From Microbacterium ginsengiterrae (GTDB lineage Bacteria > Actinomycetota > Actinomycetes > Actinomycetales > Microbacteriaceae): DNA of 64,000 nucleotides. Where the stretch lies: positions 2,666,001-2,730,000 of the forward strand of contig NZ_JACHMU010000001.1 of NCBI RefSeq assembly GCF_014205075.1, written 5' to 3'. The notes beneath the pieces are model-generated. The model saw only the letters and a list, made by a program, of their open reading frames with translations. It was not told where the DNA came from and did no database searches. Every line of letters begins with the position of its first letter. Positions within the stretch are counted from its first letter, which is position 1. A program made the translations under genes and the position numbers. Below are positions 1 to 64,000 of this stretch, in pieces.

Positions 1-2
1 CC

Positions 3-869
3 GCCACCAGCGGGCTCGAGGACCTCGCGAACGTGTCGGGTGCGGTCGGCGATGAGCCGGACGTCGAGCTCTTCACGCCTGTCGGGGCGGGGGAGAGCGC
101 GTTCGGTGACGTCGTGGTCGGTGACGGCCGTGCCCTCACCAGCCCGAACCAGAGCGCCGTGTTCGAGTTCTCGCTGTTCTCCGGCAAGACCGGTGAGCCG
201 GTCGGTGGCACGGCGTACGACGAGGACCGTGCGCAGCTGGGCAGCGTCGAGTACTGGGCGCAGACCGTGCCGGTGTTCGGCGAGGCGCTGAAGTGCGCGA
301 CGGAAGGCTCCCGGGTGATGATCCTCGTCTCGCCGGAGGACTTCGGCGCCCAGAACCTCTCCGGGTTCGGCCTCGACGCGGACGAGCCGGTCGTCGCACT
401 GTTCGACGTCGTCGACGTGTTCCCGACGAAGGCCGAAGGTGCCCTGCAGTTCAACGACGCCGCGGGGATGCCCACTGTGGTCCGCGCACCCGACGGCCGC
501 CCCGGGATCATCGTGCCGGACAAGGCTGCGCCCACTGAGCTCGAGGTGCAGACCCTCATCAAGGGCGACGGCGCGACGGTCTCCGAGGACGACACCGTGC
601 TGGTCAACTACACCGGTGTGACCTGGGCGGACCGCACCGTCTTCGACTCGTCGTGGGATCGCGGCGCCGCGACCTTCGACATGTCCAACCTCATCCCCGG
701 TTTCACGCAGGGGCTCGCGGGTCAGACCGTCGGCTCCCAGGTGCTCATCGTCGTACCGCCCGAGCTCGGATACGGCGAGCAGGGCAGCGGTGCCGTCCCG
801 GCGAACGCGACTCTCGTGTTCGTCGTGGACATCCTCGGCATCGATCCTCCGGTCTCAGCGCGGCAGTGA
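3..869 (+). CDS. FKBP-type peptidyl-prolyl cis-trans isomerase, 5' end outside window
   Basis: The reading frame is open to the left edge of the window, so the N-terminus is missing; a GTG at 33 is probably internal. The last 90 or so residues are a typical FKBP domain, with VNYTG near its start, an F-D-S-S segment, PGFTQGL, and a PPELGYG loop followed by the hydrophobic final strand. The preceding 130 residues look like a second, degenerate FKBP repeat (A-V-F-E-F-S-L-F, then V-P-V-F-G-E-A-L). Such tandem proteins in actinobacteria are often lipoproteins that help proline isomerisation outside the membrane, but the signal sequence cannot be seen here. The stop overlaps the next start as TGATG, suggesting coupling to pafB. 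Confidence 0.85.
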   Translation, partial: ATSGLEDLANVSGAVGDEPDVELFTPVGAGESAFGDVVVGDGRALTSPNQSAVFEFSLFSGKTGEPVGGTAYDEDRAQLGSVEYWAQTVPVFGEALKCATEGSRVMILVSPEDFGAQNLSGFGLDADEPVVALFDVVDVFPTKAEGALQFNDAAGMPTVVRAPDGRPGIIVPDKAAPTELEVQTLIKGDGATVSEDDTVLVNYTGVTWADRTVFDSSWDRGAATFDMSNLIPGFTQGLAGQTVGSQVLIVVPPELGYGEQGSGAVPANATLVFVVDILGIDPPVSARQ

Positions 870-1867
870 TGGCCGCCCGCATCCCACCGGAAGAGCGTCA
901 GACGAATCTCGTCGTGGCGCTCATGGCCACGGAGATCGGGCTCACCAAGCAGCAGATCCTCGACAGTGTCTCCGGTTACCGTCAGCGCGCGCAGACGGGC
1001 GCACGAGCCGATGCGCTCGAGAAGATGTTCGAACGCGACAAGGACGAGCTGCGTTCGCTGGGTGTGCCCATCGAGACGATCGGCGACTCGAGCGATCCCA
1101 ACGACCTTCGAGAGGCCCGCTACCGGATCCCGAAGGCCGAGTACGACCTCCCGGCCGACATCTCCTTCAGCCCAGCCGAACTCGCCGTCCTGCAGCTCGC
1201 GGGCAGCGTCTGGAGCGCAGAATCGGCCTCCGCGGATGCGCAGGCCGGCGTCCGCAAGATCCGTGCGCTGGGCATCGACGGTGATGAGCCGATCATCGGG
1301 TTCGCCCCGCGGATCACCACCAGGGAGAGCAGCTTCGCTCCGTTGCAGAGCGCGATCGAGGACTGCCGGGTGGTCACGTTCGACTACCTCAAGCCGGGGG
1401 AGGAGGCTCCGCGTCGTCGGACGGTCGAACCTCTCGCTCTGCTCGACTTCGAGGCGCGTTGGCACGTCTACGGCATCGACCTCGACGCCCAGGACGAGCG
1501 CACCTTCCTGCTCAGCCGCATCGTCGGCGATGTGACCGTCACGCGCCGCGGGTTCGACCCCGGTCTGCGGGAGGGTGCGGGCGACCGGGCACTGGCCGGT
1601 CTGCAGGACGTCGCCGCGCGGAACTCTGCTCTGGTGGAGATCACGCCGGGGACCGAAGCCGCGCTCCGACTCGGGCGCCGCGCGACACCGGAGGTGCAGG
1701 GTTTCCGCGTGCCGTTCGTGGACCTGCACATCTTCGCCGATGAACTCGCCTCATACGGGCCGGAGGTGCGCGTGGTCGAGCCGACCACGCTGCGGGATGC
1801 GGTGATCTCGCGTCTGCGCGCGATAGTGGCGGCCCATGAGGCCGCTCCCTCCGAGGGAGGGGCATGA
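869..1867 (+). CDS. pafB: PafB, WYL-domain transcriptional regulator
   Basis: The 332-residue product has an N-terminal helix-turn-helix region (residues about 10-60, with L-T-K-Q-Q-I and S-V-S-G-Y typical of PafB) and a WYL domain from about residue 165, containing V-T-F-D-Y-L and a W-H-V-Y-G strand. In mycobacteria PafB and PafC act together to activate the RecA/LexA-independent DNA damage response. I place the start at ATG 869, overlapping the upstream stop, because upstream in-frame starts lie deep within the FKBP gene and the protein family begins here. pafC follows with an ATGA overlap, consistent with equal production of two partners. Confidence 0.92.
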   Translation: MAARIPPEERQTNLVVALMATEIGLTKQQILDSVSGYRQRAQTGARADALEKMFERDKDELRSLGVPIETIGDSSDPNDLREARYRIPKAEYDLPADISFSPAELAVLQLAGSVWSAESASADAQAGVRKIRALGIDGDEPIIGFAPRITTRESSFAPLQSAIEDCRVVTFDYLKPGEEAPRRRTVEPLALLDFEARWHVYGIDLDAQDERTFLLSRIVGDVTVTRRGFDPGLREGAGDRALAGLQDVAARNSALVEITPGTEAALRLGRRATPEVQGFRVPFVDLHIFADELASYGPEVRVVEPTTLRDAVISRLRAIVAAHEAAPSEGGA

Positions 1868-2838
1868 TGGCCGACAAGCCCAAGCCGCTGCTCGCGGTCG
1901 ACCGCGTCCGGGCGTACCTCACCCTCGTGCCCTACCTGCTCGAGCGCGGCCAGGTGTCGCTCGAGGAGGCGGCGCGCGAATTCGACGTCTCAACGAGCGA
2001 GATGCGCGGCATGATCGAGAAGCTCACCGTGATCGGGCTCCCCGGCGACAGCGGGTACTGGCAGCAGCCGCACGAGCTCTTCGACATCAACTGGGACCTG
2101 CTCGATGAAGAGGACGTCATCGAGATCACCAACGACGTCGGCCTCCGCCGCGTGCCCCGCTTCACCGCGCGCGAGGCCGCCGCGCTGCTCGCGGGACTGC
2201 AGATGGTCGCGGCGGTGCCCGCAGTGTCCGACTCCGGACTCGTCGCCGGTCTCCTCGCCAAGCTCTCCAGAGCCGCTGCGGATGCACCGGCGGACGTCGT
2301 GATCGCGCCGAGCGCGGTGGACGAGGTGCGCGAGGCCGTGGCGGCGGCGCTGCGCGCCCGCGTCGCGGTGTCGTTCCGCTACCAGGCGCCGGATGCCGCA
2401 CCGACCACAAGGACCGTCGACCCCGTGCAGGTCCTCATCACGAATGGTCAGTGGTACCTGCAGGGCTGGTGCCACATGCGACGCGCGATCCGCACGTTCC
2501 ACCTGGACAGGGTCAGCGAACCCACCCTCACCGACATTCCCATCACGCATGCGGATGTCCCGGTGCCGGAGGGGTTCGGAACAGGTGAGGTGGACTCGCA
2601 GGTCACGGTCCGGGTGCCGAGGCGTCTGGTGCCGTTGCTGGGCGACTACGCCCGGTCCGACAACGTCCGCGCCGACGGAGAAGATGCCGTCGTCACCATC
2701 CGCCTGTCGGACCCGCGGGCGATCAAGCGCGTCGCCGGTCGCTTCGGGGGGTCCCTGAAGGTGTGCGAACCGGAGGCCGCGCGGACTGCGACCCGTGACT
2801 GGGCCGCTGAGGGACTCGCACTCTACGCACACCCGTGA
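1864..2838 (+). CDS. pafC: PafC, WYL-domain transcriptional regulator
   Basis: This 324-residue partner of PafB has an N-terminal winged-helix segment (V-S-L-E-E-A-A-R-E-F-D-V-S) and a WYL domain around residues 165-220 (V-S-F-R-Y-Q, then W-Y-L-Q-G-W). PafB and PafC are known to work as one damage-response activator in mycobacteria. The start at 1864 overlaps the pafB stop; a second ATG directly after it (1867) is an equally possible start. A purine-rich stretch just upstream (about 1853-1862) can serve as ribosome binding site. The pafBC-tatA-tatC order is a familiar actinobacterial arrangement. Confidence 0.92.
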   Translation: MMADKPKPLLAVDRVRAYLTLVPYLLERGQVSLEEAAREFDVSTSEMRGMIEKLTVIGLPGDSGYWQQPHELFDINWDLLDEEDVIEITNDVGLRRVPRFTAREAAALLAGLQMVAAVPAVSDSGLVAGLLAKLSRAAADAPADVVIAPSAVDEVREAVAAALRARVAVSFRYQAPDAAPTTRTVDPVQVLITNGQWYLQGWCHMRRAIRTFHLDRVSEPTLTDIPITHADVPVPEGFGTGEVDSQVTVRVPRRLVPLLGDYARSDNVRADGEDAVVTIRLSDPRAIKRVAGRFGGSLKVCEPEAARTATRDWAAEGLALYAHP

Positions 2839-2853
2839 CATGGATTCCGCAGG

Positions 2854-2859
2854 TAGACT
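2854..2859 (+). promoter_or_regulatory. -10-like element before tatA
   Basis: TAGACT fits the actinobacterial TAnnnT -10 pattern and lies 30 bases before the tatA start, with a strong GGGAGG ribosome binding site between. No convincing -35 is visible, so this is a tentative internal promoter in the 51-base pafC-tatA gap. Confidence 0.4.
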
Positions 2860-2889
2860 GCACGAAGACTTCGAACCCGGGAGGGAACC

Positions 2890-3147
2890 ATGGCTGGATT
2901 GACCGGTTGGCACCTGCTCGTCCTCGTCCTCGTCATCCTGCTTCTGTTCGGCGCGGCGAAGCTTCCGGCGCTGGCGAAGAGCATGGGACAGTCCGCGCGC
3001 GTCTTCAAGGGTGAGATGAAGGCGATGAAGGAAGAGGATGCCGCGACGCAGCAGAACGTCGCCGACGCACCCGTGGTGTCGACCACCTCTGAGAACAGCG
3101 CACCGCCGCGTAATGACGGCGGCAACAGCGGCACCCCGACGACCTGA
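2890..3147 (+). CDS. tatA: TatA, twin-arginine translocase subunit
   Basis: The 85-residue protein has one N-terminal transmembrane helix (about residues 7-21), the conserved F-G turn with A-K-L-P-A-L-A, an amphipathic helix to about residue 45, and a polar low-complexity tail. TatA oligomers form the passage through which TatC-bound folded proteins cross the cytoplasmic membrane. A strong GGGAGG ribosome binding site precedes the ATG. tatC follows after five bases. No tatB is present in the window; in actinobacteria it is usually encoded elsewhere. Confidence 0.95.
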   Translation: MAGLTGWHLLVLVLVILLLFGAAKLPALAKSMGQSARVFKGEMKAMKEEDAATQQNVADAPVVSTTSENSAPPRNDGGNSGTPTT

Positions 3148-3152
3148 CGACG

Positions 3153-3971
3153 GTGACCGCGATCGACAAGAAGTCGGCCGCGGGTGACAAGCCACGCAAC
3201 GAGCGCCGGATGTCCCTCGGCGCTCACCTCGTGGAGTTGCGCCGGCGGCTGATGATCTCCGCGGCGGCGCTCGTCGTCGCCATGATCGTGGCGTTCTTCG
3301 TCACGGACCCGATCATCGCCTTCATCACGGCGCCCATCGACCGGATCGCCGCGGAGCATCCTGAGGTCGTCGTCGGGCTGACCTTCTCCTCTGTGACGTC
3401 GCCCTTCGACCTCCGGATGAGGATGGCGTTCTCGATCGGCATCTTCCTCGCGGCGCCGATCTGGCTGTGGCAGATCTGGGCATTCATCATGCCGGGGCTG
3501 ACGCGCAAGGAGATCAAGTACACCGTCGGTTTCGTCGCGGCGGCGATCCCGCTGTTCTTCGCGGGTTGCTACGTCGGCTCTCTTGTCGTCCCACACGTCA
3601 TCGAGCTCATGGCCACCTTCACCCCGGAGGGTGCCAACAACCTCTATGAGGGGAAGCTCTACTACGACTTCACGCTGAAGCTCATGCTCGTCGTCGGCAT
3701 CTCGTTCGTCCTGCCGGTCTTTCTCGTCGCGCTCAATGTCGCCGGCGTGATGACGGGAAAGGCGATCATCAAGGGCTGGCGGGTCGCCGTCCTCATCGCC
3801 ACCGTCTTCGCGGCGCTGGCGACTCCCGCCGCCGACGTGGTGAGCATGCTCCTGCTGGCGGGCATCCTCGTGGTGCTGTTCTTCGCTGCCGCAGGTCTGT
3901 CGCTCCTCTTCGACCGACGCAAGAACAAGCGGTTGAAGGCCGAGGGACTGCTCCCGGACGCTCCCGCATGA
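3153..3971 (+). CDS. tatC: TatC, twin-arginine translocase receptor subunit
   Basis: The 272-residue protein shows the six-helix TatC layout and the N-terminal signature M-S-L-x-x-H-L-x-E-L-R-R-R. The conserved cytoplasmic F-x-x-P-G-L-T-x-x-E motif is recognisable as F-I-M-P-G-L-T-R-K-E. TatC recognises the twin-arginine signal peptide and nucleates the translocase. Translation starts at GTG 3153, five bases after tatA. The stop overlaps the helicase start as ATGA, so the helicase is co-translated with the export genes, although no functional link is known. Confidence 0.95.
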   Translation: MTAIDKKSAAGDKPRNERRMSLGAHLVELRRRLMISAAALVVAMIVAFFVTDPIIAFITAPIDRIAAEHPEVVVGLTFSSVTSPFDLRMRMAFSIGIFLAAPIWLWQIWAFIMPGLTRKEIKYTVGFVAAAIPLFFAGCYVGSLVVPHVIELMATFTPEGANNLYEGKLYYDFTLKLMLVVGISFVLPVFLVALNVAGVMTGKAIIKGWRVAVLIATVFAALATPAADVVSMLLLAGILVVLFFAAAGLSLLFDRRKNKRLKAEGLLPDAPA

Positions 3972-6442
3972 CCTCCCCGGCTGAGCGGTACGCCGCCGCA
4001 CGCGACGCCGCGGCGCACCCCGAGACCGTCGCGTTCGCCGCGGCACAGCGCTTCGATCTCGACCCGTTCCAGGTCGAGGGCTGCCACGCGCTCGAGCAGG
4101 GGCGCAGCGTGCTCGTGGCGGCGCCCACCGGCGCGGGAAAGACGATCGTCGGCGAGTTCGCGATCCATCTCGCGATGCGGACGCCGTCGGACAAGGCGTT
4201 CTACACGACGCCGATGAAGGCGCTGTCGAACCAGAAGTTCCGTGAGCTCGTCGAGGTGTACGGCGCCGAGAACGTCGGTCTGCTGACGGGCGACACGAAC
4301 ATCAACGGGAACGCGCGGATCGTCGTGATGACGACCGAGGTCCTGCGCAACATGATCTATGCCGACTCCCCGGCGCTCCGCGACCTCCGCTTCGTCGTCA
4401 TGGACGAGGTGCACTACCTCGCGGACCGTTTCCGCGGGGCCGTGTGGGAGGAGGTCATCATCCACCTCCCGTCGTCCGTTCGTCTGGTCTCGCTGAGTGC
4501 GACGGTGTCCAATGCGGAGGAGTTCGGCGACTGGCTCGACACGGTGCGCGGTGACACCGAGGTGATCGTCTCCGAGATCCGCCCCGTCCCGCTCGAACAG
4601 CACGTGCTCGTGCGCGACGATCTTCTTCCGCTCTTCGACGATCGGGCGGGTGTCGCCACGGCGACGGTCAACCAGGAGCTCATGCGGATCCGTTCCTTCA
4701 CCGGTTCCCGCTACGACGGCAATCGCCAGGCGCAGTCGTACCGCAGCAACCGGCACGCGGGGCGCCAGGGTCCCCGTCCGCCCCGCGGCGGACGCCGACC
4801 CGTGCGCTCGGCGAACGCGCAGCGCATCGAGCGGATGGATCGGCCCGATGTCGTCCAGCTCCTCGAGCGCACGAACCTTCTGCCGGCCATCTTCTTCATC
4901 TTCAGCCGCGTGGGGTGCGACGCCGCGGTGCAGCAGGTGCGCCGCTCCGGCATCCGTCTGACGACGCCGGAGGAACGTCGTGAGATCCGCGCCTTCGTCG
5001 ATGAGAGCACCCGCACGCTGCAGGACGAGGACCTCGGTGTCCTCGGCTTCTTCGAATGGGTCGACAACCTCGAGCGCGGCGTCGCCTCCCACCACGCCGG
5101 CCTGCTCCCGGCGTTCAAGGAGGTCGTCGAGGAACTCTTCCGCCGCAAGCTCGTCAAGGTCGTCTTCGCGACGGAGACCCTCGCACTCGGCATCAACATG
5201 CCGGCCCGAACGGTCGTGCTCGAGAAGATGGAGAAGTTCAACGGCGAGGCCCGAGTGGCGATCACGTCGGGGGAGTACACCCAGCTGACCGGTCGCGCGG
5301 GCCGCCGCGGCATCGATGTCGAAGGTCATGCCGTGGTGCAGTGGACCGAAGGCATGGACCCGCAGGCGGTCGCTGCGCTCGCGTCACGGCGCACGTACCC
5401 GCTGAACTCCAGCTTCCGCCCGACCTACAACATGGCGGTGAACCTCATCGACCTGTTCGGACGTCCCAGGGCGAGGGAGATCCTGGAGTCGTCCTTCGCG
5501 CAGTTCCAGGCCGACCGCGCGGTCGTCGGACTGGCCAGGCAGGTCCGCGAGGCTGAGGAATCGCTGGACGGATACCGGACGGCGATGCAGTGCGACCACG
5601 GAGACTTCCTCGAATACGCCGGCATCCGCCGCGAGCTCAGCGACCTCGAGAAGAAGAACCGGCAGGACGCACACGCCCCGCGCGCCGCGCGCGACAAGCG
5701 TCTCAAGCGGATCCAGGGTCTGCGCACCCGTATGCAGCGACACGGCTGCCACGGATGCCCGGATCGTGAGGCGCATGCACGCTGGGCGGAGCGCTACTGG
5801 AAGCTGAAGAGGCAGACCGACCGCACCCGCAAGCAGATCGCGACGCGCACCGGCACCGTGGCGCGCGTGTTCGACCGCGTCGTGGACGTCCTGACGACCC
5901 TGGATTACGTCACGGGGGAGGGGGATGACACCGCCCTGACGGATGCCGGGCGCACGATGCGCCGCATCTACGGCGAGCGGGACCTGCTGGTGGCCGAGTC
6001 GCTGCGCCAGGGACTGTGGGAAGGGCTGGACGCTCCTTCGCTCGCCGCCATGGCGTGCTGCCTGGTCTACGAACCGCGCAGGGACGAGGCCAACTCCGGG
6101 GAGCGCGGTCTTCCGCGCGGCCGGTTCCGGACCGCGTACGAGAAGACGACGACGCTGTGGTCAGAGCTCGACGACCTCGAGCAGGCCCACGACCTCCCCG
6201 GCTCCGAGCCACTGGCGGCCGGTCTCGCCGGCGCGATGCACGCGTGGGCACGCGGCGGTCAGCTCGACCGCGTGCTCGTCGACGCCGACATGGCCGCCGG
6301 CGACTTCGTCCGCTGGGCGAAGCAGACGATCGATCTGCTCGACCAGCTCTCGATCGTCGCAGAGGATCTCACGCTCGCCCGTACCGCGCGTCAGGCCCTC
6401 GATGGCGTGCGCCGCGGCATCGTCGCGTACTCGACGATGTGA
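3968..6442 (+). CDS. Ski2-like superfamily 2 RNA helicase (HelY type)
   Basis: The 824-residue protein has Walker A APTGAGKT at residues 52-59, a DEVH box at 146-149, SLSATVSN as motif III, the Q-L-T-G-R-A-G-R-R-G motif VI, and a C-terminal helical region typical of DSHCT domains. A cysteine-containing charged insertion in the middle (C-H-G-C-P) resembles the rRNA-processing arch of Mtr4/Ski2 relatives. Members unwind RNA during processing and decay; the actual substrate in actinobacteria is not well defined. The gene begins in an ATGA overlap with tatC and runs into lnt, part of a conserved actinobacterial cluster. Confidence 0.92.
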   Translation: MTSPAERYAAARDAAAHPETVAFAAAQRFDLDPFQVEGCHALEQGRSVLVAAPTGAGKTIVGEFAIHLAMRTPSDKAFYTTPMKALSNQKFRELVEVYGAENVGLLTGDTNINGNARIVVMTTEVLRNMIYADSPALRDLRFVVMDEVHYLADRFRGAVWEEVIIHLPSSVRLVSLSATVSNAEEFGDWLDTVRGDTEVIVSEIRPVPLEQHVLVRDDLLPLFDDRAGVATATVNQELMRIRSFTGSRYDGNRQAQSYRSNRHAGRQGPRPPRGGRRPVRSANAQRIERMDRPDVVQLLERTNLLPAIFFIFSRVGCDAAVQQVRRSGIRLTTPEERREIRAFVDESTRTLQDEDLGVLGFFEWVDNLERGVASHHAGLLPAFKEVVEELFRRKLVKVVFATETLALGINMPARTVVLEKMEKFNGEARVAITSGEYTQLTGRAGRRGIDVEGHAVVQWTEGMDPQAVAALASRRTYPLNSSFRPTYNMAVNLIDLFGRPRAREILESSFAQFQADRAVVGLARQVREAEESLDGYRTAMQCDHGDFLEYAGIRRELSDLEKKNRQDAHAPRAARDKRLKRIQGLRTRMQRHGCHGCPDREAHARWAERYWKLKRQTDRTRKQIATRTGTVARVFDRVVDVLTTLDYVTGEGDDTALTDAGRTMRRIYGERDLLVAESLRQGLWEGLDAPSLAAMACCLVYEPRRDEANSGERGLPRGRFRTAYEKTTTLWSELDDLEQAHDLPGSEPLAAGLAGAMHAWARGGQLDRVLVDADMAAGDFVRWAKQTIDLLDQLSIVAEDLTLARTARQALDGVRRGIVAYSTM

Positions 6443-6453
6443 GAGCGATCCGA

Positions 6454-7992
6454 ATGTCATCACCCTCCGCCGCGCCCGTACGACGTCCACGCGCCCTGCT
6501 CCCGCTCTGGCTCGCCGTGCCGGTGGCGGCTCTGGCCGGCTGGCTGATGGACCTCGCCTACCCGTCCGTCGGTGCCTGGATCCTCGCGTTCCTCGCCATC
6601 GCGCTCCTCCTTCTGTCGCTGATCGGGCGTCGCGCAGGCGGAGCAATCCTGGTCGGCTTCGTCTACGGGGCGGTCTTCTTCTTCCTCCTGGTCTCATGGA
6701 CATCCCGCTATCTCGGCGTTATCCCCTGGGCGGCTCTCGCGCTGCTGGAGGCCGCGCTGACCGCCGTCGCGGTCATCCTCATCACGTTGGCCTACCGCTG
6801 GCTCCCACGCGCCTTCCCCGGCGTCGCAGGGCGACTCCTGGTGCTACCGGCGGTCGTCGCCGCCCTGTGGGTAGGCAGGGAGCTCTTCCTCGGTTCCTGG
6901 CCGTACACCGGATTCCCCTGGGCGCGCCTCGGCATGACCCAGTCGGAGAGCCCGCTCGCCGCATTGTCCTCCTGGCTCGGCGTCAGCGGTGTGAGCTTCG
7001 TCATGGTCCTCGCCGTGGCGATGATCATCGAGGTCGTCCGTCTGCGCGCGTGGCAGCGTCCGGTGCGCCTCATCGCGCCGGTGGTCGTGGTGATCGTCCT
7101 GTTCGTGACCCCCGCCTTTCCGACGGTGGACGCGGGGACGATGCGTATCGGAGCCGTGCAGGGCGACGGGCCGACCGGATACTTCGACGAGCGGGAGCCG
7201 TACTCCGTGATCGGCGCGCAGACCGAAGCCACCGAACCGCTGTACGGCGAGGAGATGGATCTGCTGGTCTGGCCGGAGGGCGGGCTCGATCACGACCCGT
7301 TCCAGGATGCGAACCTGGCGCGTCGCATGACGCTCGTCAGCAATCGCGCCGGTGCGCCCCTGCTCGCCAACGCCGCGACGGCGCGCGGGGACGAGTACTT
7401 CAACACCTCGATGCTCTGGATGCCCGACGGCACGGCCGATCAGACCCACGACAAGCGCTATCCGGTGCCGTTCGGCGAATACGTCCCCGATCGCGACTTC
7501 TATTACGCGATCGTGCCCGATCTGATCGGTCTGATCGGCCGGGAGTACACGCACGGCACGAACCCGCCGATCGTCGAGGTCGACGATGTCCGCGTGGGGC
7601 TCGCGATCTGCTTCGACGTGATCTACGACGACGTCATCGACGAGGGCGTCCGCGGTGGGGCGGAGGTCCTCGTGTTCCAGACGAACAACGCCGACTTCCG
7701 TGGAACGGACGAGAACCAGCAGCAGCTGGCCTTCGCCCGCATGCGAGCCGTCGAGACCGGTCGCAGCGTGGTGAACATCTCCACGGTGGGGGCGAGCCAG
7801 ATGATCGCGCCGGACGGCTCGACGATCGCTTCCCTGGACGCGGACGAGGCCGGAGCCATGCTCGAGACGGTCGAGCTTCGCTCCGGCCTCACGTCCGGTG
7901 TCATCCTCGGCCCCTGGCTGCAGCAGGTGCTGCTGTGGGGCGGACTGGGCGCGCTCCTGGTCGGGTGGTGGCGCGCCCGGAGAACGGGTTAG
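6454..7992 (+). CDS. lnt: Apolipoprotein N-acyltransferase
   Basis: The 512-residue protein has a block of about six to seven transmembrane helices in the first 220 residues, then a nitrilase-fold catalytic domain. The family's Glu-Lys-Cys triad is visible: E275 in WPEGG, K334 in D-K-R-Y-P-V-P-F-G-E, and C386 in A-I-C-F-D. Lnt adds the third acyl chain to the N-terminal cysteine of lipoproteins. I chose ATG 6454 because of a weak GAGAG upstream; GTG 6439, overlapping the helicase stop as GTGA, would add five residues. The TAG stop interlocks with the stop of rbpA on the other strand. Confidence 0.93.
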   Translation: MSSPSAAPVRRPRALLPLWLAVPVAALAGWLMDLAYPSVGAWILAFLAIALLLLSLIGRRAGGAILVGFVYGAVFFFLLVSWTSRYLGVIPWAALALLEAALTAVAVILITLAYRWLPRAFPGVAGRLLVLPAVVAALWVGRELFLGSWPYTGFPWARLGMTQSESPLAALSSWLGVSGVSFVMVLAVAMIIEVVRLRAWQRPVRLIAPVVVVIVLFVTPAFPTVDAGTMRIGAVQGDGPTGYFDEREPYSVIGAQTEATEPLYGEEMDLLVWPEGGLDHDPFQDANLARRMTLVSNRAGAPLLANAATARGDEYFNTSMLWMPDGTADQTHDKRYPVPFGEYVPDRDFYYAIVPDLIGLIGREYTHGTNPPIVEVDDVRVGLAICFDVIYDDVIDEGVRGGAEVLVFQTNNADFRGTDENQQQLAFARMRAVETGRSVVNISTVGASQMIAPDGSTIASLDADEAGAMLETVELRSGLTSGVILGPWLQQVLLWGGLGALLVGWWRARRTG

Positions 7993-8369
7993 GCGATCTT
8001 CTCGCGGGTGGGGTCCTCGCCGGCACCGCGGCGGGCACGGATGAAGGCGAGGCGCTCCTCGAGGAGCTCCTCGAGCTCGGCGCGCGTGCGACGCTCGAGC
8101 AACATGTCCCAGTGGGTGCGCGCGGTCTTCTCGTCCGCGGCATCCGGCGTGATGGTCTTGCCGTCGACGCTCAGGACAGCCTCGGCGCCGCAGGAGCGGC
8201 ACTCCCAGGTCTGCGGGGGCTCTGCGTCAGCGGCGAACATCAGCGACGTCGTGCTGCCGCACGTGTCGCACTTGTAGGTGGTCTCGCGGCGCTCCATGAA
8301 AACGACGCCCTCTTCGCTCTGTAGGCTCTGGGCGCCGAGTCGGATGCCGCGCAGGCTGCGATCTGCCAT
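7989..8369 (-). CDS. rbpA: RNA polymerase-binding protein RbpA
   Basis: This 126-residue protein carries two zinc-ligand pairs, C34-D-T-C37 and C57-R-S-C60, in the arrangement of RbpA. It also has the characteristic N-terminal G-x-R-L-G segment, the basic linker and the charged C-terminal helix (W-D-M-L-L-E-R-R-T-x-x-E-L-E-x-L-L). RbpA binds RNA polymerase and the principal sigma factor and stabilises open complexes; it is restricted to Actinobacteria, which supports the taxonomic call. A GAGAGGA ribosome binding site precedes the ATG. Its stop codon overlaps that of lnt, so the two convergent genes share four bases. Confidence 0.95.
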   Translation of the reverse strand: MADRSLRGIRLGAQSLQSEEGVVFMERRETTYKCDTCGSTTSLMFAADAEPPQTWECRSCGAEAVLSVDGKTITPDAADEKTARTHWDMLLERRTRAELEELLEERLAFIRARRGAGEDPTREKIA

Positions 8370-8393
8370 TTTGTGGTCCTCTCGTCGCCCTCA

Positions 8394-8399
8394 GGTATA
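8394..8399 (-). promoter_or_regulatory. -10-like element of rbpA
   Basis: Read on the minus strand, TATACC lies about 25 bases before the rbpA start and upstream of its GAGAGGA ribosome binding site. A -35 element at normal spacing is not evident. Confidence 0.45.
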
Positions 8400-8443
8400 C
8401 CGCTCGCGCCTGTGCGCAGGCTCAATGCCCCCGGGTTCGCGGT

Positions 8444-8463
8444 GGGATTCACAGTCGAATCCC
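8444..8463 (-). terminator. Possible terminator after the glycerophosphodiesterase operon
   Basis: A perfect 7-base inverted repeat (GGGATTC/GAATCCC) with a six-base loop lies 18 bases past the stop of the minus-strand gene. There is no T-run, so termination is only suggested. Confidence 0.35.
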
Positions 8464-8480
8464 AGGGCCTCGTCTTCGGC

Positions 8481-9251
8481 TCAGGCGAGTGCCGCGAGAG
8501 CGACGTCGGCGTGGTCGGTGACGAGCCCGTCGACGCCGAGGTCGAGAAGTCGCCGCATGGCATCAGGGTCGTTGATCGTCCATACGTGGATCTCGGTGTC
8601 GTGCCGGTGCGCAGCTCGCAGCAGCGCCGGGGTGAGGACGCGCACCGCCCCGTAGCGCTCCGGGATCTGCAGGGCGTCGAGGTCCCGCAGCACGCGCCCG
8701 GGGGAGAGGCGCAGCGCGCTCAGCAGGCGCACCTGCACCATGCTCGCCTTGCCGGCGGACGTCGCGGGACGAAGGGAGGCGCCGGCCGCCATCGCCGCCT
8801 CCACCGCGCGTCTGCGGCGTCCCTCGGAGAAGCTCGTCAACAGCACACGGTGAGTGTGCGCGGCCACTGAGCGTCCGACCGGATCCACCGCGGCATCCGA
8901 CTTCACATCGATGTTGAACCGCGTGTCGGGGAATATCTCGAGCATCTCCGTGACCGTCAGCAGCCCGCCGTGCGGCGCGAGGATCTCGGCGAGTTCCATC
9001 GTGCGCACCTCGTCGACACGGCGTTCGTCGCCGGCGAGTCGTGCGAGGGTCTCGTCATGGAAGAGCACGACATCGCCGTCCGCGGTCACGCGACAATCGG
9101 TCTCGACGTACTCGGCACCGGCGGCGTGCGCGGCAGCGAACGCCGCCGCGGTGTTCTCCCAGACCGCCGGGCCGTCACCGCGCGTCGAGGTGAGACCGCG
9201 ATGGGCGAGGATCCGAGGATGCCGCGTGCGCGCGAAGTAGGGGTGCGTCAC
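8481..9251 (-). CDS. Glycerophosphodiester phosphodiesterase family protein
   Basis: The 256-residue protein has the GDPD signatures: H17-R-G, E32-N-T, E50-T-D and H65-D, which supply metal ligands and the general acid/base. The fold ends with I-H-V-W-T-I-N and G-V-D-G-L-V-T-D strands typical of the TIM-barrel family. These enzymes cleave glycerophosphodiesters to sn-glycerol 3-phosphate and an alcohol. No signal peptide is seen, so it should act in the cytoplasm. It starts at GTG, overlapping the upstream SPFH gene's stop as GTGA, and is the last gene of the nfeD-SPFH unit. Confidence 0.9.
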   Translation of the reverse strand: MTHPYFARTRHPRILAHRGLTSTRGDGPAVWENTAAAFAAAHAAGAEYVETDCRVTADGDVVLFHDETLARLAGDERRVDEVRTMELAEILAPHGGLLTVTEMLEIFPDTRFNIDVKSDAAVDPVGRSVAAHTHRVLLTSFSEGRRRRAVEAAMAAGASLRPATSAGKASMVQVRLLSALRLSPGRVLRDLDALQIPERYGAVRVLTPALLRAAHRHDTEIHVWTINDPDAMRRLLDLGVDGLVTDHADVALAALA

Positions 9252-10174
9252 GCTCCCGGAGTACCGGCCGGCGGCGGACCCTGGCGCGGTGTGAACGCGC
9301 TGCCGATGCCCTTGAGCGCTTCCGTCAGCTCGCTCGGCACGATCCAGAGCTTGCTCGACTCGCTGTCGGCGATCTTCGGAAGCATCTGCAGGTACTGGTA
9401 CGCGAGAAGCTTGTCGTCGGGGGCGCCCTGATGGATCGAGGCGAACACGTTCTGGATGGCTTCCGCCTCGCCCTGTGCGCGGAGGACTGCGGCCTGCTTG
9501 TCACCCTCGGCGCGGAGGATCTCCGCCTGCCGCGCACCTTCCGCCTCGAGGATCGCGGACTGCTTGGTCCCCTCGGCCGTGAGGATCGCCGCGCGCCGAT
9601 CGCGCTCGGCGCGCATCTGCTTCTCCATCGAGTCCTGGATCGAAAGGGGCGGGTCGATGGCCTTCAGCTCGACTCGTCCGACCCGGATGCCCCACTTGCC
9701 GGTGGCCTCGTCGAGGACGACGCGCAACTGGCCGTTGATGTTGTCGCGGCTGGTCAGTGCCTCTTCGAGGTTGAGGCCACCGACGACGTTACGAAGGGTC
9801 GTGGTCGTCAGCTGCTCGACGGCGCCGAGATAGTTCGCGATCTCGTAGGTGGCTGCCCTGGCGTCCGTGACCTGGAAGTAGACCACGGTGTCGATCGAGA
9901 CGACGAGGTTGTCCTCGGTGATCACCGGCTGGGGCGGGAACGAGACGACCTGCTCGCGCATGTCGATGAGCGGGCGGAGGCGGTCGATGAACGGCACGAG
10001 GATGTTCAGACCGGGGGTGAGCGTTTTGTGGTATCGACCCAGCCGCTCGACGACGCCGGCGGTGGCCTGCGGGATGATGCGGATCGAGCGGGCGACCGTC
10101 ACCACCACGAAGATGATGACGGCGATCGCCAGGATCCAGCCGATCGCTGTCGGGATGAACGAGGAGTCGTTCAC
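9248..10174 (-). CDS. SPFH/Band 7 (stomatin-like) membrane protein
   Basis: The 308-residue protein has one N-terminal membrane anchor (about residues 10-29), an SPFH domain (G-V-V-E-R-L-G-R-Y through the D-P-P-x-S-I-Q-D-S-M segment), a coiled-coil rich in E-A-E-G repeats (about residues 190-250), and a proline-rich tail. Such proteins assemble into membrane microdomain scaffolds or rings around proteases. The NfeD gene directly upstream is the usual partner: NfeD and SPFH proteins are co-encoded across bacteria. The exact client is unknown. Confidence 0.92.
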   Translation of the reverse strand: MNDSSFIPTAIGWILAIAVIIFVVVTVARSIRIIPQATAGVVERLGRYHKTLTPGLNILVPFIDRLRPLIDMREQVVSFPPQPVITEDNLVVSIDTVVYFQVTDARAATYEIANYLGAVEQLTTTTLRNVVGGLNLEEALTSRDNINGQLRVVLDEATGKWGIRVGRVELKAIDPPLSIQDSMEKQMRAERDRRAAILTAEGTKQSAILEAEGARQAEILRAEGDKQAAVLRAQGEAEAIQNVFASIHQGAPDDKLLAYQYLQMLPKIADSESSKLWIVPSELTEALKGIGSAFTPRQGPPPAGTPGA

Positions 10175-10199
10175 GTGTTCTCCTTCTCTTCGTGTGCGG

Positions 10200-10673
10200 T
10201 CAGTCCGCCGCGGGGCGGACGATCGCGGTGGCGCCGTTGATGGCGGCGATCGTCACGGGGGCGCCGAGGGGGATCGGGACTCCGGTGTCGGTGCGGGCGG
10301 TCCAGGTGTCCCCGTTGCTGACCTTCACCTGGCCGCTGACCTGCGTGATGTCGGCCAGCGCCGTGCCGCGCAGCCCGATGAGGGCGTCGACGTTGGACTT
10401 CGTCGGATCCTCTCCGCGGTGCAATCGACGCAGCAACGGAGGGCGGATGAAGAGGATGAACAGCGCGGCCGCAGCGGCGGCGATGATCAGCTGCGCCCAC
10501 AATGGGACGCCGACCAGTCCGGTCACGAGGCCCACGGCGCTGCCGAGCGCGAGCATGAGGAAGGTGAAATCGAGCGTGAGCATCTCGATGACGAGGAACA
10601 CCGCGATGAGGACCAGCCAGCCGATCCATGCCCACTCGGTGATCAGGTCGATGAAGACGGATGCGTCGTCCAT
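10200..10673 (-). CDS. NfeD-family membrane protein
   Basis: The 157-residue protein has three to four hydrophobic segments in the first 80 residues followed by a soluble OB-fold-like domain (about residues 90-155, with L-I-G-L-R-G-T-A and V-S-G-Q-V-K-V), the layout of short NfeD proteins that lack the protease part. It sits upstream of the SPFH gene with which NfeD typically pairs. An AAAGGAGGGG ribosome binding site lies just before the ATG, and a TAGGTT -10-like element is at 10692-10697 on the same strand. Confidence 0.88.
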   Translation of the reverse strand: MDDASVFIDLITEWAWIGWLVLIAVFLVIEMLTLDFTFLMLALGSAVGLVTGLVGVPLWAQLIIAAAAAALFILFIRPPLLRRLHRGEDPTKSNVDALIGLRGTALADITQVSGQVKVSNGDTWTARTDTGVPIPLGAPVTIAAINGATAIVRPAAD

Positions 10674-10691
10674 GGCCCCTCCTTTGCGGTC

Positions 10692-10697
10692 AACCTA
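10692..10697 (-). promoter_or_regulatory. -10-like element of the nfeD-SPFH operon
   Basis: TAGGTT on the minus strand, about 20 bases before the nfeD start. It lies in the 120-base divergent gap shared with the SDR gene on the other strand. Confidence 0.45.
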
Positions 10698-10740
10698 TCA
10701 CGCGGCCGGACGGGGTCGGCGGCTCGAGCAGGACCGTTGG

Positions 10741-10746
10741 TAAAGT
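10741..10746 (+). promoter_or_regulatory. -10-like element of the SDR gene
   Basis: TAAAGT, preceded by GG, fits a good -10 hexamer. It is about 47 bases before the GTG start and upstream of an AAGGAG ribosome binding site at 10782-10787. Confidence 0.45.
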
Positions 10747-10793
10747 GAACGGGCCGCTGATCTCGCGGCCCTCACGCATCGCAAGGAGTCACT

Positions 10794-11558
10794 GTGACCG
10801 ACGTTCTGCCCGCAGGTTCTCTCGCCGGAAAGGTCGCGCTGGTCACCGGCTCGTCCCGAGGCATCGGCGCGGACACCGTGCGGTATTTCGCCGAGGCGGG
10901 CGCCGATGTCGTGATCAACTTCCGCAACAAGGCCCCGCGCGCCGAGAAGCTCGCCGCCCAGTTGCGCGAGCTCGGCGGACGGGCGCTCGTCGCCGGTGCG
11001 GATCTCACCGACCCGGATTCGGTGTCGCAGATGCTCGAGCAGGTCCGTGCGGAGTACGGACGCATCGACATCCTCGTGCTCAACGCCTCCGGCGGCATGG
11101 AGTCCGGTATGGCCGAGGACTACGCGCTCACGCTCAACCGCGATGCACAGCTCAACGTGCTCAACGCCGCACTCCCGCTTCTCGGCGAGGGTTCCCGCAT
11201 CGTCTTCGTGACGAGCCACCAGGCCCACTTCATCCGCACGACGCCGACGATGCCCGAGTACGAGCCCGTCGCGCTCTCCAAGCGTGCGGGCGAGGATGCG
11301 TTGCGCGCCCTCATTCCCGCGCTCGAAGAGAAGGGCATTGGGTTCACCGTCGTGTCCGGCGACATGATCGAGGGCACGATCACGGCGACCCTCCTGGAGC
11401 GCGCGAACCCCGGGGCGATCTCGGCTCGTCGCGAGGATGCCGGTCGCCTCTACAACGTGTCCGAGTTCGCGGCCGAGGTGGCCAAGGCCGCGGTCGACCC
11501 GGTTCCGGCGGACAACACCCGCCTCGTGGGCGACACCAGCGGGTTCATCGCCGAATGA
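10794..11558 (+). CDS. SDR-family oxidoreductase with a non-canonical active site
   Basis: The 254-residue protein has a Rossmann fold with the NAD(P) motif TGSSRGIG at residues 18-25, L-N-A-S-G near residue 100, and the catalytic-serine strand I-V-F-V-T-S (S141). The usual Tyr-x-x-x-Lys is not formed: the lysine is K163 in V-A-L-S-K, and the position four before it is valine; the nearest tyrosine is Y156, seven before. This suggests an altered catalytic geometry or a non-catalytic role. It starts at GTG with a good AAGGAG site and appears to be a single-gene unit ended by a long hairpin. Substrate unknown. Confidence 0.85.
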   Translation: MTDVLPAGSLAGKVALVTGSSRGIGADTVRYFAEAGADVVINFRNKAPRAEKLAAQLRELGGRALVAGADLTDPDSVSQMLEQVRAEYGRIDILVLNASGGMESGMAEDYALTLNRDAQLNVLNAALPLLGEGSRIVFVTSHQAHFIRTTPTMPEYEPVALSKRAGEDALRALIPALEEKGIGFTVVSGDMIEGTITATLLERANPGAISARREDAGRLYNVSEFAAEVAKAAVDPVPADNTRLVGDTSGFIAE

Positions 11559-11560
11559 CG

Positions 11561-11608
11561 TTCATGTGAAAGGGGCCCTGCCATCCGGCAGGGCCCCTTT
11601 CACATGAA
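11561..11608. terminator. Bidirectional terminator, 22-base perfect stem
   Basis: Two exactly complementary 22-base arms (11561-11582 and 11587-11608) flank a four-base loop ATCC. The stem lies between two convergent genes, 3 bases after the SDR stop and 26 bases before the end of the DUF308 gene. The top of the stem is GGGGCCCTGCC and its complement; A-rich and T-rich stretches lie within the stem rather than after it. Confidence 0.8.
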
Positions 11609-11634
11609 CTTGAGTCTGATTCGCTCCCGAGCGA

Positions 11635-12252
11635 TCAGACGTTGCTGCTGCCCGCCTGCGGAACGGACGTGGTCGGCGGGGGAGTGGTGGCGGCCTTCTC
11701 GTCGCGTCCGAGCGTGATCGCGCGGACGATCTGGATGATGCCGAGGACGACGAGCGTGATCCCCAGAACCCACCAGAGGGCGACGGCAGCGAGCAGCGGC
11801 GAGAACAGCACGATCACGCCGGCGGCGATGCTGAGGATGGCGTAGATGATCGTCCACGCCTTCGATCCGTCCTTGTTCAGCAGCGAGAGCGAGACGATGC
11901 CGTCGACGATCCAGCTGACCCCGAGGAAGATCGCGGTCACGAATGCGAGCGTGATGGTGGCCGCGGTGAGGTTGAGGAAGGCGACGACGCCCGCGACGAT
12001 GTAGAGCACGCCGAGGACGATGTGACCGACCCTGGACCATCCGCCCTTCTTGCCGGAGAAGATTCCCAGACCGACGTAGACGAGTCCCGCGATGACGAGG
12101 TAGGCGGCGATGATGCCGGTGACGATGATCGCGGTCTTCAATGGCCATGCCAGCAGGACGATCCCCGCGATGAGCGCGACGACGCCCGACACCGCCAGCG
12201 TGATCCGGATGGATGTGAACAGCGACTTCGCCTCGGTGAGCGACTCAGACAT
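11635..12252 (-). CDS. HdeD-like (DUF308) multi-pass membrane protein
   Basis: The 205-residue protein has six hydrophobic helices in three pairs (for example A-L-I-A-G-I-V-L-L-A-W-P, then A-A-Y-L-V-I-A-G-L), the pattern of HdeD/DUF308 proteins, and a threonine/proline-rich tail. HdeD is linked to acid resistance in enterobacteria; the role in actinobacteria is not known. I chose ATG 12252 because AGAAAGG lies seven bases upstream of it; an ATG two codons earlier would sit too close to that site. Confidence 0.85.
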   Translation of the reverse strand: MSESLTEAKSLFTSIRITLAVSGVVALIAGIVLLAWPLKTAIIVTGIIAAYLVIAGLVYVGLGIFSGKKGGWSRVGHIVLGVLYIVAGVVAFLNLTAATITLAFVTAIFLGVSWIVDGIVSLSLLNKDGSKAWTIIYAILSIAAGVIVLFSPLLAAVALWWVLGITLVVLGIIQIVRAITLGRDEKAATTPPPTTSVPQAGSSNV

Positions 12253-12345
12253 GTGCATGCCTTTCTGTGAAGGTCCTGTGAGGACATGCTCAGCGTAGCG
12301 CCGACGGGGGTGCCGATGTCGGATGTCCGTGGCAGGATTCTCCCC

Positions 12346-14703
<2,358 letters not shown>

Positions 14704-14707
14704 GCAG

Positions 14708-15127
14708 TCAGGTCAGCGGCTGCAGCAGGCGGAGCGCGGCGATGAAGGACTCGCGGTCCACCGGGTCCAGGGGCGCGAGCACGTGTTCCTGCACGTCCTC
14801 GACGATGCTCGCGAGTTCTTCGTGACGCGCGCGTCCGGCGTCCGTCAGCTCCACGACGTTCCGTCTGGCGTCTGCGGGGTCGGGCCGGCGCACGACGTAT
14901 CCGGAGTCGTCGAGCACGGTCAGTGTCACGGCCACGTCGCGCTTGTCGAGCCGCGCCCGAGAACCGATGTCGACCTGCGACAGGGGAGTGGCATCGGAAA
15001 GCGCCTCGAGGATCCGGTACTCGTAGCCTCGAGCACCGGCGTCGGCGAGACGGTCGGAGAGGATGCGGTGGGCGCGCAGAGCGGCATTACCGAGCAGCCA
15101 GGTGGGGAGGTCGCGTGTCGCGGGCAT
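14708..15127 (-). CDS. MarR-family transcriptional regulator
   Basis: The 139-residue protein has the MarR winged helix: helix-turn-helix around residues 45-80 (L-S-Q-V-D-I-G-S-R-A-R-L-D-K-R-D-V-A-V), then a wing with V-V-R-R-P-D-P-A-D-A-R-R-N-V-V-E-L-T, and flanking dimerisation helices. I start it at ATG 15127 because AAGGA lies seven bases upstream; an in-frame ATG at 15172 would put two palindromic operator-like sites inside the coding sequence. Those sites (15138-15150, 15165-15177) indicate autoregulation. Its normal divergent target gene is not recognisable. Confidence 0.85.
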   Translation of the reverse strand: MPATRDLPTWLLGNAALRAHRILSDRLADAGARGYEYRILEALSDATPLSQVDIGSRARLDKRDVAVTLTVLDDSGYVVRRPDPADARRNVVELTDAGRARHEELASIVEDVQEHVLAPLDPVDRESFIAALRLLQPLT

Positions 15128-15137
15128 GAGCTTTTCC

Positions 15138-15177
15138 TTGGTCGAACCAACGATCGATGTTATGTTGGTCATACCAA
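15138..15177. promoter_or_regulatory. Paired MarR operator with back-to-back promoters
   Basis: Two 13-base palindromes, TTGGTCGAACCAA (15138-15150) and TTGGTCATACCAA (15165-15177), are centred 27 bases apart, and both continue into CGAT. Between them lie a minus-strand -10 TAACAT (15157-15162) and a plus-strand -10 TATGTT (15161-15166). The latter is paired with a TTGGTC -35 at 17-base spacing that coincides with the first palindrome. MarR dimers bind such palindromes, so binding here would block both directions. Confidence 0.75.
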
Positions 15178-15723
15178 CGATACGAGATTGCGCCTCTCGT
15201 GCGGGCGTGCTGGGACTTCCGGGGGAATCGACCTCGACGCAGCTCTCGAGTTCTGCGTCGAGGTGCGCACGTCTGACGGGTGCTCGAATGGGTTGCCGCC
15301 GGGACCGGGTACGCGGATGGTCTCCGGCAGATTCGATGATCGTCGCAGTGGCGCGCCGGCGGGAAGGCCGCAGAGTGTGAGGATCGCCTCGAGTGTGAAG
15401 GCGACTGCGACCTGCATGGGCGCGACCGTCAGGCCCGTGCGTACAGCGACACGTGTGCTGTGGGCTCCGTGGTGAGTGGCGTGTACGGAGACGCGCTGAC
15501 TATTCGACGCGGAAACGCGCTCCGTGTCCGGCGTAGGGTAAAGCCGATAATGCACATTATGTCAGTTCGAAGCTGACAGGTCTGCGCGGATGCGCTCTCC
15601 CACCCTGGCGCGGGTAGGCCCGCCGGTGACGATCGTTTGCGGTGGAGCCGCCTCGTGATCGCCGAAGACGTCGTCGCATCGTTGCGGTACCCGTGACGCG
15701 CCATCCATGGGACCATCGGTTGT
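15178..15723. other. Long intergenic stretch, no convincing gene
   Basis: No frame here has both a plausible start and a recognisable protein. A 14-base palindrome ATAATG-CA-CATTAT lies at 15547-15560, followed by a GTCAG/CTGAC inverted repeat (15561-15577), which may be a regulator site. One copy of the AACGATCGTT-type palindrome is at 15621-15644. The segment could contain the remnant of the gene once divergent from marR, but I see no family resemblance. Confidence 0.5.
15621..15644. repeat. Island palindrome, copy A
   Basis: A 24-base imperfect palindrome centred on ACGATCGT, with CGCCGG on the left and CGGTG on the right. It is the most diverged arm pair of the main copies (G-T-G-A on the left where others have A-A-A-A). 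Confidence 0.6.
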
Positions 15724-15828
15724 ATGAGCACTCCGGTCCTCGCCATCGTCTGTGCCCTCGGGATCATTGTTCCGGTGGCGCTCGGCTTCCTGCCGAGCCA
15801 GCGTAAGCGGCGTGCAGCGCGACATTGA
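15724..15828 (+). CDS. Possible 34-residue single-helix membrane peptide
   Basis: An ATG at 15724 opens a 34-codon frame. The peptide has a hydrophobic N-terminal helix (V-L-A-I-V-C-A-L-G-I-I-V-P-V-A-L-G-F) followed by a basic tail (R-K-R-R-A-A-R-H), the layout of a small membrane protein with a cytoplasmic tail. Codon third positions are mostly G or C. There is no good ribosome binding site. It lies alone between palindrome copies A and B. It could equally be a chance frame. Confidence 0.3.
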   Translation: MSTPVLAIVCALGIIVPVALGFLPSQRKRRAARH

Positions 15829-15868
15829 GTCGCGCGGCCGCGTCCGCCGGTACAGCGCATAGTTGACC

Positions 15869-15892
15869 GACCGAAAACGATCGTTTACGGCG
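15869..15892. repeat. Island palindrome, copy B
   Basis: The core CCGAAAACGATCGTTTACGG matches copy D at all but one position. It is followed by CGGGG, as in copy D. Confidence 0.7.
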
Positions 15893-16065
15893 GGGTTGCT
15901 GCGCCCAGCTCGGCACGCCTACCGCAAACGTCCGGCGTAACCACGGATTGACGAGGCTTTTGGACGGGTGACGCGGAAGTGTGGCATCTCATTGGCAACC
16001 GAGCAGTCCGCACCCGAGCCGTCGGCTCCGGCACAGTCGGCGCCGCCGCACGGGCCATCTGCACT

Positions 16066-16089
16066 CGCCGAGAACGATCGGTGCCGGCA
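16066..16089. repeat. Island palindrome, degenerate copy C
   Basis: CGCCGAGAACGATCG on the left matches copy D with one change; the right arm is diverged (GTGCCGGCA). Counted as a degenerate member of the family. Confidence 0.45.
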
Positions 16090-16187
16090 TGAGCGAATGG
16101 CGCCCTCTCTGACGCCCGCGCAGATGATGTTCAGAACGAGCTTTGGGCCGACAGATTCAGCGGCCGGTGGGTGTCGGCCAGGGTCGG

Positions 16188-16193
16188 TAGCCT
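16188..16193 (+). promoter_or_regulatory. Leaderless promoter -10 (NTF2-like gene)
   Basis: TAGCCT ends six bases before the GTG start at 16200, so transcription should begin at or next to the start codon. No ribosome binding site is present, as expected for a leaderless mRNA. Confidence 0.6.
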
Positions 16194-16199
16194 GGGGGC

Positions 16200-16583
16200 G
16201 TGATTGCTGTTGAGTTGCTGGGTGGCCTGATGTCCGCGATTGATGATCACCGCTGGGGAGACTTGGGCGCGTTTCTTCATGACGATTTCTCGTGCCGATA
16301 CGTTCACACTGGGGAGTCCTTCGATCGAGCGTCCTGGATTCGGCTGAACGCGGAGTATCCAGGATTCGAGCACTTGCGTGTCGAAGAGATTGTCGGAGAT
16401 TCGGGCCGAGCGGCCTGTCGCTCCCATGTCACGGGGCGAGGTCGTGAAGGCGTGGATCACTTCGAGTGTGCGACGTTCGTCCGAGTAAGGGACGGGCTGA
16501 TTTGTGAGATGACCGAGGTCTGGACGGACGTCTCTCAGGCCGCGCCTGCTGGCAGCCGGCCAGACTCAACGCCGTCTGCCTGA
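16200..16583 (+). CDS. NTF2-like/SnoaL-type small protein
   Basis: The 127-residue product shows the alternating pattern of the SnoaL/NTF2-like alpha-beta barrel: a helical start, then H-D-D-F-S-C-R-Y-V-H-T-G-E-S-F, a middle helix, and final strands (F-E-C-A-T-F-V-R-V-R-D-G-L-I-C-E-M-T-E-V-W). Fold members include isomerases, hydrolases and binding proteins, so no reaction can be named. It starts at GTG with a leaderless promoter. Third codon positions are visibly less G+C-rich than in neighbouring core genes, suggesting transfer. It stands alone between palindrome copies C and D. Confidence 0.65.
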   Translation: MIAVELLGGLMSAIDDHRWGDLGAFLHDDFSCRYVHTGESFDRASWIRLNAEYPGFEHLRVEEIVGDSGRAACRSHVTGRGREGVDHFECATFVRVRDGLICEMTEVWTDVSQAAPAGSRPDSTPSA

Positions 16584-16680
16584 CTGAGTGGTCCTCCGCC
16601 GCCTCGAGTTGAGCAGCCGGGCCTGCCTACCGGGTGTGGGCGAGGCGGTAGGGGGCGGTGCTTGTTTCGATGATGGTGCC

Positions 16681-16704
16681 CGCCGAAAACGATCGTTTTC
16701 GGCG
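16681..16704. repeat. Island palindrome, copy D (perfect, 24 bases)
   Basis: This is the best copy: a perfect 24-base palindrome whose central 20 bases are CCGAAAACGATCGTTTTCGG, flanked by CG on each side. It sits between the NTF2-like and acetyltransferase genes, 97 bases after one stop and 80 bases before the next start. Confidence 0.85.
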
Positions 16705-16771
16705 GGGGCGCAATGCCGAGATCGCCAGGCCCCGCGATGATGTGGTGGACAGGCGCAAGTCTTCCTCGGGA

Positions 16772-16777
16772 TAGGCT
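16772..16777 (+). promoter_or_regulatory. Leaderless promoter -10 (GNAT gene)
   Basis: TAGGCT ends seven bases before ATG 16785. This fixes the likely start and argues against upstream in-frame starts, which would place the promoter inside the coding sequence. Confidence 0.6.
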
Positions 16778-16784
16778 CACCTCG

Positions 16785-17759
16785 ATGACAACCCCCGATG
16801 TAGTACTTGCTGCCGAGAGATGGACCTCGCCACAGATCAAGCACTGGTCGCCTCAGTGGCGAGACAACTTGGCTCAATGGCTTGAGCCAAGCCTCGCGCT
16901 CGTGGGCGATGCGGAGTGGGGCGGTCAGATCCGCGACATGGTCCAGCTCCCCGTCCAGGATCCTTTGGCCTGGGCCAACCGGCTAATCGAGCTGTCGGAT
17001 GGACACTGGGCTGTCGTGGGCATCCGCTTCCGGGGCCGAGACATCGAGAAGCCGTTTGTGGACGTGATCGCAACATCGCTTCCTCCTGTGCCCTCAGGCC
17101 TTGCTGCTCTCGGCGAGGTTCTGCCGCACTTCAGCGCATTCTCGCCACTATGCCTGCGGGTCAACATGCCTGATCCGGCGAGGGAACTTCAAGCGCTTGC
17201 TGCTTCGAATGCGGATGCTGGACGAGCCACCCCGGATCTGCTCATAGTGGGGCGCCCCGTGGCCGAGATGCTTGCGCGGCCGGTCGCCAGCCGATACGAC
17301 GATGTTTCGCTCGTCCCTTGCGAGCCTGCGGCAGCGGCAGCACGCGTCGCAACAATCTACGACGAGCTGGCGCCGTCGCGGCCACAACTCGAACAATGGG
17401 CCACGCCGGCCGACGCCGATGCGCTCGAGGACGCCGCCGACGAGAATCTTCTTTTCGACGTTCGAGTCAACGGCACCTCAGCAGGCCTCATTGCGGCTGA
17501 GCGGGATGATGCCTACGGGTTCACCGGCTTCTGCGTTCAGGAGATTGTTCTCGACTCAGACCACCGTGGACAACAGATCGGCGTCGCCGCCCTGCAACGG
17601 CTGTGCCGAGAGCTACCCTCGGCTCCTCATGACGTGCTCTGGGGCCATATCCATCCCGGAAACGTCCCCTCTCTCCGCAATGCGCAGGAGAGCGGACGCA
17701 AGGTGGTAGCCGCCCACGTGTGGCTGACACCGCCCGGGTACAACGGTATGCCCGAATAG
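16785..17759 (+). CDS. Protein with C-terminal GNAT acetyltransferase domain
   Basis: The 324-residue product has a GNAT-like C-terminal half: a strand pair A-G-L-I-A-A-E-R-D-D-A-Y-G-F-T-G-F, a core strand V-Q-E-I-V-L-D-S, the acetyl-CoA loop H-R-G-Q-Q-I-G-V-A-A-L, and a late W-G-H-I-H-P-G-N-V-P-S-L-R-N-A segment. These enzymes move an acetyl group from acetyl-CoA to an amine. The N-terminal 190 residues are of no family I recognise. The gene begins with a leaderless promoter, has lower third-position G+C than core genes, and lies between palindrome copies D and E, all pointing to acquisition. Substrate unknown. Confidence 0.7.
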   Translation: MTTPDVVLAAERWTSPQIKHWSPQWRDNLAQWLEPSLALVGDAEWGGQIRDMVQLPVQDPLAWANRLIELSDGHWAVVGIRFRGRDIEKPFVDVIATSLPPVPSGLAALGEVLPHFSAFSPLCLRVNMPDPARELQALAASNADAGRATPDLLIVGRPVAEMLARPVASRYDDVSLVPCEPAAAAARVATIYDELAPSRPQLEQWATPADADALEDAADENLLFDVRVNGTSAGLIAAERDDAYGFTGFCVQEIVLDSDHRGQQIGVAALQRLCRELPSAPHDVLWGHIHPGNVPSLRNAQESGRKVVAAHVWLTPPGYNGMPE

Positions 17760-18199
17760 GGAATGCAACGCTGATCCCAACGGTCCGCTCCGCGTGCGAG
17801 TCACCGTTCCACCGTCGCCGAAAACCCTTGCCGTTTGCTAGTTATGACGAACGTTTGTGGCAGGCGTTCCAAGCCTTAGCTCTGGACCCTGCCTAAAACG
17901 ATCGTTTACGGCAATCCGGCCGGTGATGACCTTCATGCGCGCGACACGCCGACCTTGACCCGCCGAAACCCACCGCCGAAACCTCACGGCGCCGAAACGC
18001 GTGTGGTACGTATTCGGCGCAGAGTCGGACGAGCGCTCTCGACAATCAGAACGCCCGTCACGAGTACGCCGAGTCACCGGTCGGTAATCGAAAACCCGGG
18101 TGCGCTCCCCCGCATCTGCCCTCAGTGCAGGTGGCACCCTCCTCAGGCGTGATGACAGCCGTTCCCGACCGCGACGAGCAGGCTCGACGCCGACCACGT
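17760..18199. other. Intergenic stretch with palindrome copy E and half-sites
   Basis: I find no convincing gene in this 440-base stretch. Besides copy E (17890-17913), it has CGCCGAAAAC at 17816-17825 and three CGCCGAAAC repeats at 17961, 17974 and 17990. All match the left arm of the palindrome family. A frame on the minus strand (17838-18203) is arginine-rich and looks like a chance product of base composition. Confidence 0.55.
17890..17913. repeat. Island palindrome, copy E
   Basis: TGCC and GGCA ends enclose an AAAACGATCGTTTA centre. It is a good but not perfect palindrome, 130 bases after the acetyltransferase stop, and marks the right end of the series. Confidence 0.7.
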
Positions 18200-19303
18200 T
18201 CACGTCATGATGATCGCCGGCTCTGTGCCGTCCGGCGCGACGAATCGGGCCAGGTGGGTGGCCTCGTCCCGCACAGCTGCTGTCTCGGCATCCGTCAGCG
18301 GCCGGAAGGGCGCCATGCGCAACTGATCGCGGGTCAGGCTCCAGCTTCCTTCGACGAAGCCGTCGACGAGGAACAGAGGTACGCCCGCGGACGCCCGGGG
18401 TGCGATACGTCGACGATTCTCCTCGCTGATCACCCGGGTCCGGTCCCGGTGCCCGAGAACAGCATTGTCGAAGGCGGGCAGGAACCGGACGGGTGCTGGA
18501 GCGTCCGGTTCGCCGAGCGGCGCGTCGGGCAGGTCGAACAACTCTGCTCCCTGTTCATCCCGGAAGACGCGCAGGCGCGGCCGCTGCCCTTCGACGATCT
18601 CGCGGAGTCGCGTCATCCCCGACCAGGCCTGGACGTCCATGACAGAGGCCGGACCGAATGCGGCGAGGTAGCGCAGCACCATCGTCTCGGGTTGTGATGC
18701 GTCGGCGATCGGTCGGGAGAGCCACTCGTCGGCCAAGGCGACCGGTGTCCCACGGCGATGCCCCCACCCGCCCCAGATGGGGTGAGGGGGTGGATGCACC
18801 AGCGCCTCCAGCAGCTCGAAGGCCTCGGCAAGCCGGCCAGGGCTGCGGCCGGGGAAACGGTGGACGAGCAGGTCGCCGAGCTCCCGGCGCTGCAGCGTCC
18901 TGCCGGTCAGCATCCCCCGCCCGGCGCGGCCGAGCTCGTCCGGATCGATCCCCTCGATCTGCGCCGCGTAGTACGGCTGGGCCAGTGCGCTCCGCACGAG
19001 CGTCGCGACCGTCGCCCGCAGCCAACCGAAGTCCTCGCCGCGGGCCAGATGCTGCGTCCCACGCAACATGGTCGCGTGCACCACGTCCCGGCCCTCCAGC
19101 AGGGACGTGAGGTCGTCGCGCCGGAAGTTCTCCAACCGGGCCCACAGCCCCACATAGGGTCCGTTCGGCACCTGCGCCTGCATCGCCACGAGATGCTCGA
19201 TCGCCTCCCGTGGGGTCCGAGAAACGCGGCGGGTCAGCAGTTGCCGCTCCAGCAGCGTCCGGTTCAGGACTCGCCGCGTGAGTGCGCGCACACCGGCGCT
19301 CAC
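18200..19303 (-). CDS. AlkZ/YcaQ-type winged-helix DNA glycosylase family protein
   Basis: The 367-residue protein belongs to the HTH_42 family. It has the Q-A-Q motif at residues 42-44 (V-A-M-Q-A-Q-V-P-N-G-P-Y), corresponding to the catalytic Q-x-Q of AlkZ, and the conserved H-A-T-M-L-R-G-T-Q-H-L and R-Y-L-A-A-F-G-P-A-S segments. AlkZ in Streptomyces unhooks azinomycin crosslinks and YcaQ removes alkylated bases; most relatives are uncharacterised. It starts at GTG, overlapping the VOC gene stop as GTGA, so the two are co-translated. A repair role for alkylated DNA is likely but not proven. Confidence 0.82.
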   Translation of the reverse strand: MSAGVRALTRRVLNRTLLERQLLTRRVSRTPREAIEHLVAMQAQVPNGPYVGLWARLENFRRDDLTSLLEGRDVVHATMLRGTQHLARGEDFGWLRATVATLVRSALAQPYYAAQIEGIDPDELGRAGRGMLTGRTLQRRELGDLLVHRFPGRSPGRLAEAFELLEALVHPPPHPIWGGWGHRRGTPVALADEWLSRPIADASQPETMVLRYLAAFGPASVMDVQAWSGMTRLREIVEGQRPRLRVFRDEQGAELFDLPDAPLGEPDAPAPVRFLPAFDNAVLGHRDRTRVISEENRRRIAPRASAGVPLFLVDGFVEGSWSLTRDQLRMAPFRPLTDAETAAVRDEATHLARFVAPDGTEPAIIMT

Positions 19304-19740
19304 GACTCGTCGACCGACCAGTCCATCGGTACTTCCTGCGTGATACCGATCAGGTTGCCGTCGGCCGCCTTCAACACGGCGAGACGGGCGCCGGGCATGT
19401 CGACGATCCCGGTGCCCGGATCGATGTTGTCACCCTCGGCGGCCTCGGCGGTGCCGAGCTCGGCGAGGGATCCGTCGGCGACCTCGGTCATCGCCGTGGC
19501 CCCGGCGGCGACGAGCGCTCGATGGGCCTGCTCGATGTCCTCGACCGTCCAGAAGACCAGCGGATGATCCACCCACGGCGCCGCGGTCAGCCCGATCTCC
19601 ACGCCATCTCCGGAGAACGCGGCGAACTCGTCGCTGTGGAACGCGGGTTCTCGACCGAGCAACGCCGTCCAGGCAGCGATGCTCGCGGGCAGATCCCGCG
19701 CGGGCAGAACCACATTGCCGAAACCGTTCAACTGCATCAT
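19300..19740 (-). CDS. VOC-superfamily (glyoxalase/dioxygenase-fold) protein
   Basis: The 146-residue product has two beta-alpha-beta-beta-beta modules typical of VOC proteins, with L-P-A-R-D-L-P-A-S-I-A-A-W-T-A-L-L-G near the start and P-L-V-F-W-T-V-E-D-I-E-Q-A-H in the second half. Members include glyoxalases, antibiotic-binding resistance proteins and dioxygenases; no metal-ligand set is clear enough to name one. ATG 19740 (followed by a second ATG) has a strong GAGGAGAG ribosome binding site five bases upstream. It is the first gene of a two-gene unit with the AlkZ-type glycosylase. Confidence 0.8.
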   Translation of the reverse strand: MMQLNGFGNVVLPARDLPASIAAWTALLGREPAFHSDEFAAFSGDGVEIGLTAAPWVDHPLVFWTVEDIEQAHRALVAAGATAMTEVADGSLAELGTAEAAEGDNIDPGTGIVDMPGARLAVLKAADGNLIGITQEVPMDWSVDES

Positions 19741-20009
19741 GAACACTCTCCTCGGAGCCGAGTACATGGCCGGTGGGCGTCACGCTACAGCAGACCTCGG
19801 ACACTCCATGGGCTGTGCGCTGCGGGCTGCGATCGCCCGGTCCTCGTCCGCACTCCCCCGGCCATCGTCCGGCCCGCAGGCCGCGCAAACTACGACGCCG
19901 ACCCCACATCGTCAATGCCCTCTTCTGCGGGGTCTCTTCTCATTACTGTCGGACCGTCGACCACTGCGGTCGAGCAGAGACCGTCCCCGCCACGATCGAG
20001 GAGCAGCAG
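19741..20009. other. Divergent upstream region, no gene seen
   Basis: This gap separates the VOC gene (minus) from the alcohol dehydrogenase cluster (plus). A minus-strand TAGCGT (19782-19787) could be the -10 for the VOC gene. I see no clear plus-strand promoter. Confidence 0.4.
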
Positions 20010-20102
20010 ATGACCCCAGCAGCGGATCCCACTCCCCCGAACGCCATGCCCGCGGGTCGACGACTCGCACCGCGCGCCCCGAGAATGCGCGTGACCCGAT
20101 GA
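20010..20102 (+). CDS. Possible 30-residue coupling peptide before the alcohol dehydrogenase
   Basis: An ATG at 20010 has a GAGGAG ribosome binding site six bases upstream. The 30-codon frame ends in a TGA that overlaps the dehydrogenase ATG as ATGA. The dehydrogenase has no site of its own, so the small frame would deliver ribosomes to it. The peptide is proline- and arginine-rich with a basic end (R-A-P-R-M-R-V-T-R) and resembles nothing I know. It may be a leader whose translation, not product, matters. Confidence 0.5.
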   Translation: MTPAADPTPPNAMPAGRRLAPRAPRMRVTR

Positions 20103-21247
20103 AGGCCATGGCGTACCGCGGACCGTACAAGATCCGCGTCGAAGAGAAACCGCGCCCGAAGATCCAGCATCCGAACGACGCCATCGTCCGCGTGACACGT
20201 GCCGCGGTGTGCGGCTCCGATCTTCATCTGTTCCACGGCATGATGCCGGACACGCGCATCGGCCACACCTTCGGACATGAGATCGTCGGAATCGTCGAGG
20301 ATGTCGGACCGTCGGTGCAGAACCTCCAGCGCGGCGACCGCGTGATGGTCCCGTTCAACATCTACTGCGGTAGCTGTTACTTCTGCAGCCGCGGGTTGTT
20401 CTCGAACTGCCACAACGTCAATCCGAACGCCACCGCCGTCGGCGGCATCTACGGCTACTCGCACACGACGGGCGGTTACGACGGCGGGCAGGCGGAATTC
20501 GTCCGGGTTCCCTTCGCCGATGTGGGACCTTCCGTGATCCCGGAATGGCTGAGCTCGGAAGACGCGCTCATGCTGACGGACGCGTTCTCGACCGGTTACT
20601 TCGGTGCCCAGCTCGGCGACATCGCCGAGCGCGACACGGTGGTCGTCTTCGGCGCCGGCCCTGTCGGACTGGCCGCGGCGCGATCGGCGTGGTTCCTCGG
20701 CGCGGGCCGGGTCATCGTCGTCGACCACATCGACTACCGACTGGAGAAGGCGAAGACCTTCGCGTTCGCGGAGACGATCCATCTGTCGGAGGTGGGCGAC
20801 ATCGTCCTCGCGCTGAAGAAGGCGACCGACTACCTGGGCGCGGATGTCGTGATCGATGCCGTCGGCGCGGAGGCGGACGGGAGCGTCCTGCAGCACGTGA
20901 CCGGCGCGAAGCTGAAGCTGCAGGGCGGCTCACCCGTGGCCGTGAACTGGGCGATCGACTCTGCACGGAAGGGTGGCACGGTGTCGGTCATCGGCGCCTA
21001 CGGCCCGATCGTCTCATCCGTCCGGCTCGGAGACATCGTCAACAAGGGATTGACCGTCCGCGCGAACCAAGCGCCCGTCAAACGTCAGTGGCCCCGCCTG
21101 CTCGAACACATCCAGAACGGGCACCTGCGCCCGAGCGACCTTCTCACTCACCGGTTCCCGCTGGAGCACATCGCCGAGGCGTACCACGTTTTCTCAGCGA
21201 AACTCGACGACTGCATCAAGCCGGTCGTGATCGTCGGAGAGGAATGA
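20099..21247 (+). CDS. Zinc-dependent alcohol dehydrogenase family protein
   Basis: The 382-residue protein has the medium-chain dehydrogenase layout: catalytic zinc ligands C38 and H60-E61 (G-H-E), four structural-zinc cysteines at 90, 93, 96 and 104, and the NAD(P) loop GAGPVG at 185-190. Length and the late V-N-W-A-I-D-S-A-R-K-G-G segment are like the glutathione-independent formaldehyde dehydrogenase group, whose members can be misannotated; substrate not certain. It overlaps the small upstream frame and the next gene (both ATGA). The run of three genes suggests one pathway for alcohol or aldehyde oxidation. Confidence 0.88.
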   Translation: MKAMAYRGPYKIRVEEKPRPKIQHPNDAIVRVTRAAVCGSDLHLFHGMMPDTRIGHTFGHEIVGIVEDVGPSVQNLQRGDRVMVPFNIYCGSCYFCSRGLFSNCHNVNPNATAVGGIYGYSHTTGGYDGGQAEFVRVPFADVGPSVIPEWLSSEDALMLTDAFSTGYFGAQLGDIAERDTVVVFGAGPVGLAAARSAWFLGAGRVIVVDHIDYRLEKAKTFAFAETIHLSEVGDIVLALKKATDYLGADVVIDAVGAEADGSVLQHVTGAKLKLQGGSPVAVNWAIDSARKGGTVSVIGAYGPIVSSVRLGDIVNKGLTVRANQAPVKRQWPRLLEHIQNGHLRPSDLLTHRFPLEHIAEAYHVFSAKLDDCIKPVVIVGEE

Positions 21248-21819
21248 CCATGCCCTACGAATCCGAGAAGCCCGATCTGGCGCCGTCGGCCGAGGACCTC
21301 CGAGCGAGGATTCCCGGCTGGGGCGCGGATCTCCCACCGGAGCACCGCCGCACGTGGCAGCAGCGTGAGGACCTCGAGCCGACGGGAGCCCACTGGAGCT
21401 TCCCCGATCGGCAGGCCGATGACCCACGCCGCGAACGATCCATCGAGCATGCGATGCTTACGCCGGTCTACGGGACCGTGCAACCGCTCCACGGGATCTC
21501 GGGGCGGATCCGCCGATTCGCCTACGATCACCTCAGCGAGACGAAGAACCTGCGCTGGCTCATCCTCGTGCTCGGCGACAGAACCGAATCCGTCGGAGCG
21601 CACGTCCGATCGTTCTTCACCCGGCACCCCGATGAGCCGGTGACGCAGACGGGGGTGCTCTCCGAACCGCGTCATCGGCCGGTGACATCGCGTTTCGGAA
21701 GGGGCCGCCTCGATCCCCGACACGCGTGGCTCGACCCGATCATCGTCGCAGGTCCCTGGGTCGCCGCCGTCGTCCTGCTCCTCGCCCCTCTTCGGCGCTC
21801 GCCGCGACGGAAGCATTGA
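21244..21819 (+). CDS. Conserved protein of unknown function, partner of the dehydrogenase
   Basis: The 191-residue protein begins M-T-M-P-Y-E-S-E-K-P, contains I-P-G-W-G-A-D-L, a T-G-A-H-W-S-F-P-D-R-Q motif and L-T-P-V-Y-G-T, and ends with one probable transmembrane helix (I-V-A-G-P-W-V-A-A-V-V-L-L-L-A) and a basic tail. To my knowledge similar proteins occur next to zinc alcohol dehydrogenases in other bacteria, but their function is undefined. The gene starts inside the dehydrogenase stop (ATGA). The membrane anchor suggests it could place the dehydrogenase at the membrane or link it to electron transfer, which is inference only. Confidence 0.7.
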   Translation: MTMPYESEKPDLAPSAEDLRARIPGWGADLPPEHRRTWQQREDLEPTGAHWSFPDRQADDPRRERSIEHAMLTPVYGTVQPLHGISGRIRRFAYDHLSETKNLRWLILVLGDRTESVGAHVRSFFTRHPDEPVTQTGVLSEPRHRPVTSRFGRGRLDPRHAWLDPIIVAGPWVAAVVLLLAPLRRSPRRKH

Positions 21820-21821
21820 CG

Positions 21822-22508
21822 ATGCCGCTCGTCGTCTCGCGCGTCGCCGGCTGGCTGCTGCGAGGCGGCGTGGCGGTCCTGCTCCTGCTGCGCCGACCGC
21901 GTCCCATCCACTCGTCGGGTGCAGTCTTCGACGGCTGGATGACGCCTCGGCGCGCAGCGGTCCCATCGGGAATCGGATGGATCGACGATCCGCCGGACGG
22001 CGACGTCGAGGTCGTCGCTCGGGTCTCACGCGCGGTGGGGCTACCTGCGTGTCTTCCGGATGTGTATGGAATCGGCATCCGCTGGGAACACGATGGCGCA
22101 CGCACCGACCTGCAGCTCGCCTCCACCGGGCTCGGCTTCCCCGGCCGCCACCTCCTGGTGCCACGACTGTCACCGTCGCGCGCCACCCTGTGCAGCGTGC
22201 TGCCGTACCGCACGGCCCGAGGACCGATCCTCCTGTGTGCACGGTCCATGCCTGTGCGGAAGCTGCCCTCCGGCACCGCCGCGCTGCGGCGGTCGGTGGA
22301 CGAAGAGCCGTGGATGCTGCGTCTCTCGTTCGCCACTCCCCGAGGCAGATGGCATCCGTTCGCTGACGTGCGGTTGGACCGATCCCGCCCGGATGACGAT
22401 CCGAATCTGCGCTTCAACATCGACACCAACCCGCTTCCGGGGGCGTCGCCGTATCGCTGGGTGCAGGCGCTGCGGCGGCCGTCCTATCGACTCGCTCAAC
22501 GAGGATGA
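21822..22508 (+). CDS. Conserved actinobacterial protein of unknown function
   Basis: This 228-residue protein has a hydrophobic N-terminus (A-G-W-L-L-R-G-G-V-A-V-L-L-L-L) followed by a soluble region: G-W-I-D-D-P, R-V-S-R-A-V-G-L-P-A-C-L-P-D-V-Y-G-I-G, L-L-V-P-R, and a late N-P-L-P-G motif before R-R-P-S-Y-R-L-A. I recall similar actinobacterial proteins carrying unsupported names such as phosphodiesterase; I see no catalytic motif that justifies this. It starts two bases after the upstream stop and so belongs with the dehydrogenase pair. Confidence 0.65.
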   Translation: MPLVVSRVAGWLLRGGVAVLLLLRRPRPIHSSGAVFDGWMTPRRAAVPSGIGWIDDPPDGDVEVVARVSRAVGLPACLPDVYGIGIRWEHDGARTDLQLASTGLGFPGRHLLVPRLSPSRATLCSVLPYRTARGPILLCARSMPVRKLPSGTAALRRSVDEEPWMLRLSFATPRGRWHPFADVRLDRSRPDDDPNLRFNIDTNPLPGASPYRWVQALRRPSYRLAQRG

Positions 22509-22568
22509 CGACGAGCATGCTCTCGACGCCGTCTCCTCTCGGTCGTAACCTGACCCTGGAGGTGCGAC

Positions 22569-22910
22569 ATGACCGCGTATCTGATCTCCTTCCCCAGCGG
22601 CGAGATGGACATCCCCGACGACGAGTTCGATGAGGTCGTGCAGGCATCGCACGCGGTCGTCCGGGAGGCGAAGGCCGCCGGCGTCTGGATCTTCGGAGGC
22701 GGCATCGACGAGACCGTCCCGCCCGTCAGAGTCGCCGCAGACGGCCGGACGTCGCCCGGCACCTACCCCCAGACTGCCCGGATCGACGGCGGATACGCCA
22801 TCCTCGACCTGCCGACGTACGAGGAGGCCGTCACATGGGCGGCGAAGCTTGCCAGGGCATGCCGCTGCCGCCAGGAACTGCGCGCGTTCGGGTACGACCC
22901 GGAGAGCTGA
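22569..22910 (+). CDS. YCII/DGPF-domain protein
   Basis: The 113-residue protein has the ferredoxin-like pattern of YCII-related proteins: a first strand Y-L-I-S-F, a helix ending in V-V-R-E-A-K-A-A-G-V-W-I-F-G-G-G, G-Y-A-I-L-D-L-P, and a final helix/strand pair. YCII domains are small and often metal- or ligand-binding, sometimes regulatory partners of ECF sigma factors; none is encoded nearby. A GGAGG ribosome binding site lies before the ATG and a TAACCT -10-like element about 20 bases upstream. It is convergent with dinB. Confidence 0.8.
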   Translation: MTAYLISFPSGEMDIPDDEFDEVVQASHAVVREAKAAGVWIFGGGIDETVPPVRVAADGRTSPGTYPQTARIDGGYAILDLPTYEEAVTWAAKLARACRCRQELRAFGYDPES

Positions 22911-22937
22911 CGCCACCTCTCCCCTGCTCCGTGGTGG

Positions 22938-22961
22938 GCTCCCGGCCCACAATCCGGGAGC
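22938..22961. terminator. Bidirectional hairpin between the YCII gene and dinB
   Basis: Perfect eight-base arms GCTCCCGG and CCGGGAGC with an eight-base loop lie in the 64-base gap between convergent genes. No T-run follows in either direction. Confidence 0.55.
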
Positions 22962-22974
22962 AGGACGGTCGGAC

Positions 22975-24057
22975 TCAGATCCGGCCGCGTACGGGCGTGC
23001 GTTCGACCTCCTCGGCCGCACCGGGTGGCGTCATCTCCGCCCGTACCCCCAGCAGACGCACCTCGCGCTCGGCATCCATCGCGCCAGCCAGTGCGAGGGC
23101 GGCGTCGACGACGGCGTCACGGTCCCGCGTCGGCGCGGGCAGTGCGCGTCCGGACGTCCTGGTCTCGAACGGCGCGTAGCGGACCTTCAGATGCACGCGC
23201 ACGACAGGGCGTCCCTCGACCGCACAGTCGTCGAACGCCTGTCTCGCGAGCGATCGGATGGCATCCTGGACCTGCTCACGCGTCGTCAGATTCTGCTGGA
23301 AGGTCGTCTCGCGGCTGTGACTGCGCGCCACCCATGGCGTGTCATCGACGGCGGCAGGGCCCTGACCGGACCCCAGACCGTGATACCAGACGCCCATCTT
23401 CGGCCCGAACTCGGCGATGAGCTCGGCCTCATCCGCGTCCGCGAGCTCACGGACGGTCCGGATGCCGTGTCCGGCGAGCCGCTTCTGCACCCTGGGCCCG
23501 ACGCCCCACAGGTCCCGGGTCGGTCGCTCCCCCATCACCTCGAACCAGTTCTCCGCCGTGAGGCGGAACATCCCGCCCGGCTTGCCGAAGTCGGTTGCGA
23601 TCTTCGCCCGCACCCTGTTGTCTCCGATGCCCACCGAGCACTCCAGCGCGGTCGCCTCCCGCACCGCACGCTGCGCCTGCTCGGCCACCTGCTCCGGATC
23701 GTCCGTCTGCACGCCGAGGAAGCACTCATCCCAACCGATGATCTCCACCCGTACGCCGGGCACCGTGTGCAGCGCCCCCATGACCTTGGCCGATGCCTCT
23801 TCGTACGCCGCATGATCGACAGGCAGGAAGACGGCGTCGGGCGGTGCCTTCCGCGCGGCGATCTTCATCGGCATCCCTGAGCCGATCCCGAACGCCCTCG
23901 CCTCATATGACGCCGTCGAGACGACAGCGCGCAGCGTCGGATCGCCGTTCCCGCCGACGATGACGGGACGCCCGGCGAGTTCAGGGCGGCGCAGCACCTC
24001 GACGGCCGCGATGAACTGATCCATATCGACATGCAGCACCCACGAAGCGGACGTCAT
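22975..24057 (-). CDS. Y-family DNA polymerase, DinB2-like
   Basis: The 360-residue protein has the Y-family catalytic motifs: D11-M-D13 in H-V-D-M-D-Q-F-I, S-Y-E-A-R-x-F-G, and G-W-D-E-C-F-L-G in place of the usual S-x-D-E. Two helix-hairpin-helix segments follow (W-G-V-G-P and G-I-R-T-V). The position aligned with the steric-gate phenylalanine of E. coli Pol IV (F13) is isoleucine 16. Mycobacterial DinB2 has leucine there and readily uses ribonucleotides. The V-I-V-G-G-N-G-D-P and G-W-D-E features also resemble DinB2. Start ATG 24057 has no clear ribosome binding site and may be leaderless. Confidence 0.88.
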   Translation of the reverse strand: MTSASWVLHVDMDQFIAAVEVLRRPELAGRPVIVGGNGDPTLRAVVSTASYEARAFGIGSGMPMKIAARKAPPDAVFLPVDHAAYEEASAKVMGALHTVPGVRVEIIGWDECFLGVQTDDPEQVAEQAQRAVREATALECSVGIGDNRVRAKIATDFGKPGGMFRLTAENWFEVMGERPTRDLWGVGPRVQKRLAGHGIRTVRELADADEAELIAEFGPKMGVWYHGLGSGQGPAAVDDTPWVARSHSRETTFQQNLTTREQVQDAIRSLARQAFDDCAVEGRPVVRVHLKVRYAPFETRTSGRALPAPTRDRDAVVDAALALAGAMDAEREVRLLGVRAEMTPPGAAEEVERTPVRGRI

Positions 24058-24136
24058 GGTTCGAGTGTGCCGTGCCAGGGCGTTCCGCGACACCCCCGGC
24101 CCGTCGGCCCTCCGCCGCCGGAGCCGCAGCGGAGAG

Positions 24137-24142
24137 TAGCGT
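24137..24142 (+). promoter_or_regulatory. Leaderless promoter -10 (MFS gene)
   Basis: TAGCGT ends six bases before the GTG start at 24149, with no room for a ribosome binding site. Confidence 0.55.
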
Positions 24143-24148
24143 GGAGAC

Positions 24149-25474
24149 GTGACCTCTCCCCTGCCGCGCTCCACACCGGGGTGGCGCGGCTGGATGATCT
24201 GGTCCGTCGCGGTCGCCGCGTACATGCTCGCGATCGCGAACAGGGCGTCGCTCAGTGCCGTCGGCGTCGATGCCGCCGAGCGCTTCCACGCGGATGCTGC
24301 GACGCTGTCGCTGTTCGCCGTCGTCCAGCTGGGCGTGTACGGGGGTATGCAGATCCCGGTCGGCGTGCTGCTGGACAGGTACGGGTCCCGTCCGATCATG
24401 GCCATCGGCATAGTGCTGATGGCGCTCGGGCAACTGGTCATGGCCCTCTCCCCCAGCATCGGCATCGCCCTGGTCGCACGGGTGCTCCTCGGTGCAGGGG
24501 ACGCCGCGGTGTTCCCCGCCGCTCTCCGTCTGGTCGCGACCTGGTTCCCGGCTCAGCGGGGGCCGCTGATGATGCAGCTGACCGGTCAGCTCGGCCAGCT
24601 CGGGCAGCTCGTGGCGCTCGTTCCCGTCGCCGCGCTCCTGCACGCCACCAGCTGGACGATCACCTTCGGCAGCATCGCCGGCCTCGGCATCCTCTTCGCC
24701 GTCCTCGTCTGGGCCCTGGTGCGCAACCGTCCGCCGGAGCGCACCGCCGACGTGACGGTCAACACCGACACGGGTGTCGTCCAGGTGGTCACGTCGTCGA
24801 TCGACACGGCGGTCGGCATCCGCGCCGCATGGGCGCACCCCGGCACGCGACTGGCGTTCTGGTCGCACTTCACCACGCCCTTCGCCGGCACCGCCTTCGT
24901 ACTGCTGTGGGGAATGCCGTTCCTCACCGCCGGTGAAGGACAACCCACCACCGTCGCGGCCGGGCTCCTGTCCCTCTTCGTCATCGGCGGCATGCTCGTC
25001 GGCCCTGTCCTCGGCGAGCTCTCCCGCCGGATCCCCACCCGTCGATCACTCGCATTGGTCCTGCCGACCGTGGCCGTCCAGCTCGCGGCCTGGCTCATCG
25101 TGATCGCCTGGCCAGGGCTGGCGCCCGTGTGGCTTCTCGTCGTCCTCGTCCTGGCTCTCGCGGTGGGGGGCCCTGCGTCGATGATCGCATTCGATCACGC
25201 GCGCACGCACAACCCTGCACATCGGCTGAGCACCGCGACGGGCCTGACGAACGCGGGAGGATTCCTCGCCGCGCTCATCGCGATCTTCCTCATCGGACTC
25301 ATGCTCGACCTGCAGGGAGCGGGAAGCCCCGACACCTATTCTCTTGACGCCTTCCGCCTCGCGTTCCTCACGCAGGTCCCGCTCTGGCTGCTCGGAGCGG
25401 TCATGATCGTCATCGAGCGCAAGCGCACACGTATTCGGATCGGCCTCGACCCGGAGCGCAGGAGAAGGGGATGA
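24149..25474 (+). CDS. Major facilitator superfamily transporter
   Basis: The 441-residue protein has twelve hydrophobic helices and the MFS loop motif between helices 2 and 3 (G-V-L-L-D-R-Y-G-S-R-P). It resembles drug-metabolite or nitrate/nitrite-porter-type MFS proteins in general layout; the substrate cannot be read from sequence. A polar loop with acidic and threonine-rich residues (about residues 200-230) separates the two halves. It is transcribed away from dinB from a leaderless promoter and ends before a strong hairpin. Confidence 0.85.
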   Translation: MTSPLPRSTPGWRGWMIWSVAVAAYMLAIANRASLSAVGVDAAERFHADAATLSLFAVVQLGVYGGMQIPVGVLLDRYGSRPIMAIGIVLMALGQLVMALSPSIGIALVARVLLGAGDAAVFPAALRLVATWFPAQRGPLMMQLTGQLGQLGQLVALVPVAALLHATSWTITFGSIAGLGILFAVLVWALVRNRPPERTADVTVNTDTGVVQVVTSSIDTAVGIRAAWAHPGTRLAFWSHFTTPFAGTAFVLLWGMPFLTAGEGQPTTVAAGLLSLFVIGGMLVGPVLGELSRRIPTRRSLALVLPTVAVQLAAWLIVIAWPGLAPVWLLVVLVLALAVGGPASMIAFDHARTHNPAHRLSTATGLTNAGGFLAALIAIFLIGLMLDLQGAGSPDTYSLDAFRLAFLTQVPLWLLGAVMIVIERKRTRIRIGLDPERRRRG

Positions 25475-25480
25475 CACACG

Positions 25481-25512
25481 GATCGCCCGCACCGATGACG
25501 GTACGGGCGATC
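25481..25512. terminator. Bidirectional terminator between the MFS and DUF6458 genes
   Basis: Thirteen-base arms (25481-25493 and 25500-25512) match except for one internal pair, with a six-base loop. The hairpin begins seven bases after the MFS stop and also lies 15 bases past the stop of the convergent minus-strand gene. Confidence 0.7.
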
Positions 25513-25527
25513 TCGATGGCGGTGCGA

Positions 25528-25791
25528 TCAGAGCGCGGCGGGGTCTTCCGGGGTGCTGGTGCTGCGCCGGGTCGTCTGCGAACCGGATGCCGGGTCCACA
25601 GAGGTCTGCGTCACCGAGTTCGTCTGACGGCGGCGCGCGAGCAGGACGAGCCCGACGATGAAGACGACCGCTCCGGCGCCCATGAGGATGTAGCCGATCA
25701 GATCGAGGTTCGCCCACTCGACCTGGACGTTGACAGCGAACGCGAGGATCGCGCCGATCACGAACAGCACCACTCCAGTACCGATGCTCAT
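25528..25791 (-). CDS. Small two-helix membrane protein (DUF6458-like)
   Basis: The 87-residue protein has two transmembrane helices (about residues 4-24 and 33-52) with W-A-N-L-D-L-I-G-Y-I-L-M-G-A-G between them, then a basic stretch R-R-R-Q-T and a threonine/serine-rich tail. This is the actinobacterial family annotated DUF6458; function unknown. ATG 25791 follows a GGAAGGAAG ribosome binding site. A small hairpin (25808-25824, GTGCCGA/TCGGCAC) lies in its leader just upstream of that site. Confidence 0.8.
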   Translation of the reverse strand: MSIGTGVVLFVIGAILAFAVNVQVEWANLDLIGYILMGAGAVVFIVGLVLLARRRQTNSVTQTSVDPASGSQTTRRSTSTPEDPAAL

Positions 25792-25807
25792 GGTCTTCCT
25801 TCCCGGG

Positions 25808-25824
25808 GTGCCGAAGGTCGGCAC
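25808..25824 (-). promoter_or_regulatory. Leader hairpin upstream of the DUF6458-like gene
   Basis: A perfect seven-base stem (GTGCCGA/TCGGCAC) with a three-base loop sits directly before the ribosome binding site. It could stabilise the mRNA 5' region. The remaining 97 bases up to the SUMF1 gene contain TTGTCA and GATAGA on the minus strand at near-normal -35/-10 spacing. Confidence 0.35.
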
Positions 25825-25921
25825 TCCTCAAGCGCTCTGGCTTGTCAGACCACGATGCTGGCAGGGTCTATCGGCGCACGCACACGGGTTGACAAGCGCT
25901 GTCGCGCTGTCGTAGGCCGCT

Positions 25922-26671
25922 TCAGCGCTTTCGCCGAGGCGTCCATCCCGATGGCGACGCACCGCTTTCGAACGCACGCTCCTCGTCGGCGGCGGCGGAC
26001 CACCCCTGCGCCGCCCCGATCGTGTCGAAGCCTCCGCGCGCCAGCCGCACGCCGACGTCCTCGTGGTGCATGCGCGGTGCCCCACCCCGGCGCACCGAGG
26101 CGCGCACGCTCCACGCATCATCGGCGTAGCCGCCGCCGCGGAACACACGGTAGTCGTCGTAGCGAGCGGGGTCCAACAGGTCCCAGCACCACTCCCAGAC
26201 GTTGCCGAGGGTGTCGAACAGTCCGTTGAGGTTCGGGTGCTTGCCGCCGACCGGCTGCGGCGCGGCGACGCCGTCCGCGGCCGTCCACGCGATGTCCGCC
26301 AGCGGACCGTAATGCGGGCCGGTCGATCCCGCCCTGCACGCGTACTCCCACTCGGCTTCCGTCGGCAGCCGGTACCCGTCGCTGTCGACGTGCCAGGACA
26401 CGTCCTCGCCGTCGAACGTGTATGCCGGGTCCAGGCCTTCCCACTCGGACGCCGCGTTGCACAGATGCACGGCACGCAGCCAGCTGAGGTCGGAGGCAGG
26501 CCGGTCGGGATGCCGGGCCGCGACGCCGAGCACCTCGGCGAGCTGCTCCTCGGTCACGGGATAGACGCCGATCTCGAAGCTGTCGAGATCCACCGTTCGC
26601 CGAGTGCGGCGGCGTGCGTCGTGCATGGTCACACGGCCCGAGGGGATCCGCGCCATCTGGATGTCGCTCAT
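25922..26671 (-). CDS. SUMF1/FGE-domain protein lacking the active-site cysteines
   Basis: The 249-residue protein has the formylglycine-generating-enzyme fold: M-A-R-I-P-S-G, E-I-G-V-Y-P-V-T, Y-R-L-P-T-E-A-E-W-E-Y-A-C-R-A-G, G-L-F-D-T-L-G-N-V-W-E-W-C-W-D and F-R-G-G-G-Y. In true FGE the region after R-G-G-S-W carries the copper-binding cysteines; here the text is A-D-D-A-W-S-V-R-A-S, with no cysteine. It is therefore unlikely to make formylglycine and more like the SUMF1-fold proteins of unknown or ergothioneine-type chemistry. Its ATG overlaps the upstream YczE-type gene stop. Confidence 0.82.
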   Translation of the reverse strand: MSDIQMARIPSGRVTMHDARRRTRRTVDLDSFEIGVYPVTEEQLAEVLGVAARHPDRPASDLSWLRAVHLCNAASEWEGLDPAYTFDGEDVSWHVDSDGYRLPTEAEWEYACRAGSTGPHYGPLADIAWTAADGVAAPQPVGGKHPNLNGLFDTLGNVWEWCWDLLDPARYDDYRVFRGGGYADDAWSVRASVRRGGAPRMHHEDVGVRLARGGFDTIGAAQGWSAAADEERAFESGASPSGWTPRRKR

Positions 26672-27294
26672 CTCGGCACGGTCTCCGTGCGAGCGGGGAG
26701 ACGGATGTCGAAGATCCGCATGAAGAACTGGCACAGAGGTCCCACCAGCAAGGCGAACGCCACCGTCCCGACTCCGACGGTGCCCCCGAGCGCCCAGCCG
26801 ATGGCGACCACGACGACCTCGATCCCCGTCCGGACGATCCAGATCGGCCAGCCGGTCCTCGCATGCAGCCCCGTCATCAGACCGTCACGGGGGCCCGGTC
26901 CGAATCGGGCACCGATGTACAGACCGGTCGCGGCGGAGAGGATGAGCAGGCCGGCGACGAAGAACAGCACTCCCACCCAGAGCGGGGCATCCGCAGGAAT
27001 GACGAGCAGACCCACATCCGCCGACGGTCCGACCAGGAGCGCGTTGAGCAGGGTGCCGATGCCGTATCTCTGACGGAGCGGGAGCCACAGCAGGAGCACG
27101 ACGACGCTGATGAGGATCGTGATGACGCCGAACGTGAGCGGGACGTGATGCGAGATGCCCTGCGACAGGACGTCCCACGGGGCGGCACCGATCCCGCCGC
27201 GCACCATGAAGGCGATCCCGATCCCGTAGAGGAACAGGCCGACGAGCAGTTGCGCGATCCGGCGCGGAAGCCGCCGACCGCGCATGCGGCTCAC
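26668..27294 (-). CDS. YczE/YitT-type integral membrane protein
   Basis: The 208-residue protein has five or six hydrophobic helices, with the family's G-I-G-A-A-P-W-D-V-L-S-Q-G-I and G-P-R-D-G-L-M-T-G-L segments. Function of these proteins is unknown; some are next to transporters or regulators. I place the start at GTG 27294, which overlaps the upstream stop as GTGA; ATG 27285 is an alternative three codons later. Its stop overlaps the SUMF1 gene start, so three genes here are linked by four-base overlaps. Confidence 0.78.
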   Translation of the reverse strand: MSRMRGRRLPRRIAQLLVGLFLYGIGIAFMVRGGIGAAPWDVLSQGISHHVPLTFGVITILISVVVLLLWLPLRQRYGIGTLLNALLVGPSADVGLLVIPADAPLWVGVLFFVAGLLILSAATGLYIGARFGPGPRDGLMTGLHARTGWPIWIVRTGIEVVVVAIGWALGGTVGVGTVAFALLVGPLCQFFMRIFDIRLPARTETVPR

Positions 27295-28043
27295 TGCGGC
27301 GTCCGTTCGACCCAGGTGGGGTACTTCGCCGTGCGCCCGTCTCCGGAGGATGTCCGGGTGATCCGTCGACGCATCCACGGGCCGACATGCTGACGGTAGT
27401 AGGCCATTCCGGCGGTCCCCGCTCCGCGCTCCGCCGGAGACCACCATTCGGCCGGCGGCTCGTACCCGAGGGCGTGCAGCACTCGCGCGGCGACCCTGTG
27501 GTGCCCGTTCGAATTCATGTGCAGCCGGTCGTCCGACCAGTAGGCGCCTGTCGAGAGCTCTCGGTCGGGCCAGTTGAGGGCGCGCACGACGTCCGGTCGA
27601 TCGGCCACTCGGCGCAGCACCGCCGCGGAGAGCGCGTCGCCTCGGCGTTGGATGAGCGACCCCATCGGCAACTGTCCCGAGGGGTTCGCGCCGGACAGCA
27701 GGATGAGGGTGACCCCTTCCTCGTCGCATCGGCGGAGGACGCGGCTGAACGTGTCGGCGATGTGCTCGATGTCCGCCCTCGGCCGCAGCATGTCGTTGCC
27801 ACCGCCGTTGAAGGACAGGTGCGTCGGGCCGAGGGCCAATGCCGGCTCCAGCTGCTCCTCCACGATGGGCCACGCGAGTTTTCCGCGGATCGCGAAGTTC
27901 GCATACTGGATCGGATGCCCCGCGGCATCCGCCCAACCCTGCGCGGCGATGTCCGCCCATCCGCGGACCCGACCATCAGGCAACTCGTCGCCGACGCCCT
28001 CGGAGAACGAATCGCCGATCGCCACGAACCTCACACCAGTCAC
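27291..28043 (-). CDS. SGNH/GDSL-family hydrolase
   Basis: The 250-residue protein has the SGNH blocks: G10-D11-S12-F-S-E-G with nucleophile S12, an I-R-G-K-L glycine block, G-G-N-D at 81-84, and a C-terminal D-R-L-H-M-N-S-N-G-H containing the Asp/His pair. The family includes esterases, lipases and carbohydrate acetyl-esterases. No signal peptide is present, so a cytoplasmic role is likely. The last 50 residues are basic and tryptophan-rich. Starts at GTG; overlaps the YczE-type gene. Confidence 0.88.
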   Translation of the reverse strand: MTGVRFVAIGDSFSEGVGDELPDGRVRGWADIAAQGWADAAGHPIQYANFAIRGKLAWPIVEEQLEPALALGPTHLSFNGGGNDMLRPRADIEHIADTFSRVLRRCDEEGVTLILLSGANPSGQLPMGSLIQRRGDALSAAVLRRVADRPDVVRALNWPDRELSTGAYWSDDRLHMNSNGHHRVAARVLHALGYEPPAEWWSPAERGAGTAGMAYYRQHVGPWMRRRITRTSSGDGRTAKYPTWVERTPQ

Positions 28044-28077
28044 CGCCCCAGCCTATTCCTGTCCTGGAGAACGGGCG

Positions 28078-29427
28078 TCACCGGTCGTCGAGCGGTTGAC
28101 CTCGCCGATCGACGAGGCCCCACGCGGCCACGGCACCGGTGACGAAGAAGGCGGCGAACACGACGAACAGCAACGGGGCTCCACCGACTCCCAGCAGCAC
28201 GGGAACGAGCAGAGGGGCGATGATCGATGCGATCCGGCCGACCCCTGCCGCCCATCCCGAGCCCGTCCCGCGCAGCGATGTGGGATAGATCTCCGGGGTG
28301 ACGGCGTACAACGCCCCCCACGCGCCGAGATTGAAGAACGACAGCGCCATGCCGGACCCGATGATCGCGGCATCGCCGCTCGCCGTGCCGAACAGGACGG
28401 CCGAGACCGCCGAACCGACGAGGAACACCGACAGGGTCAGTGGCCTCCCCCACACCTCGATGAGCCAGGCGGCGACGGCATAGCCCGGCAGCTGCGCGAG
28501 TGTGATCACGAGGGTGAAACCGAAGGAGCGGACGAGATCGTACCCCGCGTCGACGAGGATGCTGGGGATCCAGATGAACGCACCGTAGTAGGCGAAGTTC
28601 ACGCAGAACCAGACGAGCCAGATGCTCAGGGTGCGCAGGCGGAACTCCGCCGACCAGAGGGAGCGCAGGCGCGCACCGGCGGAGGCGGCGATGACCGCGG
28701 CGGGGGCGGCGACCGACGACGTTGGTGCGGCGGCGATGCCGGCATCCGATTCGAAGGCCGCCACGATCCGTTCCGCCTCGTCCGCTCTGCCGCGCGAGGC
28801 GAGCCAGCGGGGCGACTCCGGAAGGCCCCAGCGCACGAAGAGTGCGTAGGCGGCTGGTATGGCGCCGAGCACGAACGCCCAGCGCCAGCCGTCCGCGGAG
28901 GCGGGGATCACGAAGAACCCGATCAGGGCCGCGGCGGTCCAGCCGACAGCCCAGAACGCCTCGAGGATGACGATGAGACGTCCGCGGATGCGTGCCGGCG
29001 CGAACTCACTGACGTACGTCGAGGCGACCGGCAGTTCGGCGCCGAGACCGAGGCCGACGAGGAAGCGCAGCACCAGGAGGATCGCCACGCCACCGGCCAG
29101 CGCACTCGCGCCGGTGGCGAGTCCGTACACGAGAAGCGTGATGGCGAACACCTGTCGGCGTCCGAAGCGGTCGGCGAGCAGGCCGCCGAGGCTCGCCCCG
29201 AGCGCCATTCCGATGAAGCCGACGGAGGCGATCCATCCGCTTTCGGTCTTCGAGATGTCCCACTGCTGTGCGAGCGCGGCGAGGATGAACGAGATCAGCC
29301 CGACATCCATGGCATCCAGCGCCCAGCCGATGCCGGAACCGGTGAGGAGGCGCCGGTGACGACGGGTGAACGGGAGGCGGTCGAGGCGACCGGAGAGCGT
29401 CGATGGACGCGTGGCGTCCGTGTTCAT
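28078..29427 (-). CDS. MFS transporter, sugar/aromatic-acid porter type
   Basis: The 449-residue protein has twelve helices and two MFS signatures: D-A-M-D in helix 1 and L-L-A-D-R-F-G-R-R-Q between helices 2 and 3, plus E-F-A-P-A-R-I-R-G-R after helix 4 and P-E-S-P-R-W-L before the central loop. These fit the sugar-porter/aromatic-acid symporter groups. An alanine-rich loop lies in the middle. The start overlaps the stop of the luciferase-like gene (ATGA), suggesting the transporter feeds that oxidoreductase. Confidence 0.87.
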   Translation of the reverse strand: MNTDATRPSTLSGRLDRLPFTRRHRRLLTGSGIGWALDAMDVGLISFILAALAQQWDISKTESGWIASVGFIGMALGASLGGLLADRFGRRQVFAITLLVYGLATGASALAGGVAILLVLRFLVGLGLGAELPVASTYVSEFAPARIRGRLIVILEAFWAVGWTAAALIGFFVIPASADGWRWAFVLGAIPAAYALFVRWGLPESPRWLASRGRADEAERIVAAFESDAGIAAAPTSSVAAPAAVIAASAGARLRSLWSAEFRLRTLSIWLVWFCVNFAYYGAFIWIPSILVDAGYDLVRSFGFTLVITLAQLPGYAVAAWLIEVWGRPLTLSVFLVGSAVSAVLFGTASGDAAIIGSGMALSFFNLGAWGALYAVTPEIYPTSLRGTGSGWAAGVGRIASIIAPLLVPVLLGVGGAPLLFVVFAAFFVTGAVAAWGLVDRRGQPLDDR

Positions 29428-30446
29428 GCGAGGAGCTCGCGGACGCGGGGAATGACCTCCGTGCCGTACAGCTCGATGCTGCGCATCATCTCGTCGTGCC
29501 CGATGGGCCCCGAGGCGTACTTCAGATCGAATCGAGAGACGCCGAGGGTGCGCATGGTGTCGGCGATCTTCTGCGCGACACGCTCCGGGGAACCCGCATA
29601 CACCGCACCGGCCGGGCCGACATCGTTCTGGAACCGCGCACGGCTGTAGGGCGGCCAGCCCCGCTCCCGTCCGATGGTGTTGTTCATGGACTCGAAACCG
29701 GGGTAGGCGGCCTCCCAGGCCTCCTCGTCCGTTGCCGCGATGTGCCCAGGGGAATGCACAGCGATCGGATGCGCCTGCGTACCCAACGTGGCGACGGAGC
29801 GGTGATAGAGCTCGACGAGCGGGGCGAAACGGGCCGCCGGACCGCCGATGATGGCGAGCATCAGCCCCAGGCCGTGCCTGGCGACCCTGAGGACCGACTC
29901 GGGGCTTCCGCCGACACCGACCCAGGTGCGCAGACCGTTCTCCGTCTTCGGGAAGACGTCGGCGTTCTCGAGGGCGGGGCGCATGGTCCCCGACCAGGTC
30001 ACCGGCTGTTCCTTGAGCAGCTCGACGAAGAGGTCCAGCTTCTCCTCGAACAGGGCCTCGTAGTCGCGCAGGTCATAGCCGAACAGGGGGAACGATTCGA
30101 CGAACGAACCCCGTCCCAGCACGACCTCTGCGCGTCCGCCGGAGACGGCGTCCAGCGTCGCGAAGCGCTCGAAGACCCGCACGGGGTCATCGGACGACAG
30201 GACGGTGACGGCCGTTCCCAGTCGGATGCGCGACGTGCGGCCGGCGATCGCGGCGAGGACGATCTCCGGCGCCGAGACGGCGAACTCCGCGCGATGATGC
30301 TCGCCCACGCCGAAGAAGTCGATTCCGACGCTGTCTGCGAGCTCCGCCTGCGCGACGACGTTGCGAATGGTCTGCGCTGCGGTGAGGGGCCGTCCGGCGG
30401 CATCCCGAGAGATGTCGCCGAAGGTGTCGAGGCCGAATTCGATCAC
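29424..30446 (-). CDS. Luciferase-like (LLM) flavin-dependent oxidoreductase
   Basis: The 340-residue protein is a TIM-barrel LLM enzyme: I-D-F-F-G-V-G-E-H-H-R near residue 45, R-I-R-L-G-T-A-V-T-V-L-S-S-D-D-P-V-R-V, and G-R-A-E-V-V-L-G-R-G-S-F. Members use reduced flavin (FMNH2 or F420) to oxidise or reduce substrates. No substrate can be assigned. It starts at GTG seven bases after the DUF885 stop and overlaps the MFS gene, forming an oxidoreductase-transporter pair. Confidence 0.88.
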   Translation of the reverse strand: MIEFGLDTFGDISRDAAGRPLTAAQTIRNVVAQAELADSVGIDFFGVGEHHRAEFAVSAPEIVLAAIAGRTSRIRLGTAVTVLSSDDPVRVFERFATLDAVSGGRAEVVLGRGSFVESFPLFGYDLRDYEALFEEKLDLFVELLKEQPVTWSGTMRPALENADVFPKTENGLRTWVGVGGSPESVLRVARHGLGLMLAIIGGPAARFAPLVELYHRSVATLGTQAHPIAVHSPGHIAATDEEAWEAAYPGFESMNNTIGRERGWPPYSRARFQNDVGPAGAVYAGSPERVAQKIADTMRTLGVSRFDLKYASGPIGHDEMMRSIELYGTEVIPRVRELLA

Positions 30447-30453
30447 AGGAGGA

Positions 30454-32130
30454 TCACTTCTTCAGGAGTGCGGAGCGCAACGTGTCGAGGCCGACACCGC
30501 CGAGGTCGAGCGCCTGCTTGTGGAAGCGCTTGATGTCGAAGGCGCCGCCCTCACGGGCACGGTAGTCATCGCGAACCTGTTCCCAGATGCGCTGGCCGAC
30601 CTTGTACGACGGGGCCTGACCGGGCCAGCCGAGGTAGCGGTTGACCTCGAACTGGACGAACTCGTCGGACATGTTCACGTTCCGGCGCATGAAGTCGAGG
30701 GCCGTGTCGGCATCCCAGATCCCTTCGCCGTCCAGACTCGGCTTGCCGAGGTGGACACCGATGTCGAGAACGACGCGGGCGGCGCGCATGCGCTGGCCGT
30801 CGAGCATGCCGAGGCGGTCGGCGGGGTCGTCGAGGTAGCCCAGCTGTTGCATGAGGCGCTCTGCGTACAGCGCCCACCCCTCGGCGTGGCCGGAGGTACC
30901 GGCGAGCAGGCGGCGCCACGAGTTCAACTCGGCGCGGTTGTACACGGCCTGGGCGATCTGCAGATGATGCCCGGGGACGCCCTCGTGGTAGACCGTCGTG
31001 AGCTCACGCCAGGTGTCGAACTCGGTGACCCCCTCCGGCACAGACCACCACATGCGACCGGGGCGGGAGAAGTCGTCCGTCGGTCCCGTGTAGTAGATCC
31101 CGCCCTCCTGGGTGGGGGCGATCATGCACTCGATGGTGCGGATCTTCTCCGGGATGTCGAAGTGGGTGGCCGCGAGTTCTGCGACCGCCCGATCACTCGT
31201 CTCCTGCATCCAACGCTGGAGCGCCTCGGTGCCGTGGAGTTTGCGCGCCGGGTCGGCTTCGAGATGAGCGACGGCCTCCTCGACAGTGGAGCCGGGAAGG
31301 ATCTCATGCGCGATCGCCGTCTGCTCGGCGACCATCCGATCGAGCTCCTCGCGACCCCACTCGTACGTCTCGTCGAGATCGATCTTCGCCCCGAGGAAGC
31401 GCCGCGAGTGCAGGGCGTACAGGTCACGGCCGACGGCGTCGACCTCGGATGCCGCAGGTGCGAGAGACCCGGTGAGGAAGTCGCGGAGCTGATCGTATGC
31501 CACACGCGCCGCCGCTGCGCTGTCGGCCAGGTCACGCGCGAGCGATGCGGGCAGACCGCCCTCGTCGGGCGCGGCACCTGCCACGAATGACGCGAAGAAG
31601 CCGTCGTCCGCCGTGTAGCGCACGATCTGTCCGGCCACTTCTTGTACCTGTCGACGGGCGGGGACGACACCCTCGTCGATGCCCTCGCGCAGTGTCGCCG
31701 TGTAACCGCGGAGCGCGTCGGGGATCGCTGCGAGCCTGCGGGCGATCACAGCCCAGTCGTCGACCGTCGAGGTGGGCATCAGGTCGTACACCTGGCGCAC
31801 GTCCTGCGCCGCGGAGGCGATCACGTTCAGGTCGCGCAGATGCCAGCGCGCGGCGTCGAACTCGAGCTCGAGGTCGAGCTCGCTCAGCAGGTCGGTCTTG
31901 GTGACATCGTCGATCGCGTCGGCCGGAGTGAGCGCGGCGAGCTCCGCGCGGGTCTTCCGGACGGCGGCGACGTAGCGCTCGTGCCCCTCAGGGCTGAGGT
32001 CCCCGTACCGATCGTTGGCCTCATCGCGCCCGATGTAGGTGCCGAGCGTCGGATCGAGTTCTGCGAGCTCATCGACCCATCTGTCGGCGACGGCATCGAT
32101 GGCTGTGGGGGTCCGCGGGCTTTCGGTCAT
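30454..32130 (-). CDS. DUF885 zinc-dependent peptidase-like protein
   Basis: The 558-residue protein is of the DUF885 family, all-helical and related to zinc carboxypeptidases. The metal site is H-E-G-V-P-G-H-H-L-Q (around residue 380), followed by G-H-A-E-G-W-A-L-Y-A-E-R, which supplies the third ligand. No signal peptide. Physiological substrate unknown. A TACGCT -10 lies seven bases before the ATG, so the mRNA is probably leaderless, even though polA ends only 35 bases upstream. Confidence 0.87.
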   Translation of the reverse strand: MTESPRTPTAIDAVADRWVDELAELDPTLGTYIGRDEANDRYGDLSPEGHERYVAAVRKTRAELAALTPADAIDDVTKTDLLSELDLELEFDAARWHLRDLNVIASAAQDVRQVYDLMPTSTVDDWAVIARRLAAIPDALRGYTATLREGIDEGVVPARRQVQEVAGQIVRYTADDGFFASFVAGAAPDEGGLPASLARDLADSAAAARVAYDQLRDFLTGSLAPAASEVDAVGRDLYALHSRRFLGAKIDLDETYEWGREELDRMVAEQTAIAHEILPGSTVEEAVAHLEADPARKLHGTEALQRWMQETSDRAVAELAATHFDIPEKIRTIECMIAPTQEGGIYYTGPTDDFSRPGRMWWSVPEGVTEFDTWRELTTVYHEGVPGHHLQIAQAVYNRAELNSWRRLLAGTSGHAEGWALYAERLMQQLGYLDDPADRLGMLDGQRMRAARVVLDIGVHLGKPSLDGEGIWDADTALDFMRRNVNMSDEFVQFEVNRYLGWPGQAPSYKVGQRIWEQVRDDYRAREGGAFDIKRFHKQALDLGGVGLDTLRSALLKK

Positions 32131-32137
32131 GAACTTC

Positions 32138-32143
32138 AGCGTA
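32138..32143 (-). promoter_or_regulatory. Leaderless promoter -10 (DUF885 gene)
   Basis: TACGCT on the minus strand ends seven bases before the ATG at 32130. It lies within the 35-base gap after polA, giving the DUF885 gene its own promoter. Confidence 0.5.
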
Positions 32144-32165
32144 GCGCCGCCCGCTCACGCACGGA

Positions 32166-34802
32166 CTAGTGCGCCGCCTCGTTCCAGTCCCGTCCGCGTC
32201 CCACCTGCACATCAAGAGGGACCGAGAGGTCGGCGGCTCCCGCCATCTGCGTGCGGACGATCTGCTCAGCCGCATCCCACTCCCCCGGGGCCACCTCGAC
32301 CACGAGTTCGTCGTGGATCTGGAGCAGCACGCGCGAGCGCAGCCCCGCCTCGCGGAGATCGGCGTGGATGCGGAAGAGGGCGATCTTCATCACGTCAGCG
32401 GCGCTGCCCTGGATCGGCGCGTTCAGCGCCGCCCGCTCGGCATTCTCACGCAGCACACGGTTGGGGCTGGACAGATCGGGGAACGGACGTCGGCGGCCGA
32501 AGATCGTCTCGGTGTAGCCGACCTCCTTCGCCGCGATGACCGATGCCCGCAGGTAATCGCGCACCGCGCCGAACCGGGCGAAGTACTCGAGCATGAGCTG
32601 CTTGGCCTCCGACTGCTCGATGCGCAACTGCTTGGACAGGCCGAAGGCGCTGAGGCCGTACACGAGCCCGTACGACATCGCCTTGACCTTGGTGCGCATC
32701 GCAGAGGTGACGTCCTCCGGCTCCACGCCGAACACGCGGGCGCCGACGAAACGGTGGAGGTCCTCACCGGAGTTGAACGCCTCGATCAGACCTTCGTCGC
32801 CGGAGAGGTGCGCCATGATGCGCATCTCGATCTGCGAGTAGTCCGCCGTGAGCAGGGTCTCGTACCCGTCTCCGACCTGGAAGGCACTGCGGATGCGACG
32901 TGATTCCTCGGTGCGGACCGGGATGTTCTGCAGATTCGGATCCGTGCTCGACAGGCGGCCGGTCTGGCTTCCCGTCTGGACGTAGGTCGTGTGGACACGG
33001 TGGTCATCCTTGATGGCCGTGTCCAGCGATTCGATGATCTGACGGAGCTTCGTCGCCTCCCGGTACTGCAGCAGCAGATTCAGGAACGGATGCGGATTGC
33101 TCTCCTGCAGGTCGGCGAGAACGGCGGCATCGGTGGAGTAGCCGGTCTTCGTCTTGCGCGTCTTGGGCAGCTGCAGTTCTTCGAACAGCACCTCCTGCAG
33201 CTGCTTGGGCGAGCCGAGGTTGAACTCCCGGCCGACGATGGCGAAGGACTCCGCCGCGAGAGCATCCGTGCGCGTGAGCAGCTCTGCGGAGAACGTGGAG
33301 AGGACGTCGTGGGACACGGCGACACCGGCCAGCTCCATGTCGGCGAGCGTGAGCAGCGTCGGAAGCTCGATGTCGGTGAGGACGGTGGCGACGGACTCCG
33401 GGAGATCTTCACGCAGGGCATCGGCCGTGCGCCGGATGAACCATGCCTCCTGAGACGGCGTCGCCCCTTCGGTCTCGGGGACGAGCTGGGTCGGGTCGGC
33501 CACGGGGAGCTTCTCGCCGAGATAGCGATCGACGAGGTGCGAGAGGGTCTTGTCCGGAAGGCTCGGACGCAGCAGCCAGCCGGCGAGCAGGGTGTCGTAC
33601 GAGAGCCCGCCCAGTCGGATTCCGGCGCGGCGGAGTGCCTTCACCTGTGTCTTCGCGTCGTTGAAGATCTTCTTCGCATCGTCCGACTCGAGCCACGGAC
33701 GCAGCGCGTCAGCGACGTCGTCGGACCAGTCCGTCTCCCGAAGCTCGGTGAGGCTCGCCACACCGATGCGCGAGACCTCTCCGCCCGCGGTGACGACGGA
33801 CACGGCGAGTTCGTCATCGGCGCTCTCCAACCATACCGCGAGCTCTGCGGCGGGGACCTGGACGGGGGTCGGGAGCACGACGGCCGGCTCGTCGGAGGTC
33901 GGGTCCTCCCCTGTTCCGACCGCGTCGAAGACGCGCGGGAGGAGGGTGCGGAACTCGAGGCGGGCGAAGATGTCCCTGATGGCCTGGACGTCGGCGGGTG
34001 CCACGACGAGGTCGGCGGGTGCCACGGGGAGTTCGACGTCGTCGAGGAGACGGTTGAGCTTGCGGTTGCGCCGCACGTCTTCGATGTGCTCGCGGAGGTT
34101 GCCGCCGACGACGCCCTTGATCTCTTCGGCGCGCGCGAGCAGCTCGTCGAGCGAACCGAACTGCGTCAGCCACTTGACGGCGGTCTTCTCTCCAACCTTC
34201 GGGACGCCGGGAAGGTTGTCGCTGGTCTCGCCGACGAGCGCGGCGATGTCGGGGTATTGCTCCGGACGGACACCGTAGCGCTCCTGCACGGTGACGGGGT
34301 CGTAGCGCTTGAGCTGGGACACGCCCTGGACGGAGGGGTACAGCAGCGTCACCTGGTCGTTGACGAGCTGGATCGTGTCGCGGTCGCCGGAGACGACGAG
34401 GACGTCGTAGCCCTCCTGCGAGCCCTGCTTGGCGAGGGTGGCGAGGATGTCATCGGCCTCGATCCCCTCTTTCGTCAGGACGGGGATGGACATCGCAGCC
34501 AGGCACTCCTGGAGCAGCGGGATCTGTCCGCGGAACTCCTGCGGGGTCTCGGACCTCGTCGCCTTGTACTCCGGGTACTCGTCGGTGCGGAACGAGTGGC
34601 GCGACGTGTCGAAGGCGATCGCCATGTGCGTCGGCTGCTCGGCCTTGATGAGGTTCACAAGCATCGAGAGGAAGCCGTAGATGGCGTTCGTGTGCTGGTT
34701 GTCCTTGGTCGTGAAGTTCTCGACCGGGAGCGCGAAGAACGCGCGGTAGGCGAGCGAATGGCCGTCGACGACCATGAGGGTAGGCTTTGCGGAGTCCGTC
34801 AC
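32166..34802 (-). CDS. polA: DNA polymerase I
   Basis: The 878-residue protein has an N-terminal 5'-3' exonuclease domain (V-V-D-G-H-S-L-A-Y-R-A-F-F, G-I-E-A-D-D-I-L-A, V-S-G-D-R-D) and a C-terminal polymerase domain with motif A D-Y-S-Q-I-E-M-R, motif B K-A-M-S-Y-G-L-V-Y-G and motif C I-H-D-E-L-V. The middle proofreading domain lacks the D-T-E-T carboxylates and the usual N-x-K-x-D site, so no 3'-5' exonuclease is expected, as in other actinobacteria. GTG 34802 lies six bases after a TAGGCT -10 and fits a leaderless start; GTG 34808 is an alternative. Confidence 0.94.
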   Translation of the reverse strand: MTDSAKPTLMVVDGHSLAYRAFFALPVENFTTKDNQHTNAIYGFLSMLVNLIKAEQPTHMAIAFDTSRHSFRTDEYPEYKATRSETPQEFRGQIPLLQECLAAMSIPVLTKEGIEADDILATLAKQGSQEGYDVLVVSGDRDTIQLVNDQVTLLYPSVQGVSQLKRYDPVTVQERYGVRPEQYPDIAALVGETSDNLPGVPKVGEKTAVKWLTQFGSLDELLARAEEIKGVVGGNLREHIEDVRRNRKLNRLLDDVELPVAPADLVVAPADVQAIRDIFARLEFRTLLPRVFDAVGTGEDPTSDEPAVVLPTPVQVPAAELAVWLESADDELAVSVVTAGGEVSRIGVASLTELRETDWSDDVADALRPWLESDDAKKIFNDAKTQVKALRRAGIRLGGLSYDTLLAGWLLRPSLPDKTLSHLVDRYLGEKLPVADPTQLVPETEGATPSQEAWFIRRTADALREDLPESVATVLTDIELPTLLTLADMELAGVAVSHDVLSTFSAELLTRTDALAAESFAIVGREFNLGSPKQLQEVLFEELQLPKTRKTKTGYSTDAAVLADLQESNPHPFLNLLLQYREATKLRQIIESLDTAIKDDHRVHTTYVQTGSQTGRLSSTDPNLQNIPVRTEESRRIRSAFQVGDGYETLLTADYSQIEMRIMAHLSGDEGLIEAFNSGEDLHRFVGARVFGVEPEDVTSAMRTKVKAMSYGLVYGLSAFGLSKQLRIEQSEAKQLMLEYFARFGAVRDYLRASVIAAKEVGYTETIFGRRRPFPDLSSPNRVLRENAERAALNAPIQGSAADVMKIALFRIHADLREAGLRSRVLLQIHDELVVEVAPGEWDAAEQIVRTQMAGAADLSVPLDVQVGRGRDWNEAAH

Positions 34803-34808
34803 TCTCAC

Positions 34809-34814
34809 AGCCTA
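34809..34814 (-). promoter_or_regulatory. Leaderless promoter -10 (polA)
   Basis: TAGGCT on the minus strand ends six bases before GTG 34802. The GTG directly adjoining the hexamer (34808) would lie upstream of a normal transcription start. Confidence 0.55.
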
Positions 34815-34847
34815 ACGAGGACGGCAGACACCCGCTGAGGAGGATCC

Positions 34848-35273
34848 GTGACCGATACCCAGATGACCGGACTGGAGTGGGTCGCCCGACGCGGTATGGG
34901 CGCGCTGGCCGAGAAGATGGGCATCGAGTTCACCGAGTTCTCCGTCGAACGGAGCGTCGCGACGATGCCGGTCGAGGGGAACACCCAGCCGGTCGGTCTC
35001 CTGCACGGCGGCGCCTACGTCGTCCTCGGCGAGTCGCTGGGGTCCATGTCCGCCAACCTCGCCGCCGGAGCGGGCAAGCTCGCCGTCGGCGTCGACATCA
35101 ACGCCACCCACACGCGCTCGGCGACATCGGGCGTGGTGACCGGGGTGTGCACGCCGATCCACCTCGGCCGCTCCGTCATGGTGCATGAGATCGTCGTCAC
35201 CGACGATCAGGGACGCCGGTGCTCCACGATCCGGATCACCAACATGATCAAGGACGCCCCGGCGTCGGCGTGA
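34848..35273 (+). CDS. PaaI-type hotdog-fold thioesterase
   Basis: The 141-residue protein has the hotdog helix signature L-L-H-G-G-A-Y at residues 51-57 and the catalytic-type acid E62 in G-E-S-L-G-S, followed by V-G-V-D-I-N-A-T-H and a late I-V-V-T-D-D-Q-G-R strand. Such enzymes hydrolyse acyl- or aryl-CoA thioesters, for example hydroxybenzoyl-CoA or menaquinone-pathway dihydroxynaphthoyl-CoA; the substrate is not known here. GTG start with GAGGAGG upstream. Its last 26 bases overlap the 3' end of a convergent acetyltransferase. Confidence 0.9.
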   Translation: MTDTQMTGLEWVARRGMGALAEKMGIEFTEFSVERSVATMPVEGNTQPVGLLHGGAYVVLGESLGSMSANLAAGAGKLAVGVDINATHTRSATSGVVTGVCTPIHLGRSVMVHEIVVTDDQGRRCSTIRITNMIKDAPASA

Positions 35274-35811
35274 CCTCATCCTCCAGCAGCCGCTGGAACA
35301 GCAGGTGGTCCTGCCACTCCCCCGCGATCCGGAGATAGCGGGCGGCAGCGCCGATACGGGTGAAGCCATTGGCTGCGAGGACGCGCTGGGACGCGGTGTT
35401 GTGCGTCAGTGTCGCAGCCTGGACGCGGTGCAGACCCAGTTCCGCTCTCGCGTGCTCGAGGGCCACAGCGACCGCGCGCGTTGCCAGCCCCCGACCCACG
35501 CGGGAACGATCGACCCAATAGCCGAGGTCCGCGCTGCAGAACGCGCCGTGGACGATGTTGTTGAGGTTCACCCTCCCGCGCAGGCATCCGTCGCCGTCCT
35601 CGATGACGAGGCGGACGTGGAGGTGCGCGGTGGAGGACGACAGCGCCTGCCGAAGGTTCTCCGTGTGCCACTCGGCGGTGTAGAACTGCTCGCTCCTGAG
35701 CGGTTCCCACGGCGCGAGATGTTCACGGTTCTCGCGATAGGCACGCGCCAGGGATGGCCCGTCGTCCCGACGCAGCAGGCGGAGGTGATGCTCTGCGTCG
35801 AGCGCGAACAC
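35248..35811 (-). CDS. GNAT acetyltransferase, RimJ/RimL type
   Basis: The 187-residue protein matches the RimJ/RimL acetyltransferase group: L-R-L-L-R-x-x-D at the start, H-L-A-P-W-E-P, N-L-N-N-I-V, G-Y-W-V-D-R-S, the acetyl-CoA loop R-V-G-R-G-L-A-T-R-A, and N-x-A-S-Q-R-V-L-A-A-N-G-F. Relatives acetylate N-termini of ribosomal proteins or small amines; the target is unknown. It begins at GTG, sharing one base with the stop of pdtaR, so it is translated after that regulator. Confidence 0.88.
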   Translation of the reverse strand: MFALDAEHHLRLLRRDDGPSLARAYRENREHLAPWEPLRSEQFYTAEWHTENLRQALSSSTAHLHVRLVIEDGDGCLRGRVNLNNIVHGAFCSADLGYWVDRSRVGRGLATRAVAVALEHARAELGLHRVQAATLTHNTASQRVLAANGFTRIGAAARYLRIAGEWQDHLLFQRLLEDEVTPTPGRP

Positions 35812-36428
35812 TACTTCTTCGGTGCGAGCTGCTCGATGATCGCCTTGGCGACATCCTGCATGGTGAGGCGGCGATCCATCGACGCCTTCTGGATCCAGCG
35901 GAAGGCCTCCGGCTCGCTGAGCCCCATCTTCTCGTTGAGCAGGCCCTTGGCCCGATCGACGAGCTTGCGGGTCTCGAAGCGCTCGACCATGTCGGCGACC
36001 TCGGCCTCGAGCGTGATGATCTGCTCGTGACGGGCCAGCGCGATCTCGATCGCCGGGAGCAGGTCGTTCGGGGTGAAGGGCTTGACCACGTACGCGAGTG
36101 CGCCGGCCTCGCTGGCGCGCTCGACGAGCTCCTTCTGGCTGAACGCTGTCAGCAGGACGACGGGTGCGATGTTGGCCTTGTGCAGCCGCTCCGCAGCGCT
36201 GATGCCGTCGAGCTGCGGCATCTTCACGTCCATGATGACCAGGTCGGGGCGCAGCTCGGTCGCCAGCGCCACAGCGGTCTCGCCGTCTCCGGCCTCGCCG
36301 ACCACATCGAAACCGTTGTCGCGGAGGATCTCGACGATGTCGAGTCGGATCAGCGATTCGTCTTCGGCGACGACGACGCGTCGCGGGGCGGATGCCGTTG
36401 GTTGCTCAGACACTTCTTGCTCGGTCAC
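35811..36428 (-). CDS. pdtaR: ANTAR-domain response regulator (PdtaR-like)
   Basis: The 205-residue protein has a receiver domain with phosphoacceptor D67 (V-I-M-D-V-K-M-P), upstream acidic E-D, T in L-L-T-A-F-S, and K in V-V-K-P-F. A short coiled linker leads to an ANTAR RNA-binding domain (about residues 145-200) with K-L-V-D-R-A-K-G-L-L and a late A-F-R-W-I-Q-K-A-S-M-D segment. ANTAR proteins bind dual-hairpin RNAs and prevent termination. No cognate histidine kinase is in the window; PdtaS is typically elsewhere. The GTG start follows a TAGAAT -10 by six bases, a leaderless layout. Confidence 0.93.
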   Translation of the reverse strand: MTEQEVSEQPTASAPRRVVVAEDESLIRLDIVEILRDNGFDVVGEAGDGETAVALATELRPDLVIMDVKMPQLDGISAAERLHKANIAPVVLLTAFSQKELVERASEAGALAYVVKPFTPNDLLPAIEIALARHEQIITLEAEVADMVERFETRKLVDRAKGLLNEKMGLSEPEAFRWIQKASMDRRLTMQDVAKAIIEQLAPKK

Positions 36429-36434
36429 ACATCC

Positions 36435-36440
36435 ATTCTA
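36435..36440 (-). promoter_or_regulatory. Leaderless promoter -10 (pdtaR)
   Basis: TAGAAT on the minus strand, six bases before the GTG at 36428. It is one of the best -10 hexamers in the window. Confidence 0.65.
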
Positions 36441-36505
36441 GGGGACGCGTCGCCGGCGACCGGGCCACCCCGGCGGGATCGGGAGGATCAGGTCCTGCGC
36501 TGCGC

Positions 36506-36511
36506 TAGAGT
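36506..36511 (+). promoter_or_regulatory. -10-like element of the tRNA-Leu gene
   Basis: TAGAGT lies about 18 bases before the mature 5' end of the tRNA. A -35 is not clear. Confidence 0.45.
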
Positions 36512-36529
36512 CGAAGGCGCGACATCCGC

Positions 36530-36612
36530 GCCGGCGTGGCGGAATGGTAGACGCGGAGCACTCAAAATGCTTTGTCCGAAAGGACGTGTGGGTTCGAGTC
36601 CCACCGCCGGCA
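36530..36612 (+). tRNA. tRNA-Leu(CAA)
   Basis: An 83-base class II tRNA. The acceptor arms GCCGGCG and CGCCGGC pair fully, with A as discriminator. The anticodon loop CTCAAAA gives anticodon CAA, which reads UUG leucine codons. The long variable arm GTCCGAAAGGAC and the GGTTCGAGTCC T-arm are both clear. The CCA end is not encoded. A hairpin terminator follows 13 bases later. Confidence 0.97.
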
Positions 36613-36624
36613 CTTCATCACCAT

Positions 36625-36656
36625 CATCGCCTGTCCCACCCGCGGGGCAGGCGATG
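36625..36656 (+). terminator. Terminator after tRNA-Leu
   Basis: CATCGCCTG (36625-36633) pairs with CAGGCGATG (36648-36656), extended inward by CCC/GGG. It follows the tRNA and also lies just past the stop of the convergent XRE gene. Confidence 0.7.
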
Positions 36657-36688
36657 GTCGTCTCGGGCGCTCGGAGGTCGTGAGCCGT

Positions 36689-37264
36689 TCAGGCGGCGTC
36701 GAGCTCCCCCGCCTCGATCCAGATCCCACGACGTCGGAAGGGGCCGGGGACGAGGTGCACGTCGGGGTCGGTGTGGCGGACGGACGGCCAGGGCTCCCAG
36801 TGTCCGGCATCGAGTCCGAGATTCTCCTCCACCCAGTCCGGGATCGGCGCATCCTTCTGGCGCAACCGCCACTCCACGAGTCCGGCCAACGCGGCGTCCC
36901 ACTCCACGGTCACCGGCCTCGGCGGGGTGTAGGTCAGCAGGACTTGCGTGGTGGCCGGAGCCGCTGCCAACTGCCGGTTGAGCCGCATGAACGCACGGTA
37001 GGCCTGCTCCTCCGCGCCGTCGGCGTCGTAATCGGCGATGACCTCGGCGAAGTCGGAGACGAAGGAGAGCTCACCGATGTCGACGGCGAGCAGCCGAAGC
37101 CCGAGCCCCGCGGCCGCGCGCTCGAGCGTCTCGACGGTCGGACTGCGTCGGCCCTGCTCGATCGCGTACAGGTTGGAGGTCTTGAGCCCGGTGCGCTCGG
37201 CGACCTGGGCGGCGGTGATGCCGCGGCGTCGGCGACTCCGCGCGATCTGCGTGATGATGCCCAC
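36689..37264 (-). CDS. XRE-family transcriptional regulator
   Basis: The 191-residue protein has an N-terminal helix-turn-helix (T-A-A-Q-V-A-E-R-T-G-L-K-T-S-N-L-Y-A-I-E-Q-G-R-R-S-P) and a C-terminal domain of about 110 residues with a tryptophan-rich end that I do not recognise. I choose GTG 37264 because GGGGAGGAG is placed a few bases upstream; an in-frame ATG at 37297 would place that site and an 18-base palindrome inside the gene. The palindrome suggests autoregulation. Possible control of the divergent manganese catalase is inference. Confidence 0.8.
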   Translation of the reverse strand: MGIITQIARSRRRRGITAAQVAERTGLKTSNLYAIEQGRRSPTVETLERAAAGLGLRLLAVDIGELSFVSDFAEVIADYDADGAEEQAYRAFMRLNRQLAAAPATTQVLLTYTPPRPVTVEWDAALAGLVEWRLRQKDAPIPDWVEENLGLDAGHWEPWPSVRHTDPDVHLVPGPFRRRGIWIEAGELDAA

Positions 37265-37278
37265 GCCTCTCCTCCCCG

Positions 37279-37296
37279 TGTATCGAATTCGATCCA
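37279..37296. promoter_or_regulatory. Palindromic operator before the XRE gene
   Basis: TGTATCGAATTCGATCCA is palindromic at all but one base pair, with a perfect 12-base core ATCGAATTCGAT (37282-37293). It lies between a minus-strand TACGAT -10-like element and the XRE ribosome binding site, a position fitting repression by the gene's own product. Confidence 0.6.
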
Positions 37297-37438
37297 TCGT
37301 ACCCGACCGCGTCCGCTCGATCAGGAGGGGCTCGGGGAATTCTCCCAGGAAGTCATGGAAACGCAACCCCCCTCCCTGGTCGACGCTGTCGGGGCTTGAG
37401 TGGGATCCCGCACGGCTGACCGCTCAGAAAGGATCACG

Positions 37439-38320
37439 ATGTTCTTCCACCGACAAGAGCTCCAGCACTCTGCGACACCGGATGCCCCCGATGCCGTGTA
37501 CGCCCGCAAGCTCCAGGAAGTCCTCGGAGGCCAATACGGAGAGATCACCGTGGCGATGCAGTACCAGTTCCAGGCGTGGAACATGCACATCCCCGGGAAG
37601 TACCGCGATCTCGTGTTCGGGATCGGTGCCGAGGAGATGGGCCACGTCGAGATGCTGGCGGTGATGATCGCCCAGCTGCTTGAGAAGTCGCCCCTCGGGA
37701 TCACCGAGGATGCTGTCCAGAGCGACCCCACCGTCGCGGCCGTCATCGGCGGAACGGACATCCAGCAGGGCATCGTCGCCGGCGCCGGAGCACGTCCCGT
37801 CGACAGTAACGGGAACCCGTGGATGGGGTCGTACATCACCGCCAGCGGCAACCTGCTCGCGGACTTCACGGCCAATGCGAACGCCGAGATGCAGGGACGC
37901 GTCCAGGTGGCTCGGCTGTACCACATGACCGACGACCACGGCGTCCTTGATCTGCTGAGCTTCCTGCTCGCGAGGGACACGATGCACCAGAACCAGTGGC
38001 TCGCCGCGGCCGAGGAACTCAAGGCCGAGGGCGCCGAGACGCTCCCGGTCCCGAGCAACTTCCCCCTGAAGAAGGAGGCGCGCGAGGTGTCGTACCAGTA
38101 CCTGAACTTCAGCGACGGTGCGGCGGCCGCCGAGGGGTCCTGGGCCTCCGGCCCCACCCCGGACGGACATGGCGAGTTCACCTATCACGACGGGCCGACC
38201 ACCACGTCGCCGATGCCCCCGCCCACCCATCCCGACTCGCGGTTCTACGGCACGACGGAGCTGCCCAACGTCGTCGAGAAGGTCGCCGGCGCAGCGCAGG
38301 ACGCCCTTCGCAAGGAGTGA
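37439..38320 (+). CDS. Manganese catalase
   Basis: The 293-residue protein is a dimanganese catalase with the four-helix-bundle ligands in sequence: E35 (G-Q-Y-G-E-I-T), E66-x-x-H69 (G-A-E-E-M-G-H), E150 (N-A-N-A-E-M-Q) and H183 (D-T-M-H-Q-N-Q-W). It destroys hydrogen peroxide in the cytoplasm without haem. The C-terminal 60 residues are proline- and threonine-rich. AAAGGA lies about seven bases before the ATG. An XRE regulator is encoded divergently. Three hairpins follow downstream. Confidence 0.94.
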   Translation: MFFHRQELQHSATPDAPDAVYARKLQEVLGGQYGEITVAMQYQFQAWNMHIPGKYRDLVFGIGAEEMGHVEMLAVMIAQLLEKSPLGITEDAVQSDPTVAAVIGGTDIQQGIVAGAGARPVDSNGNPWMGSYITASGNLLADFTANANAEMQGRVQVARLYHMTDDHGVLDLLSFLLARDTMHQNQWLAAAEELKAEGAETLPVPSNFPLKKEAREVSYQYLNFSDGAAAAEGSWASGPTPDGHGEFTYHDGPTTTSPMPPPTHPDSRFYGTTELPNVVEKVAGAAQDALRKE

Positions 38321-38335
38321 CCGGAGGGCCGAGAC

Positions 38336-38365
38336 AAGGGGCGTCGGGTGACCGGCGCCCCTTCT
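38336..38365 (+). terminator. Terminator of the manganese catalase gene
   Basis: AAGGGGCG and CGCCCCTT arms (38336-38343, 38356-38363), with an inner CGG/CCG extension, are followed by TTCT. The hairpin starts 15 bases after the stop. Confidence 0.75.
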
Positions 38366-38383
38366 GCATGACCGAGCGTGGTG

Positions 38384-38426
38384 GCCGGTGATCTGCCCCA
38401 ACCGAAACGAAAGGCAGATCACCGGC
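38384..38426. repeat. Perfect 14-base inverted repeat, role unknown
   Basis: Arms 38384-38397 and 38413-38426 are exactly complementary (GCCGGTGATCTGCC and its reverse complement) around an A-rich 15-base loop. No gene overlaps it and it has no T-run. It lies between the catalase terminator and the pyk terminator. Confidence 0.6.
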
Positions 38427-38554
38427 GCTGCGGAGGCTCTTCCTGCGCGTCCTCCCTGTCGTGGCCGCGCCCGCCTCCCACACCTCGAAGCTATCTCGCC
38501 ACGGAACGTCGATTCCAGGGGTTGACTTCCGCTCCAGGAGATGTCGAGAACGAC

Positions 38555-38584
38555 GAAGGGGCGGAGCCGAAGCTCCGCCCCTTC
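38555..38584 (-). terminator. Terminator of pyk
   Basis: A perfect 13-base stem (GAAGGGGCGGAGC and complement) with loop TTCG when read on the minus strand, a very stable tetraloop. It lies 10 bases past the pyk stop. Confidence 0.8.
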
Positions 38585-38594
38585 ACGATTCGAC

Positions 38595-40043
38595 CTACGC
38601 GCCGGCCTTGTAGATCGGCGCTGCGCCGTTGACGGCGTCGCCGACCTTGTGGACGCGGATGTCGTTCGTCGACCCGACGATCCCGGGAGGGGAACCGGAG
38701 ATCACGACGACCTTGTCGCCTTCGGCGGCCAGGCCGTTCGACAGCAGGTAGTCGTCCACCTGGTGGTACATGAGATCGGTGTGCTGCACCATCTCGACGA
38801 GGGTGGACTTCATGCCCCAGGTCAGCGCCATCCGGCGACGGATGCCGGGCTCAGGCGTGAAGGCCAGCATGGGGATGCGCGACCGGAGGCGCGACAGGCG
38901 GCGCGCGCTGTCACCCGACTGCGTGAACACGCACAGGAACTTCGCCTCGACGAACTCCGCGACCTCGAGTGCGGCGAGTGTGATGGCACCGCCCTGCGTG
39001 CGGGGCTTGTTGGTGAGCGGAGCGATCCGCTCGAGGCCGTGCTCCTCCGTGGAGGAGATGATGCGGGCCATGGTCTCCACGACGACGGTCGGGTAATCCC
39101 CGACGCTGGTCTCGCCCGAGAGCATGACCGCGTCCGCACCGTCGAGCACGGCGTTGGCGACGTCCGACGTCTCCGCGCGGGTGGGGACGGGGCTCGAGAT
39201 CATCGACTCGAGCATCTGGGTCGCGACGATGACGGGCTTGGCATTGCGGCGGGCCAGTTCGACGGCGCGCTTCTGCACGATCGGCACCGCCTCGAGCGGC
39301 AGCTCGACGCCGAGGTCGCCGCGGGCGACCATGATGCCGTCGAACGCGTCGACGATCTCCTCGAGGGCCTCGACGGCCTGCGGCTTCTCGATCTTGGCGA
39401 TGACGGGGACCTTGACGCCCTCTTCCGCCATGATCTCGTGCACGCGCTCGACGTCCGATGCATTGCGTACGAACGACAGGGCGATGAGGTCGGCGCCGAT
39501 GCGCAGACCCCAGCGCAGGTCGGACTCGTCCTTCTCGCTCAGGGCGGGAACGTTGACGGCGACGCCGGGAAGGTTGATCCCCTTGTTGTTCGACACGGCG
39601 CCGGCGACGATGACCTTCGTGGTGACCACGGTGCCGTCGGTCTCGACGACCTGAACGCGGACCTTGCCGTCATCGATGAGGAGGAAGTCGCCGGGCTTGA
39701 CGTCCTGGGGCAGCCCCTTGAACGTCGTCCCGCAGATCTCGCGGTTGCCGATGATGTCTTCGATGGTGATCTTGAAGATGTCTCCGACCGCCAGCTCGTA
39801 GGGGCCGGCCTCGAACTTGCCCAGACGGATCTTCGGCCCCTGCAGGTCGACGAGCACGGCGACCGCGCGTCCGGTGTCGTCCGCCGCCCGGCGCACGTTG
39901 GCGTAGTTCGCGTCGTGGACGGAGTAGTCACCGTGGCTGAGGTTCAGACGAGCGACGTCGACCCCCGCTTCGATGAGGGCTCTGACGGTTTCATAGCTCG
40001 AGGTGGCCGGGCCCAGCGTGGCGACGATTTTCGCGCGTCTCAA
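38595..40043 (-). CDS. pyk: Pyruvate kinase
   Basis: The 482-residue protein has the pyruvate kinase landmarks: R-R-A-K-I-V-A-T-L-G-P-A, A-R-L-N-L-S-H-G, L-V-D-L-Q-G-P-K-I-R, the active-site lysine strand V-I-A-K-I-E, M-V-A-R-G-D-L-G-V-E and A-T-Q-M-L-E-S-M. It converts phosphoenolpyruvate and ADP to pyruvate and ATP. The start codon is TTG, supported by GGAGAG five bases upstream and by family length. It is the last gene of the gltB-gltD-pyk series, ended by a strong hairpin. Confidence 0.95.
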   Translation of the reverse strand: MRRAKIVATLGPATSSYETVRALIEAGVDVARLNLSHGDYSVHDANYANVRRAADDTGRAVAVLVDLQGPKIRLGKFEAGPYELAVGDIFKITIEDIIGNREICGTTFKGLPQDVKPGDFLLIDDGKVRVQVVETDGTVVTTKVIVAGAVSNNKGINLPGVAVNVPALSEKDESDLRWGLRIGADLIALSFVRNASDVERVHEIMAEEGVKVPVIAKIEKPQAVEALEEIVDAFDGIMVARGDLGVELPLEAVPIVQKRAVELARRNAKPVIVATQMLESMISSPVPTRAETSDVANAVLDGADAVMLSGETSVGDYPTVVVETMARIISSTEEHGLERIAPLTNKPRTQGGAITLAALEVAEFVEAKFLCVFTQSGDSARRLSRLRSRIPMLAFTPEPGIRRRMALTWGMKSTLVEMVQHTDLMYHQVDDYLLSNGLAAEGDKVVVISGSPPGIVGSTNDIRVHKVGDAVNGAAPIYKAGA

Positions 40044-40098
40044 AGATCTCTCCAGGGTAAGAACAAGGGGGAATTATGGCGACGGTGCCGCCGCCAGC

Positions 40099-41557
40099 CT
40101 ACGCGGGCTGCAGTCCGATTGCGACATCGGTGGGGCGCACCGGCGCGGGAAGCACCGAGTCCCCCATGAGATGCCGGTCCACACTCGCAGCCGCCGCGCG
40201 GCCCTCGGCGATGGCCCAGACGATGAGCGACTGTCCGCGACCGGCGTCGCCGGCGACGAACACACCGGGGATGCTGGTCTCGTACGAGTCATCCCGTCGG
40301 AACGCGCCGCGGTCGTCGGAGTCGGGGCGGGTGTCGTCAGTGAAGCTCTCGGTCTCCGGACCGGTGAACCCCATCGCGATGAGGACGAGGTCCGCGGGGA
40401 TCTCGCGCTCCGTGCCGCTCTTGGGCACACGACGTCCGTCGACGAACTCGGTTTCGGCGACGCGCAGTGCGCGCACCTCACCGGCATCGTTCGAGAGGAA
40501 CTCGACGGTGGAGGCCAGGTACTGGCGCTCCCCGCCCTCCTCGTGCGCTGACTGCACTTCGAAGACCGTCGGCATCATCGGCCACGGCTGGTGCTCGGGG
40601 CGGGTGTCGCCCGGCTGCCTGCCGATCGCGAGGTTGGTCACGCTCAGCGCACCCTGACGGTGTGCCGTGCCGATGCAGTCCGCGCCGGTGTCTCCACCGC
40701 CGATGACGATGACGTGCTTGCCCTCGGCGGTGATCTGGTTGGGCACCGCATCTCCGGCGACGGCCTTGTTGGACTCGACGAGGTACTCCATGGCGAAGTG
40801 CACACCGTCGAGGTCCCTGCCCGGGATGTGGAGATCGCGCGGAACCGTCGATCCGGTGGCGAGGACGACGGCGTCATAGCGCGCACGCAGATCCGCCCAG
40901 CTGATGTCCTTGCCGATCTCGACGCCCGCGCGGAAGCGGGTTCCCTCTTCGGCCATCTGGCGGAGGCGGGCCTCGAGGTGGCTCTTCTCCATCTTGAAAT
41001 CGGGGATGCCGTAGCGGAGCAGTCCGCCGATCCGGTCGTCGCGCTCGAACACCGCGACGGTGTGACCGGCGCGGGTCAGCTGCTGAGCCGCAGCGAGGCC
41101 GGCAGGACCGGATCCGACCACGGCGACCGTCTTGCCGGTGAGGCGCTCCGGCGGCTGCGGCTCGACCCATCCCTTGGAGAAGGCCTCATCGATGATGGAG
41201 ACCTCGACCTGCTTGATCGTCACAGCGGGCTGGTTGATGCCGAGCACGCACGCGCTCTCGCACGGCGCAGGGCAGAGCCGACCGGTGAACTCGGGGAAGT
41301 TGTTGGTCGCGTGGAGGCGCTCGATGGCGGAGCGGTCCTCACCGCGCCAGGTGAGGTCGTTCCACTCGGGGATGAGATTCCCCAGCGGGCAGCCCTGGTG
41401 GCAGAACGGGATGCCGCAGTCCATGCAGCGTCCCGCCTGCCGCCGCAGCACGGTCTTGTCGCCCGGCTCGTAGACCTCTTTCCAGTCCATGATGCGCACG
41501 GGGACGGGGCGGCGAGCGGGCAGCTCCCGCTCCGTCACCTTCAGAAAGCCCTTGGGA

Positions 41558-41565
<8 letters not shown>
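40099..41565 (-). CDS. gltD: Glutamate synthase, small (beta) subunit
   Basis: The 488-residue protein carries N-terminal iron-sulfur cysteines ([14 protein letters not shown] and C-P-A-P-C-E-S-A-C), an FAD loop [12 protein letters not shown] and an NADPH loop [11 protein letters not shown]. It passes electrons from NADPH to the large subunit, which makes two glutamates from glutamine and 2-oxoglutarate. The GTG start lies inside the last codons of gltB (eight-base overlap), giving coupled translation. Confidence 0.96.
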
Positions 41566-46126
<4,561 letters not shown>

Positions 46127-46195
46127 CTAATACCGCCCTCAGGTAATCAGTTGACACCGGGGACGCCGTCGGCCCGCTCGTTCAGTGCAATGGTT

Positions 46196-46212
46196 TCCTC
46201 ACTCGATGAGGA
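46196..46212. terminator. Small hairpin after lgt
   Basis: TCCTCA and TGAGGA arms with a five-base loop lie immediately downstream of the lgt stop in the 90-base gap before gltB. It is short and lacks a T-run, so any role in ending the trp-lgt transcript is weakly supported. Confidence 0.3.
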
Positions 46213-46216
46213 GGCT

Positions 46217-47239
46217 TTATCGGGAGCTTTCCTCGCTCCTGGGAGCAGTGCTTGTGGCGGTGGCTCCGACAGTGACTTCGGCGGGAGGCTCGCTCACGTC
46301 GACGAAGTCATCGAGGTCGTTCTGCGATTGTACATCAGCGTTTTCCGCCTTCGGCCCGCGGCCGGCCACGTACGGGCTGGGCTCCCTGCCCGGGTGCCGG
46401 CGCGTCTGCACGACGAGGATGGCGATGCCGACGACGACACCGATGATCGCCGCCCACACGTTGCTGCGCAGCCCGAGGATGATCTCGCTCGGATCGATGC
46501 GGATGGATTCCCAGACGATGCGGCCCGCCGAGTACCAGATGAGGTAGATGGCGAACACCTTGCCCCACTGCAGCCGCAGCCGGCGACCGATCCACAGGAG
46601 GAACACGACACCCAGCACGTTCCAGACGACCTCGTACAGGAATGTCGGGTGGAACAGCGTGCCCTCGGCGAGCCCTGGGGGGAACGCCGGGTTGTCGGAC
46701 TCGATCTCCAGACCCCACGGGAGGTCGGTGGGCTGCCCGTACAGCTCGTGGTTGAACCAGTTGCCGAAGCGCCCCATGGCCTGCGCGAGCAGGAGCCCGG
46801 GGGCGAGAGCATCCGCGAAGGTCCAGAAGCGGATTCCCGTCCAGCGGCATCCGAGGTAGGCGCCGACTGCGCCGCCGATGAGGGCGCCGAAGATGGCGAT
46901 GCCACCCTCCCAGATCGCCCAGACCGAACCGGGTTCGAACGCGTTCCAGGTGTTCCTGCCCTCGCCGAAGTAGAAGTTCGGGTGCGTCAGCACGTGGAAG
47001 ATGCGTGCGCCGATGATCGCGAGCGGCACCGCGAGGATGGCGATGTCGATGACGACCCACGGCTCCGCGCCCCGGCGGGTGAGACGACGGTTCGTGATCA
47101 GTGCCGCGGCGATGATGCCGGCGATGATGCACAGCGCGTAGAAGTGGATCCGCAGCGGGCCGAGGTCGAAGTAGCTGACGTCGGGGCTCGGGATGCTGGT
47201 GAGCACGCCGCTGACGGCGGTGTGAAGCGCGAGGGACAT
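46217..47239 (-). CDS. lgt: Prolipoprotein diacylglyceryl transferase
   Basis: The 340-residue protein has about seven membrane helices and the Lgt signature G-R-F-G-N-W-F-N-H-E-L-Y-G, including the essential arginine, glutamate and histidine. It moves diacylglycerol from phosphatidylglycerol to the lipobox cysteine, the step before Lnt. The last 65 residues are a polar tail, longer than in enterobacteria but common in actinobacteria. It follows trpA by 10 bases, yet has its own leaderless promoter (TAGAAT seven bases before ATG). Confidence 0.95.
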   Translation of the reverse strand: MSLALHTAVSGVLTSIPSPDVSYFDLGPLRIHFYALCIIAGIIAAALITNRRLTRRGAEPWVVIDIAILAVPLAIIGARIFHVLTHPNFYFGEGRNTWNAFEPGSVWAIWEGGIAIFGALIGGAVGAYLGCRWTGIRFWTFADALAPGLLLAQAMGRFGNWFNHELYGQPTDLPWGLEIESDNPAFPPGLAEGTLFHPTFLYEVVWNVLGVVFLLWIGRRLRLQWGKVFAIYLIWYSAGRIVWESIRIDPSEIILGLRSNVWAAIIGVVVGIAILVVQTRRHPGREPSPYVAGRGPKAENADVQSQNDLDDFVDVSEPPAEVTVGATATSTAPRSEESSR

Positions 47240-47246
47240 GAGTGCG

Positions 47247-47252
47247 ATTCTA
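47247..47252 (-). promoter_or_regulatory. Leaderless promoter -10 (lgt)
   Basis: TAGAAT on the minus strand, seven bases before the lgt ATG and overlapping the last codon of trpA. It lets lgt be expressed apart from tryptophan synthesis. Confidence 0.6.
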
Positions 47253-48053
47253 GTTCTCGTGTGAGCGGGCTGCAGACGAAGTGCCGGCAGCGAGGGTCCT
47301 GGTCACGTCGGCGAGGGCGGGCAGACCGCCGTCTCGGAGCGCGCGCACCAGAGCGGTGCCGACGATGGCGCCGTCGGCGTAGTCGCACACCGCGGCGATC
47401 TGATCGGCGGTGGAGATGCCGATGCCGACGCACGCGTTGCGCGCACCACGGGCCTTCAGCCGATCGACGAGCGTGCGCGCGGCGACGTCGAGCGCTTCCC
47501 GCTCCCCCGTGATGCCCATCGTGGAGACGGTGTACACGAACCCGGTCGACGACTTCACGACGAGGCCGAGGCGTTCATCGGTCGAGGTCGGGGCTGCGAG
47601 GAACACGCGGTCGAGACCCGTGCGCTCACTGGCGGCGATCCACTCCGCTGCGGCGTCGGGCGTGATGTCCGGCGTGATGAGGCCGGCCCCGCCGGCGGCG
47701 AGCAGGTCGTCCGCGTAGCGGTCGACCCCGTACTGCATGATGGGGTTCCAATACGACATCACGAGGACCGGCACGTCCGTGGCCGCAGTGATCTCCTTGA
47801 CGGCGGTGAACAGGTCGCGCATCCGGAAGCCGCCGGCGAGAGCCGCCTGGGTGGCCTCCTGGATGATGAGGCCGTCCATCACGGGGTCGCTGTAGGGCGG
47901 GCCGAGTTCGATGACGTCGACGCCGTTCTCGGCGAGCGTGATCGCCGCTCTGATGCTCGTGTCGAGGTCGGGGAACCCGACGGGGAGGTAGCCGACGAAC
48001 GCGCCTCGACCGGCATCGTTCGCCTTCCGGATGGCGGCTTCGACCGTGCTCAT
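47250..48053 (-). CDS. trpA: Tryptophan synthase alpha subunit
   Basis: The 267-residue TIM barrel has the TrpA landmarks: [26 protein letters not shown] with the catalytic Glu and Asp, and C-V-G-I-G-I-S near the phosphate site. It cleaves indole-3-glycerol phosphate and channels indole to TrpB. The ATG overlaps the trpB stop (ATGA), ensuring balanced subunits. Confidence 0.96.
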
Positions 48054-49267
48054 CGAGCCTCCTCGGCAGCGTTCTCATCGTAGAGGCGGAAGTACCGCGC
48101 AGCGGTGTCCATGTCCTTGTCCCCTCGGCCGGACAGGCACACGGCGATGATCGCGTCCGGACCCATCTCCTTCCCGAGGCGGATCGCCCCGGCGAGGGCG
48201 TGAGCGGACTCGATGGCCGGGATGATGCCCTCGGTGCGGCTGAGCAGTCGCAGCGCCTGCATGGCCTCGTCGTCCGTGGCCGGGATGTACTCGGCGCGTC
48301 CGATGTCGGCGAGCCACGAGTGCTCGGGGCCGACACCGGGGTAGTCGAGTCCGGCGGAGATCGAGTGGGACTCGACGGTCTGGCCGTCCTCGTCCTGGAG
48401 GACGTAGGTCTTCGAGCCGTGCAGCACGCCGGGGCGGCCGCGCTCGATCGATGCGGCGTGCTTGTCCGTGTCGACACCGTCGCCTGCCGCCTCGACGCCG
48501 TAGAGCTTCACGCCCTCGTCATCGAGGAAGGCGTCGAACATGCCGATCGCGTTGGACCCGCCACCGACGCAGGCGACCACCGCATCCGGGAGACGCCCTG
48601 CCTCTTCGAGGAGCTGCGCGCGCGCCTCCTCGCCGATGATCTTCTGGAAGTCGCGCACCATCGCGGGGAACGGATGCGGCCCTGCCGCTGTGCCGAAGAT
48701 GTAGTTGGTCGTCTCGACCGTGGCCACCCAGTCGCGGTACGCGTCGTTGATGGCGTCCTTGAGGGTGCGCGACCCGGTCGTGACAGGGACGACCTCTGCC
48801 CCCAGCAGTCGCATGCGCGCGACGTTCAGAGCCTGGCGCTCGGTGTCGACCTCGCCCATGTAGATCGTGCAGTCGAGACCGAACAGTGCCGCGGCCGTCG
48901 CAGTGGCGACGCCGTGCTGTCCGGCACCGGTCTCTGCGATCACGCGCGTCTTGCCGAGCCGCTTGGTGAGCAGAGCCTGTCCGAGGACGTTGTTGATCTT
49001 GTGGCTGCCGGTGTGGTTGAGGTCCTCGCGCTTGAGGAAGACGCGCGCACCACCGGCGTGCTCGGCGAACCGCGCCACCTCGGTGAGCGCGGAGGGCCGC
49101 CCCGCGTAGGTCGACAGCAGACGCGCGAGTTCGGCGCGGAAGGCCGGATCGGCGATCGCCTCCTCATAGGCGACGGCGAGCTCGTCGATCGCCGCGATGA
49201 GGGATTCGGGCATGTAGCGCCCGCCGAATTCGCCGAAGAACGGGCCGGGCTGTTCACGCAGACTCAT
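48050..49267 (-). CDS. trpB: Tryptophan synthase beta subunit
   Basis: The 405-residue protein is a PLP enzyme with the pyridoxal lysine in H-T-G-S-H-K-I-N-N and the phosphate-cradle [18 protein letters not shown] at the N-terminus and the C-terminal [11 protein letters not shown] are standard. It joins indole and serine to make tryptophan. The start lies 14 bases inside trpC. Confidence 0.97.
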
Positions 49268-50063
49268 CGGGTCCGCTCCCTTCGAAGTCTCCCGCTGCGA
49301 GGAAGCTCTGCAGCGTGGCGACGGGGTCGCCGGTCACGAGCGCCTCGCCGATGAGCACGACATCGGCACCGGCGGAACGGTAATGGGTGACGTCGGACGG
49401 TGCGAGCACCGCGGACTCGGCGACCTTGATCACACCCGCAGGGATGCGGTCGACCAGGCGGCCGAACAGGTCGCGGTCGAGTTCGAACGTCGACAGGTTG
49501 CGCGCGTTGACTCCGATGAGCGATGCGCCGAGATCGAGAGCGACCTCGAGCTCCTCAGCGGAGTGCGTCTCGACGAGCGGGGTCATGCCGAGATCGAGGA
49601 TCAGCGCGTGCAGTTCGCGGAGGACCTTCGTCTCGAGGCCCGCGACGATGAGCAGCGCGAGATCCGCACCGGCGGCCCGCGCCTCCAGCACCTGGTAGGG
49701 CGTTGCGATGAAGTCCTTGCGCAGCACCGGCAGCGACACGCGGGAAGTGACCGCCTCCAGGTCGGCGAGGGAGCCGCCGAACCGGCGCTCCTCGGTGAGG
49801 ACGCTGATCGCCGACGCGCCGCCGGTCTCGTAGAGCGAGGCCTGCAGTGCGGGGTCGGGGATCTCGGCCAGCGCGCCCCGCGACGGGCTCGCCCGCTTCA
49901 CCTCGGCGATGATCTTCACCCGGCTCGCCGGCGACAACGCGGCGATCGCGTCACGAGCGGCGGGGCGTGCGAGCGCTGCGCGCTCCACCTCGGCCATCGG
50001 GCGCGTGAGGGCGCGACGCTCGGCGTCTTCCACTGCGCCGGCCGTGAGGTCGGCGAGCACCAT
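49254..50063 (-). CDS. trpC: Indole-3-glycerol phosphate synthase
   Basis: The 269-residue TIM barrel has [28 protein letters not shown] and [10 protein letters not shown], which hold the catalytic lysines and glutamates. It closes CdRP to indole-3-glycerol phosphate, the substrate of TrpA. ATG 50063 shares one base with the stop of the upstream small membrane gene (TGATG); further upstream starts lie inside that gene. Confidence 0.96.
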
Positions 50064-50293
50064 CAGTGGCCCTTCGGCGAGTACTTGGGTCCGTTGACGC
50101 CGTAACCGGCCTTGGAGAGGATCCAGCCGAGCAGCGCGCCGACGATCATGACGCCGACCGAGATCCACACGAAGAGGGGCTGCTCGAGGCAGAACGCGAC
50201 GGTGCCGGCGGCGAAACCGAACAGCATGACCACCACAGCGGTCCAGGCCGCAGGCGAGTGTCCGTGGCCGGGGTCAGCGATGGGGTTGGTCAT
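50063..50293 (-). CDS. Small trp-cluster membrane protein (HGxxPAAW type, DUF6704)
   Basis: The 76-residue protein has [11 protein letters not shown] near the start, two transmembrane helices (about residues 16-34 and 40-58), and a polar end N-G-P-K-Y-S-P-K. This actinobacterial family is found almost only beside trp genes; its role is not known. Its position between the larger trp-associated membrane protein and trpC is conserved in related genera. Confidence 0.85.
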
Positions 50294-50338
50294 GTTCTCC
50301 TCCGAGGCGGTCGTGGGTGTGCAGCCAGTCTATCTGGG

Positions 50339-50929
50339 TCACCGGGTCGGATCCGTGCCACGCGAGAGGTCATCCCAGGAATCGATCGCGTCAACGGGCC
50401 CTTCATGCTCCTCGTGGGCCCCGGTCTCGGTACGGAACCGACGTCCGCCGGACTTCCAGCCACGCGCGGTCCAGATGGCGAAGACGGCCGTGACGATCTG
50501 GATCGCCCATCCGACGAGCGCGATCGCCGGCCACGCGGTCGCCGAGATCGACGTGATCATCTCCGCCACGGTGGCGTCCCCCGCGAGTCCCGTGGTCTCG
50601 GTGACCGTCGGAGCGACGGCCCCGAGCGGCGGAGAGAACAGGATCTGCGCCGTCCACCACACCAGCAGCCCACCGGCGAGGAGTGCGAGCCCGGCGAACA
50701 CCCACCGGAGCACGGGTCCGACGAGCGCCAGAGCGGCGCCGACGGCGAGGACGGCGAGGCTCAGCGGGGCGAGCAGCGCCACGGCATCGGCGCCGGGCAC
50801 GAGGATCGGCTCACCCGCATCGGCCCTCGTCACCGTGAGCCACGTCTGTGTCGACGAGATGATCCCGATGGACCCAGCCAGCAGGAGGCCGGAGACGGAG
50901 ATGCTCCGCCCGCGCTGCGCGATGCTCAT
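50339..50929 (-). CDS. Trp biosynthesis-associated membrane protein (TIGR02234 type)
   Basis: The 196-residue protein has four transmembrane helices with S-S-T-Q-T-W-L-T-V between the first and second and a long acidic C-terminal tail. Actinobacterial proteins of this layout lie between trpE and trpC and have no proven function; transport or membrane placement of the pathway has been suggested. Here its ATG overlaps the hisI stop (ATGA), so it follows hisI directly with no trpE between. Confidence 0.85.
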
Positions 50930-51282
50930 CCGGTCACGCCGTCCACGGCCTCGAGGTCGGTGGCGTCGAAGCAGGTGCGCGTGCCGGTGTGGCAAGCGGG
51001 CCCGGTCTGATCCACGAGGAGCAGGATCGCGTCCCCGTCGCAGTCGAGCCTCGCCTCGCGGATGCGCTGGATGTTGCCGGAAGTGTCGCCCTTGCGCCAG
51101 TACTCCTGACGGGAGCGCGACCAGTAGGTCACGCGGCCGGTGGTGAGCGTGCGGCGCAGGGCCTCTTCGTCCAGCCACGCGAGCATGAGGACCTCACGGG
51201 TGTCCCACTGCTGCACGATGGCAGGCGTGAGACCGTCGGCGTTCCATGCGACCTGCGCGATGCGGGTGTCGATGTCGCTCAT
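50926..51282 (-). CDS. hisI: Phosphoribosyl-AMP cyclohydrolase
   Basis: The 118-residue single-domain HisI has [30 protein letters not shown], and the zinc/magnesium segment [12 protein letters not shown] with later C-H-T-G-T-R-T-C-F. It opens the purine ring of PR-AMP in histidine synthesis. The start overlaps the hisF stop (ATGA). Confidence 0.95.
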
Positions 51283-52040
51283 CTGACGAGGATCCCTTCT
51301 GCGCGCATGGCGTCCTTGACGTCCGCGACCGTCAGCGCACCGGAGTGGAAGACACTCGCGGCCAGCACGGCATCCGCACCGGCGTGGATGGCCGGAGCGA
51401 AGTCGGTCACGGCTCCGGCGCCGCCGGAGGCGATCACCGGGACCGACGACACCTCGCGCATGAGCCGGACGAGCTCGAGATCGAAGCCGTCGCGTGTTCC
51501 GTCGGCGTCGATCGAGTTCACCAGCAGTTCACCGGCGCCGCGCTCGATCGCCTCACGCGCCCACTCCAGTGCGTCGAGCGTCGTCTCGGTGCGTCCGCCG
51601 TGTGTCGTCACGACGAAGCCGGACGGCGTGGTCGCTGCGCGTTTGATGTCGAGCGACAGGACGAGCACCTGGGCGCCGAACCGGTCGGCGATCTCGCCGA
51701 TGAGCGCCGGGCGGGCGATGGCGGCGGAGTTGACTCCCACCTTGTCCGCCCCGACTCCCTGAAGACGTGCGACGTCGTCGACCGAGCGGACTCCCCCGCC
51801 GACCGTGAGGGGGACGAAGACGTGCTCGGCCGTGCGCTGCACGACGTCGTAGGTCGTCGCGCGATCATCGACGGTCGCTGTCACGTCGAGGAACGTGATC
51901 TCGTCCGCGCCCTGAGCGGCGTAGTGCGCGGCCAGTTCGACCGGGTCGCCCATGTCGCGGAGGTTCTCGAAGTTCACACCCTTGACGACGCGTCCGGCGG
52001 CCACATCCAGACACGGGATGACGCGACTGGTGAGCGTCAT
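51279..52040 (-). CDS. hisF: Imidazole glycerol phosphate synthase, cyclase subunit
   Basis: The 253-residue TIM barrel starts [10 protein letters not shown] with the catalytic Asp and has [16 protein letters not shown] and S-G-G-A-G-A-V. With HisH it makes imidazole glycerol phosphate and AICAR; hisH is not in the window. I choose ATG 52040 over the adjacent GTG 52043 since GAGG is five bases upstream of the ATG. Confidence 0.95.
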
Positions 52041-52879
52041 CACAGCCTCGCGGCGTGGATCGCGGTCACCAGCAGGGCGCGGGCGCCGATCGAGTAGAGG
52101 TCGTCCATCACCTGGTTGATGCCCTTGCGCGGCAGCATCACCCGGACGGCGACCCAGTCGGGATCCTGCAGTGGCGAGATCGTCGGGGACTCGCGACCGG
52201 GTGCGATCGTCGCTGCCTTCTCGACGAGGTTCGCCGGCAGATCGAAGTCGAGGAGCACGTAGCGACGTGCGACGATCACGCCGCGAAGGCGGCGGAGAAG
52301 CCGTTCGGTGCCCTCGGCGTCGCCGGGGCGGCTGATGAGGACGGCCTCCGACTCGATGATGACGGGCCCGAAGATCTCGAGACCGGCCTGACGAAGGGTC
52401 GTCCCCGTCTCGACGACGTCCGCGATCGCGTCCGCGACGCCGAGTTGGACGGCGGATTCCACGGCACCGTCGAGCGGGACGAGCACGGCCTCGACGCCGT
52501 TGTCCCGGAGGAAGGCATCGACGAGTCCGGGGTAGGCGGAGGCGATCCGCACACCCTTGAGGTCTTCCAGGTTCTGGAACCGTCCGGGAGGGGCTGCGAA
52601 GCGGAAGGTGGAGTGCGCGAAGCCGAGCTGCTCGATCTCCCGCGCCTGTTGTGGCACGTCGCGCAGCAGGTCGCGTCCGGTGATGCCGACGTCGAGGGCG
52701 CCGGAGGCGACGTACGTGGCGATGTCGCGGGGTCGGAGGAAGAAGAACTCGACATCGTTCTGCGCGTCGATCACGTGCAGGGTCTTCGAGTCGCGGCGGC
52801 CGGCGTATCCGGCCTCCGCGAGCATTTCGGCGGCGGTCTCGGCGAGCGAGCCCTTGTTGGGAACAGCGATGCGCAGCAT
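52040..52879 (-). CDS. hisG: ATP phosphoribosyltransferase, long form
   Basis: The 279-residue protein has the HisG N-terminal [19 protein letters not shown], the PRPP loop [13 protein letters not shown], and a C-terminal regulatory domain of about 75 residues (V-R-V-M-L-P-R-K). It commits PRPP and ATP to histidine synthesis and is classically inhibited by histidine; the long form needs no HisZ. It follows hisE after a 39-base gap with no obvious promoter. Confidence 0.95.
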
Positions 52880-52918
52880 GGCAGGAGCTTTCAGATCAGA
52901 GGAACGAGTCGGAGCGCA

Positions 52919-53182
52919 TCAGAGATGTCGGTACACGTCCTCGAGGCTCAGCCCCTTCGCGATCATCATGACCTGCAGGTGGTAGAGCAACTGGGAGATC
53001 TCCTCGGCCGCCTCGGCGTCGGACTCGTACTCCGACGCCATCCAGACCTCTGCGGCCTCCTCGACGATCTTCTTGCCGATCGTGTGCACACCGCCGTCGA
53101 GTTCGGCGATGGTACGAGACCCCTCGGGACGGGTCTCGGCCTTGGCACGCAGCTCGGCGAACAGTTCGTCGAAAGTCTTCAC
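52919..53182 (-). CDS. hisE: Phosphoribosyl-ATP pyrophosphohydrolase
   Basis: The 87-residue helical protein has [11 protein letters not shown] and [13 protein letters not shown], which carry the metal-binding glutamates of HisE. It hydrolyses PR-ATP made by HisG. The GTG start overlaps the rpe stop (GTGA). HisE and HisI are separate proteins here rather than the fused form of enterobacteria. Confidence 0.95.
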
Positions 53183-53859
53183 GGTTCCAGGCTACCGGCT
53201 CTCGCGCGCTCCCGAAGCCCGGCGATGGCCGCTTCGACGTCGTCTGCGCCGTACACGGCGGAACCCGCCACGAACGTGTCCGCGCCGGCGGCGGCGGCCT
53301 GGGCGATCGTGGAGTCCGAGATCCCGCCGTCGACCTGGAACCACGTGGCCGCACCGCGACGGCGGGCCTCTCCGACCAGCGCACGGAGCTTCGGCATCGT
53401 CTCCGGCATGAACCCCTGCCCACCGAAACCGGGCTCGACGGTCATCACGAGGATCTGGTCGAACTCCTCGAGGATGTCGTAGAGCGCCTCACCGGCTGTG
53501 CCCGGCTTGATGGCGACGCCGGCGCGCGCCCCCATGTCGCGGAGGCGGCGGGCGAGCGCGACAGGATCCGTCGCGGCTTCGAGGTGGAACGTCACGCTCG
53601 CGGCGCCGATCTCGGCGTAGCCCGGTGCCCACCGGTCGGGATCCGTGATCATGAGGTGCACGTCCAGCGGGATGGGGCTGGTGGCCTGCACGCGCTCCAC
53701 CATCTGCGGTCCGAAGGTGAGGTTCGGGACGAAATGGTTGTCCATGACGTCGACGTGGACGAAGTCCGCGCTCGCGATGCGCTCGAGATCCGCCTGCATG
53801 TTGACGAAGTCGGCGGAGAGGATGCTCGGGTTGATGCGCGGCGCGTCCGGAAGGCTCAT
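53179..53859 (-). CDS. rpe: Ribulose-phosphate 3-epimerase
   Basis: The 226-residue TIM barrel has [26 protein letters not shown] and V-D-G-G-I-S, containing the metal-binding His and Asp residues. It converts ribulose 5-phosphate to xylulose 5-phosphate in the pentose phosphate pathway. It starts four bases after rsmB and overlaps hisE. Confidence 0.96.
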
Positions 53860-53863
53860 GCGG

Positions 53864-55294
53864 TCATTCTCCCTCAGAGTGGCGCTGCAGGAGCGCGAGG
53901 AACATCGCGTCGGTGCCGTGCCGGTGCGGCCACAGCTGCACCCGGCCGGTGCCGTCGTCGGCGAGGTCCATCGGGCTCGAGGCGATGTCGGCGACCACGG
54001 CCCGCGCGTCGAGCTCGGTGACGTCCGTGCGCGTGCGCAGCACGTCAGCGACGACTCCCGAGGTCTCCGCCAGGTGCGGAGAGCACGTGACGTAGGCGAC
54101 GATCCCGCCCGGCGCGACGGCGTTCAGCGCCTCATCGAGCAGCTCGGCCTGCAGCGCAGCCAGGTCGGCGACGTCCGACGGCGACTTGCGCCACCGTGCC
54201 TCGGGGCGCCGTCGAAGCGCACCGAGGCCGGTGCACGGAGCATCGACGAGGATGCGGTCGAACGCGCCGGGACGTGATGCGGCGAGCTCCCGGCCGTCCT
54301 GCTCGTGGACGACGACCTCGCCGGGGACGGCCTTGAGCGCGTTGCGGACCAGGCGCGCCCTGGTGGGCACGAGCTCGTTCGCCTCGAGAGTGACCTCGTG
54401 CTGATGAGCGATCGCGGCGAGGAGCGCGGTCTTCCCGCCCGGTCCGGCGCACAGGTCGAGCCACCGCTCCCCCGCGGTGATCGGTGCGGCGGCGGCGAGG
54501 GCGAGGGCGACGAGCTGTGAACCCTCGTCCTGCACGCGGACCGTCCCGCCGGAGGCACTGATCGCCTCGTGCGGGTCGCCGCCGGGTGAGGCGAATGCGG
54601 TGGGCGCGTACGGACGCCGCGGCTCTCCGGGCTCGGCGATTCCCGGGAGGGCGACCAGCGTGACCTCGGGTGCGGCGTTGTCCGCCTCGAGGAGTTCCTC
54701 GAGCTCGCCGGTGCGGCCTTCGGACGCGAGCGCCCTGCGCAGCGCGCGGATCACCCAGACGGGATGCGCCGTCCGGAGACCGAGACGCTCGTCGTCCGAG
54801 CGCGCGGCTGCTTCGATGCGCTCCTGCCACTCCCCCGGTGTGTCTCGCGAGATCCGTCGCAGCACGGCATTGGTGAAGCCGGCCGGGCCCCTGCCCAGAC
54901 GGCTGCTGACGAGATTGACGGACTCGTTCACCGCCGCGTGGGAGGCAACCCTCGTGGACAGCAGCTGATGCGTGGCGAGGCGGAGCGCGTCGAGCACCGC
55001 GGGGTCGATGTCCTCGACAAGCCGGCCGGCCGCGGTGGCGATGACGGCGTCGTAGGTGCCCCTTCGCCGGAGCGCCCCATAGGTCAGCTCCGTGGCGAGC
55101 CCGGCATCCTGCGGTGACAGGCCGGCCTCCCTGATCGCCGACGGCAGCACGAGGTTCGCGTACGCGTCGTCTGCGCTGACGGCACGGAGCACGTCGTAGG
55201 CGACGCGACGCGCCGGCTGCACACCGCGGGGCGCGACGCTCCGGCCCTGGCGGTCGGCGGGGGTGCGGGCGTGGCGCCGCTGCGGGGCGCTCAT
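53864..55294 (-). CDS. rsmB: 16S rRNA cytosine-5 methyltransferase RsmB
   Basis: The 476-residue protein has an N-terminal NusB-like helical RNA-binding domain (about residues 30-170) and a C-terminal SAM domain: L-D-L-C-A-G-P-G-G-K-T, D-A-P-C-T-G-L-G with one catalytic cysteine, and Y-V-T-C-S with the other. RsmB methylates C967 of 16S rRNA (E. coli numbering). ATG 55294 overlaps the fmt stop. Confidence 0.93.
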   Translation of the reverse strand: MSAPQRRHARTPADRQGRSVAPRGVQPARRVAYDVLRAVSADDAYANLVLPSAIREAGLSPQDAGLATELTYGALRRRGTYDAVIATAAGRLVEDIDPAVLDALRLATHQLLSTRVASHAAVNESVNLVSSRLGRGPAGFTNAVLRRISRDTPGEWQERIEAAARSDDERLGLRTAHPVWVIRALRRALASEGRTGELEELLEADNAAPEVTLVALPGIAEPGEPRRPYAPTAFASPGGDPHEAISASGGTVRVQDEGSQLVALALAAAAPITAGERWLDLCAGPGGKTALLAAIAHQHEVTLEANELVPTRARLVRNALKAVPGEVVVHEQDGRELAASRPGAFDRILVDAPCTGLGALRRRPEARWRKSPSDVADLAALQAELLDEALNAVAPGGIVAYVTCSPHLAETSGVVADVLRTRTDVTELDARAVVADIASSPMDLADDGTGRVQLWPHRHGTDAMFLALLQRHSEGE

Positions 55295-56211
55295 GCGCCG
55301 GCCCGCACGGAGTCGTCGCGACGGAAACCGCGCCACCAGTCGGTGGCGGTCATCGCGGGCTTTCCTGCCGGTTGCACGCGTCGAACAGCCAGCGGCGCTG
55401 TCGCCGTGCCGATCAGCAGTGCGTGCTTGGCGGCGACGATGGCCCCTGGCTCGAGCTTCTGCTCGTCACGGGACGGGACAGCGTCGAGGATCTTCACCCG
55501 AAGCCCGTCGACGGTCGTGTGCGCGCCCGGTTCCGGCGTGACGCCGCGGAACCGCGCGAAGACGGCGTCGAGCGGCTGTGACCAGTCCAGGGCGCCGTCC
55601 TCGATGCTCAGCTTCGGGGCGAGGGTGACCTCGCCCTCCTGCGGGGCGGCGACGGCGGAGCCGTCCGCGATGGCGTCGACGACATCCGCGGTGAGTCGGG
55701 CACCGTCCTCGGCCAGCACCTCCAGTGCGACGTCGGCGGTGGCCGCCTCGGGCAGGTCGACGGCGCGGGCGGCGAAGACGTCACCCGCGTCGAGCGCCGG
55801 GACGAGCTGGAACACGCTCGCGCCGAGCACGGCGTCTCCGGCGATGAGGGCGCGCTGCACCGGTGCGGCGCCGCGCCACTGCGGCAGCAGTGAGAAGTGC
55901 AGGTTGATCCACCCGTGCACAGGGGTGGACAGCAGCGGTTCGCGGACGAGACCGCCGTACGCGACGATGACCCCGAGATCGGGGCGCAGCGCCGCGATGC
56001 GACCGGTGGCCTCGTCGTCGAGACGGGCGGCGCGGATGATCGGCAGGCCGAGTTCCTCAGCCGTCCGGGCCACCGGCGACGGCGTGAGGACGCGTCTGCG
56101 ACCCAGCGGCGCATCGGGCCGGGTCACCACCGCCGCGATGTCGTGCGAGGCGGCAAGTGTGCGAAGGGTGGGTACTGCGGCCGCTGGTGTGCCGGCGAAG
56201 ACGAGGCGCAT
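55291..56211 (-). CDS. fmt: Methionyl-tRNA formyltransferase
   Basis: The 306-residue protein starts R-L-V-F-A-G-T-P and has the folate-binding N-L-H-F-S-L-L-P-Q-W-R-G-A-A-P-V segment with catalytic Asn, His and Asp, then a C-terminal tRNA-binding domain. It formylates initiator Met-tRNA. GGAG lies seven bases before the ATG. It follows priA by 19 bases and overlaps rsmB. Confidence 0.96.
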   Translation of the reverse strand: MRLVFAGTPAAAVPTLRTLAASHDIAAVVTRPDAPLGRRRVLTPSPVARTAEELGLPIIRAARLDDEATGRIAALRPDLGVIVAYGGLVREPLLSTPVHGWINLHFSLLPQWRGAAPVQRALIAGDAVLGASVFQLVPALDAGDVFAARAVDLPEAATADVALEVLAEDGARLTADVVDAIADGSAVAAPQEGEVTLAPKLSIEDGALDWSQPLDAVFARFRGVTPEPGAHTTVDGLRVKILDAVPSRDEQKLEPGAIVAAKHALLIGTATAPLAVRRVQPAGKPAMTATDWWRGFRRDDSVRAGA

Positions 56212-56230
56212 GAAGGTTCTCCGGAAGGGA

Positions 56231-58171
56231 TCAGAGCTCGGGATCGAGCATATCGAGGCGTACCGAGAGCGGGATCCGGTTGTTCTGGCGCCGACCACGT
56301 CTGCGACCGGTCGCCTCGGCGACGACGGCCGCGCGAAGGGTGGTGGCCACCGCGGCGCCGGCGGCGTATTCGAAGCGGACGAGCGCACGCACGCGACCCT
56401 CGTCGTCGTCCACGGGCACGGGGCCCAGCACGGCGTCGGACGGAAGCGGCAGCGCACGAAGGGCGTCGATGGCTCTCGTCACCGACGCGGAGGCTCCCTC
56501 CACCAGTGCGACGCGCGTCGCAGGCGGCAGGTGCAGTGGTGCCCTGGTCTCGAGTTCGGCGCGCGCATACGCCGGCTGGGTCCATGTCGCGAGGGCACGA
56601 CCGATCGGTCCGTCGACGCCCACGAGGTGCACGGGAGCGCCGGGAGCGGCGAGAGCCGCGGCGTTCGACCACCATCGAAGGCACGACTCGCCGATCCGGA
56701 GGTCGGGTGCCTGCAGCATCCGAGGTCCGTCCAGCAGGAGCACAGCGCGATAGCCGCCCTCGGCCAGCGGCTCGGCGCCACGGGTGGCGACCACCAGCGC
56801 GGGTTTCGCGGAGACCGTCTCGACCGGGTGGGCACCGTCCGCGACGATCACCCTGACGCCGGGGAAGGCGCGGCCGAGCTCGTCCGCCGTCCGCTCGCTG
56901 CCGGACGATGCCAGTCGGAGGCTGGTCGAGGAGCACGACGGGCAGTGCCAGGCGCGCGCGGAACGGCCGCACCAGCCACATACGGGGACGGCGCCGCGGT
57001 GGGCCGCGCCGAGAGGACCACCGCAGTGCGCGCACCTGGCTGGGGCGCGGCACTCCGCGCACACGAGCGTCGGTGAGAACCCCGGGCGCGCCACCTGGAC
57101 GAGCACCGGCCCATCGGCGGTCGCCGCACGGGCAGCGGTGAACGCCCCCGAGTGGACGCGCTGTGCGGGCTGTTCCATCTCCTGCGGACTGCTCAGGACG
57201 ATCCGCGGCAGCACCCTGCGTCGTGCGCGCACGTCGTCGAGCCAGCCGTGCTGCACGAGACGTTCGACGTCGGTGGTGCGGGTGTGCGCGGTGAAGAGGA
57301 GCGCCGAGCCCTCCTGCTCCTGCCGGATGAGCATCGCGTCGCGGGCGTGCACATATGGTGCCAGGGGTTCGCTGAACAGGGCGTTGCCGTCGTCCCACAC
57401 GGCGACGAGCCCCGCCCTCACCGGTGCGTACACGGCCGAGCGGTTGCCGACGACGATGCACGGCGCCCCCTCCAGGGTGCGCAGGAAGGCCCGATAGCGC
57501 TCCGGGTTGGTCTGGCGGGAGTCGAGCCGCACGATGGCGTCCACAGGAGCGGATGCCTCGAGCGCGGTCATCAGACGGTCGAGATCGCGGTGATCGGGAA
57601 CGGCGAGGATGACGGACGAACCGGCGGCGAGCACGCGGGTCGCGGCAGCCGAGAGGAGCTCGGTCCAACGCGGCCGGTCATCGCGGACGCCGGGGATCGC
57701 CTCGACGGCCGCGCGTCCGCGCGCGTCGAGCACGTCGATGAGTCCCTCGTACTCGTCGAGAACGGCATCCGCCCTCTCCCGTGCGTCCGGTGCCGGCGCG
57801 GTGGCGACAGCATCCGCCTTCCAGGCCTTCTCCACCCGGACCTGCCGCTTCGGGATGACCAGGCGCAGGATGTCGGAGGCGGAGCCCGCCGCACGATCCG
57901 CGGCGCGCCGCGCGAGCCGGTAGAGGCGCTCAGGAAGCACCGGCACGTCGGAGACGACGCTCTCCACTTCGGACAGCGGGCGCTCTGCGTCATCCTCCTC
58001 CGCGACCTCGACGACGTACGCATCGATCATGCGGCCGGCCGTGCGCAGCGGCACCCGGACGCGCACACCGGCAGGCACCTCTCCGAGGGCCTCGGGAAGT
58101 GCGTAGTCGAACAGGCGGTCCAGCTGCGGCAGTGGAGAGTCCAGCACCACCCGCGCGATGCGCCGGCTCAA
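56231..58171 (-). CDS. priA: Primosomal protein N' (PriA), helicase motifs degenerate
   Basis: The 646-residue protein has the PriA N-terminal DNA-binding region (D-S-P-L-P-Q-L-D-R-L-F-D-Y-A-L-P) and a zinc region with C-A-E-C, C-A-H-C, C-G-W-C and C-P-S-C pairs. The Walker A position reads S-S-V-I-L-A-V-P-D-H-R, with no G-x-G-K-T, and DEAH is replaced by W-D-D-G-N. As in other actinobacteria it is probably a restart protein without helicase activity. No ATG fits; TTG 58171 has GGAG seven bases upstream and follows metK closely. Confidence 0.88.
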   Translation of the reverse strand: MSRRIARVVLDSPLPQLDRLFDYALPEALGEVPAGVRVRVPLRTAGRMIDAYVVEVAEEDDAERPLSEVESVVSDVPVLPERLYRLARRAADRAAGSASDILRLVIPKRQVRVEKAWKADAVATAPAPDARERADAVLDEYEGLIDVLDARGRAAVEAIPGVRDDRPRWTELLSAAATRVLAAGSSVILAVPDHRDLDRLMTALEASAPVDAIVRLDSRQTNPERYRAFLRTLEGAPCIVVGNRSAVYAPVRAGLVAVWDDGNALFSEPLAPYVHARDAMLIRQEQEGSALLFTAHTRTTDVERLVQHGWLDDVRARRRVLPRIVLSSPQEMEQPAQRVHSGAFTAARAATADGPVLVQVARPGFSPTLVCAECRAPARCAHCGGPLGAAHRGAVPVCGWCGRSARAWHCPSCSSTSLRLASSGSERTADELGRAFPGVRVIVADGAHPVETVSAKPALVVATRGAEPLAEGGYRAVLLLDGPRMLQAPDLRIGESCLRWWSNAAALAAPGAPVHLVGVDGPIGRALATWTQPAYARAELETRAPLHLPPATRVALVEGASASVTRAIDALRALPLPSDAVLGPVPVDDDEGRVRALVRFEYAAGAAVATTLRAAVVAEATGRRRGRRQNNRIPLSVRLDMLDPEL

Positions 58172-58193
58172 CGCCGGGCTCCGCGCGTGCGCA

Positions 58194-59408
58194 TCACAGC
58201 CCCGCGGCGCGGCGCAGCTCGTCGGCGCGGTCGGTGCGCTCCCACGTGAAGTCCGGCAGTTCCCTGCCGAAGTGGCCGTACGCGGCCGTCTGGCGGTAGA
58301 TCGGCCGCAGCAGGTCGAGCTCCTCGATGATCGCCCGTGGACGAAGGTCGAAGACCTCGCGGATGGCGCGCGTGATGACCTCGTCGGAGACGCGACCGGT
58401 GCCGAAGGTCTCGACGTAGAGCCCGACGGGGCGGGCGACGCCGATCGCGTACGCGACCTGCACTTCCAGGCGGTCGGCGAGACCGGCCGCGACGGCGTTC
58501 TTCGCGACCCAGCGCATCGCGTACGCGCCGGAACGGTCGACCTTGGACGGATCCTTGCCGCTGAACGCTCCGCCGCCGTGGCGGGCCGCGCCGCCGTAGG
58601 TGTCGATGATGATCTTGCGGCCGGTGAGGCCCGCATCACCCTTGGGTCCGCCGGTCACGAACGGACCGGCCGGGTTGATGAAGTAACGATCGTCCGCCGG
58701 CATCTCGAGGCCCGTGTTCTCCAGCACGGGATCGATCACCAGGCGCCGGACCTGATCCTTCAACTCGTCCTGCGACACATCGGGGTGGTGCTGCGTCGAA
58801 AGCACCACGGCATCGATGGTCTTCGGGGTGAAGCCCTCGTAGCCCAGCGTGACCTGCGTCTTGCCGTCCGGACGGAGGAAACCGAGCTCACCGGAGCGCC
58901 GCACCTCGGTGAGTCGCTCCGCGATGCGATGGGCGGTGTGGCCCGCCATCGGCATGAGCTCCGGCGTCTCGACCGTCGCGAAGCCGAACATGATGCCCTG
59001 GTCGCCGGCGCCGAGACCGTCGAGGGCATCGCTCGAGCTGCCGTCGCGGTGCTCCCGTGCGAGGTCGACACCGTGGGCGATGTCGCTGGACTGCTCCCCT
59101 ACCGACACGCTCACGCCGCAGGAATCACCGTCGAAGCCGGTGTCGCTCGAGGTATAGCCGATCCCGTTGACGACCTCGCGGACGATGGTCGGGATGTCGA
59201 CGTACGCCTCGGTGCGGATCTCGCCGGCGACGTGGACGAGCCCCGTGGTGACGAGGGTCTCGACCGCGACGCGTGACGCGGGGTCCTTGGCGAGCAGGCC
59301 GTCGAGGATGCTGTCGGAGATCTGGTCGCAGATCTTGTCCGGGTGACCCTCGGTGACGGATTCAGACGTGAAAAGACGCAGTGCGCTCATCGAGGAGGCC
59401 GCGTTCAC
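58194..59408 (-). CDS. metK: S-adenosylmethionine synthetase
   Basis: The 404-residue protein has [30 protein letters not shown], and [13 protein letters not shown], the MetK signatures for methionine, ATP and metal binding. It makes SAM from methionine and ATP. GTG 59408 overlaps the rpoZ stop (GTGA); ATG 59390, six codons later, is an alternative start. No SAM riboswitch space exists upstream. Confidence 0.96.
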
Positions 59409-59662
59409 TCGACGTGGCGAAGGCGGAGCTTGTCCTCGTTGATCTCGTGCAGGGCGATGGTGAGCGGCTTGTCCTCGACGGACGAGTCGACCAGCGGCCC
59501 GACGTTGTCGAACAGGTTGCCCTCGTGCAGGTCGGCGTAGTAGTCGTTGATCTGGCGGGCGCGCTTGGACGCGTAGATGACGAGTTCGTACTTCGACTCG
59601 ACGCGGTCGAGCAGGTTGTCGATGGGCGGGTCGATGATGCCCTTGGTGTGGTGTCCGGCCAT
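59405..59662 (-). CDS. rpoZ: RNA polymerase omega subunit
   Basis: The 85-residue protein has the omega core [28 protein letters not shown]. Omega helps assemble and stabilise RNA polymerase. GGAGG precedes the ATG. It lies 65 bases after gmk; a GCGCGC inverted repeat spans the gmk stop, but no promoter is clear in the gap. Confidence 0.95.
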
Positions 59663-59727
59663 GATGGGACCTCCAGATCAGGCGACGGGTTCGTCGCGAA
59701 GTCGAAACGGCGGGCGCGCGAAAGCGT

Positions 59728-60633
59728 TCAGCGCGCGGTTGCCTCAGACAATTCTACGACCTCGCGGGCGGCGACGGCGACGTCCTCGTTCACGATGCGG
59801 TAATCGAACTCGCTCTGGGCGGCGAGTTCGACCTTCGCCGTGCGCAGCCGACGGGTCCGCTCCTCCTCGTCCTCGGTCCCCCGACCGACGAGTCGGTGCA
59901 CCAGCTCGTCCCACGACGGCGGCAGCAGGAAGATGAGCGTGGCCGCCGGGTCGGCCGCCCTGACCTGGCGTGCGCCCTGCAGATCGATCTCCAGCAGGAC
60001 CGTCTTGCCCTCCGCGAGTGCCGCATCGATCGGCGCCCTCGGCGTTCCGTAGCGGGAGCGGTTGTGGACGACGGCGTACTCGAGCAGTTCGTCCTCGGCG
60101 ATGAGCCGGTCGAACTCGGCGTCGTCGACGAAGTAGTAGTGCACCCCGTCGATCTCGCCGGGACGAGGGGCACGCGTGGTCGCGGAGACCGACAGGTGGA
60201 TCTCCGGGTTGTGCTCGCGGATGTACGCGGCCACCGTGCCCTTGCCGACAGCGGTGGGGCCGGCGAGGACGAGCAGCCTGCTGCGCCCTGCCCGCGGTGC
60301 GGGCACAGGGAAGCGCTCGTCCAGCCACTGCGACAGACTCGTGCGCTGACGCACGCCGAGACCCCCAAGGCGCTTGACGGGCGAGATGTCCAGCTCCTCG
60401 AGGATGCGGTCGCGCTTGCCGACGCCGATCGCCGGGAGCGCGAGCAGGAAGTCCGTGATCCGCATCGAGCCGGCGACCGAACCCGCGTCGGCGAAGGCGT
60501 CGGCGACGACGGACTGCGGCGTCACGACCCGCATGGTCAGGTCGCGCTTCAGCGATGCCCGCGCACGTCGTCGCTCCACCGCGCGCCGGGCGGCAGCAGC
60601 ACGATCCACTTCTGGGACGCTGCGCTCAGGCAT
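59728..60633 (-). CDS. gmk: Fusion of actinobacterial IHF (mIHF) and guanylate kinase
   Basis: The 301-residue protein joins two domains in one frame. Residues about 1-108 match m[29 protein letters not shown], and [17 protein letters not shown], the DNA-binding helices. Residues about 118-301 are guanylate kinase with P-loop GPTAVGKG (125-132), [11 protein letters not shown] and L-E-I-D-L-Q-G-A. In mycobacteria the two are separate adjacent genes. Gmk phosphorylates GMP; mIHF is a nucleoid protein. ATG overlaps pyrF by eight bases. Confidence 0.92.
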
Positions 60634-61471
60634 CGAGGACCTCCCAGTATGCGGCGACGCGCTCGTCGATCGCCGCGGCGATGCCGTCGGCGCCGGCGCG
60701 GAGGATGCTGCGGCTCTCCGCGGCGATCACCATCGCCGCGGAAGGGCCGAACCGGGCGCGCAGGTCCGCGGGACCGGCGCCCTGCGCGCCGAACCCGGGC
60801 GCGAGGATGGGCGCGGCCGGGGAGAACGGCGCGAGATCGGCGTCGGTCCAGTCGACCGTCGCCCCGATCACGAATCCGAAGCTCCCCCACTCGCCGGTCG
60901 CCGTGTGCTGCGCGTTGCGCGTGCTGACCTGCGAGACGACGGCCGACGAGACGGACTGCGATGCTGCCGTCTGCGCGCGCTGCAGGTCTGTGGCCTCCGG
61001 GTTGCTCGTTGCGGCGAGGACGAACACGCCCTTCCCGCCGCGCTCTGCGAGCTCGAACGTCCCGTCGAGGGCTCCCACTCCGAGGTAGGGGTTCACCGTC
61101 ACGGCATCCGCCTCGAGCGGCGAGCCGGGGGTCAGCCACGCGGCCGCGTATGCGTCCATCGTCGTACCGATGTCGCCGCGCTTCGCATCAGCGATCACGA
61201 CGAGTCCGGCGCCACGGGCGGCGGCGAGGACGTCTTCGAGCGCGGCGAATCCGGCGGAGCCGAAACGCTCGAAGAACGACACCTGCGGCTTCACGAGTGC
61301 GACCCGTGACGCCGCGGCCTCCACGACGCGCAGCCCGAACTCACGAGCGCCGGCGGCGGAGTCCTCGAGCCCCCAGGCCGTCAACAGCGAGGCGTGCGGG
61401 TCGATACCGACGCACAGCGGACCGCGTGCGGAAAGCGCCGCCCTCGTCCGCTCACCGAACCGCTGCGTCAC
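60626..61471 (-). CDS. pyrF: Orotidine 5'-phosphate decarboxylase, type 2
   Basis: The 281-residue protein is the longer class of OMP decarboxylase with [20 protein letters not shown] and the catalytic [10 protein letters not shown]. It makes UMP, the last step of pyrimidine synthesis. The start overlaps the carB stop, so carB-pyrF-gmk form one coupled nucleotide run. Confidence 0.96.
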
Positions 61472-64000
61472 AGAGCCGCCCGCCTGTCGAGCGCATACTC
61501 CTGCAGGCTCTTCACGTCGAAGCCCTCGTCGGCGGCGTCCATACCGCTCACCGCGGCACCGAGGACAGCCATCGTGGTGAACAGCGCCTTGTCGGCGGCC
61601 ACGGCGGCGGCACGGATCTCGTACCCGTCGGCGCGCGCGGTGCCACCGGAGGGGGTGTTCACGACGATGTCGATCTCGCCGGCGTTGATGAGGTCGACGA
61701 TGTTCTGCTCACCGGAGCCCTGCGTCTCGCTGAACTTCGACACCACGGTGACGGCGATGCCGTTGCGGGACAGGATCTCTGCGGTCCCCTCCGTGGCGAC
61801 GAGCGTGAATCCCAGCTGCTGGAGCCGGTGTGCAGGGAGGATGACCGCGCGCTTGTCGGCATCCGCGACCGAGATGAACACGGTGCCCGACGTCGGCATC
61901 CCGCCGTAGGCGGCCGCCTGGCTCTTCGCGAACGCGGTCGGGAAGTCCTTGTCGATGCCCATGACCTCGCCGGTCGAGCGCATCTCCGGTCCGAGCACGG
62001 AGTCGACGATCTTGCCGTCCTTCGTGCGGAACCGTTTGAACGGCAGCACGGCCTCCTTCACGGCAACGGGCGCACCGAGCGGAACGTGCGACCCGTCGGA
62101 CGCGGGCAGCAGCTTCTCGTCCTTCAGCTCGGCGATGCTCGCGCCCGCCATGATCCGGCTCGCGGCCTTCGCCATCGGGATGCCGAGCGCCTTCGACACG
62201 AACGGGACGGTCCGGCTCGCGCGCGGGTTGGCCTCGATCACGTAGAGGACTCCGGCGCTGATGGCGAACTGCACGTTGAGAAGACCGCGCACCCCGACGC
62301 CCTTCGCGATCGCGAGGGTGGCCTCCCGTACGCGGTCGATGTCGCTGCGACCCAGCGAGATCGGCGGCAGGGTGCAGCTGGAGTCACCGGAGTGGATGCC
62401 GGCCTCCTCGAGGTGCTCCATGACACCGCCGATGTACAGCTCCTCGCCGTCGTACAGGGCGTCGACGTCGAGTTCGATCGCGTCGTCGAGGAAGCGGTCG
62501 ACCAGCAACGGCGTGCCAGGACCGACGATGACCTCGCCGGCGGTGCGGACGAAGTAGTCGCGCAGGCTCGCGCTGTCGTAGACGATCTCCATGCCGCGGC
62601 CGCCGAGCACGAAGCTCGGGCGCACGAGAACGGGGAAGCCGATGTCCTCGGCGATCCGGACGGCACCGTCGACGTCGGTCACCGTGCCGTGTCGCGGGGC
62701 GACGAGACCGGCCGAGTCCAGCAGCTGCGAGAACAGCTCGCGCTCCTCGGCGATGTCGATGGCCTCGGGGCTCGTGCCGAGGACCGTGTAGCCGGCGGCC
62801 TCGATGCCCTTGGCCAGCCCCAGAGGGGTCTGGCCGCCGAGCTGGCAGACGACGCCGAGGATCGTGCCGCTGGCGGCCTCCGCATCGAGCACCTCGAGGA
62901 CGTCCTCGAGGGTGAGCGGTTCGAAGTACAGCCGGTCGGACGTGTCGTAGTCCGTCGAGACCGTCTCCGGGTTGCAGTTGACCATGATCGTCTCGTAACC
63001 GGCATCCGACAGCGCGAACGACGCGTGCACGCACGAGTAGTCGAACTCGACGCCCTGGCCGATGCGGTTCGGCCCTGAGCCGATGATGACGACCTTGGTG
63101 CGCTCGGACGGTGCGACCTCGGTCTCGAAGTCGTAGCTCGAGTAGTGGTACGGCGTGAGCGCGGGGAACTCGCCGGCGCACGTGTCGACGGTCTTGTAGA
63201 CGGGGCGGACGCCGAGCCCGTGACGGATGCCGCGGACCTCTGCCTCGGTGACGCCGCGCAGCTGCGCGAGCTGCGCGTCGGAGAAGCCGTGCTCCTTCGC
63301 GTACCGGATCACGTCGGCGTCCAGCTCGGCCGCTGTGCGAACCGTCTCGGCGACCTCGTTGATGAGCACGATCTGATCGAGGAACCACGGATCGATCGCG
63401 GTGGCGTCGAAGGCCTGCTCGACCGTCGCGCCCTTACGCAGTGCCTGCTGGAGCACGACGATGCGGCCGTCGGTCGGGGTCTTCGAGATCTCGAGGAGCT
63501 CCTCGACGCTGCGGGGCTCTTCGCCCCAGTGGAAGCTCGATCCGCGCTTCTCGAGGGAGCGCAGCGCCTTCTGCAGGGCGGTGGCGTAGTTGCGACCGAT
63601 CGCCATGGCCTCGCCGACGGACTTCATGGTGGTCGTCAGCGTGGCGTCAGCGGCGGGGAACTTCTCGAACGCGAACCGCGGCACCTTGACCACGACGTAA
63701 TCGAGGGTCGGCTCGAAGCTCGCCGGGGTGACGCCGGTGATGTCGTTGGGGATCTCATCGAGGCGGTAGCCGAGAGCGAGCTTCGCTGCGAGCTTCGCGA
63801 TCGGGAACCCCGTCGCCTTGGACGCGAGTGCGGAGGACCGGGAGACGCGCGGGTTCATCTCGATGACGATGATGCGGCCGTTCTCGGGGTTCACCGCGAA
63901 CTGGATGTTGCACCCGCCGGTGTCCACGCCGACGGCACGGATGATGTCGATGCCGATGTCGCGGAGCCGCTGGTACTCCCGGTCCGTGAGCGTGAGGGCG
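61468..64000 (-). CDS. carB: Carbamoyl phosphate synthase large subunit, 5' end outside window
   Basis: The frame is open to the right edge of the window; about 844 codons are present and the N-terminal first quarter is missing. Seen are the end of the first ATP-grasp half ([31 protein letters not shown]), the oligomerisation domain, the second ATP-grasp half ([28 protein letters not shown]) and the C-terminal allosteric domain. It makes carbamoyl phosphate for pyrimidines and arginine. Confidence 0.97.

Follow-up and report, generated by a model that had tools for sequence, protein, structure and literature searches.

An island in Microbacterium ginsengiterrae very probably consists of mobile gene cassettes strung together at res sites that belong to a small serine resolvase of plasmid type, as judged from its sequence and that of related genomes. 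The island lies within a 64,000-nucleotide stretch of DNA that was analysed as a whole (the window). An earlier note on this DNA had reported five copies of a palindrome, with a 34-codon frame, an NTF2-like gene and a GNAT gene in the intervals; matching a 22-mer located all five copies, and all three reading frames are present (Table 1). When up to three mismatches were allowed, the 20-base core matched the window three times (copies B, D and E) versus 0.02 matches expected by shuffling. With up to one mismatch AACGATCGTT gave eight matches versus 1.55 expected, three of which (at 15149, 32007 and 58685) lie outside the five copies. Copies A and C look decayed. Copy D had been described as a perfect 24-base palindrome; perfect it is, but its length was understated, the symmetry extending over 28 bases. 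The note had also proposed a genome-wide search for the core, and in the 3.04-Mb genome AAACGATCGTTT with up to one mismatch was found three times, every time in this island.

Table 1 Features of the putative cassette array in the window. Mismatches are to the 22-mer GCCGNAAACGATCGTTTNCGGC
Feature	Position	Strand	Basis or remark
Copy A, site I, decayed (3 mismatches), left end of array	15622..15643		Also in M. barkeri (L184 8733)
Small cassette A-B, 248 bp, 34-codon frame 15724-15828	15633..15880	+	Family K7; same unit in M. barkeri
Copy B, site I (1 mismatch) of a type R (cassette-head) res site	15870..15891	+	Motif match
Copy B accessory part (ACCGCAAACGTCCGGCGTAACC...), 29 bp past site I	15921..15965	+	Conserved motifs
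Cassette B-D, head B, tail D; holds decayed copy C and SnoaL-like gene	15881..16692	+	Absent from M. barkeri
Copy C, site I, decayed (3 mismatches), within cassette B-D	16067..16088		Core match
SnoaL-like gene (NTF2 fold), 127 aa	16200..16583	+	SnoaL_2, PF12680, E 5e-8
Copy D, perfect site I (0 mismatches), no clear accessory motifs on either side	16682..16703		28-bp palindrome 16679-16706
Cassette D-E, inverted relative to preceding cassette (head towards E)	16693..17901	-	Absent from M. barkeri
GNAT acetyltransferase gene, 324 aa	16785..17759	+	PF00583, E 1e-5
Type R accessory motifs of inverted GNAT cassette, GCCACAAACGTTCGTCATAAC...GTTTTCGGC on minus strand	17817..17861	-	Side score 0.90
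Copy E, site I (1 mismatch) common to GNAT cassette head (left) and type T res site (right)	17891..17912	+	Core and side motifs
Type T (platform) accessory motifs, CGACACGCCG...CCGCCGAAACC...CGCCGAAACC...GCCGAAAC-N-TATTCGGC	17942..18020	+	Motif comparison

The earlier note had taken the palindrome as the repeat unit. The palindrome is real, but in copies B and E more conserved motifs accompany it at set distances, and it forms the core (site I) of a site of ~95-130 bp that comes in two kinds, called R and T. The core is the 22-bp symmetric GCCGnAAACGATCGTTTnCGGC, to which the accessory motifs are added, its dyad symmetry and central AT being those of a resolvase site I. A type R site stands at the head of a cassette, and type T belongs to the platform beside a resolvase gene. 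Copy B is of type R, copy E combines an R side with a T side, and copy D is a bare joint that we read as the tail-to-tail joint of two cassettes. Accessory motifs were present at 82 of 111 joints, nearly always at fixed spacing (offset 28-29 bp on 55 of 62 R sides and 26 of 30 T sides), and by the same test were found at none of the other 29. Among 42 R sites with an offset of 29 the best dyad centre lay 62.5 bp (~6 helical turns) from the core centre with 0.50 of the pairs complementary, the next-best centres giving 0.41 and 0.40. The best T dyad was weaker (0.41) and centred 96 bp away. The R accessory motifs form a nested dyad, and breakpoints fall in site I, outside that dyad. Both R and T hold several motifs, with no clear grouping into dimers that would match three separate subsites I, II and III.

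The earlier note had suggested comparing strains for gains or losses that end at a copy, and such a loss or gain was found. The sister genome M. barkeri lacks exactly the DNA of window positions ~15876-17895, which comprises both gene cassettes, and the junction lies within the palindrome. Beyond this pair, 20 of 31 internal ends of blocks matching at ≥95% lay ≤25 bp from a site I centre in both partners, as did 28 of 74 ends of blocks matching at ≥90% (21/33 and 29/77 before removal of ends counted twice in overlapping loci). The other 11 of 31 and 46 of 74 ends were not at cores in both partners; the background rate of ends near a core was 0.8% per end. Two genomes have 10.8 kb of array in common at 99.9% up to site I, where differing T sites follow.

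The proposal that the copies serve a LacI- or TetR-type regulator as operators and lie between accessory genes by chance has a negligible chance of being correct. Perfect palindromes in intergenic DNA are typical of operators, but the breakpoints within the palindrome, the restriction of the core to this one island of the genome and the directional accessory motifs at a fixed distance all speak against it, and the empty allele contradicts it. This reading was rejected because of the empty allele and the breakpoint counts. Homologous recombination between short repeats could in principle move cassettes with no dedicated recombinase, in line with the repetitive nature of the copies and the lack of a cognate resolvase in the window genome. 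However, only ~18 bp are in common at the B/E junction, identity in the L038/L242 pair stops within the core, and the accessory spacing and adjoining resolvase genes are given no role; we consider this explanation very improbable.

The cassettes of the proposed resolvase-joined arrays differ widely in content and neighbors. The 90 inter-site segments (some double-counted in overlapping loci) fell into 70 families, nine of which occur in more than one genome, and cassette families common to several genomes were also found in a genome of another genus (G425). Family K1 adjoins K4, K3, K2 or K8 and family K2 adjoins K3, K6, K1 or K8. Identical cassettes stand in different orders and inverted across genomes, and one inverted cassette is present in the window. 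Contents include copper, cadmium, sulphate transport, GNAT and SnoaL genes among others; segments reach 8.4 kb and can hold whole operons, and the longest run is 12 cores in a row (contig C2 of G083). Cassettes that are also present in other genomes are often bounded by copies. The earlier note's suggestion of a cassette array or recombinase-targeted repeat fits the island-only copies, the empty allele and the cassette ends, all of which its alternatives (regulator sites or nested small repeats) leave unexplained.

Across the genus, AAACGATCGTTT was found exactly in 46 of 149 Microbacterium genomes, the window's own included, with 142 copies in all; the reversed control gave none, and with one mismatch a single match each in G015, G029 and G144. 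Another copy lay within ≤10 kb of 96 of the 142 (77 of 120 in one set, 19 of 22 in the remainder). In the family survey an exact copy was present in 50 of 299 genomes and the control in five. Outside the genus, exact copies occurred in 46 of 293 family genomes, 36 of them single-copy, and these single copies may be due to chance or decay. A GTDB scan gave scattered matches in unrelated taxa among the matches listed, and viral contigs gave no matches. Against plasmids, only a 50-65 bp piece of the window island matched in the 15 listed of 32 records, the typed R consensus had no match in the plasmid collection, and the copper cassette matched 21 records, none across >80% of its length.

The earlier note had invoked an unknown recombinase. 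The targeting idea stands, but the enzyme is likely a small serine resolvase, which was found in relatives and not in this genome. In three platforms (two in G083, on a plasmid-size contig and on the chromosome, and one in G116) the start codon of an intact gene encoding a 189-aa serine resolvase abuts T. The one protein of these that was scanned belongs to PF00239 (E 2.7e-34). The T site at L236 4939-5068 ends at the ATG of the resolvase, and likewise, by coordinates, in L237 and L238. By sequence the resolvase matches a DNA-invertase and the gamma-delta resolvase, both with solved structures. The motifs YARVS and LDR are present, and the arginine of invertase LDRLGRS, which we take to be catalytic, is Gly in the array clade, which is without the arginine found in its nearest solved relatives. 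Several T-adjacent chromosomal resolvase genes are broken, and dN/dS was 0.03-0.10 among five array-clade resolvases (the altered G060 gene excluded). T-type sites also lie upstream of the resolvase genes of plasmids pMspBDGP8A and pS16-2, in the latter with VbhA and Fic genes between. In a tree of 31 rows, from which partial and some weaker matches were excluded, an inner resolvase clade, picked post hoc, fits the palindrome in five of five genomes. The wider family was found in 12 of 46 palindrome-positive genomes versus 16 of 103 others, which is not significant (p 0.17). Related resolvases are also carried by other actinobacterial plasmids, including Cutibacterium pTZC1 with erm(50), which showed only a single bare 12-base core and no array.

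No resolvase gene was found beside the type T motifs of the window. The M. ginsengiterrae genome has two PF00239 matches, neither close to a core, and no match at E ≤1e-40 to the plasmid resolvase. The resolvase of this genome at G000 200043 was considered as the cognate enzyme and rejected, no cores being nearby. On sequence grounds we regard the array of the window as an orphan that has no resolvase of its own. Two other candidates were also rejected: a fixed chromosomal attachment gene, as the flanks of 16 T sites were found to have no gene in common, and a recombinase inside a cassette, the proteins most common to arrays being metal P-type ATPases, regulators and transporters. A different recombinase, such as a tyrosine integrase working in trans, might use the palindrome, with the resolvase beside T being incidental. 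Orphan arrays are indeed the majority (34 of the 46 palindrome-positive genomes are without a family resolvase at E ≤1e-40), but in three platforms an intact resolvase gene starts directly at T, and the core is built like a resolvase site I; we give this explanation little credence.

Gene-cassette capture is known from integrons, which consist of IntI, attI and attC gene cassettes and use a tyrosine integrase, and from pdif modules, which use XerCD. Like integrons, the present arrays draw on a diverse pool of cassettes, most of which hold one to a few genes and many of which bring a site of their own. A separate platform site lies beside a recombinase gene, orphan arrays occur, and cassettes vary between strains with breakpoints at the sites. 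In contrast to integrons, the gene that abuts the platform site (in both G083 platforms and G116), on which this distinction is judged, encodes a 189-aa serine resolvase rather than IntI, crossover falls in a symmetric 22-bp core, cassettes lie in both directions, and segments hold whole operons. In integrons, attC sites are recombined in folded single-stranded form. The R motifs first resembled attC arms, but the attC reading was rejected because the core is where breakpoints fall and a PF00239 gene stands beside T.

The pdif modules of Acinetobacter are described as adaptive genes between short XerCD sites that group together in the accessory regions of plasmids, and in chromosomes too, the sites being 28-bp XerC/XerD sites (PMC6449649). 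The arrays likewise hold adaptive genes, flanked by sites and grouped in accessory DNA; they are set apart, by length and description, by a 22-bp symmetric serine resolvase core with R and T accessory parts. Tn3-type systems are described as having a res site of ~120 bp upstream of the gene, a dyad site I with central AT and an accessory site 4-7 helical turns away (PMC12217951). The array resolvase, at 189 aa, is within the ~180-210 aa of such small serine resolvases; a site of ~120-130 bp having a dyad core with central AT lies directly upstream of its gene, and the R accessory dyad is in helical phase within the 4-7 turns. Tn3 and plasmid systems are portrayed as having one res site per element that resolves cointegrates or multimers (PMC12217951), whereas here as many as 12 successive cores link genes that can be exchanged. 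Accumulation of accessory genes at res sites is also described for the res-hunter transposons of the Tn5053 family and for In104 beside res in SGI1 (PMC7765201, PMC12217951). Those elements insert by transposition, whereas here breakpoints lie inside site I and cassettes have their own res site.

We propose that the resolvase recombines R and T sites, integration included. We infer that it would pair two sites and swap strands at the central AT of the core, cutting out a cassette as a circle with one R site; the reverse reaction at another core, T above all, would insert the cassette. Because the core is symmetric, a cassette could enter in either direction. At the orphan window array a plasmid-borne resolvase would need to act in trans. 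Evidence against this scheme is the lack of a cognate resolvase in the window genome and the lack of accessory motifs at 29 of 111 joints and apparently at copy D, although Tn3-type recombination is described as requiring accessory sites (PMC12217951). The broken resolvase genes beside T, the arginine missing from the clade, the non-significant link between palindrome and wider resolvase family, the block ends away from cores, the plasmid search with the typed R consensus and the one-mismatch matches of the reversed control also count against it.

The same source describes small resolvases as favoring excision over integration, with very low activity between plasmids (PMC12217951). This preference suits a different view, in which the cores are what remains of plasmid res sites after plasmids or transposons integrated, and only deletion and inversion reshuffled the cassettes, with no capture of whole units. 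T sites upstream of plasmid resolvases and the broken chromosomal resolvases beside T also agree with such passive debris. However, the same cassette families lie beside different neighbors in several genomes, cassettes have a distinct type R site of their own, and a 99.9% identical array is seated on different T sites in two genomes. We regard debris as unlikely, although it is the least improbable of the alternatives.

We therefore return to resolvase-joined cassettes and lean, with reservations, towards a serine integron. This would be an independently evolved gene-capture system of Microbacterium and its neighbors, having a platform (resolvase plus T) and R-bearing cassettes; insertion into double-stranded DNA would occur in either orientation, and single genes as well as whole metal-resistance operons would pass from plasmids to chromosomes. 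No report of a serine-resolvase cassette array was found in the literature (titles and abstract openings, with thin coverage of subscription papers and preprints). If the proposal is correct, actinobacteria may have a second, unrecognised route for collecting useful genes, and the cassette design would have arisen again from a different class of recombinase. It would also account for the modular copper, cadmium and other accessory genes of Microbacterium, and the sites and enzymes are at hand for asking whether a small resolvase integrates as well as excises.

The earlier note had described five AACGATCGTT palindromes separated by single genes at 15.6-17.9 kb, and all five were confirmed in the window (copies A to E from left to right). 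With up to one mismatch, AAACGATCGTTT matched the organism's own genome (3,037,642 bases in one contig) three times, all inside the island. Exact copies, 142 in total and every one of them located, were present in 46 of 149 genomes of the genus (own genome included), and 96 of the 142 (77 of 120 plus 19 of 22) had a second exact copy within 10 kb. The chance expectation from base composition was about 0.017 per genome at an assumed G+C content of 0.69, and a reversed control gave no exact copy in the same 149 genomes; with one mismatch, the control matched in 3 of the 30 genomes so searched (G015, G029 and G144). Family-wide, a copy was found in 50 of 299 genomes and the control was positive in five. 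Outside the genus but within the family, 46 of 293 genomes were positive, 36 of these having a single copy.

The conserved sequence around the copies extends beyond the palindrome (site I, gCCGnAAACGATCGTTTncGGC), and many copies carry one of two motifs on one side, an architecture seen directly in the alignments. The motif of type R, the cassette-head site, is GCCGnAAACGT-n-CgCCGnAACC...TTnCGGCAG-nn-GnTTTCGG (from 55 R sites), and that of type T, the platform site, is CGACACGCCG...CCGCCGAAACC...GCCGAAACC...CCGAAAC...TTT..G (from 31 T sites). Typing of the 111 unique sites having no more than two mismatches gave 50 R only, 22 T only, 6 R/T, 3 R/R, 1 T/T and 29 bare. Site I and the motif were 28 or 29 bp apart in 55 of 62 cases for R and in 26 of 30 for T, counted per side; at random places, the same motif test was positive on 4.2% of sides for R and on 2.2% for T. 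Across the 42 R sites with an offset of 29, complementarity was highest for a dyad centred 62.5 bp, or about six helical turns, away from the site I centre, the fraction of complementary pairs being 0.50 there (0.41 and 0.40 at the next centres). Given the types of copies B, D and E, we read the GNAT cassette (D to E) as pointing the opposite way to the SnoaL cassette (B to D), with D as the joint of the two cassette tails. About 57 bp left of D (16631-16687) match actinobacterial plasmids at 83-90%. Of the 15 records listed, 9 have the match at istB of an IS21-like element; this is perhaps an IS remnant at the SnoaL cassette tail.

Palindrome copies of the window, typed by motif comparison, and a platform of a relative
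Feature	Position	Description
Copy A	centre ~15632	decayed site I
Copy B	centre ~15880	type R
Copy C	centre ~16077	decayed site I
Copy D	centre ~16692	bare, neither R nor T motif
Copy E	centre ~17901	R on left, T on right
G083 contig C2 (129,823 bp, plasmid-sized), cores	71042 to 106949	12 cores (<=4 mismatches)
G083 contig C2, resolvase	from 107071	

The guess that the island is a cassette array was supported by comparison with relatives. M. barkeri matches the window at 15544-15891 and 17895-22009, each at 98%, and there the two parts are adjacent; the roughly 2.0 kb between 15891 and 17895 (the B-E segment) are absent, and at the junction a single core has B's flanking sequence on its left and E's on its right. 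Elsewhere, too, many shared blocks end at cores. We surveyed blocks of at least 300 bp among 55 loci of 37 genomes, scoring an end as at a core when each of the two partners had a site I centre no more than 25 bp away. At 95% identity or more, 20 of 31 distinct internal ends were at a core, and at 90% or more 28 of 74 (21 of 33 and 29 of 77 with the double-counted ends of overlapping loci), the at-core ends coming from 13 genomes; not all are independent, because one cassette can be common to several genome pairs. By chance, 0.8% of positions are as close to a core. The 10.8-kb arrays of G001 and G066 are 99.9% identical as far as site I, beyond which their T sites differ.

The 90 inter-site segments, a few entered twice from overlapping loci, fell into 70 families, nine of which occur in more than one genome in varying order. 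The array of G147 holds cadmium, sulphate-permease and copper cassettes, that of G033 sulphate then copper, that of G036 cadmium then copper, and that of G425, placed in another genus, cadmium, K8, sulphate, K4 and K5 (K numbers being segment families). Both this reordering and inversion were observed directly, the cadmium cassette being reversed in G148. Segment length was 248-8400 bp with a median of 1486 (40 segments from 16 loci, a few counted twice owing to locus overlap). Cargo includes copper and cadmium P-type ATPases with regulators, a cadmium transporter, a sulphate permease, several GNATs, and HIT, SnoaL, epoxide hydrolase, HxlR, MerR, GntR, MFS, ABC, GrpB and rhodanese proteins. 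In part of the family scan, 3 of 20 cargo proteins, hand-picked from segment reading frames rather than randomly sampled, had no family match.

Block 15544-22009 itself seems to have been recently shared with M. barkeri, since identity drops to 82% in the UvrA-like gene next to it. A second, decayed T-like site lies just past the far end of the block in the M. barkeri locus (L184 4148-4169), which suggests a possible 4.3-kb cassette made up of the AlkZ-like, glyoxalase and alcohol dehydrogenase genes.

In some relatives the start of a resolvase gene adjoins the T site. An intact gene directly adjoining T, followed by an array, was found on three platforms (G083 contig C2, the G083 chromosome and G116); the T-adjacent frame is open but altered in G060 and broken in G146 (L029), G001 (L040) and G078 (L035). 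A supported clade (98/94) unites the G083 and G116 platform resolvases with those of G033, G060 and G094, and the palindrome is present in each of these five genomes. No array was seen beside the resolvase in G094 or G033, and across the whole resolvase family there was no significant link with palindrome presence. Clade dN/dS values of 0.03-0.10 (five genes, G060 excluded) show that the resolvase is under selection. The plasmid and array resolvases (L236:5069-5638; L174, L176, L204-L221) have LDR[LIVP][AG]G[ST]E in place of the LDRLGRS of an invertase of solved structure. In the clade, glycine replaces an otherwise conserved arginine, which we take to be catalytic, although the tested clade genes are under purifying selection.

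Good homologues reside on plasmids, several records having Fic/VbhA or AbiEii toxin-antitoxin genes adjoining, and a plasmid resolvase query matched 28 of 149 genus genomes (E <=1e-40). A trio of recombinase, Mu-type transposase and AAA ATPase genes near the plasmid resolvase region (L175, L177, L181) recalls res-hunter transposons; in pTZC1 such a trio adjoins erm(50). Two plasmids have a resolvase region in common (L178 6770-6900 and L174 13276-13420), and in this comparison pYJND-1 keeps the rest of the T site with site I replaced, as if an insertion had separated site I from its accessory part.

We consider it highly probable that the island consists of mobile gene cassettes joined at the res sites of a small serine resolvase. 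The resolvase beside T would carry out cassette recombination through excised circles, insertion being the reverse of excision. Tn3-type resolvases are described as cleaving site I at its central 2 bp, requiring subsites II and III and seldom joining separate plasmids (PMC12217951), so that excision fits well and integration would be the weak step. A single clear resolvase is encoded in the window's genome (C1:200043-200450), and it is of another type with no core nearby; the window array, having no resolvase of its own in that genome, would rely on one acting in trans. Our literature search, whose coverage excluded most subscription journals and preprints, found no cassette array on resolvase sites, the nearest described systems being integrons, pdif modules and res-hunting insertions. 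To call the system a serine integron is a stronger claim than a gene-cassette array on resolvase sites, and we regard it as somewhat favored.
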